Below are positions 1-38,644 of a stretch of 38,644 nt of DNA, piece by piece (the stretch's first letter is position 1; each line of letters begins with the position of its first letter). The notes below the pieces were generated by a model. The model saw only the letters and a list, made by a program, of their open reading frames with translations. It made no database searches and was not told the origin of the DNA. Source of the stretch: a virus; the IMG/VR virus record IMGVR_UViG_3300025645_000024, positions 1 through 38,644 of that record; one strand, written 5' to 3'. The position numbers and the translations under genes were made by a program.

Positions 1-99
1 CAAGGTCAGCAACCGGCACCACAAGGCGGCTATGCTCCCCAAGGTCAGCAACCGGCACCACAAGGCGGCTATGCTCCCCAAGGTCAGCAACCGGCACCA
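1..99 (+). repeat. 39-bp in-frame tandem repeat, left end
   Basis: Two complete 39-bp units (1-39 and 40-78) and a 21-base partial unit (79-99). Each unit encodes 13 residues. Bases 1-69 are identical to 38576-38644, so the two window ends overlap. This is most simply an assembly breakpoint in a circular map rather than a physical terminal repeat. Confidence 0.9.
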
Positions 100-138
100 G
101 GGCAACCTACGCAGGCGCAAGACTTTTTACCTCAGTAA
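1..138 (+). CDS. C-terminal end of the ssDNA-binding protein (continues from 38003-38644)
   Basis: The first 138 bases are an open frame without a start. It encodes two and a half copies of a 13-residue Pro/Gln/Gly repeat and then a short tail ending in DFLPQ before the TAA at 136-138. The same frame and repeat run off the far end of the window in the gene that starts at 38003, so this is the C-terminus of that protein across the circular junction. The disordered repeat followed by a short tip resembles the general plan of SSB proteins, where a flexible linker carries a partner-binding tip. DFLPQ is only loosely like the bacterial DDDIPF tip. The true repeat number is uncertain because the assembly breaks inside it. 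Confidence 0.85.
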   Translation, partial: QGQQPAPQGGYAPQGQQPAPQGGYAPQGQQPAPGQPTQAQDFLPQ

Positions 139-158
139 AACCGGCTAACATTCCTCAG

Positions 159-180
159 GGCATTCTCGCGAGTGCCTTTT
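159..180 (+). terminator. Putative rho-independent terminator after the ssDNA-binding gene
   Basis: GGCA at 159-162 pairs with TGCC at 173-176. The inner CTC/GAG pair extends the stem past a two-base bulge, and TTTT follows. It lies 20 bases after the stop at 138 and before polA. A TATAAT hexamer at 180-185 directly follows and could be a -10 for polA, but I see no good -35 at the right distance. Confidence 0.5.
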
Positions 181-206
181 ATAATGTGAACTGATAAGGA
201 TCTGTT

Positions 207-2564
207 ATGACAATTTTTCACCACGCGCCTAGTGACGTGTACCTAGCAAGTTCGGAAATATGGGTGGACGACTGCGACCCGGTAGACGTATCCAACATAC
301 CGGCAGGCCGCACAATACCCGCAGGCATGGGGCACTCTACCGTTATGCCTTCTATGGACTTCGAGACATTTAGCGCCGTAGGTTACGACATTGACCCTAT
401 GACGGGCAAAGTTAAAGGGCAAGGTCCGCAAGGTAAAGGCGGCCTACCCGTCGTCGGCACGCCTGTCTACGCGGAGCACGAAAGCACAGAGGTACTTTGT
501 CTCTACTACGATTTAAAAGACGGCCGAGGCGTTCGCGGTTGGATTCCCGGTACGCCCGAGCCTTTCGACTTGATCGAGCATATTCGCGCCGGCAGACCGA
601 TCGAAGCTTGGAACGTTACGTATGAGTTTTGGATCTGGAACATGATATGCGCCCGCCGTTTTGGCTGGCCCGTGCTCAAGTTAGAACAGTGTTTTTGTGC
701 TATGGCTAAGTCTCGCCGCCACAGCCTGCCCGGCGCTCTCGGCGGTTGTGCGAAAGTTTTAGGCACCACCAACAAAGACCCGGAAGGCAATAGGCTGCTG
801 AATAAGCTTAGCCGACCTGTCTCGGCCACTAAAAACCGCAAAGCGCCACGGTGGACACAGTCGACAGCATGGGAAGACTACGTGAAGCTATACGCCTATT
901 GTGGTCAAGACGTGGCGGCAGAAGACGCTGCGGCGGCACTTATCCCCGACTTAACAGACTACGAGCGTAGAACGTGGCTAGCTGATCAAAACATTAACGC
1001 CCGGGGTGTTTTAGTCGAAGTAGAAAGCCTCGACGCCTGTCTGCGTATCATGCGAGAAATGCAAAAACAATATACCTTAGAGATCTGCACCTTAACGGGC
1101 GGCGCGGTTGGCGGGGCTACGGAGGTCGCCAAGCTTACCGAGTGGCTGAGCGCGCAGGGTGTTCATATGCCCGACATGACTGCGGAAAGCGTTACCGATA
1201 TGCTGAAGACCCTAGAAGACCTTCCACAGTTTGCCGCAGCTCACCGGGCGCTAGAAATACGCAGCATATTAGCCGGCGCAAATATTAAAAAATTGCCTGC
1301 TTTAAAAATGCAGCTCAATAGCGACGGGAGGCTACGTAACCAGTACATGTACTGTGGCGCGGACAGGACGGGCAGGTGGTCTGCCGGTGGCGTACAGCTT
1401 CAAAACATAACCAGCAAAGGCCCTACGTCGGCCATGTGCGAAGGTTGCAACAAACATTTTAACCCGGAAGTCGGAGATCGTTGCCCGCGCTGTGCAAGCC
1501 CTGAATATTACAAACTTAACGACTGGACGGTAGAAGCCGTCGAGCAAGCCCTAGAAGACATTAAGCACGGCAGCCTAGCGAATATCGAACAAATATGGGG
1601 TGACCCTTCGACCGTTCTCGCTGGTTGCCTGCGCGGCCTTTTCGTAGCCAAGGAAGGGACCCGCTTTATATGCTGCGACTTTTCAGCTATAGAGGCGGTA
1701 GCCGCCGCGTGTTTGGCCCGCTGTCAATGGCGGATCGACGTTTTTAATACTCACGGTAAAATATACGAAATGTCGGCTAGTAAGATCACAGGCACCCCGC
1801 TAGATACGTATTTCCAGTACAAGAAGGACAACGGCTTCGACCACCCGGACCGGAAGAAGATAGGCAAGATCGCAGAACTCGCCAGCGGATACGGCGGTTG
1901 GGTCGGCGCTTGGAAAAACTTCGGCGCAGATATGGAAGACGACGAGATCAAACAACAGGTTTTAGCATGGCGCGCAGCTAGCCCGGAGATCGTCGAAATG
2001 TGGGGCGATCAGTTTAGATGGTGCGGCCCCGGGAAGTGGGACTACCGCCCGGAGCTGTTCGGCCTCGAAGGTATGGCAATCTCCGCGATACTCAACCCGG
2101 GGACGTGTTACAGCTACATAGACATAACGTACGGGGTCTTTAACGACATACTATACTGTAGGCTACCTTCGGGCCGTTTCTTGACTTATCACCGCCCCAA
2201 GCTACTAGAGGCCGTTGACAAGCTAAACCGCGGCCCGTGTTACGACATAACTTTTGAAGGGTACAACAGCAACGCCACGAAGGGTCGCGTCGGTTGGAAC
2301 GTTTTAGAGACGTACGGCGGGAGATTATTCGAGAATGTGGTCCAGGCGGTAAGCGCAGACATACAGGCCGAAGCGCTGGTACGGTTAGAAGACAATAACT
2401 ACCCCGTGGTCATGCACACCCACGACGAAGCTATAGCCGAAGTACAACTTGGGTTAGGCAGCGTCGAACACATGGGTGCTTTAATGACTGAGCGCCCGGC
2501 GTGGGCGAGTTGGTGGCCCTTGCGCGCGGCCGGTTGGGAACATAAGCGTTATCAGAAGGACTAA
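207..2564 (+). CDS. polA: Family A DNA polymerase with 3'-5' exonuclease domain
   Basis: Replicative phage DNA polymerase of 785 residues. The N-terminal DEDD exonuclease shows MDFETF (D51, E53), a WNVTYEF motif near residue 135 and YCGQDV (D235). The polymerase domain has motif A DFSAIE (D491), motif B from about 549 to 563 (K554, Y562) and motif C HDE (739-741). A CX2C-X11-CX2C cluster (C411, C414, C426, C429) between the exonuclease and polymerase motifs looks like a zinc-binding insertion. The motif B position equivalent to E. coli Phe762 is Leu558. The ATG at 207 follows a good ribosome site (GATAAGGA). No 5'-nuclease domain is present, as is usual for phage PolA. It is preceded by the ssDNA-binding gene and followed by two small genes. 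Confidence 0.97.
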   Translation: MTIFHHAPSDVYLASSEIWVDDCDPVDVSNIPAGRTIPAGMGHSTVMPSMDFETFSAVGYDIDPMTGKVKGQGPQGKGGLPVVGTPVYAEHESTEVLCLYYDLKDGRGVRGWIPGTPEPFDLIEHIRAGRPIEAWNVTYEFWIWNMICARRFGWPVLKLEQCFCAMAKSRRHSLPGALGGCAKVLGTTNKDPEGNRLLNKLSRPVSATKNRKAPRWTQSTAWEDYVKLYAYCGQDVAAEDAAAALIPDLTDYERRTWLADQNINARGVLVEVESLDACLRIMREMQKQYTLEICTLTGGAVGGATEVAKLTEWLSAQGVHMPDMTAESVTDMLKTLEDLPQFAAAHRALEIRSILAGANIKKLPALKMQLNSDGRLRNQYMYCGADRTGRWSAGGVQLQNITSKGPTSAMCEGCNKHFNPEVGDRCPRCASPEYYKLNDWTVEAVEQALEDIKHGSLANIEQIWGDPSTVLAGCLRGLFVAKEGTRFICCDFSAIEAVAAACLARCQWRIDVFNTHGKIYEMSASKITGTPLDTYFQYKKDNGFDHPDRKKIGKIAELASGYGGWVGAWKNFGADMEDDEIKQQVLAWRAASPEIVEMWGDQFRWCGPGKWDYRPELFGLEGMAISAILNPGTCYSYIDITYGVFNDILYCRLPSGRFLTYHRPKLLEAVDKLNRGPCYDITFEGYNSNATKGRVGWNVLETYGGRLFENVVQAVSADIQAEALVRLEDNNYPVVMHTHDEAIAEVQLGLGSVEHMGALMTERPAWASWWPLRAAGWEHKRYQKD

Positions 2565-2569
2565 ACGGA

Positions 2570-2752
2570 ATGATTAATTTTATTAAAAAATTTAAGGCCG
2601 CACGCGCCGAGAAGAAACGTAAACGCGAGCAAGCCGGAGAAGCAGATCTACTTAACGAACATTACGGGGGTGACTGGTATTTCTGCGAAGCGGACCAAGA
2701 ATACAAAGACGCACTGACAACACGCACGGCAACATTTAACGACGGGGGCTAA
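2570..2752 (+). CDS. Small basic hypothetical protein
   Basis: A 60-residue protein five bases after polA, with an AGAAGGA ribosome site inside the end of polA, so probably co-translated. The first third is strongly basic (a Lys/Arg run at residues 6-20) and the rest is acidic with several aromatic residues. A basic amphipathic start could bind nucleic acid or polymerase, but that is a guess. I recognise no family. Confidence 0.7.
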   Translation: MINFIKKFKAARAEKKRKREQAGEADLLNEHYGGDWYFCEADQEYKDALTTRTATFNDGG

Positions 2753-2753
2753 C

Positions 2754-2912
2754 ATGCTGACCACATCGACTATTAACAGATTACACACAGCGATATTACT
2801 CGGCACGCAAGACACGTACCAAGGCGACATAAAACAAGACACGCTGGAGGTAATAGAGGAACTAATCGAACTTAGGGAGAAGATAGCCGAAGCGCGGGAC
2901 GTCCTCACATAA
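2754..2912 (+). CDS. Small acidic helical protein, last gene of the polA unit
   Basis: A 52-residue open frame starting one base after the previous stop, with a GGGGG ribosome site six bases upstream. The C-terminal half is a charged, leucine-rich helix (about residues 27-50), possibly a short coiled coil. Its last eight bases overlap the end of the convergent late operon (2905), and no terminator separates the two. Function unknown. Confidence 0.6.
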   Translation: MLTTSTINRLHTAILLGTQDTYQGDIKQDTLEVIEELIELREKIAEARDVLT

Positions 2913-3348
2913 ACGTATAAAACAGCACCATAAGCACAGAGTACACCACCCCGGCTATCACACCCCGATATAACAGAGCGGTGTGCTTGGCCTTGTGGGG
3001 CGCCTCGGTAAACATAAAATGCGCCCTGATATGGCAGTACGCCGCCACGGAGCCCAGCACTTGCCTGAAAGGTATGTTAGGGTAGACCCCGAACTCCATT
3101 AAGTCCCCCGCAACGCCCAACCCGAGGAAGGAAGCCGACCAAGGGAAAGCCCAGTATAAATTATCTAACGTTTCCCCCACAAAACCGAAGAACACGCCAA
3201 CGATGAACCACTCCTGCGCGTCCATTTCCCGCCTAGACATTAACGCTCCCCTAGCTGCCCCGAACCATAGTAAAACTACGTAAGTGCATAAAAAAATCGT
3301 CGTTATAGATAAACCTAAAGAGGTTAACTCAGCTATCCCTTGTATCAT
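2905..3348 (-). CDS. Multi-pass membrane protein, end of lysis cassette
   Basis: 147 residues with three to four hydrophobic segments (about 12-34, 47-62, 70-86 and 126-146). It is the last gene of the 21-kb leftward operon and overlaps the preceding gene by 20 bases. Position after the muramidase and a second membrane protein suggests a holin or antiholin role, but the sequence itself does not prove it. Another possibility is a superinfection-exclusion membrane protein. Confidence 0.65.
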   Translation of the reverse strand: MIQGIAELTSLGLSITTIFLCTYVVLLWFGAARGALMSRREMDAQEWFIVGVFFGFVGETLDNLYWAFPWSASFLGLGVAGDLMEFGVYPNIPFRQVLGSVAAYCHIRAHFMFTEAPHKAKHTALLYRGVIAGVVYSVLMVLFYTFM

Positions 3349-3607
3349 CTTTTCGTCTCTCGCCTATTTTGTTTAAAACTTTTTCGGCCATGGCCTTATG
3401 TCCTTCTAAATGCCCTCTGATATTTGACACCTCTTTCAAAGTTTCCACGTATTCCACACGTAGCGCACTGAGCTCGGCCTGCGTGCGGGCGCTCTGCTCG
3501 GATTCTTTCTTATAAAAATGGTTAATTATTTTCCACAAAACAGCGATCGCAGCGACGAGCGCGCCTATTATCGCCGCGGAGTATTTTATTATCTCGGCGG
3601 CACCCAT
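3329..3607 (-). CDS. One-TM protein with coiled coil; candidate holin or inner-membrane spanin
   Basis: 92 residues. An N-terminal hydrophobic segment (about 8-30) is followed by Lys and His residues and a long charged coiled coil (about 34-85). This arrangement fits an i-spanin (Rz-like: membrane anchor then coiled coil) or an XhlA/DUF2746-like lysis accessory protein. No outer-membrane o-spanin with a lipobox is visible nearby, which argues against a classical Rz/Rz1 pair. The ATG overlaps the preceding stop as TAATG. Confidence 0.65.
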   Translation of the reverse strand: MGAAEIIKYSAAIIGALVAAIAVLWKIINHFYKKESEQSARTQAELSALRVEYVETLKEVSNIRGHLEGHKAMAEKVLNKIGERRKDDTRDS

Positions 3608-3999
3608 TACTTACCCGCCCAAAACGCGGGACCACCATAACGATCAACCATTTTATAGTAGACCTGAGCGCGTATACGCATTAAAGCCTTAGGTTTGTAC
3701 CACTCCTTCGCACAGTCCCTGTCAATAATTCTTAGCATGTTATTACGCATAGTACGATCGGCGATATCTTTATCTTCGTTATCTACACCGAATTCGTACT
3801 CCCAGTCGTGGACGTGACAAGCGTGGCCGATGTACGTACCCCATATTCGATCAGGCACAAAGTCAAATTTAGCATTAGCCGCGCCGCAACCGTTACAGAC
3901 TCTTTTTAGCTCTTCTTCGCTAGCTTGTTTAAAGGAATTCGGTGCGGATATTACGCCCGCTATAGCTAATTTCTGGGTACATAACAACGTGGCACTCAT
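3607..3999 (-). CDS. Phospholipase-A2-like (HD-dyad) small protein in the lysis cassette
   Basis: 130 residues. A CNGCG segment (C35, C38) precedes FVPD and then CHVHDWEYE with H64-D65 and Y68, followed by a helix with a conserved-looking Asp (D81) and a C-terminal YG..FW end. The order of a Gly-rich loop, a His-Asp dyad and a Tyr resembles secreted and parvoviral phospholipase A2 and also the general plan of the DUF1353 phage family. It sits between muramidase and membrane proteins, overlapping the muramidase stop as ATGA. A membrane-lipid hydrolase acting in lysis or entry is plausible but unproven. The family assignment is from memory of motifs only. Confidence 0.6.
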   Translation of the reverse strand: MSATLLCTQKLAIAGVISAPNSFKQASEEELKRVCNGCGAANAKFDFVPDRIWGTYIGHACHVHDWEYEFGVDNEDKDIADRTMRNNMLRIIDRDCAKEWYKPKALMRIRAQVYYKMVDRYGGPAFWAGK

Positions 4000-4532
4000 A
4001 GCACAACCCTTTTATTAAACCAACCATAGATAAAACTTTCGTCTTTCTCGCGGCGTTCTGCTAGCTCTACATAAAAAGCGCCTTGCAAAACGTTAAGCAT
4101 TTTAACAAGTGTTTGCTCGTCTCTGTGCTCTAAGTACGACTGTAGTGCTCGAAGTGTTCGGCTACCGATAACGCCGTCGGCCGTCAAGTCGTCGTACAGA
4201 TCACCTTTTAGGTTTAGCACGTTAAGTGCTCGCTGAAGTATTTCCCCTGCTCTGTGTGGCCCACAGTTGACCGCAGTGTCGACCACTTCAGCCGTGACGG
4301 GTCCCGATAACACAAGCAGGTGATCAGCGCCCACCGCGTACCAAAAAATAGCCGCGTAGACTTCAAAGGCAAACGAGCAGGGTAGGTCCCGCATATCGCC
4401 TTCGTACCCGTAAAACCGGGCCATTCCCTCGGTTATGCCGTAGTTAGTTTTACCGCCGGAGTCGTCCGGGTTATCAACGTACCCCGCTTCGGCTTCAAGT
4501 ATAGCGTTTATAATGTCCTGTTTAGAGGTCAT
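3996..4532 (-). CDS. GH108-family endolysin (N-acetylmuramidase)
   Basis: 178 residues. The N-terminus has the glycoside hydrolase 108 signature EAGYVDNPDDSGGKTNYGIT (residues 15-34). E15 aligns with the catalytic Glu of the usual EGGY motif, here EAGY. The C-terminal half fits the associated peptidoglycan-binding_3 domain (ADGVIGSRT near residues 118-126). It cleaves the glycan backbone of the host wall. No signal peptide is seen, so release would need a holin, for which the two downstream membrane proteins are candidates. The ATG overlaps the stop of the NlpC/P60-like gene. Confidence 0.93.
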   Translation of the reverse strand: MTSKQDIINAILEAEAGYVDNPDDSGGKTNYGITEGMARFYGYEGDMRDLPCSFAFEVYAAIFWYAVGADHLLVLSGPVTAEVVDTAVNCGPHRAGEILQRALNVLNLKGDLYDDLTADGVIGSRTLRALQSYLEHRDEQTLVKMLNVLQGAFYVELAERREKDESFIYGWFNKRVVL

Positions 4533-4942
4533 TTAGTTGACACCCATAAATCACGCGGACTAACGCCCTTTAGGTTTTCCCGTACAATAGGTGATCTACC
4601 AACAGCCGATATGGCTTGTATTAACTCCGAGCAATACCACTTATTAGGGTCTTGCGCACCAATCCTAAACTGAAACCCAATAAGGCCTATAAAATCGTAC
4701 TCTTTACCCACCTGCGCTAAAGCGAATCTCTCCGCGCTTTTTTCGTCGCGTAAAGGATAGTCGACAATAGCGTAGTCTCCGCGTGCTTTTACTTCATCTA
4801 TGTGCGTATAAAGCACGCCTTCAAAACGAGCTTCAACAACATAATCACCGAATACAGCACCCACGTGGTGCCAAGGGCAAGCCGTTGCTGTGCGTATTGC
4901 TACGCTAAGCGGGTCGTCATCAGTAGCGAAAATAATCTTCAT
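4529..4942 (-). CDS. Circularly permuted NlpC/P60 (YaeF/YiiX-like) papain-fold hydrolase
   Basis: 137 residues. A His in WHHVG (H25/H26) precedes the Cys in WYCSEL (C104). The His-before-Cys order is the hallmark of the circularly permuted NlpC/P60 branch (YaeF/YiiX/LRAT type). A YDF segment (82-84) precedes the Cys motif as usual. In phages such proteins are often tail-associated or lysis-associated peptidases or amidases. It lies between fibre genes and the muramidase, so a role in crossing the wall at entry is as likely as one at lysis. Confidence 0.8.
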   Translation of the reverse strand: MKIIFATDDDPLSVAIRTATACPWHHVGAVFGDYVVEARFEGVLYTHIDEVKARGDYAIVDYPLRDEKSAERFALAQVGKEYDFIGLIGFQFRIGAQDPNKWYCSELIQAISAVGRSPIVRENLKGVSPRDLWVSTK

Positions 4943-4944
4943 AA

Positions 4945-5442
4945 TTACACCAAAAAATCTATATCAGCAAAAGAAACGTGAAAGCCGGCACCGCTACCAC
5001 CCATTCTATCGAGTGCGCGGTTTGTTCGTTCGGAGGTGACTTTATAATTACCGCTAGTCACTGCCTCGCCTTGTACTGTCATTAACCCGTTAACGATGTT
5101 GCCCGTCAGGTAAAGCTCTATAGGTGTAGGCGCATCGTCTGCGTACTTCACGAAAGGTAGCTTAATTAACGGGGCGTTAACGCCGGTGTCAGACAACTGG
5201 AGGGTGACTGCCGGTGTGAATCCTATCGTTACGTAGTACTTCCCGCTACTTTCTAACACACCACCGCCTGCCGAATCTGTGACAGTTACGCTGCCAATAG
5301 TTAGGATAGGTGTTGCGACAGGAGGCTCTTGGTAGGTTTGTTGCTGCCAACCTGTACCGCCAATACCTATCCTATACGTGTCGCCACCAACAAGATCCCC
5401 TTGTGTACAGTCCACCCACACACCATTAATTAATTTTTGCAT
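4945..5442 (-). CDS. Hypothetical virion-associated protein (beta-rich)
   Basis: 165 residues, rich in Gly, Thr and Val with predicted strands and no transmembrane segment. It begins MQKLINGVWVDC. It lies two bases from each neighbour in the run of tail-tip and fibre genes, with a GGGGAAT ribosome site. Composition and position suggest a fibre or receptor-facing component. No family recognised. Confidence 0.65.
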   Translation of the reverse strand: MQKLINGVWVDCTQGDLVGGDTYRIGIGGTGWQQQTYQEPPVATPILTIGSVTVTDSAGGGVLESSGKYYVTIGFTPAVTLQLSDTGVNAPLIKLPFVKYADDAPTPIELYLTGNIVNGLMTVQGEAVTSGNYKVTSERTNRALDRMGGSGAGFHVSFADIDFLV

Positions 5443-5444
5443 TT

Positions 5445-5861
5445 TTATTCCCCTATTTGGTACATGTAATGTGTTGCGTGTACTGTCGGCGTAGTCGTAC
5501 TAATAACAACAACCTCATCCACTTCACCATCTATATGCGGTATATAGCCCACGTTTCGGTAGCATGTGGAAGAGCTTTGATCGAAGTTTGCGGCACCTAT
5601 AGCGAAGGAATTCGGGGTTAGGCTTTGATCCGGGGCGTTTAACAATATTTTTGCGTTAACTACAGTTCTGGAACCCACCGTTATAGTGACATCTGTTGAC
5701 GCAGAAGCGCCTTGGTTTACCAAAGCACTAAGCCTTACGCGCTTCCCGGCGGGGGGGGTTATGGACAATAACGTCCCGTTAGAGCTAGCTGCGATAACGC
5801 CAGCTAGCGGCGCTTCATGCACTATAAACCCGCCGCCGCTTGCACCTACTTTAATCGTCAT
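5445..5861 (-). CDS. Hypothetical virion protein (tail region)
   Basis: 138 residues from the ATG at 5861. A longer reading would need a TTG at 5876, but GGAG at 5871-5874 sits nine bases before the ATG and decides the start. The sequence is beta-rich and Ser/Thr/Ala-rich, with a PPAGKRVRLSAL segment typical of jelly-roll-like phage surface proteins. It lies two bases after the fibre-like gene. Likely a tail fibre accessory or decoration protein. Confidence 0.65.
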   Translation of the reverse strand: MTIKVGASGGGFIVHEAPLAGVIAASSNGTLLSITPPAGKRVRLSALVNQGASASTDVTITVGSRTVVNAKILLNAPDQSLTPNSFAIGAANFDQSSSTCYRNVGYIPHIDGEVDEVVVISTTTPTVHATHYMYQIGE

Positions 5862-5863
5862 TT

Positions 5864-6574
5864 TTATATTCTCCAAGTATCAACGCCGTTAGACGTTAGT
5901 TTAATCGCTGTCGGCGATGTAAATTCAATTGTTGTGTCGCCGTTTATACTGTCGGAGCCTGAACGAATAACGCTAGGTTTAAACGCTTCAAAAAATAAAG
6001 GTTGCTCTATCTCGATCGAGGTGTTTGCCGTAACTGAGTTGGCAAGCGGCAACGGAAACGCTGAGCCGTCCTGTAGCTCGTTCGGCAGTTCTACCGTCAA
6101 TTGTGCCGCCGCTGTGCGTGGTGCGACTTTTAAAGGTTGCGGTGTGCTCGCCCAGTCGTTAGATGCGGTCGTTGGCTCGCTTGCGGTAACGTCTGCCAAG
6201 TCGTTCAATAACTGCCAGTAAGTCCCGTTGTGTAGCACTGAAGAGGGCTTGCTTAACGCTCCCGTTAAGCTGGCCCACGTACCTTTAAAACTCGCGGCAG
6301 ACGCTGCAAGTGCCGCACTGTCTGAGCTGTCTGCCGCGCTGGCCGCCGAAGCGTTAGCACTAACCGCAGCACTGTCCGCCAACACCCCCACCAGCACGGC
6401 GGTGTTGTTAATCTCGACTTGTGTCGCGTTCACTTGTGCCGCGAAGGTATTCTCCTCAGTAACGAGTTGATCCAAGCTGGCGACGTGCGCGTCAGCCTTC
6501 GGCACAAATACCGCAGGCGGATCTGTCCGAGCCGGTGCCGGTGGTAAAGGTGTAATTACTTGTGTGATAGCCAT
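5864..6574 (-). CDS. Tail fibre-like protein
   Basis: 236 residues. A Pro/Ala-rich start is followed by a long Ala/Ser/Asp-rich helical stretch (about 35-95) with heptad character, as in trimeric fibre shafts. It then has a short segment with paired Trp/Tyr residues (near 100-120) and a beta-rich C-terminus. It follows the tip protein with a TAATG overlap. Function is inferred from composition and position. Confidence 0.75.
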   Translation of the reverse strand: MAITQVITPLPPAPARTDPPAVFVPKADAHVASLDQLVTEENTFAAQVNATQVEINNTAVLVGVLADSAAVSANASAASAADSSDSAALAASAASFKGTWASLTGALSKPSSVLHNGTYWQLLNDLADVTASEPTTASNDWASTPQPLKVAPRTAAAQLTVELPNELQDGSAFPLPLANSVTANTSIEIEQPLFFEAFKPSVIRSGSDSINGDTTIEFTSPTAIKLTSNGVDTWRI

Positions 6575-7485
6575 TAGGTCAGCCCCTCGACGTCAATACT
6601 TAATAATGATTTTGTGTAGTTGTTTAATACTATATTAAAATCGCGATAATATCCGTAAATAATTGTTGACGGGAAGTCGACCGAGCCGATCCACGTCATA
6701 GGCGTAGTTCTATACTCTGCTAGCGTATTCTCGATAGCCCCGACGAAGTTAGTATCTACCGTAACCGCGTAGTCTGAGCGTTTGGTAAAGTTGCGCTTAA
6801 CTACTATCGGGTTGCCGAACGGGTCGCGCTCTTTGCGTGAGTAGTCCACAATACCGACGCCCGTACCGTACTCGGTGTCGCCTAGTTTACGCTGTGCGCC
6901 CATAGTTAAAAGCCCACATTTTGCCGTATTGCCTGTGTCTTCTACCGTGACTATAATATCAGCCAAGATAAAAGGCGGTAGGTCTAAAACGGCTAGGGTT
7001 TTCTGTCTTACAATCGGTTCGAAGTACCACGCGTACCAGTCGTTAACCCCGGAGGCGTCGACTAGCCCGAATGCCTCGTCGTAAACTACCCCGTCTACTG
7101 GGTCATTCATAACGATGCGTACCGTCGCGGCGTCAAGATTAAAAAAGCTCATACCATTAACCAGCGCCGACGGGGTTAACGTTACATTGATCTCGTCCGC
7201 TTGTTCCGTTTGATCGTTGATCTGGTCGCTAAACATTGCCCACCGATTCGTCGCACTTACCCGCGCCCAAAACACCGGGTTAACTAGGTCGTCGTCCTCG
7301 GGAATGTTGCCTAGGTTAGAATTTTGCAAGGACACGTAGACGGAGTGCACCCCGTCGGTGGTACGCATCTCGGTGTCGCCTTCGCTGTAGGACGTCGCTA
7401 CGTCCCATTCGGCCTCGTCATTTTCGGGCACATCGGTAGCGATTAAAACCGCGTCGGTGACTTCTACAGGTCTAATTATAATCAT
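6574..7485 (-). CDS. Tail tip/distal tail protein with an N-terminal carbohydrate-binding-like module
   Basis: 303 residues, encoded directly after the tape measure gene and overlapping it as TAATG. Residues 27-77 (AEWDVATSYSEGD, later VYVSLQNSN, then PVFWARV) match the layout of CBM5/12-type modules: W..xxxYxxGD, an aromatic strand, Asn, then W. The rest is beta-rich. Position after the tape measure points to a tail tip or baseplate-hub component with a sugar-binding surface for adsorption. Confidence 0.75.
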   Translation of the reverse strand: MIIIRPVEVTDAVLIATDVPENDEAEWDVATSYSEGDTEMRTTDGVHSVYVSLQNSNLGNIPEDDDLVNPVFWARVSATNRWAMFSDQINDQTEQADEINVTLTPSALVNGMSFFNLDAATVRIVMNDPVDGVVYDEAFGLVDASGVNDWYAWYFEPIVRQKTLAVLDLPPFILADIIVTVEDTGNTAKCGLLTMGAQRKLGDTEYGTGVGIVDYSRKERDPFGNPIVVKRNFTKRSDYAVTVDTNFVGAIENTLAEYRTTPMTWIGSVDFPSTIIYGYYRDFNIVLNNYTKSLLSIDVEGLT

Positions 7486-10400
7486 TAGCTAACGTCTCTT
7501 ATATCGGGTTGTCCGTCGCCGTCCCATCTACCCAACAGCTTAGCAGTTTTCGCGGAGCTAATCGCGATAGCTTTTAGCACATCGTCCGCGCTAAACTCGT
7601 TACCTCTAATCGAAGTAACCCCCGGGGTGACCGGTAGAGTGTGAGCGGGCGGTGGTGTTGGTATTACGGCGATCGGTGGGGTTATTCCCGGGTCTAGGTT
7701 CTTGATCTGCGTTTGTAGGTCTGCGATTGCTGCCTCTTGCGTGCCGGCTTGGTCGGCTATCAGCGCCATTACCGCTTCGGCGAACATGGCCTCGGCTTCT
7801 ATCAAACTTTTTATACTTGTGTCGATACCTAGTAACGCGTCTAGCTGTTCGCGGGCATTCTCTAGCGTTTCTTCTAGTGCTGCGAATTCCTCGTCAAAGC
7901 GGCGTTGTGCTTCGGCTTCGGCTTCCGCCTGTAGCGCGTCGAGTATTGCGCTAGCTTCGTCAAAGCGGCGCTGTTCTTCCTCTTCGGCGAGCTTTTGTGC
8001 TTCGTTAAGTGCTTCGATCTGTCTTTCGCCGGAACGTTCTACCGCTTCGATCTGACTCTCTAGCATCATTAGGTTACGCTCGGCGGCGCTTAGCTGTCCG
8101 TCTGCGAGGTCTTTAAGTTCGCCGAGTTCGTTCGCTGTCCGCGCCCGCTCTTTCTGAAGGTCAAGCGCCGAGCCGAACTGATCCGCGTTAATGTTCGATA
8201 ATGTAGAGACAGCGCCCTGAAGATCCGCACCCGCTAAACTGCCTCCCGCTCTTGCCGTCGCTATGGCGTCCTGTATAACGTTTCTAGCCTGCGTACGACC
8301 TATACTCGCTATTTGCGTGATCGCGCTGCCGAGTACGTTAGAAAGGCTAGCTAGGGCCGACACTTGGCCGTTAACTACGTCTAGTTGTCTCTCCATGCTG
8401 CCGATCTGCTGTTCCATACGCGCCTGAACTGCTGAGCGGCGACCCTCGAACACGCTCTCGATTTCTTCCATATTCGCTTTAAGCTGGTCACTTAACGCGT
8501 CACGGTGCTCGTCGAAGTTGTTACGTATGCCCGTTACGTCGTCTTTTAAGCGTGTTTTAAGTGCCGTCTGTTCTGTCTTGATCGCCTTGCTTAGTGTAGA
8601 GAATGCCGAACTCGCCGCGCGTTCTAGTTCACGGGTCGCGGCGGCGGCCTCTCTTGCCGCTTCGGCTTCAGCGCGTCGGGCTTCTTCCAGCTCTCTTTCT
8701 GCGTCGGCTGCAAGCTCGGCGGCGTCGTTCTCTAGCGTGTCGAAGTACTCGTCCATAGAGGGCACAAGCTCAAGCAATGCCGCGAATAAGGCCCGCCCGG
8801 CTTCCGTCGTTAGGTCTAAACCTTCGACCATGTCCCGGAAGTCGTCGCGGCTGTCAAACATTGAGAGGCCCAAACCTTCGACCGCTTCAGTTAACGACAT
8901 TGTTAATTGTTCGAACTGCTCGGCCTCGCTAAAGAACTCGTTAAAAAATTCGCCGGTTAAATCGCTGAAACGTTCCGCGCCGCCGATTAATTCTATAATT
9001 GACTGAGCTACGTCGATTTGCATTACGTTAGAAAGCTCCGACAGGTCTATACCCATCTGAGCGATCGAGTCGTTAAATATTGCTTGCTCTACAGTGACCC
9101 GCGTCAACGTGTCGAACAGCCCCTCGCCTATCTTCTGGTACTCTGCGATACTTGGTACCAGAAATTCCGCTATAAGGTCCGCTTGCTGGCTAAAGATAGC
9201 CTGCAGCTCTTGCTCTATCTCTTCCCCGCTCAACCCTTCTAAGCTGATCTTACCTATGTCAACCTCGAAGCGAGACAGCGCCTCTTCCAGACTAACCTCT
9301 GTTAGCTCGAATGTCTCAGAGAAGCGCCCCGCGATACCCTTACCGAACTCGGCGAAGTCTTCCTGAGTTAGCGGCCCCATAAGCGTACTTTGCAAGATAC
9401 TAACCGTTTCAAACCCGAGAAGTTCGGCGGACTGCAGCACCACGTCGCCTATATTTTGGAATATAGCGGCGATACCCTCGCCGAAAGAGCTATCTAGGTC
9501 CTGAAATTCTGTAGAGTTAGACACCTTTTTCGATAAGCCGAAAAATTTCTTTTTAGTCTTCTCTATGTCGAAGAACTGCGTAGCGTCCACCACGCCGCCG
9601 TCTATTATGTCGCCGAGGGTCTGCGCTATAAATTGAATGCCCGAGTCTGTAACTTTTTTCTTCGTCTTGCCGAAAAAGCTACTTAACACCGGCGCTATGA
9701 AGTTGTCGCCGAAAGACCCTAATATACTACTAAGCCCGAGTTTGTCCGCAAGGCCGATAATGCCGCTCCCACTCTGCGAGCTGCTTAAATCCCCCCCGAA
9801 TTCCCCTAGGCCCCTAGACGCTATAAGGTCCCGCGCCAAAAGAGAAACCCCGCTGGCCACCGCGTCCATAGAGTCTCGGATCCCGCGTAACTCGGATAGC
9901 TGATCGATAGCTATGTCCTCGAACCTCTCCTGAGCGTTAAGTATGGACGCCGACTTGTCGGAACTACCTAGAACGGTGCCGGTGCCTTGTGTCTCTTGGC
10001 GGTCCGCTGTCGGGTCATACGAGGTACTACCGCCACCGCTGAAGCTACCCAACACGCTAGCCATTAAACCGATCATAGCTGCGGCGGCTGCGAACCCAAC
10101 AGGGAACGGCGCGGCGGCGGCTGCGGTAACGGCTTCGACTGCGTTAGCGCTTGCCTTCGCGGTGCTGTTTGCTATGTGCGTTTGGGTAGCGGCAGAGTCA
10201 GCGAAAACTTTTTGAAGTATCATAGCTTGTTCGGCTATGCCTATAACCGTGTTAACTTGGTGTAGCTTCTTAGCGAGTTTTTCATTCTCCCCGAAAGCAG
10301 TCCCCAGCCCTTTGGTCACTTCTTTAGTGTTGCTGATCCATTTCACGGCGTCGCTACCGGCCGTTTTAACGATAGTATTGTTGGCTTTGCCGGTTTTCTT

Positions 10401-11729
10401 GATCTCGTCCTGTAGCTCGCGCTGTGCTTCTACGCCCTTAATGATACTAGACACCCATTTGTCCATCCCCTCGGAAGGTAACGGCTGCAGCATGGTGTCG
10501 ATCACGTCTTGCCACGCGTTCGCTATGTTCTCGTTAGATAGTGTTAGATCTGTTTCAAGGCCCTCCGCCTGCTCTTTTAACATGCTGATCGACTCTTCTA
10601 GCTCTGAAGTGTCTAGCGGTTGCGGTTCGATGACTATATCGTCGAAAACGTCGAAAACGTCAGCGGCGTTAACTACACTACTCGCCCACCGGGCCAGTTC
10701 TTCGTCCTGTTCGTTTACCCACTCGATAAGTGATAGCTGTAGCTCGTCAAAAGTTAACTCAAAGCTAACGCCGAGCTGTTTTAGCCGGTCTTCCATAGTG
10801 TCGAAGCGCTCGGCAAACGTGAAAGCCGTAGCCCCTAACACCTTCCCGAATATCTCAAACACGCGCCCGGCGTCAGCATATACGCCCGCCACAGTTACGC
10901 CCGCTTCGATTAACGTCGTTAAGCTTTCGCGCACAGTATCGGCGCTTACTGAATTCTCGTTAAAGCGGTCGGTTAGCTCCGTGACGAAAGGTGCAAGGGT
11001 AGCGCCGATCACGTTGCTAGTAGCTTCAGAAATGGCGGACAATTCCCCTAGTGACGTTTTCATGTCGTTAAGGTTAGTTATGTCCAGCTCGTCGAGTACG
11101 ATACCGAGTTGATCGGCTCTCTCGGCTAAGCGTTGGAACTCTTCGCCGTTGTTAGCTAGTAGCGGTTGTAATAGAGTAGCGTCGCTCGCTATCGCTTCCA
11201 TGAAAAAGACCATTTCAGACTGTGAAACGTTAGCTTTTTCTAGGCTAGAAACGTATAGCTGTAGGGCGTCTTTGCCGTTTAGGTTGCGAAAGTTGTCTGC
11301 AGTAATGCCAACACGCGGGGCGATCTTCTCGAAGAAGTCTACCATGGGGCCCGCGCCGGTGGTCAGGAAGTCGCCGACCTTGTCCTGAGTGTCCTTTAAA
11401 ATGTCGGTAAGTTTGTCTTGTTCTACGCCGTACGCCCGCGCAGCAAAGGCGGTACGCTGGAAGTCTTCGACGGATTGGTTAGCTAGTCGCGAGAGGTTGG
11501 TTATCTCCCGGGCAGCGTCTCCCGCTGATACGGTGATCGCCCCTAGGGCTGCTACGGTAGTTACTCCGAAAGCGGCTACAGCTTTGCCGGCAGCGTTAAC
11601 CCCCTCGCGCATTTGTGCGGTTTTCTTATCGGCACCCGCGGCACTGTCCGCGATATTGTCTAAACTTTTCGCGCCTTTGTCTATGTCCGTAGTGTCGGCC
11701 TTGAGGCCTAAAGTAAATATGTCGGTCAT
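7485..11729 (-). CDS. Tail tape measure protein
   Basis: 1414 residues, the largest gene. The N-terminus has the usual LGLKADTTDIDKGAKSL-type start, followed by Ala-rich helices, a hydrophobic region (about 520-565) and very long Glu/Ala/Arg coiled coils (about 1020-1130 and 1230-1330). The ATG overlaps the stop of the frameshifted chaperone (TAATG at 11731-11727). It sets tail length and may assist genome entry. At the usual rule of about 0.15 nm per residue the tail would be roughly 210 nm, long for a 38.6-kb genome. Confidence 0.95.
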   Translation of the reverse strand: MTDIFTLGLKADTTDIDKGAKSLDNIADSAAGADKKTAQMREGVNAAGKAVAAFGVTTVAALGAITVSAGDAAREITNLSRLANQSVEDFQRTAFAARAYGVEQDKLTDILKDTQDKVGDFLTTGAGPMVDFFEKIAPRVGITADNFRNLNGKDALQLYVSSLEKANVSQSEMVFFMEAIASDATLLQPLLANNGEEFQRLAERADQLGIVLDELDITNLNDMKTSLGELSAISEATSNVIGATLAPFVTELTDRFNENSVSADTVRESLTTLIEAGVTVAGVYADAGRVFEIFGKVLGATAFTFAERFDTMEDRLKQLGVSFELTFDELQLSLIEWVNEQDEELARWASSVVNAADVFDVFDDIVIEPQPLDTSELEESISMLKEQAEGLETDLTLSNENIANAWQDVIDTMLQPLPSEGMDKWVSSIIKGVEAQRELQDEIKKTGKANNTIVKTAGSDAVKWISNTKEVTKGLGTAFGENEKLAKKLHQVNTVIGIAEQAMILQKVFADSAATQTHIANSTAKASANAVEAVTAAAAAPFPVGFAAAAAMIGLMASVLGSFSGGGSTSYDPTADRQETQGTGTVLGSSDKSASILNAQERFEDIAIDQLSELRGIRDSMDAVASGVSLLARDLIASRGLGEFGGDLSSSQSGSGIIGLADKLGLSSILGSFGDNFIAPVLSSFFGKTKKKVTDSGIQFIAQTLGDIIDGGVVDATQFFDIEKTKKKFFGLSKKVSNSTEFQDLDSSFGEGIAAIFQNIGDVVLQSAELLGFETVSILQSTLMGPLTQEDFAEFGKGIAGRFSETFELTEVSLEEALSRFEVDIGKISLEGLSGEEIEQELQAIFSQQADLIAEFLVPSIAEYQKIGEGLFDTLTRVTVEQAIFNDSIAQMGIDLSELSNVMQIDVAQSIIELIGGAERFSDLTGEFFNEFFSEAEQFEQLTMSLTEAVEGLGLSMFDSRDDFRDMVEGLDLTTEAGRALFAALLELVPSMDEYFDTLENDAAELAADAERELEEARRAEAEAAREAAAATRELERAASSAFSTLSKAIKTEQTALKTRLKDDVTGIRNNFDEHRDALSDQLKANMEEIESVFEGRRSAVQARMEQQIGSMERQLDVVNGQVSALASLSNVLGSAITQIASIGRTQARNVIQDAIATARAGGSLAGADLQGAVSTLSNINADQFGSALDLQKERARTANELGELKDLADGQLSAAERNLMMLESQIEAVERSGERQIEALNEAQKLAEEEEQRRFDEASAILDALQAEAEAEAQRRFDEEFAALEETLENAREQLDALLGIDTSIKSLIEAEAMFAEAVMALIADQAGTQEAAIADLQTQIKNLDPGITPPIAVIPTPPPAHTLPVTPGVTSIRGNEFSADDVLKAIAISSAKTAKLLGRWDGDGQPDIRDVS

Positions 11730-12097
11730 TATTCCGGTGCCGGGCAGTCGTGGGCTTTAGAATTATTGTACTGCGAAACGTAGTGGAAAGAAAGCTCGCG
11801 TAGAATTTTTGACTCTTCGGCGTGTAGTTCCGTCCCGGTTAGTTCGGCCCATGCTTTGATGTCTACCCACTCAATAGGGGCGGCACCCATTCCGGTATTT
11901 TTCTGCAGGCCTAGTTCGTGCGCGTATTGTATTAAATACGGGGCGACAGTAACGGGGGGTAGTTCTCTGTTCGGGGATCGTTTCGAAAGAAGGTTAGCGC
12001 GGTTATTGTTAAGCGCCTTACCGTCGGGGCCTTCCGGTGTTACGGAAAGCCACGCGAGACGCTTAACATATAGAACTAGCTCGGGTTTAGCTCTTAA
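11729..12097 (-). CDS. Tail assembly chaperone T extension, expressed by -1 frameshift (G-T fusion)
   Basis: After -1 slippage at 12103-12097 the frame stays open for 122 codons, starting LRAKPELVLYVKRLAW, to a TAA at 11731-11729 that overlaps the tape measure ATG. The fusion would be 120 + 122 = 242 residues, complement join 11729..12097 and 12097..12456. The extension has no start codon near its beginning and fills what would otherwise be a 365-base gap. A programmed -1 shift between tail tube and tape measure is well established in siphophages. The extension binds the tape measure and is normally absent from virions. Confidence 0.88.
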   Translation of the reverse strand, partial: LRAKPELVLYVKRLAWLSVTPEGPDGKALNNNRANLLSKRSPNRELPPVTVAPYLIQYAHELGLQKNTGMGAAPIEWVDIKAWAELTGTELHAEESKILRELSFHYVSQYNNSKAHDCPAPE

Positions 12098-12456
12098 AAA
12101 AAATTACTGTCCTCTTGCATGAACTTTTCAGCCTGCAAGCGTAACCAGCGATAGTCGTCTTCCTGTAACGTTTCGATCAATGCTTTACGGTCGAACTTCT
12201 TCTCGTCCGCACCGTCGTAGCTCTCACAACAAGCACCGATTAGCATAGCGCTTTCTTTGATCGAGTCTTCCATTGATTGCTCGCCCTTTTTAGAACGGCG
12301 TAACATGGCGGCTATTGCGTTGCGGTACTCTTCCGAGTGTTTACCGTGAAGCATTAAGCTGATACCGTGATTTTTGCCGATCGTCGGGTTAGGGTGTACC
12401 GGTGTGAATTTTTGCGCTGACTTAGCGTTCTCGCCTATACGTAATTTATTAAACAT
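12094..12456 (-). CDS. Tail assembly chaperone G (zero-frame product)
   Basis: 120 residues, ending ...SNFF at a TAA immediately after a run of eight U residues in the message. It is helical and charged, lying between the tail tube and the tape measure, the standard place for lambda-G-like chaperones. Some ribosomes should slip at the U run and continue as the G-T fusion. A hairpin overlaps its ribosome-binding site (see 12468-12501). Confidence 0.85.
   Translation of the reverse strand: MFNKLRIGENAKSAQKFTPVHPNPTIGKNHGISLMLHGKHSEEYRNAIAAMLRRSKKGEQSMEDSIKESAMLIGACCESYDGADEKKFDRKALIETLQEDDYRWLRLQAEKFMQEDSNFF
12097..12103 (-). other. Slippery heptamer U UUU UUU for -1 frameshifting
   Basis: The minus-strand message reads AAT TTT TTT TAA with eight T residues. 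The heptamer T TTT TTT fits X XXY YYZ in the zero frame, and the stop codon directly after the slip site would favour pausing. I did not find a clear downstream pseudoknot by eye. Confidence 0.85.
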
Positions 12457-12467
12457 TGTATTTACTC

Positions 12468-12501
12468 TCTTATCAGAAAAAGCGGGGCGGAGCTGATAAG
12501 A
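12468..12501 (-). promoter_or_regulatory. Hairpin over the chaperone ribosome-binding site
   Basis: A perfect 9-bp inverted repeat, TCTTATCAG and CTGATAAGA (12493-12501 and 12468-12476), encloses a 16-base C-rich loop ending in TTTTT. The second arm runs into the AAGAGAG ribosome site of the chaperone gene. It lies between tail tube and chaperone, where a large drop in expression is wanted. It could lower chaperone translation or act as an attenuator. Confidence 0.6.
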
Positions 12502-12524
12502 CCCCCACCCCTAGCCAAAACGGC

Positions 12525-12980
12525 TTAAGGTGCTGCAACGTCGACAATATTGTCGGTTAATTCTAACGTAGCGTTAGAACCTATTACAGCGTCAATTGTG
12601 CCACCTACACGGGTGTACGACATAACAAGCGCGCGGTAAAATTCTTTACTGCCGTCTTGCTTAGTCTCCTCGAAAGAGGCTACTGTGTCAATCTCCGCGC
12701 CAAGCGCTAAAGACGCCATTAATAATTGTCCCGCGTCGGCTAGGTCTAAGCCCATAGATAGTGGGTAAGAACCGTAATTAACGGACCCTTTGAACTTTTG
12801 AACGGCTCGTTTATCTAGCGGGGAGTGCGTGACTAACGCACCCGCGCCGCCCTTTTCACCACTAGAAACGATCTCGCCTATCGGCGTAAACGTCAACGCG
12901 CCGAAGCCCGCCGCGTCATGTGTTGCGGGAGCTGCGATCGATACTGCTATCGACGTGTCCGCGTTAGTTTGTACGGTCAT
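12525..12980 (-). CDS. Major tail tube protein
   Basis: 151 residues, beta-rich, with a central VNYGSYPLSMGLDLAD segment and a C-terminus of the type SNATLELTDNIVDV. Size and position upstream of the frameshifted chaperones and tape measure identify the tail tube. It polymerises as hexameric rings under the tape measure. An AGAGGGTT ribosome site precedes the ATG. No C-terminal Ig-like domain is present. Confidence 0.88.
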   Translation of the reverse strand: MTVQTNADTSIAVSIAAPATHDAAGFGALTFTPIGEIVSSGEKGGAGALVTHSPLDKRAVQKFKGSVNYGSYPLSMGLDLADAGQLLMASLALGAEIDTVASFEETKQDGSKEFYRALVMSYTRVGGTIDAVIGSNATLELTDNIVDVAAP

Positions 12981-12992
12981 GATGTAACCCTC

Positions 12993-13382
12993 TTAATTAA
13001 GTTGACTTATAGCATTATCAATGAAATTTTGATAATTTTCAATAGATATGCGTAGCATACCGTTAGGCGCTTTCTGCGAGTGGCCTAGGAACTCGATAGA
13101 CCTCGCGTACGGCTGATTATTTATTAGGTAGTATACGCCACCCAACGAAGCCCCGATCGCCTGCTCCACATCTTGCATTTGCCCGGAGTTGTTAGCGTTT
13201 AGTATAACACCGCTCGCCGGTGCGTCTGTAGTCGCTTGCCAATTATTCGCCAGTATGCCTTCTTTTACCGGTGTTTTGATTATTACGGACGCGCTTAGGT
13301 TGATCAGTGACTCGGTAGCGACTTCGTTAAGGTTACGCTTTTGCTTATCTGCGTACTTTCGGATATCACTAGCAAAACTCAT
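12993..13382 (-). CDS. HK97 gp10-like head-tail/tail completion protein
   Basis: 129 residues with the layout of the HK97 gp10 family: N-terminal helix, SVIIKTPVKEGILANNW (residues 32-48), then a central beta part and YARSIEFLGHSQKAPNGM (about 92-109). It joins tail to neck. Its ATG overlaps the previous stop as ATGA, in a tightly coupled run of connector genes. Confidence 0.85.
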   Translation of the reverse strand: MSFASDIRKYADKQKRNLNEVATESLINLSASVIIKTPVKEGILANNWQATTDAPASGVILNANNSGQMQDVEQAIGASLGGVYYLINNQPYARSIEFLGHSQKAPNGMLRISIENYQNFIDNAISQLN

Positions 13383-13777
13383 ATACCACGATACCGGATA
13401 GAAACAGGGACCCGGAAGTGTGTATCGTCAGTTATGGCACTGTTATCCCACACCTTCGATATGACCACCCGCGTAGTGCCTTCAATTAATGAACTACTAC
13501 GGACAAAACGAGCCTTGAGCCGTTCTACCTCTTCGACGTATACCGCCTTACCTTGGCCCTTAGGCACATTAACAGTAACTTGATACAATCCCGCCAGTAT
13601 GTCCGTACTACCTACACTACGGCCCACGCTAACGCCTTCAGACGGTAAAATGCTTTGCGATAAGTAGGTTTGTTGACCTTGGTCTAGCCCGACGTTTTCC
13701 CAGTCGATCTCGGGAGCGCCCGGCATATTAGCGAGGTGCCCGTCAAGTGCTGCGCGTAGCTCCGTGTCTTTCGCCAT
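13379..13777 (-). CDS. Tail terminator-like protein (DUF4128)
   Basis: 132 residues from the ATG at 13777, which overlaps the upstream stop (TAATG). An upstream in-frame extension to 13855 lies inside the neighbouring gene and is rejected. The sequence has the DUF4128 pattern: an N-terminal LRAALDGHLANMPG helix, a central GLYQVTVNVPKGQGK strand, VERLKARF, and a beta-rich end FRVPVSIRYRG. It caps the tail tube end that meets the head. Confidence 0.85.
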   Translation of the reverse strand: MAKDTELRAALDGHLANMPGAPEIDWENVGLDQGQQTYLSQSILPSEGVSVGRSVGSTDILAGLYQVTVNVPKGQGKAVYVEEVERLKARFVRSSSLIEGTTRVVISKVWDNSAITDDTHFRVPVSIRYRGI

Positions 13778-14127
13778 TACTTTCTCATTTGTGCAATAGT
13801 CAGGATAGTGCCGGACTCGTCCGGGTCGATGTAGTTTATCTCTAACACGCGCCACTTATTATATGTGTCGCCTATCAGTATCGCGTCACCTTGAAATAAA
13901 AGCTTTCTATCGGTCGCGCGTATTGTGGTCCCGTCTATCTCTTTGTTGCTGTACCCTACGAGTACGCCGACGCCTTCTACGTTAGTAGTGCCGCCACCTG
14001 AGAACGTACCGGCCTTGGGGTCGTACGTTGCGCCAGCTTCTGCACGTAACAACGTCAACGGGTTGCCGAACTCGTTAAGCAATCCCAGTACGTCGGCCCT
14101 AAGCTCGGCGTAATCGAAAGTAGACAT
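13777..14127 (-). CDS. Head closure/neck protein
   Basis: 116 residues. Length, the repeated beta segments (VGVLVGYSNKE, DRKLLFQGDAILIGDTYNKWRVL) and position between the DnaT-like adaptor and the tail terminator fit phage head-closure or head-tail joining proteins. It overlaps both neighbours by one base (TAATG). Confidence 0.78.
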   Translation of the reverse strand: MSTFDYAELRADVLGLLNEFGNPLTLLRAEAGATYDPKAGTFSGGGTTNVEGVGVLVGYSNKEIDGTTIRATDRKLLFQGDAILIGDTYNKWRVLEINYIDPDESGTILTIAQMRK

Positions 14128-14648
14128 TAGCAGTTACCTACGCGGCCAAAATTGCCACCAGTGCCGCCACGGGTTAAGCCGATCAAATATTTATCAGCTA
14201 GCGGGTAACTTCTCAGGCCGTAATATCCGCCGGTCCCGTCTTGGTACTCTGTTTCTGTTTCGATAACATCAACTTTCTTTTTAACCTTTTTCAGCGCGCC
14301 GGCGTCGGTAACGTCGGGCTGTATGTCGGTAACTAGTTGGCGCTTGGCGTACTCTGCCACCGCGTTTTTAAGCCGGTCTGGTATAGTGAAAGAAGGAATG
14401 ATCCGCCCTTCGTCGTCCATTACGCCAGTGCGGGGCCAGTCGAGGGGTTGACCGGGTAAACTGATCGAACCTTTCCACGATGTATTTAAGTCCACATATT
14501 GCGTCGATATGACGATCGCCGCTTCTTTCTCCGGGTCCGTCTGCGATAGAGTGACATTACGGCTCGCCCAGTAGGCGTCGAGTTCTGCTACGGTCATATA
14601 CGCGTTAGCGCCCGGAACTACCGATCCGTCTTCTACAATAAAAGCCAT
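14127..14648 (-). CDS. Head-tail adaptor of the 'DnaT-like ssDNA-binding' phage family
   Basis: 173 residues. The N-terminus (VEDGSVVPGANAYMTVAELD, residues 5-24) and the middle (WKGSISLPGQPLDWPRTG, about 58-75) are characteristic of the large phage family annotated DnaT-like. Its members act as head-tail adaptors, not replication proteins. The C-terminus is Gly-rich. It follows a small capsid-adjacent gene. Confidence 0.88.
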   Translation of the reverse strand: MAFIVEDGSVVPGANAYMTVAELDAYWASRNVTLSQTDPEKEAAIVISTQYVDLNTSWKGSISLPGQPLDWPRTGVMDDEGRIIPSFTIPDRLKNAVAEYAKRQLVTDIQPDVTDAGALKKVKKKVDVIETETEYQDGTGGYYGLRSYPLADKYLIGLTRGGTGGNFGRVGNC

Positions 14649-14700
14649 GGTTTACCCCTGAACGGTTGGGCTAGCTCCCTGCCGGCCCGTTAACTGCAAT

Positions 14701-15054
14701 TTACTTTTTCTTAGCTGCGTCGCTTTGTTCTTGCATAACACGGGCGCGCACTTCAATTTCTAAGCGCGTTTTACGTTCAAGCTCTGCGATCTCGGCTTCT
14801 TCGGCTTTCACCTTGGCTTCGATTGCTGCTAGCTCTGCCGCTTCTGCTTTCGCTGCTGCTAACTCTGCCGTTAATGATGTAAGCTTAGGCGCTTTAGTAG
14901 CGACCATGTCTTCCGGGTAATCGTTGGCGTACTTAGCGTCTACAATTTTTAAATTGTTTTGCATAGCTAACGTTTTCACGTCTTCTTTAAACTGCCCGAT
15001 AGGGTGGGCCACTAGCCATATTTTGCGTACGGCGCGCTTTCTTAGGTTTGACAT
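14701..15054 (-). CDS. Small coiled-coil protein after the capsid gene
   Basis: 117 residues. A basic N-terminus (RKRAVRKIWLV) and a short middle are followed by a long Ala/Glu/Lys coiled coil (about 60-110). It lies between the major capsid and adaptor genes, where head accessory or completion proteins are usual. No family recognised. Its single-function assignment as a structural head protein is inferred from position alone. Confidence 0.6.
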   Translation of the reverse strand: MSNLRKRAVRKIWLVAHPIGQFKEDVKTLAMQNNLKIVDAKYANDYPEDMVATKAPKLTSLTAELAAAKAEAAELAAIEAKVKAEEAEIAELERKTRLEIEVRARVMQEQSDAAKKK

Positions 15055-15083
15055 AATATAGATCTCGACTTAAAAGGGATTTA

Positions 15084-15105
15084 GGCGGGTCGTGTAGACC
15101 TCGCC
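15084..15105 (-). terminator. Strong hairpin after the major capsid gene
   Basis: Minus-strand GGCGAGGTC and GACCCGCC pair (eight base pairs with one bulged A) around a five-base loop, 15 bases after the capsid stop. The tail following it (TAAATCCCTTTT) is not a good U tract. It may be a partial terminator or a 3' mRNA stabiliser that keeps capsid expression high. Confidence 0.5.
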
Positions 15106-15119
15106 ACTATTTCAGGCTG

Positions 15120-16100
15120 TTATAGTGCTTCGTCGCCGATTAACACTACGCCCGCCGTATGCTTGATACTGTCCGCCACTTGGTCCCAGTTTGAACCGGT
15201 CCCGATGTCGGTGTCGTCGGGCGATTGTCCGCCGTTCACAGTGTCCCACGTAAAGCCCTTCATATTTAAGCCGAAGGTGTAGTCAGCTTGGAACGTGGTA
15301 ACTATACGTTCGTTGCCGTTCTTCGTCTCTACGTTGGTGATTACGTCGGCGTTATCGCTAACAGTAATCGCACCCGCTACAAGGCCTAAAACGTGCTGTT
15401 TATTAGGGGCACCCGCTACGCGTAACGCTGGTGAGTCCGTAACGATAATCGGTCGACCTTGGCCGAACGTCGTACCATTGCGAACAGCGATCCCGCCAAT
15501 CTCGAACAGGTTGTTACTGTTGTCGATAGCTTGGCCGACTAGCTTATGGTACGAGTTGCCGGTCATGATCAACGCTTGCACGTTTTGCGACGCATCACCG
15601 AACAGCGCTAACGTATCGTTAATAGCTGTCTGAGATATTGGCGCGGTGGCCGATACGTCGTTCGTCAATGCGGCTACATTGCTGATAGCAGCTACAAGAG
15701 CTAAGATCGCAGTGTTAAGCTGGTCAGCGATCAAAGCTTCCACGAAGTAACGCGCGGCAACCGTTAAGCCTTCTTGTGTCGGCTTACGTAGCCATGACAT
15801 TTGACCCGGTTCGAATTGCAAAGGACCGAAGCCGCCCGCTACTTTAACGGTTGCGTGTTTGCCTTGTGTAATATCCACAGGCGCTACAACACCGTTAGCG
15901 GCGAAGCGGTCCACACGGCGTTTATTGCTGTGCAATGCGTTATAAAAAGACTGTTCAAAGAACGAGCCGTCGAAGCCTTCGCCTGTTAATACGATGGTAT
16001 TGTTAGACGCGGCGTTAAATTTTTCCACTTCTTGCGGAAACATTTCGGTAACAAGGGGCATAATATACCCGTTGAATACTTGCATGACTGATAAAGACAT
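15120..16100 (-). CDS. Major capsid protein
   Basis: 326 residues, encoded directly after the scaffold gene. It has an N-terminal FPQEVEKFNAASNNTI region, a helical middle (about 125-180) resembling the HK97-fold spine, and a C-terminal TFQADYTFGLNMKGFTWD segment near residues 268-285. Size and neighbours support the assignment. Ribosome site AGGAG. There is no sign of an internal protease gene, so maturation probably uses the separate scaffold. Confidence 0.9.
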   Translation of the reverse strand: MSLSVMQVFNGYIMPLVTEMFPQEVEKFNAASNNTIVLTGEGFDGSFFEQSFYNALHSNKRRVDRFAANGVVAPVDITQGKHATVKVAGGFGPLQFEPGQMSWLRKPTQEGLTVAARYFVEALIADQLNTAILALVAAISNVAALTNDVSATAPISQTAINDTLALFGDASQNVQALIMTGNSYHKLVGQAIDNSNNLFEIGGIAVRNGTTFGQGRPIIVTDSPALRVAGAPNKQHVLGLVAGAITVSDNADVITNVETKNGNERIVTTFQADYTFGLNMKGFTWDTVNGGQSPDDTDIGTGSNWDQVADSIKHTAGVVLIGDEAL

Positions 16101-16123
16101 GGCGGTTTACTCCTGTTTTAAGG

Positions 16124-16801
16124 TTAATTTACTGGTAGTTCGCTAAATCCGGGTATTGTTGTCCCGTATGTTTTTCCGTCAGACTCGCCACCGGCTCCGC
16201 CTTTGCCTAAACCGCCCTTGCTCTGCACCGCAGACACTAGAGACGGGTATCTCGTTTTTAAACTTGCTTTGTACTCGGTGACGGTTTGCGGCGTTGCTTT
16301 GCCGTTCTCGTCTAACACAATGACCGATCCGTCTGCCTGTATTTCTAGGTCGGCGTCCGCCATGCGTTTAAGTATGGCCCGATTCGCTTCGGTAGCGTTA
16401 GCGGCTACGTCTGCGACTAGGGCGCTTTTTGTTTGTGCGTTAGCCTTATTCTCGGCGTCGGTAATACGCTTCTGGTAATTGGCTTCTGTCTCGTCGACCT
16501 TCTTCGTAAGGTTGGCGATAATTTCTTGTTGGCGTTGCGCTTCGGTAAGACCTTTTAGGCGGTCCGCTTCTGCCGCGTCCTTCGCTGCTTGGTCTGCTGC
16601 GCTCAGCTCGTCAAGCTTTGTTTTCATGTTGGCGGTGTCGCCTGTCAGCTTAGTAACGTCGCCTTGTAGCCTAAAGTTGTCCTTTTTGGCCTGTGCAAAG
16701 TCTTTATGTAAATAAACGGTAGCGCCGTTCTCTTCAAACTCTACAAAATCATTAGTTTCATTTTCTGGGATATCTTTCTTTTCTGCGTATTGAATAGCCA
16801 T
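16124..16801 (-). CDS. Capsid scaffolding protein
   Basis: 225 residues, Lys/Glu/Ala-rich. It has a long central coiled coil (about 40-125) and a Gly/Lys-rich C-terminal tail (about 193-213), the usual scaffold layout. It lies between portal and capsid genes. It guides procapsid assembly and is then lost. A ribosome site GAGGTTCGGAA precedes the ATG. Confidence 0.88.
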   Translation of the reverse strand: MAIQYAEKKDIPENETNDFVEFEENGATVYLHKDFAQAKKDNFRLQGDVTKLTGDTANMKTKLDELSAADQAAKDAAEADRLKGLTEAQRQQEIIANLTKKVDETEANYQKRITDAENKANAQTKSALVADVAANATEANRAILKRMADADLEIQADGSVIVLDENGKATPQTVTEYKASLKTRYPSLVSAVQSKGGLGKGGAGGESDGKTYGTTIPGFSELPVN

Positions 16802-16829
16802 TGTTCCGAACCTCGGGTTAATTTAAGTT

Positions 16830-16848
16830 AGGCGTGAACCTCACGCCT
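16830..16848 (-). terminator. Hairpin between portal and scaffold genes
   Basis: A perfect 8-bp stem, AGGCGTGA and TCACGCCT, with a three-base loop, 32 bases after the portal stop and 28 before the scaffold start. The following minus-strand sequence is AT-rich but lacks a true U run. A partial terminator or mRNA processing/stabilising element that separates low portal from high scaffold and capsid expression is plausible. Confidence 0.5.
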
Positions 16849-16880
16849 TACGCATATAATAGCACCACCGTACAGAATGT

Positions 16881-18365
16881 CTACACCTGTCCGTTAGCCT
16901 CTAACTCGTCTAGTATTTCGTTACCGGTTTTAGTTAATACCCCGCCGCGCTCTAATTGTCTTAAAGCTTCGGCACGGGTGATCACGTTTTCACGTAACTC
17001 GCCCAGTACTGCCGCCCGCTCCTGAGCTGTCAAAGAGATAGCCACGAATTCACGCGAAAGTTGCACCGTCACGTCTTCAGCGCTAGAGCCATCAAACAAC
17101 GCGGCCCACTCAAGGACCCGGCGGTAGCTCTCTTCGATATTCTTAGCTAGTGTAGACAACACGCCTTTTTTCTCTGCGCTGTTAATGCTGGCCGCGGTCG
17201 CTGTGTTGGCGCTTTCGCTTTCTTCACTAAACACGCCGCCTAGTGCTATGATCTGCTTCTTGTTCTCTTCCATGTATTTAAAAAGGGCGTTGCTGTCCGC
17301 TTCCCAATTCAAGTACCCTGCCTCGGCGTCACCAAATAACGGAATATGAGCGCCAGCCCCTAAGATAATTTGATCGCGCCCGGTGGCCTTCTTGTATTGC
17401 TCGAATGACTGCTCGGTCCACCCCTTCGTGTAGCTGGTAGGCTGTGCGGTTAAGCGTAGCGACTCTTTTAGCAGTGCACTAACTTGGTAACGGTGAATAG
17501 CCTTAGAGCTAATAGGGTCGATGTAGCCTAGCTGTTTAGGCACGTCGCCGATCTGACGTTCCGAAGAGTAGACGATCTCGAAAGGTATCTCGCGCAGTTT
17601 CTTAGAGTTAGCAAGCGGGTACACTAACTCGGACCATTTGCCTTCGGTGCCCTTCTTGCCCGATACAATGTAGCGGCGTTGGAAATACTCGCCGTCTTTG
17701 TCTAAGGCTAAAAGTAAATATGACTTAACGACGTCTTGACTAAACCCGGTAGACGTCACGCTCTCAGAATCAAAAACCTGCAGTTCTGACTCACACAATA
17801 TAATTAAATTTAGTTGCTTAGTGCCGTTAATAACGCGATAAGACCAGTTAACAATACTTTCACGCGGGTAATGTTTGATAGTGGCACGTAGGCCTTCGTC
17901 TTTGCGCTGTTGCTCGGTTATCTCTGAAGGGTCCACGCCGGCGAGGTCTGAGTACTCGACTAGTAAACCATGGTACCGCATTTGTAAACATTCGGACGCG
18001 GTCAGCTCGATAGACTGAGCAAGGCCCGCCCCGTTGCCGTCTGCGTCGTTAATCAACTCGGGATCTACGCCGTCTACCTCAAGAGTAGGCGCAACGCGGA
18101 ACATAGCGCCCACTAACGTGTCTAGCGTGTTGCCCGGTATGTTTTCATACTCCGCAAACGTTTTGTACGATACGTAGCGCAGTTGCTGCTCGTCGCTGTT
18201 GACTTCTTGCGGGTCGGTGCAAGGGTGCGGCAAGTATTTAACGCCGGCATTTTTCACCACGTCTTCACCGCCGACACTATCGCGCATACGCATAACGCCC
18301 GGCTTAGTAGCTATGTACTGCGGGTGCTCCCATTGGGCCTGCGTGCTATTCGTTTGAACTGTCAT
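16881..18365 (-). CDS. Portal protein (DUF4055 family)
   Basis: 494 residues. The N-terminus (RMRDSVGGEDVVKNAGVKYLPHP, residues 26-48) is typical of DUF4055 portals, with a long mixed middle and helices near 340-430 that would form the stem and crown. It forms the dodecameric DNA gate. Its ATG overlaps the stop of the minor head gene (ATGA), an unusual order in that the head protein is translated first. Confidence 0.92.
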   Translation of the reverse strand: MTVQTNSTQAQWEHPQYIATKPGVMRMRDSVGGEDVVKNAGVKYLPHPCTDPQEVNSDEQQLRYVSYKTFAEYENIPGNTLDTLVGAMFRVAPTLEVDGVDPELINDADGNGAGLAQSIELTASECLQMRYHGLLVEYSDLAGVDPSEITEQQRKDEGLRATIKHYPRESIVNWSYRVINGTKQLNLIILCESELQVFDSESVTSTGFSQDVVKSYLLLALDKDGEYFQRRYIVSGKKGTEGKWSELVYPLANSKKLREIPFEIVYSSERQIGDVPKQLGYIDPISSKAIHRYQVSALLKESLRLTAQPTSYTKGWTEQSFEQYKKATGRDQIILGAGAHIPLFGDAEAGYLNWEADSNALFKYMEENKKQIIALGGVFSEESESANTATAASINSAEKKGVLSTLAKNIEESYRRVLEWAALFDGSSAEDVTVQLSREFVAISLTAQERAAVLGELRENVITRAEALRQLERGGVLTKTGNEILDELEANGQV

Positions 18366-19534
18366 GATTCCGCCTTCCTGTATGCTCTCTCGCCTGCGTT
18401 AGTTTCTTTTAACTCTTCAAGTGTTAGTTGTCGCCCTGTCATGTCGGTAAACCGGTCGATCTTCAGGTCGCCGTCTACGAACAGTCTAGCGCGTTCCTTG
18501 CCTAGTGTCGATTCTATAAACCATCTAGGCTGACGGCGTAACCATTGGTCGCTAGTTACCTTAGCTTCGATAGTCTGTATGTCGAATATGTCCGCATCTT
18601 TTTTGCCCTTGTATGCGACCTTCTTATCGGTGCGGCCCTGCTTAGTCTCGAATTCTTCGGCAGCGTTAGCGCCCTTCTGTCCGCCTACGGCTGTCCGCTC
18701 AGTGTTAAGAGGGTCAAAGCCCTTAGTTTTAAATATGTACTGTGATCGCTCGTTAAAGTGAAACGGTAAGTTAGGGAACGGCTCGTCGGTTGGGTAAAAA
18801 TTTAAGTGACGGCCTAAGCATATCGTAGTAGTGGCATTGTCTAGGGTAGCGAATAAGGTACGGCCCTCGATCAATGATTTGTTTTTCTTGGCGAACTCGT
18901 CGCGCGCTACGTTGGCATAATGCGACACGCCGGTACGTGCTAACGAGTCAGCGCCGGCACGTGCTTTGCCGTTCAGGAAGCCGCCCTCAAATTTGCCCGT
19001 TTTACGATTGAACGACCCGCGTAACTGCTTAACTATTTCTTGCTTAGTTAGCCCGTTGTTAAAACCTTCCCGTACTACCCCCGCTATGCCTCGCATCGTA
19101 TTATCGAGGTTACGGCGTACGAATTGCGCCCACGTCCCGGACTGAGATACGTCGGTCGTCAACGTCATAACGGCGGTTTTAGTGCTGGCCTCGATCTGCT
19201 TGTTTGTTGGTGGTACCAGCGGGTCAGGGGTATAGTCCTGGTAGACGCCGGTAACTGCCTCGCCTTCAATCTTAGCCATTTTTAGCAGTTCGTCGCTAAT
19301 GTCTCGCCACATCGTCGACCAAGTGGTACCAAACTCGGCACGCATTGCGATCGTGAGTTTGTTAACGTCTGCGGTCGTCATGTCGTCGAAGTCGTAGTCG
19401 GCCATTATGCGGGGCAATGAACGGCTAAGCTCTTGCGTCGTTGGTGCCACTTCTGTCCTTTCCAAATGAGTGCTGTAACGGTTCCGGTTTGTCTCCCGTC
19501 TCAGCTCTTCGTCTAGTATGTCGTTACTCGCCAT
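18362..19534 (-). CDS. Minor head protein (SPP1 gp7/Mu F-like)
   Basis: 390 residues. The conserved core contains ARTGVSHYANVARDEFAKKN (about 200-219) and TLDNATTTICLGRHLNFYP (about 232-250), the Mu F-like head morphogenesis signature. It is an internal head protein associated with the portal. The ATG is preceded by CTGATAAGGG, a leader motif shared with other genes of this phage. Confidence 0.9.
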   Translation of the reverse strand: MASNDILDEELRRETNRNRYSTHLERTEVAPTTQELSRSLPRIMADYDFDDMTTADVNKLTIAMRAEFGTTWSTMWRDISDELLKMAKIEGEAVTGVYQDYTPDPLVPPTNKQIEASTKTAVMTLTTDVSQSGTWAQFVRRNLDNTMRGIAGVVREGFNNGLTKQEIVKQLRGSFNRKTGKFEGGFLNGKARAGADSLARTGVSHYANVARDEFAKKNKSLIEGRTLFATLDNATTTICLGRHLNFYPTDEPFPNLPFHFNERSQYIFKTKGFDPLNTERTAVGGQKGANAAEEFETKQGRTDKKVAYKGKKDADIFDIQTIEAKVTSDQWLRRQPRWFIESTLGKERARLFVDGDLKIDRFTDMTGRQLTLEELKETNAGERAYRKAES

Positions 19535-19568
19535 AGTGACCCTTATCAGTGGGGGTTAGTTTGCCGAC

Positions 19569-19871
19569 CTAACAGACCGGCGAAAAGTCTAGATTACCAA
19601 GACACTTAGACGTTAATTCTACAGGTAGGCCGGGCGCTTGGAAGCCGTTAACTTCCCAGTACTGCGAACTAGTCTCGCCCGTGCTACCGAAAAAGAGGTG
19701 CAGTTCGGTAGCGCTCACTACCACCACGTCGTCCGGGTCGTCCGCGCTGTTACGGTCGTCCGCGCCGAATATGGCCTGAACCTTGTCGAACGCCGTAAGG
19801 TCTACGGGGCCGCCGAATAAAATCACAACGGCGTTACCTTTACCCTTAATAACTTTGTTTTGTGTAGCCAT
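19569..19871 (-). CDS. Hypothetical small protein, head gene region
   Basis: 100 residues, acidic, with a central DDRNSADDPDDVVVVSA segment and no membrane segment. It overlaps the following structural gene by one base (TAATG) and belongs to the head module. It may be a decoration or assembly protein. No family recognised. Confidence 0.65.
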   Translation of the reverse strand: MATQNKVIKGKGNAVVILFGGPVDLTAFDKVQAIFGADDRNSADDPDDVVVVSATELHLFFGSTGETSSQYWEVNGFQAPGLPVELTSKCLGNLDFSPVC

Positions 19872-20290
19872 TACGTAGCCTCGAATAGTTTGTCAGTCAC
19901 GTCGACCGTGAAGTCTTCCCCGTCTAGTAGCGTTAAACTAGCGCCGCGATCCCAATAGCTGATCAGTAGCCCACCCGCTGGCGTTGAATTGTAGAACACC
20001 ACATAACGGAAAGGACCCATAGAACCACCCGCCGCCGTGAATACTACGTCGGTTGTTACTGCTAGCGTGAACAACCCCGCAACCTGTGCGGCACTGTCGA
20101 TCACGACCGTTTCGCCGCCTGCCGTGTAGCCGTTGCCCGCCGCTATTTCTGCGGCAGTTAACAGCACGTTATCGGAAGCGACTACCGGCGCGCGGTTAGT
20201 CAACGCTATTTTAAAAGTATCATTCGCGAAGTCATGTTTTTTCGTGTGAATGTCTGCTACTGCTTTCTGGTATTTCGTGTACGTTGCCAT
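19871..20290 (-). CDS. Putative virion structural protein (decoration-like)
   Basis: 139 residues. The layout (an N-terminal YQKAVADIHTKKHDFANDTF, then KIALTNRAP, a Gly-rich middle and PFRYVVFYNSTPAGG) matches a widespread phage family of unknown function usually placed among head or fibre genes. It is beta-rich. It lies between the LamG-repeat protein and a small head gene, with an AGAGGA ribosome site. Confidence 0.75.
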   Translation of the reverse strand: MATYTKYQKAVADIHTKKHDFANDTFKIALTNRAPVVASDNVLLTAAEIAAGNGYTAGGETVVIDSAAQVAGLFTLAVTTDVVFTAAGGSMGPFRYVVFYNSTPAGGLLISYWDRGASLTLLDGEDFTVDVTDKLFEAT

Positions 20291-20293
20291 GAT

Positions 20294-21856
20294 CTATTCC
20301 TCTTTAAATTTAACTGTCCACGCGTCCGCATAGCGGGGCACCACGTCAACGGCTTTGAATCTTGCCGTAATTCGGCCTATAACTTGGACCGTGTCGCCCG
20401 AGTGCGCCAGTTGAACACTTACGCCGGTCAGTGTGTACGTGCCTGCGTCTGCTACGATAACATAACTAGCGAAAAAGTCGACAGCCGCACCCGTTAGGGC
20501 GTAACTACCTGCGTCTGCCTGTGTTCTGCGTTGCGCCGTAAGCTGCACAGCCGCACCCGTTAGGGTGTAACTGCCTGCGTCTGCCTGTGTTCTGCGTTGC
20601 GCCGTAAGCTGCACAGCCGCACCCGTTAGGGCGTAACTGCCCGCGTCTGCTGTGATCGTTTCGCCCGGCCCGCCTATAACGAGGCCCACAGCCGCACCCG
20701 TTAGGGCGTAACTACCTGCGTCTGCCTGTGTTCTGCGTTGCGCCGTAAGCTGCACAGCCGCACCCGTTAGGGCGTAACTACCTGCGTCTGCCTGTGTTCT
20801 GCGTTGCGCCGTAAGCTGCACAGCCGCACCCGTTAGGGCGTAACTGCCTGCGTCTGCCGTAAGTACTTCGCCCGGCCCGTCAGGGTCCACCCACGCACTA
20901 GTAGTCCAAAATGTAGACGGGTCGGTCTGGTTGTTGTATTTAGCCAGTACGGTATCGTTATCGTCGTAAGTATTTGATAAAAAATTGTCACCTATCAGCC
21001 CGCCGTAAAAGTTGTTAGTCCCTTCCGTTAACGCTCCGATGAAAGTATTGTGTAGCGTGTTCGGCGTACCTACGTCGGTTATTATGCCTCCCTGCTGCAC
21101 CCCATCTCGGAACAGTTTGACGGTGCCCCCCGTTCTCGTTACGGTCAGCATTTGCCAAACTAAAGCAGAAGCGGCGCCCCTTGTATTGCCCGATGTGGCG
21201 TAGCCATCCCAATTGTATGATGAACCGCTTAGCCCTAAGTACGTCCGCCCCGCTTCAGGGCTCACCCAATTGCCGATCACACCTTGGAAGCCAGACAGGT
21301 CGTCGGGCCGTACCCACACGCTCTGAGTGAAATCACCTACCGGTAATATTGCAGCGCCTAAGTCGATACTAGAGCTCGCACCATTAAATCTTAGTGCGTT
21401 TCCTATATTTCCTGCCTCTGCCGTAACTGCGTTTGCTGTAATTGATGTTTGATTACCTGAAGAGTCGGTAGGCGTGGCACTTTCCATGTGCATTCTATTT
21501 ATTTCGCCGACATAAACGGCATTGCGGCCAAAAGCCGCACCGACTGCCGGCTGTGCCGTGGCGACCGTATCAGCTTCGATATAAACGGTACTAGCAATGT
21601 TAAGCGTGGGGCTTACACCCCAAACCTGTATGTCTGGCGCGCCACCAGTAACAAAATTCACCACTTCGATTGGTATTCGGGTCGTTTTAGTGCTGTCCGT
21701 GTAGCAACGTAAATTCCCGCCACCGTTTAAAATAGAGGTGGCACCACCGTCAACGGCAGCCGCAGGGAAGTTAGCAGCCGTAGCAAGCCACACAAAATTT
21801 GTTTGTGGGCTTGGAATTTTACCAATGTTAACAGTTATTGTGCAGCCGTAAGCCAT
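20294..21856 (-). CDS. LamG/concanavalin-A-like virion protein with seven C-terminal repeats
   Basis: 520 residues. Residues 1-115 form a beta-rich head of the DUF2341 type. Residues about 140-310 form a LamG-like jelly roll (ALRFNGASSSIDLG, FTQSVWVRPDD, KLFRDGVQQGG). Residues about 335-490 hold seven copies of an ADAGSYALTGAAV unit, mostly spaced 22 residues. LamG folds bind sugars. The protein is probably a head fibre or decoration exposed for attachment. Its place beside the terminase and not with the tail fibres suggests the head. The TAATG overlap links it to the upstream gene. Confidence 0.85.
   Translation of the reverse strand: MAYGCTITVNIGKIPSPQTNFVWLATAANFPAAAVDGGATSILNGGGNLRCYTDSTKTTRIPIEVVNFVTGGAPDIQVWGVSPTLNIASTVYIEADTVATAQPAVGAAFGRNAVYVGEINRMHMESATPTDSSGNQTSITANAVTAEAGNIGNALRFNGASSSIDLGAAILPVGDFTQSVWVRPDDLSGFQGVIGNWVSPEAGRTYLGLSGSSYNWDGYATSGNTRGAASALVWQMLTVTRTGGTVKLFRDGVQQGGIITDVGTPNTLHNTFIGALTEGTNNFYGGLIGDNFLSNTYDDNDTVLAKYNNQTDPSTFWTTSAWVDPDGPGEVLTADAGSYALTGAAVQLTAQRRTQADAGSYALTGAAVQLTAQRRTQADAGSYALTGAAVGLVIGGPGETITADAGSYALTGAAVQLTAQRRTQADAGSYTLTGAAVQLTAQRRTQADAGSYALTGAAVDFFASYVIVADAGTYTLTGVSVQLAHSGDTVQVIGRITARFKAVDVVPRYADAWTVKFKEE
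20481..20865 (-). repeat. 66-bp tandem repeats inside the LamG-protein gene
   Basis: Near-identical units begin at 20481, 20547, 20613, 20688, 20754 and 20820. Five keep most of a 66-base period and the unit at 20613 carries a longer divergent linker. A seventh, diverged copy lies near 20410-20450. Near-identity at the DNA level means recent expansion or ongoing homogenisation, and the copy number may be collapsed in short-read assemblies. Confidence 0.9.
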
Positions 21857-22188
21857 TAGATTAAACCGTTAGAGTATCCCGTTAAGTCGATGTTATACTT
21901 TGCGACCAGCTCGTCCGCTGTCATTGTGCCTGCTTTTACCGCGAGCAGGTCCGCTTGTTTAGCTGCAACATCTGAGAATTGCGCTAGGAGTTGATCTACC
22001 CCAACCCCCATAATTGCTAGTAGTTCAGCGTCAATTGTTAAGTCTGGGTTTTTACGCGCGTAAGCTTGATGTTGGATCGCGGCTGCTAAATCGTTGTTTA
22101 ATGAAGCAATAGAGCGTGCTACGCTTGAGGATGTGGCTTTTTGATTAAGCATGTACTGGGTTAATTTAATTTGCTGTAAGCTGTTCAT
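21856..22188 (-). CDS. Hypothetical small helical protein
   Basis: 110 residues, Ala/Leu-rich and mostly helical, with a Gln/Lys-rich start and a GTMTADELVAKYNIDLTGYS end. One-base overlaps (TAATG) join it to the upstream small gene and to the LamG-repeat gene. It may be a chaperone or assembly factor for that protein. No family recognised. Confidence 0.65.
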   Translation of the reverse strand: MNSLQQIKLTQYMLNQKATSSSVARSIASLNNDLAAAIQHQAYARKNPDLTIDAELLAIMGVGVDQLLAQFSDVAAKQADLLAVKAGTMTADELVAKYNIDLTGYSNGLI

Positions 22189-22322
22189 TAGTGTTTCCTC
22201 ATTGCTGGCGCTATTTCGGCGCGTGCGTTAGTTGCTGCCCGGTAGCGTAACGCGTCGTAGTCGTGGTCTTCCTGATCGGTGTCTACGTCGTCGGGCTTCT
22301 TCGTGTCTCTCGATAATATCAC
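22188..22322 (-). CDS. Small hypothetical protein between terminase and structural genes (GTG start)
   Basis: A 44-residue frame that begins with GTG three bases after the large terminase stop and in the same frame. It ends in a TAA that overlaps the next ATG. An AAGG ribosome site lies about ten bases upstream. The product is charged (DTKKPDDVDTDQEDHDYDAL). It fills a gap in an otherwise fully packed operon. It could also be a lost C-terminal part of the terminase. Confidence 0.5.
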   Translation of the reverse strand: MILSRDTKKPDDVDTDQEDHDYDALRYRAATNARAEIAPAMRKH

Positions 22323-22325
22323 GAC

Positions 22326-23579
22326 TTAATACCTTTTCATAGGAGGCATGATCGTCGGCCTAACGACGGGGAAATCCATAGCGATAAAGTACCCTCCTGC
22401 GTCGTTCGCGTGGTCGAATCCGCTCGTTTTGTCTGGCTCGCCGTTAGTCGCATACGCTTGCTGCTCTAGCCCTTTGGTGTAGTTCGGGCACAACTCCGTG
22501 TTGACTTTGTACTTACGTTCGCCCTTAGCGTTGCAAAATGCCGTGTTCATAGCCGTTATCCGCGACTTTACGCGTGGGTTTGCAGGGTTAACGTTTACGA
22601 TGAAACCCGCTTGTTCCAGTAGTGCGTGGTCGTTCCTGTCTGCGTCTAGAGTCTTGCGGTTTTTGCCGCTGGCGTCAGGGTATATCGTGACGGGGCGGTC
22701 AGGGTACCGGTCTTGTATCGCAACGATCATCGAGGGGGTGTCGTATAGGTCGTAAAACTCCCCGACGGCCCTCGGTTCTCCGTCGCGCAGTACGTGAACC
22801 ACGGCGGCCATGTGCTGCACGTTAAAATCCATACCGATCAATAACCCTTCGTACCCGTCCTCTGTGTCGTCGGTAGCGTTAAGTACTCGATTAAATTGAG
22901 GGTACACAGGGCCACTCGTCAGGTTGACGAATTGCCCGTTAAGATATGCGCTCACTAACTCCGCGCTGTATGATTCTAGTAAACTGTCGATGTAGTCGTC
23001 AGGTAGGTTGATTGCGTTCTCGTACGTGCTCGCTTGCACCATGCTGTATGATTCTTTCGGGTTATCGGCGAAACGGTCATGTACGAACCTAAAACCTTCG
23101 GGCGTTGTGGTTACGCCGACGCCGTTAACCACGCCGTCAATTTTGACACGTAGCCGAGCGATTATCTTATTCCATGCGTGTTTCGCCTTGGCGGGGTCTA
23201 GTGTGTCTATTTCATCGACTAAAGACCGAGCCACTTTGTAGCCGATAATGCCCCCGGGTTTATCCATTGAGCGGCAGATAATCTTCCCATACCAGAACCC
23301 GTTCCGGTAGATGTCAACCTCTTTATTGCTCACATGCACGTCGACGGTGAACCCTAGATACTCGGCCGCCTCTTCGAATGTTGGGTAAAATATGTCTCGT
23401 ATGGCTGCGTATGTTGGCCCGTAGTACGCTTGTGCATACCCCGGTTGCCTCGCGGCGAATAGGAGTAGGTCGAGGCAGCCTACGAAGGTTTTACCACTCC
23501 CGAAGCCGCCCACGAACGCCCTAAATTTAGTGTTAAGCCCGTTTAAAAAAACGTTTTGTGGGGCACTAAGGCTTGGCAT
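22326..23579 (-). CDS. terL: Terminase large subunit
   Basis: 417 residues. ATPase: Walker A GGFGSGKT (24-31), Walker B LVDEID (D122, E123) and a coupling motif TTTPEG (157-162). Nuclease: MDFN (D251), PDASG (D302) and a C-terminal FDHANDA acidic site. It packages DNA into the prohead. Its ATG lies 14 bases before the end of the small subunit gene. Confidence 0.96.
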   Translation of the reverse strand: MPSLSAPQNVFLNGLNTKFRAFVGGFGSGKTFVGCLDLLLFAARQPGYAQAYYGPTYAAIRDIFYPTFEEAAEYLGFTVDVHVSNKEVDIYRNGFWYGKIICRSMDKPGGIIGYKVARSLVDEIDTLDPAKAKHAWNKIIARLRVKIDGVVNGVGVTTTPEGFRFVHDRFADNPKESYSMVQASTYENAINLPDDYIDSLLESYSAELVSAYLNGQFVNLTSGPVYPQFNRVLNATDDTEDGYEGLLIGMDFNVQHMAAVVHVLRDGEPRAVGEFYDLYDTPSMIVAIQDRYPDRPVTIYPDASGKNRKTLDADRNDHALLEQAGFIVNVNPANPRVKSRITAMNTAFCNAKGERKYKVNTELCPNYTKGLEQQAYATNGEPDKTSGFDHANDAGGYFIAMDFPVVRPTIMPPMKRY

Positions 23580-24132
23580 TTGTCACCTGCACTTCGGCTT
23601 TTGCCTCTGCCACTTCGAATACTATGTTAAGCGGTTGTACTTCGCTTTTGTGGTGTTGTGCTTCTTTGTCCCACGCCTTAACGGCGACGTGTCGCCCTAA
23701 CAGCTCTAAGTTTCTCGCTTTATCGGGCCACTTGATCTTCTCGACTAGTTGTATGAGGCGTTCGGGGTCATCCGCAGCCCGCACCAGCTTACCAAAATCT
23801 AGTCCGCTGATCGAAGTGCGCCACGGTTTAGGCCAGCGCTTAACGGGGAGTAAAACCCCGTTGTCGTCCATGATGTCGGCAATGTCTAGTTGGTCTATCT
23901 CTACAACACGGCGCAGAACGTAGTCAGCGTCGATTTTTAGGCGTTTATTCCTCGCGGCAATGGCGTAGGCCATATATTGCCCTACGGCGGGGCAGGTGGC
24001 GTTCTCAGAGCCTCGCTGCCTGCATTGGTCATCCGGGTATCCCGCCTCTCTGGCGGCCCTCGACATGTTCCAATGCGTTATATAATGATCAGCCCATAGT
24101 TTCTTCTGATCGGTAAGTCTTGCGCCTGCCAT
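23566..24132 (-). CDS. terS: Terminase small subunit
   Basis: 188 residues from the ATG at 24132, chosen because GAGGTT lies nine bases upstream. A longer GTG-started reading to 24219 is possible but has no better signal. The N-terminus carries an HTH-like DNA-binding part (WNMSRAAREAGYPDDQ, about 20-35), then helical oligomerisation segments and a Lys/Glu C-terminus. It recognises the packaging site and is the first gene of the late operon. Confidence 0.88.
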   Translation of the reverse strand: MAGARLTDQKKLWADHYITHWNMSRAAREAGYPDDQCRQRGSENATCPAVGQYMAYAIAARNKRLKIDADYVLRRVVEIDQLDIADIMDDNGVLLPVKRWPKPWRTSISGLDFGKLVRAADDPERLIQLVEKIKWPDKARNLELLGRHVAVKAWDKEAQHHKSEVQPLNIVFEVAEAKAEVQVTNAKP

Positions 24133-24325
24133 GCCTCGAACCTCGATAAATGGTAACTGAGCCACCGGCTCTTCAACGTAGTGTACACCACGATCAAAAG
24201 GACCGCAACGGCGACGCACTAGCGCATATAACTAAAAGGCATAAGAGAGCCGCGCTTATAACCGTAACGCTTTGTAACACTACGTAACGTTTCGCCTAAT
24301 CTTCTACAGGCCCCGCCGGTCGTAC

Positions 24326-24451
24326 GTTGTAACGTTGTAACGCTTAAAAGTGCTATATGTTATATATTATATGCTTATATACCCCCCTATATTTCTTTTA
24401 TTATTATTATTATATAGTTTAAAGGTAAAAGAAGCGTTACAACGTTACAAC
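24326..24451. repeat. 20-bp perfect inverted repeat flanking the AT-rich core
   Basis: GTTGTAACGTTGTAACGCTT at 24326-24345 is the exact reverse complement of 24432-24451. Each arm contains two GTAACG units in tandem. Further copies of the unit lie outward at 24264-24290 and 24485-24514. The 86 bases between the arms are almost entirely A and T. Confidence 0.9.
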
Positions 24452-24606
24452 CCACGCCACCACTGGCCCGCAGAGAATCCGAGAAGCGTTACAGTAACGT
24501 TACAGAAGCGTTACACCCCACAACGGCTATAACAGAGCGCCTGATATGCGTTTTAGTTATAAGCATAGTAGAGCGCCTGATAGAACGAAACAATATAAGG
24601 CAGGGT

Positions 24607-24635
24607 TTGACATCGGGGGAGTCGGCGTTTATAGT
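24607..24635 (+). promoter_or_regulatory. Strong sigma70-type promoter for the rightward replication operon
   Basis: TTGACA (24607-24612), a 17-base spacer and TATAGT (24630-24635), 39 bases before the first gene. A 13-base direct repeat, AGAGCGCCTGATA, at 24534-24546 and 24570-24582 (36 bases apart) lies just upstream and may bind a regulator. Confidence 0.8.
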
Positions 24636-24674
24636 TATGTCTGTTTTAACGATTATAACGGCTAAGGGCGCGAA

Positions 24675-24866
24675 ATGTCTAAACCTCACATAGTGAAAAA
24701 AGCGGGTAAATGGTGGCGGTTCTTCGACCGTAAGCACTACGTAGATTTTGTAGAATTTGCGAGAGTGAGTACACTACACCCGGAGCGAAAAACCGAAACG
24801 GTACTAGACCCGGTTTGCTTAACGCCTTCTTATTTTAGAATGCCACATTACCGACCTAGCCACTGA
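24675..24866 (+). CDS. Small basic hypothetical protein, first gene of rightward operon
   Basis: 63 residues, basic and aromatic (KKAGKWWRFFDRKHYVDF near residues 8-25). An AAGGG ribosome site lies ahead. As the first gene after a strong early promoter it may be a host-takeover protein, but no family is recognised. Confidence 0.65.
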   Translation: MSKPHIVKKAGKWWRFFDRKHYVDFVEFARVSTLHPERKTETVLDPVCLTPSYFRMPHYRPSH

Positions 24867-24876
24867 GGACCACAGC

Positions 24877-25017
24877 ATGAACGACGGCACGGGCTTAGCC
24901 CTATTTCTAACTGTAGTAGTGGGGGGGTTGTTATTAGCGATACTGTACCGCCCGAAAAACGAACAACGTAAAACACTCCGCCGCACCGGTGACTCTACCC
25001 TAAGGAAAAGAAGATGA
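24877..25017 (+). CDS. Small one-TM membrane protein
   Basis: 46 residues. One hydrophobic segment (about 6-24) is followed by a very basic tail (KTLRRTGDSTLRKRR), which predicts an outside N-terminus and a cytoplasmic C-terminus. GAGGA ribosome site. The stop overlaps the next start as ATGA. Confidence 0.6.
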   Translation: MNDGTGLALFLTVVVGGLLLAILYRPKNEQRKTLRRTGDSTLRKRR

Positions 25018-25379
25018 TAGACGACGCGAAAAAAGCACTAGCAGGCCTTGAAGTAATGACGGCTATACTTGAGATTGTCAACGCCCGCCGACCTGACTTA
25101 ATAGAGCAAGCGGCCGAGAAAGTTCTAGGCGTTAAGACCGACATAGGCGACGCAGAGTTCAACGCCATTTTAGACAAACGCGCCGAGGCTATAACCCACT
25201 TCGACAAATACCCTGACCGTGTAACGGAGAACGCGCTGGCCGGAGTTCAGGCCGCCTTCGTCATTTCTGAGAAGCGGGTAGCTGACTTAGAGAGCGAGCT
25301 GCGCCGTATAAAAAGATACGCAGAACACGGGGCGGAACGTTTAGAAATAGTACAATGTTGTGACGCGGTGCTAAAGTAA
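25014..25379 (+). CDS. Hypothetical helical protein
   Basis: 121 residues, all-helical by composition, with a C-terminal coiled coil (about 85-110) and two cysteines near the end. An AAGGAAAAG ribosome site lies inside the previous gene. No family recognised. It sits among early genes before the primase-helicase. Confidence 0.65.
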   Translation: MIDDAKKALAGLEVMTAILEIVNARRPDLIEQAAEKVLGVKTDIGDAEFNAILDKRAEAITHFDKYPDRVTENALAGVQAAFVISEKRVADLESELRRIKRYAEHGAERLEIVQCCDAVLK

Positions 25380-25471
25380 TGAAAGTTCTACTAGTAGGCT
25401 GCCCACTTGACGGGCAACGTGTAGGTGCGACGCATATCGCCACCGCACGGGAGATACTAAGCCATGAATAA
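25379..25471 (+). CDS. Very small hypothetical protein
   Basis: 30 residues (MKVLLVGCPLDG start). Its ATG overlaps the previous stop as TAATG, and its last eight bases overlap the next ATG. There is no strong ribosome site, so expression would rely on coupling. It may serve mainly as a translational bridge. Confidence 0.45.
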   Translation: MKVLLVGCPLDGQRVGATHIATAREILSHE

Positions 25472-25652
25472 CGAAGATCCACTACTAAAAACCGCAGAGG
25501 TACAAGCGCTGTTAAACGTAGGCCGCGACTCCGTGCTGAAGCTTATCGAAGACGGCAAACTAAGAGCGACTAAGCTCGGCCCTAAAACAATAAGAATATT
25601 TAAAAGTAGCGTTGACGCGCTCATAGAAGAAGGCATAACAAATGATAAATAA
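25464..25652 (+). CDS. Small MerR/excisionase-type helix-turn-helix protein
   Basis: 62 residues matching the HTH_17 layout: LKTAEVQALLNVGRDSVLKL (residues 8-27) as a winged-helix start, then IEDGKLRATKLGPKTIRIF and a C-terminal helix. Such proteins bind DNA as excisionases or small regulators. No integrase is present, so a regulator or origin-binding role next to the primase is more likely. It overlaps the primase gene by 11 bases. Confidence 0.8.
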   Translation: MNNEDPLLKTAEVQALLNVGRDSVLKLIEDGKLRATKLGPKTIRIFKSSVDALIEEGITNDK

Positions 25653-28074
25653 CTTAGCCGTACAACTACGCGCGGCCGGGTTAGGTGTTTTCCCTTGTAG
25701 TGCGAACAAAGCCCCGGCAGTACCGAAGGGCGTAGCATGGCAACAAATAGCCCTAGGCGATCCGCAGAGTATTAACTGGCCTAGCGGTCTGGTCGGTTTA
25801 CCGATCCCCGCCGGCGTGGCTGTTATCGATCTCGATACATACAAAGGCGTAACCCGTGAACACGTAGAAGCCGCAATAGGGGCGACCCTCCAATGGGACG
25901 CAGCACTGATACAGACCACGCAAAACGGCGGCCAGCATTATGCGTTCCGCACCACATGGCCCGTCATTCAGGGCACTAACATAAAAGTAGAAGGCTTCGA
26001 CACAAGGGTGGCCGGTAAAGGCTATATTTGTTCTGGTGACGGCTACACTTCTGTAGGTTTTGGCCCTTATGCCCTGGCGCACCCTTCCGGGTTGCCTGCA
26101 CTACCTGACGCTTGCCGGGCCGTATTGGAGCATAAACCGGCCGCCCCTACTGAACGGGCAGTACTCCCTGAAGGCGACAAAGACGTAGAAACTATACGCC
26201 AAGCGCTGCAACATTTAGACCCGGGCTGTAGCCGTACGGAATGGCTTCGCGTTGGTCTGGCACTACGCCACCAATTCCACGACGACGAGGCGACAGGCCT
26301 CAGTCTGTTCGACGCTTGGAGTAGCGGACAGCTATCAGGCAAAGACGCACCCGAAAACTACAGCGCCGAAACGATGGATCAACAGTGGGGCAGTTTTAAA
26401 GCGGAAGGCGGCGTGACTATTGCGACGTTATTCTACTCGGCCATATCGGCAGGCTGGACACCACCGGCAGGCGTTGACACCTCGGCAGCATTCGGCGGGA
26501 CCGCAGCATTCGGCGGGACCGCAGCAACGGCGGATCAATTCGATCAACTTGTCGACGACATAACCGAGAACGGCGGCAACCCAAAAAGCACAAACACCCT
26601 GATCACGGCCATACAGGCGGTACAGTGTAACGAGCTTCAGCGGGGGATCTTGCTGGCGACACTTCACCGCGAACTTAAAGAAAACGGCCTGTTAACTAAG
26701 GACGTTAGAAAACTGCTAGAAGGTAAGAAGCCGCCACGCCCACAAGGCGAGTACGGCCAAAACCACACCGAAAACGCTACCGTATTTATAGACACGCACT
26801 ACCCTAACGGGACGATCTGCCGTAGTCAGCAAGTATGGTACGTGTTCAACGGTCAAGCATGGGAAGCGAAAGACGACAGCGACATAAAACACGCCGTAGC
26901 GATCGCACTGGCCCCAAGTATGCCGCAGCACGCCACCGTGTCGGGTACGTACTCAATGATGGAAGCACTAGCGGGCAACCCTGGGAAGAAGATCGGCGAC
27001 ACACCGAAAGGCATAGTGTTAACCCAAAACGGGGCGCTCGACCTGAACACCGGCCGACTAACCGGACACCATAAAGATTATTTTACTACTAACATTTTGC
27101 CGTATAACTATAACATTCAAGCGCGGAGCACTACCTGGGGCGTTTTTCTTGATCAGGTCTTTGAAGGAGACGAAGAACGTATCGAATTACTACAGGAATG
27201 GTTCGGGTACATGATGTCGACTAGCTACGATTATCAAAAAGTTATGCTATTGCTAGGCCCTAAGCGTTGTGGTAAAGGCACGCTCGGGCAGATATTGAAG
27301 TTATTAGTAGGCCGCCAAAACTACAGCGGCGGCACACTGACAAGCTTCGCGGACGACGCCTTCATTGAAAGCCTACAGACAAAGACCGTTATGTTTGTCG
27401 GTGACGCGGCGAAAAACATACCGCGCGGCGTGGTTGACTATGTGACCGAACGCATAAAAGGTATCAGCGGGTGCGACGACCAGACGTTCCGCCGTAAATA
27501 TAAGTCTACGCTGTCCGAGCAGATACCGACACGCATAACGATAGCAAGCAACCACGTCCCACGCCTTTTCGACGACTCGGGTGCACTGGCTTCGCGTTTA
27601 CTCGTTATGCCTATGAACGTGTCCTGGTACGGCCGCGAAGATCCTACACTGTTCGGCCGCTTGGCTAAGGACATAGAGGGGATCGCTATTTGGGCGCTGC
27701 AAGGGTTGGCCCGTTTAAACCAGAACGGCCGCTTTACCATACCGGCAGCAAGTCAAGCCGAAACGGATTACATTAGCGAAGCATATAGCCCGCTTCGAAT
27801 GTTCTTAGACTCTGCGTGTATCATGGGCGGCGCCGACTTCGTAAGCGCCCAAGACGTATACGCAACGTATAAAGCGTGGGCCGTGCTAAACCAAGAGGAT
27901 CACATACTGCCGCGCCGCACATTTATCGGCTCATTTAAAGACGTAACGCGGGGCACGGGGATCTCCTACGGACCGCACAGAGTAAACGGCGGGTCGCCGG
28001 TGCGAGGATTTAAAGGCGTAATTCTGCGCGAGCTCGGCCAAGGCGGCAGCATACCCCTAACGGCTGTAAAATAA
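25642..28074 (+). CDS. Primase-polymerase/SF3 (D5-like) helicase fusion
   Basis: 810 residues. The N-terminal AEP-type bifunctional primase/polymerase domain shows VIDLDTYKG (D63, D65) and GGQHYAF (H99). A PriCT-2-like helical part follows (about 190-270). A low-complexity linker contains the GGTAAF duplication. The C-terminal SF3 helicase has Walker A GPKRCGKGT (539-547), Walker B VMFVGDA (D588) and an IASNHVPR motif near 634. It would prime and unwind DNA at the phage origin just upstream. It lies with an HTH protein before it and a DEDDh exonuclease after it. Confidence 0.94.
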   Translation: MINNLAVQLRAAGLGVFPCSANKAPAVPKGVAWQQIALGDPQSINWPSGLVGLPIPAGVAVIDLDTYKGVTREHVEAAIGATLQWDAALIQTTQNGGQHYAFRTTWPVIQGTNIKVEGFDTRVAGKGYICSGDGYTSVGFGPYALAHPSGLPALPDACRAVLEHKPAAPTERAVLPEGDKDVETIRQALQHLDPGCSRTEWLRVGLALRHQFHDDEATGLSLFDAWSSGQLSGKDAPENYSAETMDQQWGSFKAEGGVTIATLFYSAISAGWTPPAGVDTSAAFGGTAAFGGTAATADQFDQLVDDITENGGNPKSTNTLITAIQAVQCNELQRGILLATLHRELKENGLLTKDVRKLLEGKKPPRPQGEYGQNHTENATVFIDTHYPNGTICRSQQVWYVFNGQAWEAKDDSDIKHAVAIALAPSMPQHATVSGTYSMMEALAGNPGKKIGDTPKGIVLTQNGALDLNTGRLTGHHKDYFTTNILPYNYNIQARSTTWGVFLDQVFEGDEERIELLQEWFGYMMSTSYDYQKVMLLLGPKRCGKGTLGQILKLLVGRQNYSGGTLTSFADDAFIESLQTKTVMFVGDAAKNIPRGVVDYVTERIKGISGCDDQTFRRKYKSTLSEQIPTRITIASNHVPRLFDDSGALASRLLVMPMNVSWYGREDPTLFGRLAKDIEGIAIWALQGLARLNQNGRFTIPAASQAETDYISEAYSPLRMFLDSACIMGGADFVSAQDVYATYKAWAVLNQEDHILPRRTFIGSFKDVTRGTGISYGPHRVNGGSPVRGFKGVILRELGQGGSIPLTAVK
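26488..26523 (+). repeat. 18-bp tandem duplication in the primase-helicase linker
   Basis: Two perfect 18-base copies (26488-26505 and 26506-26523) encode a repeated AFGGTA unit between the primase and helicase halves. In-frame and probably neutral for folding. Confidence 0.9.
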
Positions 28075-28099
28075 TTTAACCACTGATAAGGAAGTAAGC

Positions 28100-28261
28100 A
28101 TGAAAATAGTAATGAAGTTTAGCAAATCGACTAAAGGTACTCACGTCTACGCGGACAGTTCCGACGAAGCCCCGGTACCGTCAATTTACATCAAACGAGG
28201 CGCGCTACCTAAAACACCCCCGCCGACAATCACACTAACGATAGAGGTAGAAAGCACATGA
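28100..28261 (+). CDS. Small conserved-looking hypothetical protein
   Basis: 53 residues (MKIVMKFSKSTKGTHVY start, PSIYIKRGALPKTPPP middle), beta-rich, Pro-rich toward the end. A CTGATAAGGAAG ribosome site precedes the ATG. The stop overlaps the next start as ATGA. I have the impression of similar small phage proteins but cannot name a family. Confidence 0.7.
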   Translation: MKIVMKFSKSTKGTHVYADSSDEAPVPSIYIKRGALPKTPPPTITLTIEVEST

Positions 28262-28842
28262 TAGGTGTTAAGTACGGGAAATGTGGGTGCGACCTTTGCT
28301 CGCCCGCCAGCACCACAAGCAAGCATGTAATGATTGACGTAGAGTCGTTAGGCAATAATAACGACTCTCAACTACTAAGTATCGGCGCTTGTCTATTTGA
28401 CGGCAAAGGGGCCATATTGCGGACGTTCTACCGGGTCATTGACCTAGAAGAAAACACGCACGTAAAAGCCACACCGTCGACGCTGGCGTTTTGGGTCGAC
28501 CAAGGGCCGGGCCTGCTTGAGCTATTGAACGACCGGGACCGTAAACCCGAGTTTGAAGTACTCTACGACCTTGCCGCGTGGATCTCCGAAATAGGTAACA
28601 CCGTCGAGCTATGGGCTAACGGGGGTAAGTTCGACATTAGCACCCTAGAAAGTCTATACAAGTCTTACGACTCGCCTATACCGTGGGAATATAACGCCGA
28701 CCGCTGTATGCGTACGCTAAGATTTTTCGCCGGTAAGCTCGACATAGATTACGAAGGCAGACCACACCACGCACTAGACGACGCAGTCTGGCAAGCTAAA
28801 TACGTCGCGGCAGCATGTGAACGCCTAGGGCTAACGCTATGA
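28258..28842 (+). CDS. DnaQ-like DEDDh 3'-5' exonuclease
   Basis: 194 residues. Exo I MIDVESLG (D27, E29), Exo II GGKFDISTLE (D126) and Exo III HHALDDAVWQ (H170, D175) form a full DEDDh site. The layout fits the Rv2179c/T4 DexA-like exonuclease group. An unusual N-terminal CGCDLCS cluster (C9, C11, C14) might bind metal or may not belong if translation starts later. It could degrade host DNA or RNA or serve in replication. Confidence 0.9.
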   Translation: MIGVKYGKCGCDLCSPASTTSKHVMIDVESLGNNNDSQLLSIGACLFDGKGAILRTFYRVIDLEENTHVKATPSTLAFWVDQGPGLLELLNDRDRKPEFEVLYDLAAWISEIGNTVELWANGGKFDISTLESLYKSYDSPIPWEYNADRCMRTLRFFAGKLDIDYEGRPHHALDDAVWQAKYVAAACERLGLTL

Positions 28843-29060
28843 CCGTCGGCCAGAGTAAAAAACAATCACTAGCTGAAGCCCTGCTTAACATACTGATCGG
28901 GTATACTATAGCTATACTGGCACAGTTTTTAATTTTCCCACTCTTCGGCATTAACCCGCCGCTAGTGGATAACTTACTAATAGGCGCGTGTTTTACCGTC
29001 GTGTCATTGGTCCGTAGTTACGTTATAAGACGTGTATTTAATAAATGGAGTAAATCATGA
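28839..29060 (+). CDS. Small two-TM membrane protein (DUF7220-like)
   Basis: 73 residues. Two hydrophobic segments (about 13-35 and 44-60) lie on either side of FGINPPLVDNL, with a basic C-terminus (RSYVIRRVFNKW). This matches a small phage membrane family often labelled DUF7220. Function unknown. It overlaps both neighbours by four bases (ATGA). Confidence 0.75.
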   Translation: MTVGQSKKQSLAEALLNILIGYTIAILAQFLIFPLFGINPPLVDNLLIGACFTVVSLVRSYVIRRVFNKWSKS

Positions 29061-29179
29061 AAAAGAAATTTCTTAGCATGTGTATAACCGCGATCCTTTA
29101 CCCGGGCACACAGCCACGATGGGAGCGCGACCTAGACGACAAAATATTCCAGTTGTATTGGACGTCACCGAAAAACTAA
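29057..29179 (+). CDS. Small hypothetical protein
   Basis: 40 residues with a basic start and a charged, aromatic C-terminus (WERDLDDKIFQLYW). A GGAG ribosome site lies nine bases upstream and its start overlaps the previous stop. No family recognised. Confidence 0.55.
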   Translation: MKKKFLSMCITAILYPGTQPRWERDLDDKIFQLYWTSPKN

Positions 29180-29193
29180 CCGAGGGCCGCACT

Positions 29194-29358
29194 ATGAGCA
29201 CAGAACACGAAGCGATCAGATATGGCGACGAGTACCAGTGCCCTAAGTGCGGCAAAACTTGGGAAGTGAACGACCCGGAGCCGCCGCCATGTTTAACCGC
29301 TACCGACCACCTTAGGGATATACGGGAAAAATTGCACGATGCAAAACGATCTAAATAA
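29194..29358 (+). CDS. Small zinc-ribbon-like protein
   Basis: 54 residues from the ATG at 29194, which has GAGGG upstream. A longer reading from 29080 would run through the neighbouring gene and is rejected. CPKCGKTW (residues 16-23) plus a later Cys suggest half a zinc ribbon. The C-terminus is a charged helix. It may bind nucleic acid or polymerase. Confidence 0.65.
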   Translation: MSTEHEAIRYGDEYQCPKCGKTWEVNDPEPPPCLTATDHLRDIREKLHDAKRSK

Positions 29359-29653
29359 ATATTTTTCATTAAAGGACCAGATCGCCACCCTAGAAGCTGA
29401 GATCAAAAGGCTAGAAGGAAGGGTGCGAGCTGAGCAAAAAGCGAAAAGCAAATGGAAGAGCAAGTACGAAGCTGTTAAGCCTGAAGCTAAGAGCCGTAGA
29501 CTAGCCAAAAATCAAAAAGCCTACGATATGATAGCCCAACGAGAAGCCGGCGAAATAGGCACCAGTCTGGCGGATATAGGGCGAGAATGTGGCGTTAATT
29601 ACGGTACTCTTAAGCACATGGCCTACGAGTACCGCCAGCTTATACGTAATTAA
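29339..29653 (+). CDS. Coiled-coil and helix-turn-helix protein, last of rightward operon
   Basis: 104 residues. Residues about 8-45 form a Lys/Glu/Arg coiled coil, and residues about 75-100 form an HTH-like end (SLADIGRECGVNYGTLKHMA). Likely a dimeric DNA-binding protein. Its last 14 bases overlap the convergent gene at 29640, and no terminator separates the two operons. Confidence 0.7.
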   Translation: MQNDLNKYFSLKDQIATLEAEIKRLEGRVRAEQKAKSKWKSKYEAVKPEAKSRRLAKNQKAYDMIAQREAGEIGTSLADIGRECGVNYGTLKHMAYEYRQLIRN

Positions 29654-30257
29654 AACCGTTTAACTTATAGAACACCGCTGAAGCACTCGGAGCACCCACC
29701 ACCCCCGCAGCCAGTAGCGCCGCACTCGGTACAGTATGCAATAGATCCGCGTCCGCTACGCCCGTCGTAGGGTCTAACGGATCGCCACCTACAGAACTCT
29801 GCGCCCACCTATTACGGATCAAAGTCCCCGCAGTAAAGAACACCGGCGAAACATCAAAGAAAATATTAATAGTACTGTTATTAGCTATACGACGGTTAAC
29901 CGAAGCGCCAAGCCCGAACCAGTTCGCCCCGCCGTCTAATGACGCTTGAGCTTGGAAGAACGCCTCAACGTCCCCCGGGTTACTGGCTTTAGCTACTTGA
30001 AACGTTTGTTTAACCATCATAGGCCCGGTTTTATTAACCGTTACTTCGCCGTTAGCTGCGACAGTCAAGATCCCGTCAGGGTCCGTTCCTCCCGCGCCTA
30101 GAGTGACATTAGTCAGAACATCGAGAGCCGGCCCGGGTTGGGTAGCTAGCTCCGAATACCTCGCGGCTTCTACGTAGTACGGCTCTTGCCCCGGCACTAC
30201 CCCGCCCGTAGCTATTAATATTTGTTCTAAAAGTTCGTTACGTGTTGGCTTACTCAT
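29640..30257 (-). CDS. Virion-like protein outside the structural operon
   Basis: 205 residues. An N-terminal TRNELLEQILIATGG segment, a Gly-rich beta middle (GANWFGLGASVNRRIANNS near 110-128) and an aromatic C-terminus are typical of phage decoration or fibre proteins. It follows a 36-residue gene with a related N-terminal motif (TAATG overlap) and has its own promoter. Its place next to early genes suggests a late-acquired virion ornament. Confidence 0.65.
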   Translation of the reverse strand: MSKPTRNELLEQILIATGGVVPGQEPYYVEAARYSELATQPGPALDVLTNVTLGAGGTDPDGILTVAANGEVTVNKTGPMMVKQTFQVAKASNPGDVEAFFQAQASLDGGANWFGLGASVNRRIANNSTINIFFDVSPVFFTAGTLIRNRWAQSSVGGDPLDPTTGVADADLLHTVPSAALLAAGVVGAPSASAVFYKLNGFNYV

Positions 30258-30367
30258 TATAGCGCCCCTAGCCAGTCGGCTAACAGTTGGTTACGGTTGT
30301 GCGGGTCGGTTACTGTACCGCCCACGGCCAGGACTATGTCCGCTAGTATTTCGTTTTCTGTTCGCAT
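30257..30367 (-). CDS. Tiny protein with a structural-protein-like motif
   Basis: 36 residues with a very good ribosome site (GGAGGG) and an ATG at 30367. The stop overlaps the start of the virion-like gene. Both contain a (R)NxLL-type helix motif, NRNQLLADWLGAL here and TRNELLEQILIATGG there, suggesting partner or paralogous anchor peptides. Confidence 0.7.
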   Translation of the reverse strand: MRTENEILADIVLAVGGTVTDPHNRNQLLADWLGAL

Positions 30368-30395
30368 GTCAAACCCTCCATAGGTCCCCGCTACA

Positions 30396-30424
30396 AGTAT
30401 ACACCCATAAAAAAGCCCCTGCAA
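30396..30424 (-). promoter_or_regulatory. Sigma70-type promoter for the virion-like pair
   Basis: On the minus strand TTGCAG (30424-30419), a 17-base spacer and TATACT (30401-30396), about 30 bases before the ATG at 30367. The -35 lies inside the terminator hairpin, so the two signals are superimposed. Confidence 0.7.
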
Positions 30425-30432
30425 AGAGGGGC
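30409..30432 (-). terminator. Rho-independent terminator of the leftward accessory operon
   Basis: Minus-strand GCCCCT, a six-base loop and AGGGGC, followed by six T residues (30414-30409). It lies eight bases after the zinc-ribbon gene and ends the operon that starts at 35529. Confidence 0.9.
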
Positions 30433-30439
30433 GTTTAAA

Positions 30440-30631
30440 TTACACTTTTGAGCCGCACCGGCAACAGCGCCAGCCGCCGAAACTGACGGACGAGAGTAGC
30501 CATACAGGCAGCCAGATCCCCGCCGTAAGTATTGATAGTATTAAGTGTAAAATGTGGTTAGGTCCCGGACGTTCGGCCATAACCTTTTCTTTACAGTGTT
30601 TGCATAGTTTACTAGTCTTTTGAGTCGCCAT
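30440..30631 (-). CDS. Zinc-ribbon membrane protein
   Basis: 63 residues. CKHC (residues 10-13) and CCRCG (56-60) flank a hydrophobic segment (about 26-47, LHLILSILTAGIWLPVWLL). A single metal site formed around a membrane hairpin, as in LITAF-like proteins, is one reading. It overlaps the upstream gene by 20 bases and is the last gene before the terminator. Function unknown. Confidence 0.7.
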   Translation of the reverse strand: MATQKTSKLCKHCKEKVMAERPGPNHILHLILSILTAGIWLPVWLLSSVSFGGWRCCRCGSKV

Positions 30632-30899
30632 TGTGACCCCCTTCGGTGTGGGTTAGTTTAGTAACCCCGTCGCATTCTTTGATCTGTTCAACAATGAGCG
30701 CCACGGCGTTAAGCGTTTTTAATGTACGTTTAAAATTCTTCTCGTCTACGTCGTGAAGGATCGCCGCCGTTGCCAGCGGGCGGTCTTTGCACAGGTAGTA
30801 TTTAAGCGCGGCGATTTTGCCGGGAGACTTGATCGACGTAAGACTGATCAGCAAGTCGATCCGGCGTTCCGACTCTAGGCCGGGGCATAAGACGTTCAT
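30612..30899 (-). CDS. PapB/KorA-like small DNA-binding regulator
   Basis: 95 residues. Residues 13-72 follow the PapB/FocB pattern: a hydrophobic start (LLISLTSIKS), ALKYYLC, an HTH core around ATAAILHDVDEKNFKRTLKTLN, then a final helix. KorA/TrfB-type regulators share the same shape. It likely binds DNA as an oligomer to control this operon. The match is by pattern only. The ATG overlaps the previous stop as TAATG. Confidence 0.6.
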   Translation of the reverse strand: MNVLCPGLESERRIDLLISLTSIKSPGKIAALKYYLCKDRPLATAAILHDVDEKNFKRTLKTLNAVALIVEQIKECDGVTKLTHTEGGHNGDSKD

Positions 30900-31204
30900 T
30901 AGCCGCGCACCAAGTCAAGGGCGGCGGCTTTGTGTACTTCTTGGGCTGCCTGTGCGTGCTTATCGCCAGCGACCAAGCCCTGAGCGATTACGAGTAGGTT
31001 AGCGTCGCGTACGGCCTTCCGCATAACGTCCCGGCGTAACTGGATCAATGTCCCGAAGTAGTGCTGGACAAGAGGGCCGGAGACGCCCGCCTCGGCGGCT
31101 ACCGCGCTGCGGGTCATGTGCGCATAGTGCGTGCGTTCTGCCACAGCAAGGGCGGCGGCTAAAATCTCGTTTTTTCTTACGGCTATATCATTGTTGCGTT
31201 TCAT
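30899..31204 (-). CDS. Short TetR-like HTH protein
   Basis: 101 residues from the ATG at 31204, chosen over a TTG at 31231 because AAGG lies nine bases upstream and the ATG overlaps the previous stop as ATGA. Residues about 8-60 follow the TetR N-terminal domain (RKNEILAAALAVAER, then MTRSAVAAEAGVSGPLVQHYFGT). The usual ligand-binding domain of about 130 residues is replaced by about 40 helical residues. Confidence 0.75.
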   Translation of the reverse strand: MKRNNDIAVRKNEILAAALAVAERTHYAHMTRSAVAAEAGVSGPLVQHYFGTLIQLRRDVMRKAVRDANLLVIAQGLVAGDKHAQAAQEVHKAAALDLVRG

Positions 31205-31380
31205 AATGCGAACCTTATGTGAGAGAGGCAAAGCCCCTTATAAATTATAGTTTTATTTGTGCGTTTAATAGGTAGTGCAGGGATCAATTTCTCCGCAGCT
31301 TCCAACGTGTCGACGTGCATAGGCGAGCTAGGCCCCGTCGGCTGTTTAGTGTCATTATCGAACGGTGTGGCGTATATCAT
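31201..31380 (-). CDS. Small hypothetical protein between methyltransferase and regulator
   Basis: 59 residues, with ATGA overlaps to both neighbours, so part of a coupled chain. It has no cysteine cluster and no membrane segment. The C-terminal half is basic (KRTNKTIIYKG). A TATAAT hexamer on the minus strand lies inside it but has no clear -35. No family recognised. Confidence 0.65.
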   Translation of the reverse strand: MIYATPFDNDTKQPTGPSSPMHVDTLEAAEKLIPALPIKRTNKTIIYKGLCLSHIRFAL

Positions 31381-32444
31381 TTTTTAGCGTCCTCTATGCG
31401 TGCGCGTGCTATTTCTGAGTACTGCGCGTCTAATTCAAAGCCTAGAAACTCGAAGCCCTCAAGAGCTGCGCCCCTACCTGTCGAGCCGCTACCGGTAAAC
31501 GGGTCGACTATCAAACCGCCCGGCGGGGTAACTAAACGGCACAACCAGCGCATTAACTCGGTAGGCTTAACGGTTGGGTGAATGTTTTTAGCCCCTCTCG
31601 TTCTGCCTGCGCCACTTCTCGGACTGTTTAGGCCTGCGCTGCCTTCCCCCCTGCCGCCGGTAACTTCGCCCGCCGTATGTAGCTTAAACAGCTCGAGGCC
31701 TGCTTCGCGGTCCGCCTTGGTTGCCTTGGCCGAATAGAAGTAGCGGCCCATAGGGTCAGGCAGGCAACCATCATGTAAAACATTGCCCGGCCAACGGCCT
31801 ACCACTTCGCGCCCTTCGACGTTTTCGGGCATACCTTGCGCGCTCATGTTAAGCGACGCACCCCCCGCTTTGTTGCCTGCGGCGGCGTTAGTGCGTTTCT
31901 CGGTGCCAACACGACAGCCGTCAATATTTAAAGCGCCCGCGCCGTGCTTCAGTACGTTATTAGCGTACGTCCCGTCTAATGGCTTGCGGCAAAGTATGAT
32001 CGGCTCGTGTGCTGGTTTTAGCGCAGTGCCGAAGCCTTCCCACTTAGGGTCGCCCGTTGCTTTGCCAATGTCTAACGACTTAGGGAAGCCCGAACCGTAC
32101 AACCAGTGCAACATGTCGACAACTTCAAAGCCTGCGATACGTAAGCTCATGGCCATTAAATCGACGGTACGACTACCAGCAAAAACAACACAGTACCCTC
32201 CGGGTTTAAGAATACGGTACGCCTCGGCCCACGTAAGCGGGCCGGGCACGAAGCTGTCCCACGTTTTACCCATAAAGCCGCCGCCGGTTGCGGTGTAGTC
32301 GTCACCCGCTAACCAATGCTTGAGCACTTCTTCGATCTTCGGTTGTTTGCTAAGGCCGTACGGCGCGTCGGTCACGACGCTGTCTACGCTATTCGCCTGT
32401 AGTGTCTTCATGCCTGCGCGGCAACACATATTAATTACTGTCAC
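31377..32444 (-). CDS. Orphan DNA methyltransferase (N6-adenine or N4-cytosine, beta-type order)
   Basis: 355 residues. The catalytic motif IV is TDAPYG (D26-Y29, a DPPY variant) near the N-terminus. The AdoMet motif I FTGSGST (316-322) is near the C-terminus, and HPTVKPTELM lies shortly before it. A variable target-recognition region spans about 120-260. The start is GTG at 32444, overlapping the previous stop as GTGA. An ATG five codons later would trim the conserved beginning. No cognate endonuclease is seen, so protection from host restriction is the likely role. Confidence 0.92.
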   Translation of the reverse strand: MTVINMCCRAGMKTLQANSVDSVVTDAPYGLSKQPKIEEVLKHWLAGDDYTATGGGFMGKTWDSFVPGPLTWAEAYRILKPGGYCVVFAGSRTVDLMAMSLRIAGFEVVDMLHWLYGSGFPKSLDIGKATGDPKWEGFGTALKPAHEPIILCRKPLDGTYANNVLKHGAGALNIDGCRVGTEKRTNAAAGNKAGGASLNMSAQGMPENVEGREVVGRWPGNVLHDGCLPDPMGRYFYSAKATKADREAGLELFKLHTAGEVTGGRGEGSAGLNSPRSGAGRTRGAKNIHPTVKPTELMRWLCRLVTPPGGLIVDPFTGSGSTGRGAALEGFEFLGFELDAQYSEIARARIEDAKK

Positions 32445-32944
32445 AGTGTCACCTCGCCGGTGCTAAATTGTGCTAGCCCGCCTTTACCCGTGACGACAGA
32501 TAAGTACGCCTGTTGTGCTTCTTCCCGGCCCTTCCCGGTGTAGTGCCAGCCGGGGCGCTTACACTCTACCGCTAAGAACTGGCCGATCACGGTGTTAACC
32601 ATGTCGGGAGTAATTAGGCGAGGCATAACGCCGATCAAGTCTGAAGACTTAACAACGCTGTTAAGCTGGTGCGAGTCATTAGCAAGGCCATAGCGCACGA
32701 TACGTTGATCGACTTCCCCGTCGAAGTGGCACCGGGGGCAATGGTACCCAACTTTCGCCGGAGTGGCCCCGACGTTATTACGCCAAGACAGACCGCCGGC
32801 GCGCGAGATAGCGAACCGGGCCTGCTGTTGTGCTGCGGACTCGTCGCCAGTGTGGGCGGGAGAACCGGCGACCTGTTGCGCCGTTACTTGTGCAAGCTCG
32901 GCAGCGGCCTGCGGGTTACGTTGCACCCATTCGTTATATGTCAT
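32441..32944 (-). CDS. VRR-NUC-like PD-(D/E)xK nuclease
   Basis: 167 residues. KSSDLIGVMP (D100) and FLAVECKRPG (E126, K128) give the D-ExK active site. EEAQQAYLSVVTGKGGLA (about 141-158) gives the Q-helix and Gly-rich end of the VRR-NUC type. A CPRC pair near residue 69 sits in an insertion. It may process branched or replicating DNA together with the helicase encoded just upstream. Confidence 0.8.
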   Translation of the reverse strand: MTYNEWVQRNPQAAAELAQVTAQQVAGSPAHTGDESAAQQQARFAISRAGGLSWRNNVGATPAKVGYHCPRCHFDGEVDQRIVRYGLANDSHQLNSVVKSSDLIGVMPRLITPDMVNTVIGQFLAVECKRPGWHYTGKGREEAQQAYLSVVTGKGGLAQFSTGEVTL

Positions 32945-33123
32945 AGCTTTTCTAGCTCCGCTTGAATTTGTTTGACCGCCTCGGCGTCTCGCTTCAGGCC
33001 CGTATGTTTAATTAAATTACAGATAATGTCGGCTAGCGTTTGGCCTTTGCCGTAGCTAGCGTTCAGGTGCCCTCCTGCTGGCGTAAGCAATTTAACCGTA
33101 GTATTCGTTCTAGTTACTAACAT
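32941..33123 (-). CDS. Small hypothetical protein between helicase and nuclease
   Basis: 60 residues. It overlaps the helicase end by 14 bases and the nuclease start by four (ATGA). It has a beta-like N-terminus and a helical, charged C-terminus. It may be a co-folded partner of either neighbour. No family recognised. Confidence 0.6.
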   Translation of the reverse strand: MLVTRTNTTVKLLTPAGGHLNASYGKGQTLADIICNLIKHTGLKRDAEAVKQIQAELEKL

Positions 33124-34765
33124 CGTATGAAAAACCTTTTGTTATGCGCGCTATTAACGCGTCTGTGTCTTTATCGTTTAAAGTAAACGCCGTCGACATG
33201 TCAATGCCGAAACGTAGGTAAAATCGTCTATATTTTTCGCTCATGCTGCGATCGGCCGGTTGCAAACCTACCCACCACCCGACGAGGTTATGAAGTACGC
33301 CGCGACGGTACTTAGCCGCGTTGTGCGCTTTGAGCTGCCGACTACGCCCAAACGGCGGAACGTTACGGGCGATCATGTCCCTTTCGAAATCTTCGTCGCT
33401 CATGTTTGCTTTTTGCCTCTGCTGAAACAACGCCGCTAAGCCTTCGACGTCAAGCTCTAACAGGTCGCCGTCTACGTGCTTCGGCTTCTTGCGTTCAATT
33501 GGCACGGGAGCAAAGCCACAGTAAGGGCAACACTTGTAATATGCTTCGTGTGGTTGCGTACAAGCTAAACAAACTTTTTGCGGTATCGTATCGCTAACGC
33601 TATTACGCTCGCCCTTCTCTTCGTCGTCCAGTGACCAAACTCTCGGCCAGTCCGGCATTCCGTGGCGTTCCCAATTACGCACCGGGTCGATAATTATAGC
33701 GTGTGTCTTTCCTTCCATAATACGAAGGGCACGGCCTACCATTTGCAAAAATTTAGCTAAACTCTGCGTAGGTCTGCCGAGAATACAAACAACAACCGCC
33801 GGAACGTCGAAGCCTTCATCGAATAGATCGACATTCGTTAAACCGGTATTAGCCCCGCTCTCGAATTTGTCTAGCTCCGCGTCTCGCTCCCCGGCGTCGG
33901 TCCCACCGCTTAGCGCTTTACATTCTACGCCTTGCGCCCGGAACTCTGCGGCCGTCTCTTCAGCGGTCAGCACGTCAGTATTAAAAACTATAAAACGTTG
34001 ACCCGGTGCAAATTTTTTGTAGTGGGCCACGATGTCACCGATCAAATGTGAATCAACAACCCGGGCGCGTAATGCCTTAGCGTTAAAGTCGCCCGAAGCC
34101 GTTACGGCCAGATCGCTAACATCAAGATCCGACGCGGGGGCGTAGTACTTATACGGTGTTAAAAACCCGTTATCTATTAGCCATTTAGTCGTCGGTCCTT
34201 CGACCATTTCTTCGACGAAGCCGCTAGCATGTGCGCCGAGGCCTTTACCGTCCGCGCGTTTAGGCGTAGCAGTTACCAGCAACAATCTAGCACGCTCTAA
34301 CATGTGAACGGCCACGGCCCACGATCCCGTGTCGACGTAGTGGTGCCCCTCATCGAACACGCCTAACGTTATTTGATGGACCCAAGACATTATCCCGGCG
34401 TCATTCTGTGACGACTTACTAGCTAGGGTCTGAACGCTGGCGACGCCACAAAGCGCGTGCTGATCAACATAACACGCATCTAAGAAGCGCAAATGGCGGC
34501 GACGTATGCGGCGGATCACGGACTGCGGGGCGATTATGCGGTGCTTAACGCCAAGGCGTGCAAGTGATAAGCTGATCTGACTTACGATCTCTTTACGGTG
34601 AACGATAGCCGCGCTAGCCCCGTTATGATCCCGTATGATAGAGGAAAATATTACAGTTTTACCGCCACCGGTTGCCAGTACAGCAAGAACAACCCGGACA
34701 CGATCCCACGCGTCGTATATTTTATCGACTAAGCTCTGCTGATAATCTCGAAGTTTAAAACTCAT
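33110..34765 (-). CDS. SF2 DEAD/DEAH-type helicase
   Basis: 551 residues from the ATG at 34765, which overlaps the previous stop as ATGA. A longer GTG reading to 34822 lies in the neighbouring gene and is rejected. Q-motif-like LRDYQ (residues 5-9), Walker A ATGGGKT (31-37), DEGH (motif II, a DEAH variant), VTATPKR (motif III) and QMVGRALR (motif VI). The C-terminal part has a C4 pattern (CLAC, CCPYC). RecG/RAD25-like phage helicases of this type act on replication or recombination intermediates. Confidence 0.92.
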   Translation of the reverse strand: MSFKLRDYQQSLVDKIYDAWDRVRVVLAVLATGGGKTVIFSSIIRDHNGASAAIVHRKEIVSQISLSLARLGVKHRIIAPQSVIRRIRRRHLRFLDACYVDQHALCGVASVQTLASKSSQNDAGIMSWVHQITLGVFDEGHHYVDTGSWAVAVHMLERARLLLVTATPKRADGKGLGAHASGFVEEMVEGPTTKWLIDNGFLTPYKYYAPASDLDVSDLAVTASGDFNAKALRARVVDSHLIGDIVAHYKKFAPGQRFIVFNTDVLTAEETAAEFRAQGVECKALSGGTDAGERDAELDKFESGANTGLTNVDLFDEGFDVPAVVVCILGRPTQSLAKFLQMVGRALRIMEGKTHAIIIDPVRNWERHGMPDWPRVWSLDDEEKGERNSVSDTIPQKVCLACTQPHEAYYKCCPYCGFAPVPIERKKPKHVDGDLLELDVEGLAALFQQRQKANMSDEDFERDMIARNVPPFGRSRQLKAHNAAKYRRGVLHNLVGWWVGLQPADRSMSEKYRRFYLRFGIDMSTAFTLNDKDTDALIARITKGFSYDVSN

Positions 34766-35529
34766 AATATGTCGCCTACTGTCCGGTATGCCGCCTCGGC
34801 CATTTCGCAAAAAATACCGCACTCGATCTTCGGTTCGTCAGAAAAGCGCCCGCGGTTAGGATCTAAGTCGTGTAAATAAAGAGGGCCGTTACTGTCTTTG
34901 AGAACGGTATACCCTTTGCGCTTCTCAAAGTCCGCCATTTTTTTAAACGCTCCGGGGAAGTCTTTACGGATTTTGTTCCAGTACCCCATACCCCCCTTAA
35001 CGCAACCGATACAATTATTGTGTTCGTAGCCGAGTTTATACATCTCAGGCAATTCGATCCCCGCGTTCGCCACCATAGCGAGGCAGTTCTCCTTTGAAAT
35101 TTTCCTATCTACCAACACATCGAAAGTATAGACGGTAGGGTTAGCGTCGATAAAATCCTGCGCCCTCTCCTCTTCGTCGAGCGTGTAGCCGAAGACGTGC
35201 ACGTCGTCCGGGCGTTGGAACTTCTCGCGCACTTGCTTTTTTAATGCACGCGTACAGGGCGACCCGCTCGGCGTTCGCATGTAATTTTTATCAAAAACCG
35301 CGTAGATGTCGCCTTGGTACTTTTTGTGAGTCAGTAGTTCCACTTTTTGCCCGAACCACTTCTCGCACTCCGCCAAGAAACGCCAGTTGTCGGGGTGCTC
35401 TTGTTTTATGTAGCAGTACGCTACGACCACTTCGTCAAACTGCGCGCATAGTGTGGTATCTGAAAGGGCTATTTTTACCGCCGTAGCGCTCGCCGCCCCG
35501 CAGCTATACCATAAAACTAGTCTACTCAT
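34762..35529 (-). CDS. PAPS-reductase-like (PP-loop) protein with cysteine cluster
   Basis: 255 residues. A PP-loop variant SCGAAS (residues 9-14) lies at the N-terminus. C92 is in SPCTRALK, C173 and C176 in NNCIGCVKGG, and C237 in IECGIF, reminiscent of the ECG(I/L)H end of PAPS reductases. The set could hold a [4Fe-4S] cluster. Such phage proteins belong to the adenine nucleotide alpha-hydrolase superfamily and may act in sulfur transfer (nucleic acid thiolation) or sulfate reduction. It is the first gene of the leftward accessory operon, with a GAGAGG ribosome site. Confidence 0.85.
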   Translation of the reverse strand: MSRLVLWYSCGAASATAVKIALSDTTLCAQFDEVVVAYCYIKQEHPDNWRFLAECEKWFGQKVELLTHKKYQGDIYAVFDKNYMRTPSGSPCTRALKKQVREKFQRPDDVHVFGYTLDEEERAQDFIDANPTVYTFDVLVDRKISKENCLAMVANAGIELPEMYKLGYEHNNCIGCVKGGMGYWNKIRKDFPGAFKKMADFEKRKGYTVLKDSNGPLYLHDLDPNRGRFSDEPKIECGIFCEMAEAAYRTVGDIL

Positions 35530-35559
35530 TGTGTGCCTCTCATTAATTACTTACCACTA

Positions 35560-35588
35560 AGCTTACGCGCTCACATTCTTATTGTCAA
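35560..35588 (-). promoter_or_regulatory. Leftward promoter of the accessory operon (weak -10)
   Basis: Minus-strand TTGACA (35588-35583), a 17-base spacer and TAAGCT (35565-35560). The -35 is perfect but the -10 matches only three of six positions, so activation or a different -10 is possible. It lies 31 bases before the ATG at 35529. Confidence 0.5.
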
Positions 35589-35622
35589 CATAGAAAATAG
35601 TTATTGACACGTTAGAAAATAG
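35579..35622. repeat. Tandem 22-bp repeats forming a likely operator
   Basis: Two adjacent 22-base units (35579-35600 and 35601-35622) match at 18 positions: TTATTG at the start and TAGAAAATAG at the end are identical. Unit 1 contains the leftward -35 and unit 2 the rightward -35. Spacing of 22 is two helical turns, fitting a protein bound twice on one face. Confidence 0.8.
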
Positions 35623-35632
35623 CCGCTAGTAT
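35604..35632 (+). promoter_or_regulatory. Strong sigma70-type promoter for the mazG-DUF2800-SSB-polA unit
   Basis: TTGACA (35604-35609), a 17-base spacer and TAGTAT (35627-35632), about 40 bases before the ATG at 35673. It would drive the nucleotide and recombination genes at the right end and could read to the terminator candidate at 159-180. Confidence 0.8.
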
Positions 35633-35672
35633 TCACATCGTCAATACGACTTAACAAAAAGGGAATACGAAA

Positions 35673-36026
35673 ATGATTAAACATTGCGAAATAGTGGCCG
35701 CACTAGTTAAGCCCGGCGCGGACATTCTGGCAGACCTATCGCCGGCCAGTGCCCACACGCTACACATGGCCGTAGGTATCTCGGGCGAATCAGGCGAACT
35801 GTTAGACGCAGTTAAGAAGGGTGCAATATACAACAAACCCTACGACCGCGAAAACATCGTAGAAGAACTCGGCGACCTTGAGTTCTACATGGAAGGGTTA
35901 CGCCAATCCTTCGGCATTACCCGCGAAGAGACGATCGACGCGAATATCGCCAAGCTAGGCGAACGCTACAGCGAAGGCACATACAGCAACAAACAGGCGC
36001 AAGAACGCGCCGACAAATCGGAGTAA
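35673..36026 (+). CDS. MazG-like nucleoside triphosphate pyrophosphohydrolase
   Basis: 117 residues. The metal-binding pattern ESGE (E39, E42) and VEELGD (E64/E65, D68), followed by a helix and KLGERYSEGTYS (about 94-105), fits all-alpha MazG-type NTP pyrophosphatases. It may clean damaged dNTPs or lower (p)ppGpp. AAGGGAA ribosome site after a strong promoter. Confidence 0.88.
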   Translation: MIKHCEIVAALVKPGADILADLSPASAHTLHMAVGISGESGELLDAVKKGAIYNKPYDRENIVEELGDLEFYMEGLRQSFGITREETIDANIAKLGERYSEGTYSNKQAQERADKSE

Positions 36027-36031
36027 TAAAA

Positions 36032-36799
36032 ATGTTTAAATTAGAATTTGACCCGGCTAACAAGTCTTTAGCCGCAGCAATTGGCGCGGCGTTAGTGTCA
36101 TACGGCACCGGCGCAGAGTTCACCGCAGAACTAACGACTACCGAAACTACTACGACTAAAGTAGTGGGCGACGCTTCTCTAACTGAAACGGTAAAAACGA
36201 GCGGCCCGGCGGGAAACTCTTCGGAAACCCCGGACAAGTCGGCCTCTGTAGCTGGTGCGACGGACACATCTACTACGACCGAGACGGCTACTTCTGCGGC
36301 TGCGGCCGGGTCTGCGGTAGGCCACCCCGACACCGACCCGAATAACCTAGACGAAAAGGGCGTAGGTAAAAACCCGAATTTCTGTAGCAACGCGCAGATC
36401 CCTTTCAACCAGTCAGGCAAGAAGAAAGGCCAATGGAAGAAGAAGCAAGGCGTAGACGAAAACGTCTATGACGAGTGGTACGCTTCCGAACTTACAAACG
36501 TTAGCACAGCGGGCGCAGCTACTACGGCTGAAGAAACCCCGGTCGACACTGGCGCAGCATTCGGCAACAACCAGAAACAAGCACCGGCAGCGGGCGGCCT
36601 AACCTTCACGGACGCCGGGCAGTTTATGGCGTGGGTAGCTGAGCAACAAACGGCCGAGCTATTGACTCAGGGCGACATCGACAGCGCGTACCAAATGACC
36701 AGCACACAGGTACACGACTTATTTAACCCGCAGTTATTCCCGGCGGCAGTTAAAGCGGTGTACGAGTTCTTAGCACCTATCGCAGCGGGTGAAGCTTGA
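36032..36799 (+). CDS. Low-complexity Thr/Ala-rich protein upstream of the DUF2800 nuclease
   Basis: 255 residues. A short folded N-terminus (about 1-33), a Thr/Ser/Ala-rich disordered stretch (about 34-100), a basic middle (KKKGQWKKKQG) with a DEWYASEL segment, and a helical C-terminus (about 195-250). It is next to recombination and ssDNA-binding genes, so it may bind DNA or SSB. No family recognised. Its stop overlaps the nuclease start as TTGA. Confidence 0.65.
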   Translation: MFKLEFDPANKSLAAAIGAALVSYGTGAEFTAELTTTETTTTKVVGDASLTETVKTSGPAGNSSETPDKSASVAGATDTSTTTETATSAAAAGSAVGHPDTDPNNLDEKGVGKNPNFCSNAQIPFNQSGKKKGQWKKKQGVDENVYDEWYASELTNVSTAGAATTAEETPVDTGAAFGNNQKQAPAAGGLTFTDAGQFMAWVAEQQTAELLTQGDIDSAYQMTSTQVHDLFNPQLFPAAVKAVYEFLAPIAAGEA

Positions 36800-37995
36800 T
36801 AGCTGAGCACGCACCGCTCCCCCCTAGTAGTGCCCCCCAATGGGGGTATTGCTCCGGGTCGATTATGGCGAACATGCAAGCGCCAGACATTGAGCACCCA
36901 CGCACCCGGGGCGGCACTGCGTCGCACTGGGTAGCGTCTGAGTGTTTGGAACGGTGGCGGGACCCTAACGGCGGGGCGTGTACCGCTAACGATTGGCTAG
37001 GCAGTACAGCACCTAACGGCGTCATAGTAGACGACGAGATGGTCGAAGGCGCTCAGATATTTGTCGACAACGCTCTGCAGATAGCCCAAGAACACGGCGC
37101 GCTCCGCAGCATGTTAATAGAGCACCGGGTACACATGCCGCACATTCACCCGCAAAACTGGGGAACGCTCGATCTGTGTATTCCTTTGCTAGAACGGGGT
37201 AACGACGGCAGCGTGGAGTCTGGTTTGATCTATATGGTTGATTACAAGTTCGGGCACCGTGAAAACAAAGCCTTTGCTAATCTTCAGCTTATAGACTACT
37301 TAGCCGGTATTTGTGAAGAGTACCAGGTCGACGGGCACGCCGAACAATTCATCGAGGTAGTGTTCCAAATAGTACAGCCGTTTTGTTATCAGGCTAAAAG
37401 CCAGATCGACGAATGGCGCGTAACTATTGCGGATTGCCGGGCGTACTTTAACCAGCTAACCGCGAAGGCTCAAGAGGCGTTTAGTAACCCGACGTTTAGT
37501 AGTGGACCACATTGCCGCGATTGTAAATCTATTGTACGTTGCGCGACGGCTAGGAAGTCCCACTACAGCTTGATAGACTACACAAACGATCCGTGCGTTA
37601 TCGACAACATGAACGGCAGGGACCTAGCGGTCGAACTCGGTATACTCGCACAGGGCGAAACTACCCTAAAAGCGCGCAAAGAAGCGGTAGAAGAGGAACT
37701 TAAACACCGCATAGGTAAAGGCGAGAACGACAGCGGTCTAGCGCTTGAAACGTCGCTAGGTCGTCTAGCTTGGACTGTACCCGCACCGCAGGCGCTAGCG
37801 TTCGTAGCTCAACTCGGGATCGACGCCACTAAGGTGGACATTCTAACACCAACACAGACGATCGCTTTAGCGTCTAAGGAAATGAAGCCGATAGTAGAAC
37901 AAGCAATGAAAAGTGTAAGCAAACGCCCGTCAAAGGGTCTTAAATTAACCAAAGCGGCCGACAGTATGACGGCGCGCGCATTTAGTAAAAGGTAG
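36796..37995 (+). CDS. DUF2800 PD-(D/E)xK exonuclease with Cas4/AddB-like cysteines
   Basis: 399 residues. The N-terminus HAPLPPSSAPQW and YCSGS (C19) is typical of DUF2800. Catalytic pattern: E109, TLDLCI (D126) and VDYKFG (D149, K151). C240-x2-C243-x5-C249 with C19 reproduces the four-cysteine [4Fe-4S] pattern of Cas4/AddB nucleases. The start must be the TTG at 36796, since a stop lies two codons upstream and the conserved N-terminus begins at once. It overlaps the previous stop. Adjacent SSB suggests a strand-resecting recombination pair. Confidence 0.9.
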   Translation: MIAEHAPLPPSSAPQWGYCSGSIMANMQAPDIEHPRTRGGTASHWVASECLERWRDPNGGACTANDWLGSTAPNGVIVDDEMVEGAQIFVDNALQIAQEHGALRSMLIEHRVHMPHIHPQNWGTLDLCIPLLERGNDGSVESGLIYMVDYKFGHRENKAFANLQLIDYLAGICEEYQVDGHAEQFIEVVFQIVQPFCYQAKSQIDEWRVTIADCRAYFNQLTAKAQEAFSNPTFSSGPHCRDCKSIVRCATARKSHYSLIDYTNDPCVIDNMNGRDLAVELGILAQGETTLKARKEAVEEELKHRIGKGENDSGLALETSLGRLAWTVPAPQALAFVAQLGIDATKVDILTPTQTIALASKEMKPIVEQAMKSVSKRPSKGLKLTKAADSMTARAFSKR

Positions 37996-38002
37996 AAACA
38001 TT

Positions 38003-38644
38003 ATGATTTTCGACGACAAACATGTAAAAATTCACGGCGCATTTATCGTATGGGATGGCATTACACGCCCGGAGCAAGGACACGACGGTAAGCCTAAGTA
38101 CAGTTTAAAAGTAGTAGTTAACCCGAACAACCCGGACCTCGCCGACATGAATAACTTAGCTAACGCTACGCTACAAACTTCTAAGTTTAGAGGCCAACTA
38201 CCGGCGGGCGGTCGTATGCCTATCGGACAAGCGCGTCAAGACGAGTTTAACGGCATGTACCCGGGTTGGGTAGTACTAGGCTGTAACACTCAACGCTTAC
38301 CGGACGTTTACGACGAGAACGGCGGCAAATTGGACCCTATGCAATACGGCCAAATGCTATACGGCGCGCAGCAAGTAGACATATTAGTCCATTGTTACGA
38401 GTACGACGCAAAAGGCAACAAAGGTATAGCGACCGGGTTAGACGCTTTCAGTATTATCGCAAGTGCTAACGCAGTGCCGCAAAACTTCGGCGGCGCAGGC
38501 ATTAACACTCAGGGCGCATTCGGTCCGGGGTCGTCTCAAGGTCAGCAACCGGCACCACAAGGCGGCTATGCTCCCCAAGGTCAGCAACCGGCACCACAAG
38601 GCGGCTATGCTCCCCAAGGTCAGCAACCGGCACCACAAGGCGGC
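38003..38644 (+). CDS. ssDNA-binding protein (DUF2815-like) with repetitive tail, 3' end at window start
   Basis: 214 codons to the edge, continuing at 1-138. The first 170 residues (MIFDDKHVKIHGAFIVWDGI start, KYSLKVVVN and DILVHCYEYDA strands) look like an OB-fold of the DUF2815/T7 gp2.5-like group. From about residue 172 the sequence is Gly/Gln/Pro-rich, then 13-residue repeats (APQGQQPAPQGGY). It coats single-stranded DNA during replication and recombination with the neighbouring nuclease and polymerase. Confidence 0.88.
   Translation, partial: MIFDDKHVKIHGAFIVWDGITRPEQGHDGKPKYSLKVVVNPNNPDLADMNNLANATLQTSKFRGQLPAGGRMPIGQARQDEFNGMYPGWVVLGCNTQRLPDVYDENGGKLDPMQYGQMLYGAQQVDILVHCYEYDAKGNKGIATGLDAFSIIASANAVPQNFGGAGINTQGAFGPGSSQGQQPAPQGGYAPQGQQPAPQGGYAPQGQQPAPQGG
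38537..38644 (+). repeat. 39-bp in-frame tandem repeat, right end
   Basis: Two complete units (38537-38575 and 38576-38614) and 30 bases of a third (38615-38644). The last 69 bases equal bases 1-69. The repeat is in the SSB tail and its exact copy number cannot be read from this assembly. Confidence 0.9.

Follow-up and report, generated by a model that had tools for sequence, protein, structure and literature searches.

Organization of the gap upstream of the primase-helicase operon

The window, i.e. the whole 38,644-nt stretch of viral DNA analysed here, contains an intergenic gap of 542 nt (24133-24674). The small terminase gene lies on its left. On its right is a rightward operon consisting of small ORFs followed by the HTH_17 gene (25464-25652) and the primase-helicase gene (25642-28074), with about 1.1 kb between the candidate origin and the primase gene downstream of it. 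The closest relative is L003, whose primase is 85% identical. The features of the region are as follows.

23566-24132, minus strand: small terminase subunit gene, the left border of the gap
24224-24263, plus strand: left copy of the outer 40-nt mirror element (29/40; its TTTTAGTTATA block is absent in L003)
24261-24291, plus strand: left distal GTAACG units (24264, 24284), conserved less well
24326-24345, plus strand: left inner iteron arm GTTGTAACGTTGTAACGCTT, two TGTAACG units with an 8-nt period, identical in L003
24346-24431, no strand: AT-rich core of 86 nt, 80% AT (19.8% GC), the presumed melting region
24432-24451, minus strand: right inner iteron arm AAGCGTTACAACGTTACAAC, the exact inverse of the left arm
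24485-24515, minus strand: right distal iteron array, three TGTAACG units with palindromic overlap
24525-24564, minus strand: right copy of the outer 40-nt mirror element (29/40 versus the left copy)
24607-24635, plus strand: sigma-70 promoter TTGACA-17-TATAGT (11/12), pointing toward the HTH/primase operon and kept in L003
25464-25652, plus strand: 62-aa HTH_17/excisionase-type protein
25642-28074, plus strand: P4-family primase-helicase with Prim-Pol, PriCT_2 and D5_N domains, the proposed initiator
27727-28041, plus strand: C-terminal winged-helix region of the primase-helicase, the proposed iteron reader (predicted model)

A direct sequence check gave an exact match between the 20-nt arm GTTGTAACGTTGTAACGCTT and its reverse complement, 86 nt apart, and the coordinates of the perfect inverted repeat and the 86-base AT-rich core described in an earlier note on this DNA proved to be exact. 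The inverted arms reach 25 nt (92%) once mismatches are allowed. They are the sole exact inverted repeat of at least 12 nt with a spacing of 50-150 nt in the window, and no 86-mers in the window are richer in AT than those starting at 24344-24345, at the edge of the core or just within it. The GTAACG units noted earlier are also dense, with 10 copies in the gap versus a mean of 0.88 and a maximum of 4 in 300 shuffles; TGTAACG occurs seven times (shuffled mean 0.17, maximum 2). As a scale for such counts, when the same 7-mer detector was applied to 80 terminase-fetched loci, the median of the best counts was 4, and 4 of the 80 loci reached 7 or more. The longest exact inverted repeat in the gap is 20 nt (shuffled mean 8.7, maximum 11). 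The outer mirror scores 29/40 exactly as the note had it, compared to a best score of 24/40 in 25 shuffles, and its TTTTAGTTATA block has one exact copy on each side of the gap and no other exact copy in the window. By these shuffles, chance accounts for neither the arms nor the outer mirror nor the high density of GTAACG.

Several other signals were sought. The window contains no second iteron cluster, its six further TGTAACG copies being scattered, and the frequency of ATAAGAGAGCG, considered as a second regulatory motif, was not above chance. No known RNA family was found, and no exact-pattern match to the IHF or DnaA-box consensus was present in the gap. The GC-skew switch that had been proposed as a check did not appear either; neither raw skew nor skew at fourfold sites changes sign at the site, although skew has little power as a test in phages. 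Replication from a candidate origin here may run in both directions, as the note suggested, or in one.

TATAAC words are over-represented in the gap, which has 6 of the window's 25 copies, including one inside the core. Those at 24227, 24257, 24528, 24556 and 24654 are partly kept in L003, and the gap words are a possible operator for the HTH protein. A short hairpin, GAGCC-acc-GGCTC, at 24159-24171 before the small terminase gene is also kept in L003 and is possibly a terminator or a packaging signal. Elsewhere in the window, a 66-nt tandem repeat of 5.6 copies (20481-20879) lies within a gene of the leftward cluster and encodes repeated 'TADAGSYALTGAAVQL' segments. A gene for an Enc34-type ssDNA-binding protein runs off the end of the window (38003-38644) and seems to resume at 1-138, and the 39-nt repeat PQGQQPAPQGGYA is present at both ends. 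The genome is therefore probably circular or circularly permuted, cut within the repeat.

Conservation of the arms and core in related phages

Comparison with L003 showed near letter-for-letter agreement in the promoter, the two arms, the right edge of the core and the first part of the GC-rich spacer, with the right arm and right core edge forming a long, almost invariant block. The outer mirror is real in the window yet is not the conserved part, because the TTTTAGTTATA blocks are missing from L003. On this ground, the idea that function centers on the outer TTTTAGTTATA mirror was rejected. The absence also argues against the suggestion that the mirrored elements are middle or late promoters, as does the position of the conserved sigma-70 promoter outside them. 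Outer mirrors in other relatives are built of iterons, scoring 34/40 in L199 and 40/40 in L202, where the perfect mirror (3054-3093 and 3318-3357) surrounds the candidate origin core.

Arms of TGTAACG units that enclose an AT-rich core and precede HTH and primase genes were also found in L004/L208 (primase 46% identical) and in the cultured Alteromonas phages R9Y1 and R9Y2 (47%). In a wider set of relatives drawn from an alignment search, the layout of arms, core, 8-nt iteron period and HTH plus primase genes recurs down to about 40% primase identity. The arms are 83-105 nt apart with an AT minimum between them in 11 genomes, including the window, and in all 11 the element is upstream of the HTH and primase genes. 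The right inner pair, where found, has an 8-nt period, except for a period of 10 in L202. The HTH_17 gene always adjoined the primase gene in the relatives examined, and a TTGAC-n-TAnnnT promoter was present downstream of the element in 11 of 15 genomes. Thus, the inverted arms, on whose conservation the earlier note had made its proposal depend, are present in related genomes.

The iteron word itself changes among relatives. It is TGTAACA in L194 and L204, TGTGACG in L195, TGTGACA in L196, TGTTGCG in L202, and TGTAGTC in L203 and Aeromonas phage AeroV_348, the last type occurring as TGTAGTC/T. In L197 and L198 the AT-rich gap is present and clear iterons are absent.

The iteron word follows the C-terminus of the primase-helicase

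The primase-helicase matches the P4-family primase model TIGR01613 at 156 bits (cut-off 108.7), and the SaPI5 primase-helicase (7ola) is a homologue by sequence (E 1.4e-24) that was also retrieved by fold. The C-terminal 105 residues were modelled as a winged helix with a pLDDT of 77.6, residues 6-19 being under 50. This model aligned with the phage P4 origin-binding domain (1ka8) over 80 residues at 2.5 A (Z 9.5), and its best fold matches, among them the RFX1 DBD (Z 9.9), ASFV PrimPol and 1ka8, were tied. The C-terminus is thus predicted to carry a P4-type origin-binding winged-helix fold, tied with those of RFX and ASFV PrimPol.

We compared pairwise iteron distance with pairwise protein distance using Mantel tests, with iteron words assigned by the analyst and kinship ignored. 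The primase C-terminal segment (696-797) gave a rho of 0.79 (p about 0.0015, n=10) or 0.82 (n=12). The corresponding values were 0.56 and 0.74 for the helicase part, -0.14 and 0.01 for the Prim-Pol N-terminus, and 0.00 for the HTH protein. The C-terminal signal leans on few genomes, falling to 0.56 (p 0.06) without L203 and to 0.12 when L202 was removed as well. L203 is a mosaic; its N-terminus is 60% identical to that of the window, its helicase and C-terminus are about 25% identical, and its iteron is TGTAGTC. L203 has its C-terminal half in common with Vibrio phage 97.13 (L243) and Oceanospirillum phage PD0307 (L242), both of which likewise have a TGTAG-type word. L239 and L240 are further mosaics with N-termini 52-54% identical to the window, unrelated C-terminal halves and the iteron GTGCCCC. 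L208 and L211 share the same iteron despite very different HTH proteins. Two enterobacterial phages with a similar C-terminus, 9NA and Bas82, had no clear iteron cluster near the primase.

Judging from these natural mosaics, the choice of iteron would be set by the primase C-terminus. The earlier note had named either the 62-residue HTH protein or the primase-helicase as the binder. Divergence of the HTH protein does not track the iteron and this candidate is disfavored as the iteron reader, whereas the primase-helicase is favored by both the covariation and the predicted fold.

A 303-aa gene lies beside the AT-rich gap in L197 (877-1785) and L198 (from 743). By eye, its product looks like a tandem duplication of the primase C-terminal module, as though the proposed origin-binding domain had split off into a protein of its own. 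A doubled module in this position (L197) would fit a DNA-binding role of the module.

The same word beside other primases

A blind scan was carried out with the pattern TGTAACG-N70-100-GTTACANCGTTACA, with the reversed pattern as a control. The scan returned 69 viral stretches, representing 44 distinct cores, versus 3 for the control, and 64 cores were at least 10 GC points below their own locus. A D5/Prim-Pol primase was present in 9 of the 69 stretches, within 1.5 kb in 7 of the 9. Only 6 of 49 records had a D5_N match, and this low number led to the finding that a phrog_35358 primase-helicase reading frame lies 54-190 nt away in 38 of the 69 stretches (L121, 9880-10250, and 37 other viral loci). 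Eleven genome matches, several of them in Cyanobium/Synechococcus, are also beside phrog_35358 genes. Among the origin-like sites in bacterial genomes (L161, L165, L166, L180, L181, L183, L184, L188, L189 and others) are some at prophage- or satellite-like places of Cyanobium/Synechococcus. In the cultured Synechococcus phage S-H1, a phrog_35358-type primase is followed by what appears by eye to be a similar layout with the word CTAACGG. The stretch read from a Bordetella relative contained no such layout. No homology between the D5 and phrog_35358 initiators was detected with either the whole protein or the C-terminus.

One tentative interpretation, which we regard as somewhat less probable than its negation, is that TGTAACG in inverted sets round an AT-rich core is an origin code for at least two initiator families, D5/Prim-Pol and phrog_35358, without detectable homology. 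If true, origin modules or reading domains would be exchanged, or held by shared constraint, across unrelated machineries while the words drift within a family. The shared word may reflect old common descent, exchange, convergence or, in part, selection by the pattern. At L118 (5850-6070), a short AT-rich stretch next to an AAA_25 (RepA-like) gene is surrounded by a dozen TGTAACG units facing both ways, which may mark a third type of initiator using this word.

A model for initiation and alternative explanations

The proposal of the earlier note that this region is a candidate origin is backed by the conserved layout, the covariation between iteron and C-terminal domain and the predicted P4-type fold. 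We consider it highly likely that the gap is a replication origin read by the primase-helicase C-terminus on TGTAACG iterons, with melting of the core and loading of the helicase. This reading rests on the anatomy of the sequence and its conservation, on the way the iteron tracks with the C-terminus, and on the predicted fold match.

By analogy with Cch2, SaPI Rep and P4 alpha, we infer the steps by which replication would start at the gap. The C-terminal winged helix of the primase-helicase would bind the TGTAACG iterons on either side of the core, and initiator oligomers, probably hexamers, would form on the two inverted arms and melt the core. These oligomers would then load onto the single strands, the helicase domain would unwind the DNA, and the Prim-Pol domain would supply the A-family polymerase of the phage with primers. 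Through the distal iterons beside the sigma-70 promoter, the initiator probably also regulates its own operon, although this autoregulation is a guess.

The gap could instead be a divergent transcription control centre, in which the repeats are operators, e.g. for the 62-aa HTH protein, governing the terminase and replication operons, and the core is promoter DNA. The position of the site between divergent operons, the near-consensus sigma-70 promoter beside the distal iterons with similar promoters in most relatives, the constant adjacency of the HTH_17 and primase genes and the TATAAC enrichment would all fit. However, the iteron tracks the primase C-terminus rather than the HTH protein, as also seen in the single iteron shared by L208 and L211. 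Moreover, the promoter is outside the arms, relatives have kept the 83-105-nt core between inverted arms, and the same DNA pattern adjoins genes of another primase family. We therefore consider a control centre improbable.

Still less probable, and to a similar degree, are two other kinds of site. A pac/cos site, where the small terminase would bind and packaging begin, would be in keeping with the small terminase gene that borders the gap and with the terminase genes nearby in the R9Y and AeroV phages. Against this, the iteron word follows the primase C-terminus, most blind-scan matches adjoin a primase gene, and of 80 loci retrieved via the large terminase, just 1 had even a relaxed form of the pattern. 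Centres for partition, recombination or other protein binding unrelated to an origin are generally known to carry inverted repeats and flanking arrays as well, but no ParA/ParB, integrase or resolvase was recognized among the scanned window proteins, and the AT-rich core and the link to a primase favor an origin.

Comparison with known replication systems

The SaPI origin reportedly has iterons that flank an AT-rich region. The likeness between the window and SaPIs (SaPI5 primase-helicase 7ola/7om0; SaPIbov1 ori) extends from a homologous D5-type primase-helicase to iterons round an AT-rich region. The SaPI origin is directly downstream of rep, whereas that proposed here is upstream of the HTH-primase operon. 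SaPIs are also satellites, whereas the window belongs to a phage that encodes both a small and a large terminase, and the window has other iteron words plus an extra distal array by the promoter.

Phage P4 shares with the window a P4-family primase-helicase (TIGR01613), and the C-terminus of the latter is predicted to have the P4 origin-binding fold (1ka8). P4 also requires a distant iteron-bearing site, crr, and its iteron sequence is other than TGTAACG; a crr-like second cluster is absent from the window.

In SaPIs the C-terminal domain reads the iterons (PMC7581432). The C-terminal domain of Cch2, a D5-type helicase of SCCmec, likewise binds short iterons, with AAGTG being required for unwinding, and the Cch2 system has a separate primase, only three iterons and a putative origin downstream of its own gene (PMC7581432). 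Iterons of the phages described here often begin with AAGYG (AAGCG in the window; AAGTG in L194, L196 and L199), a 5-nt resemblance that may be due to chance. Unlike Cch2, the window initiator has its own Prim-Pol domain and the candidate origin is upstream of the gene.

The closest cultured likeness is found in Alteromonas phages vB_AmaS-R9Y1/2/3, which have a similar gene order and the same TGTAACG layout. The main text of the paper on these phages makes no mention of a replication origin or iterons (PMC9430817), and a literature search on the iteron word yielded no relevant paper among the matches listed. With an initiator named and a candidate origin located in a line that includes the R9Y phages, origin function is directly testable, and the blind pattern scan suggests that origins in uncultured phages can be found from DNA alone. 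The gap is very probably a P4/SaPI-type origin, i.e. one of an ordinary known kind, in a little-studied phage line.
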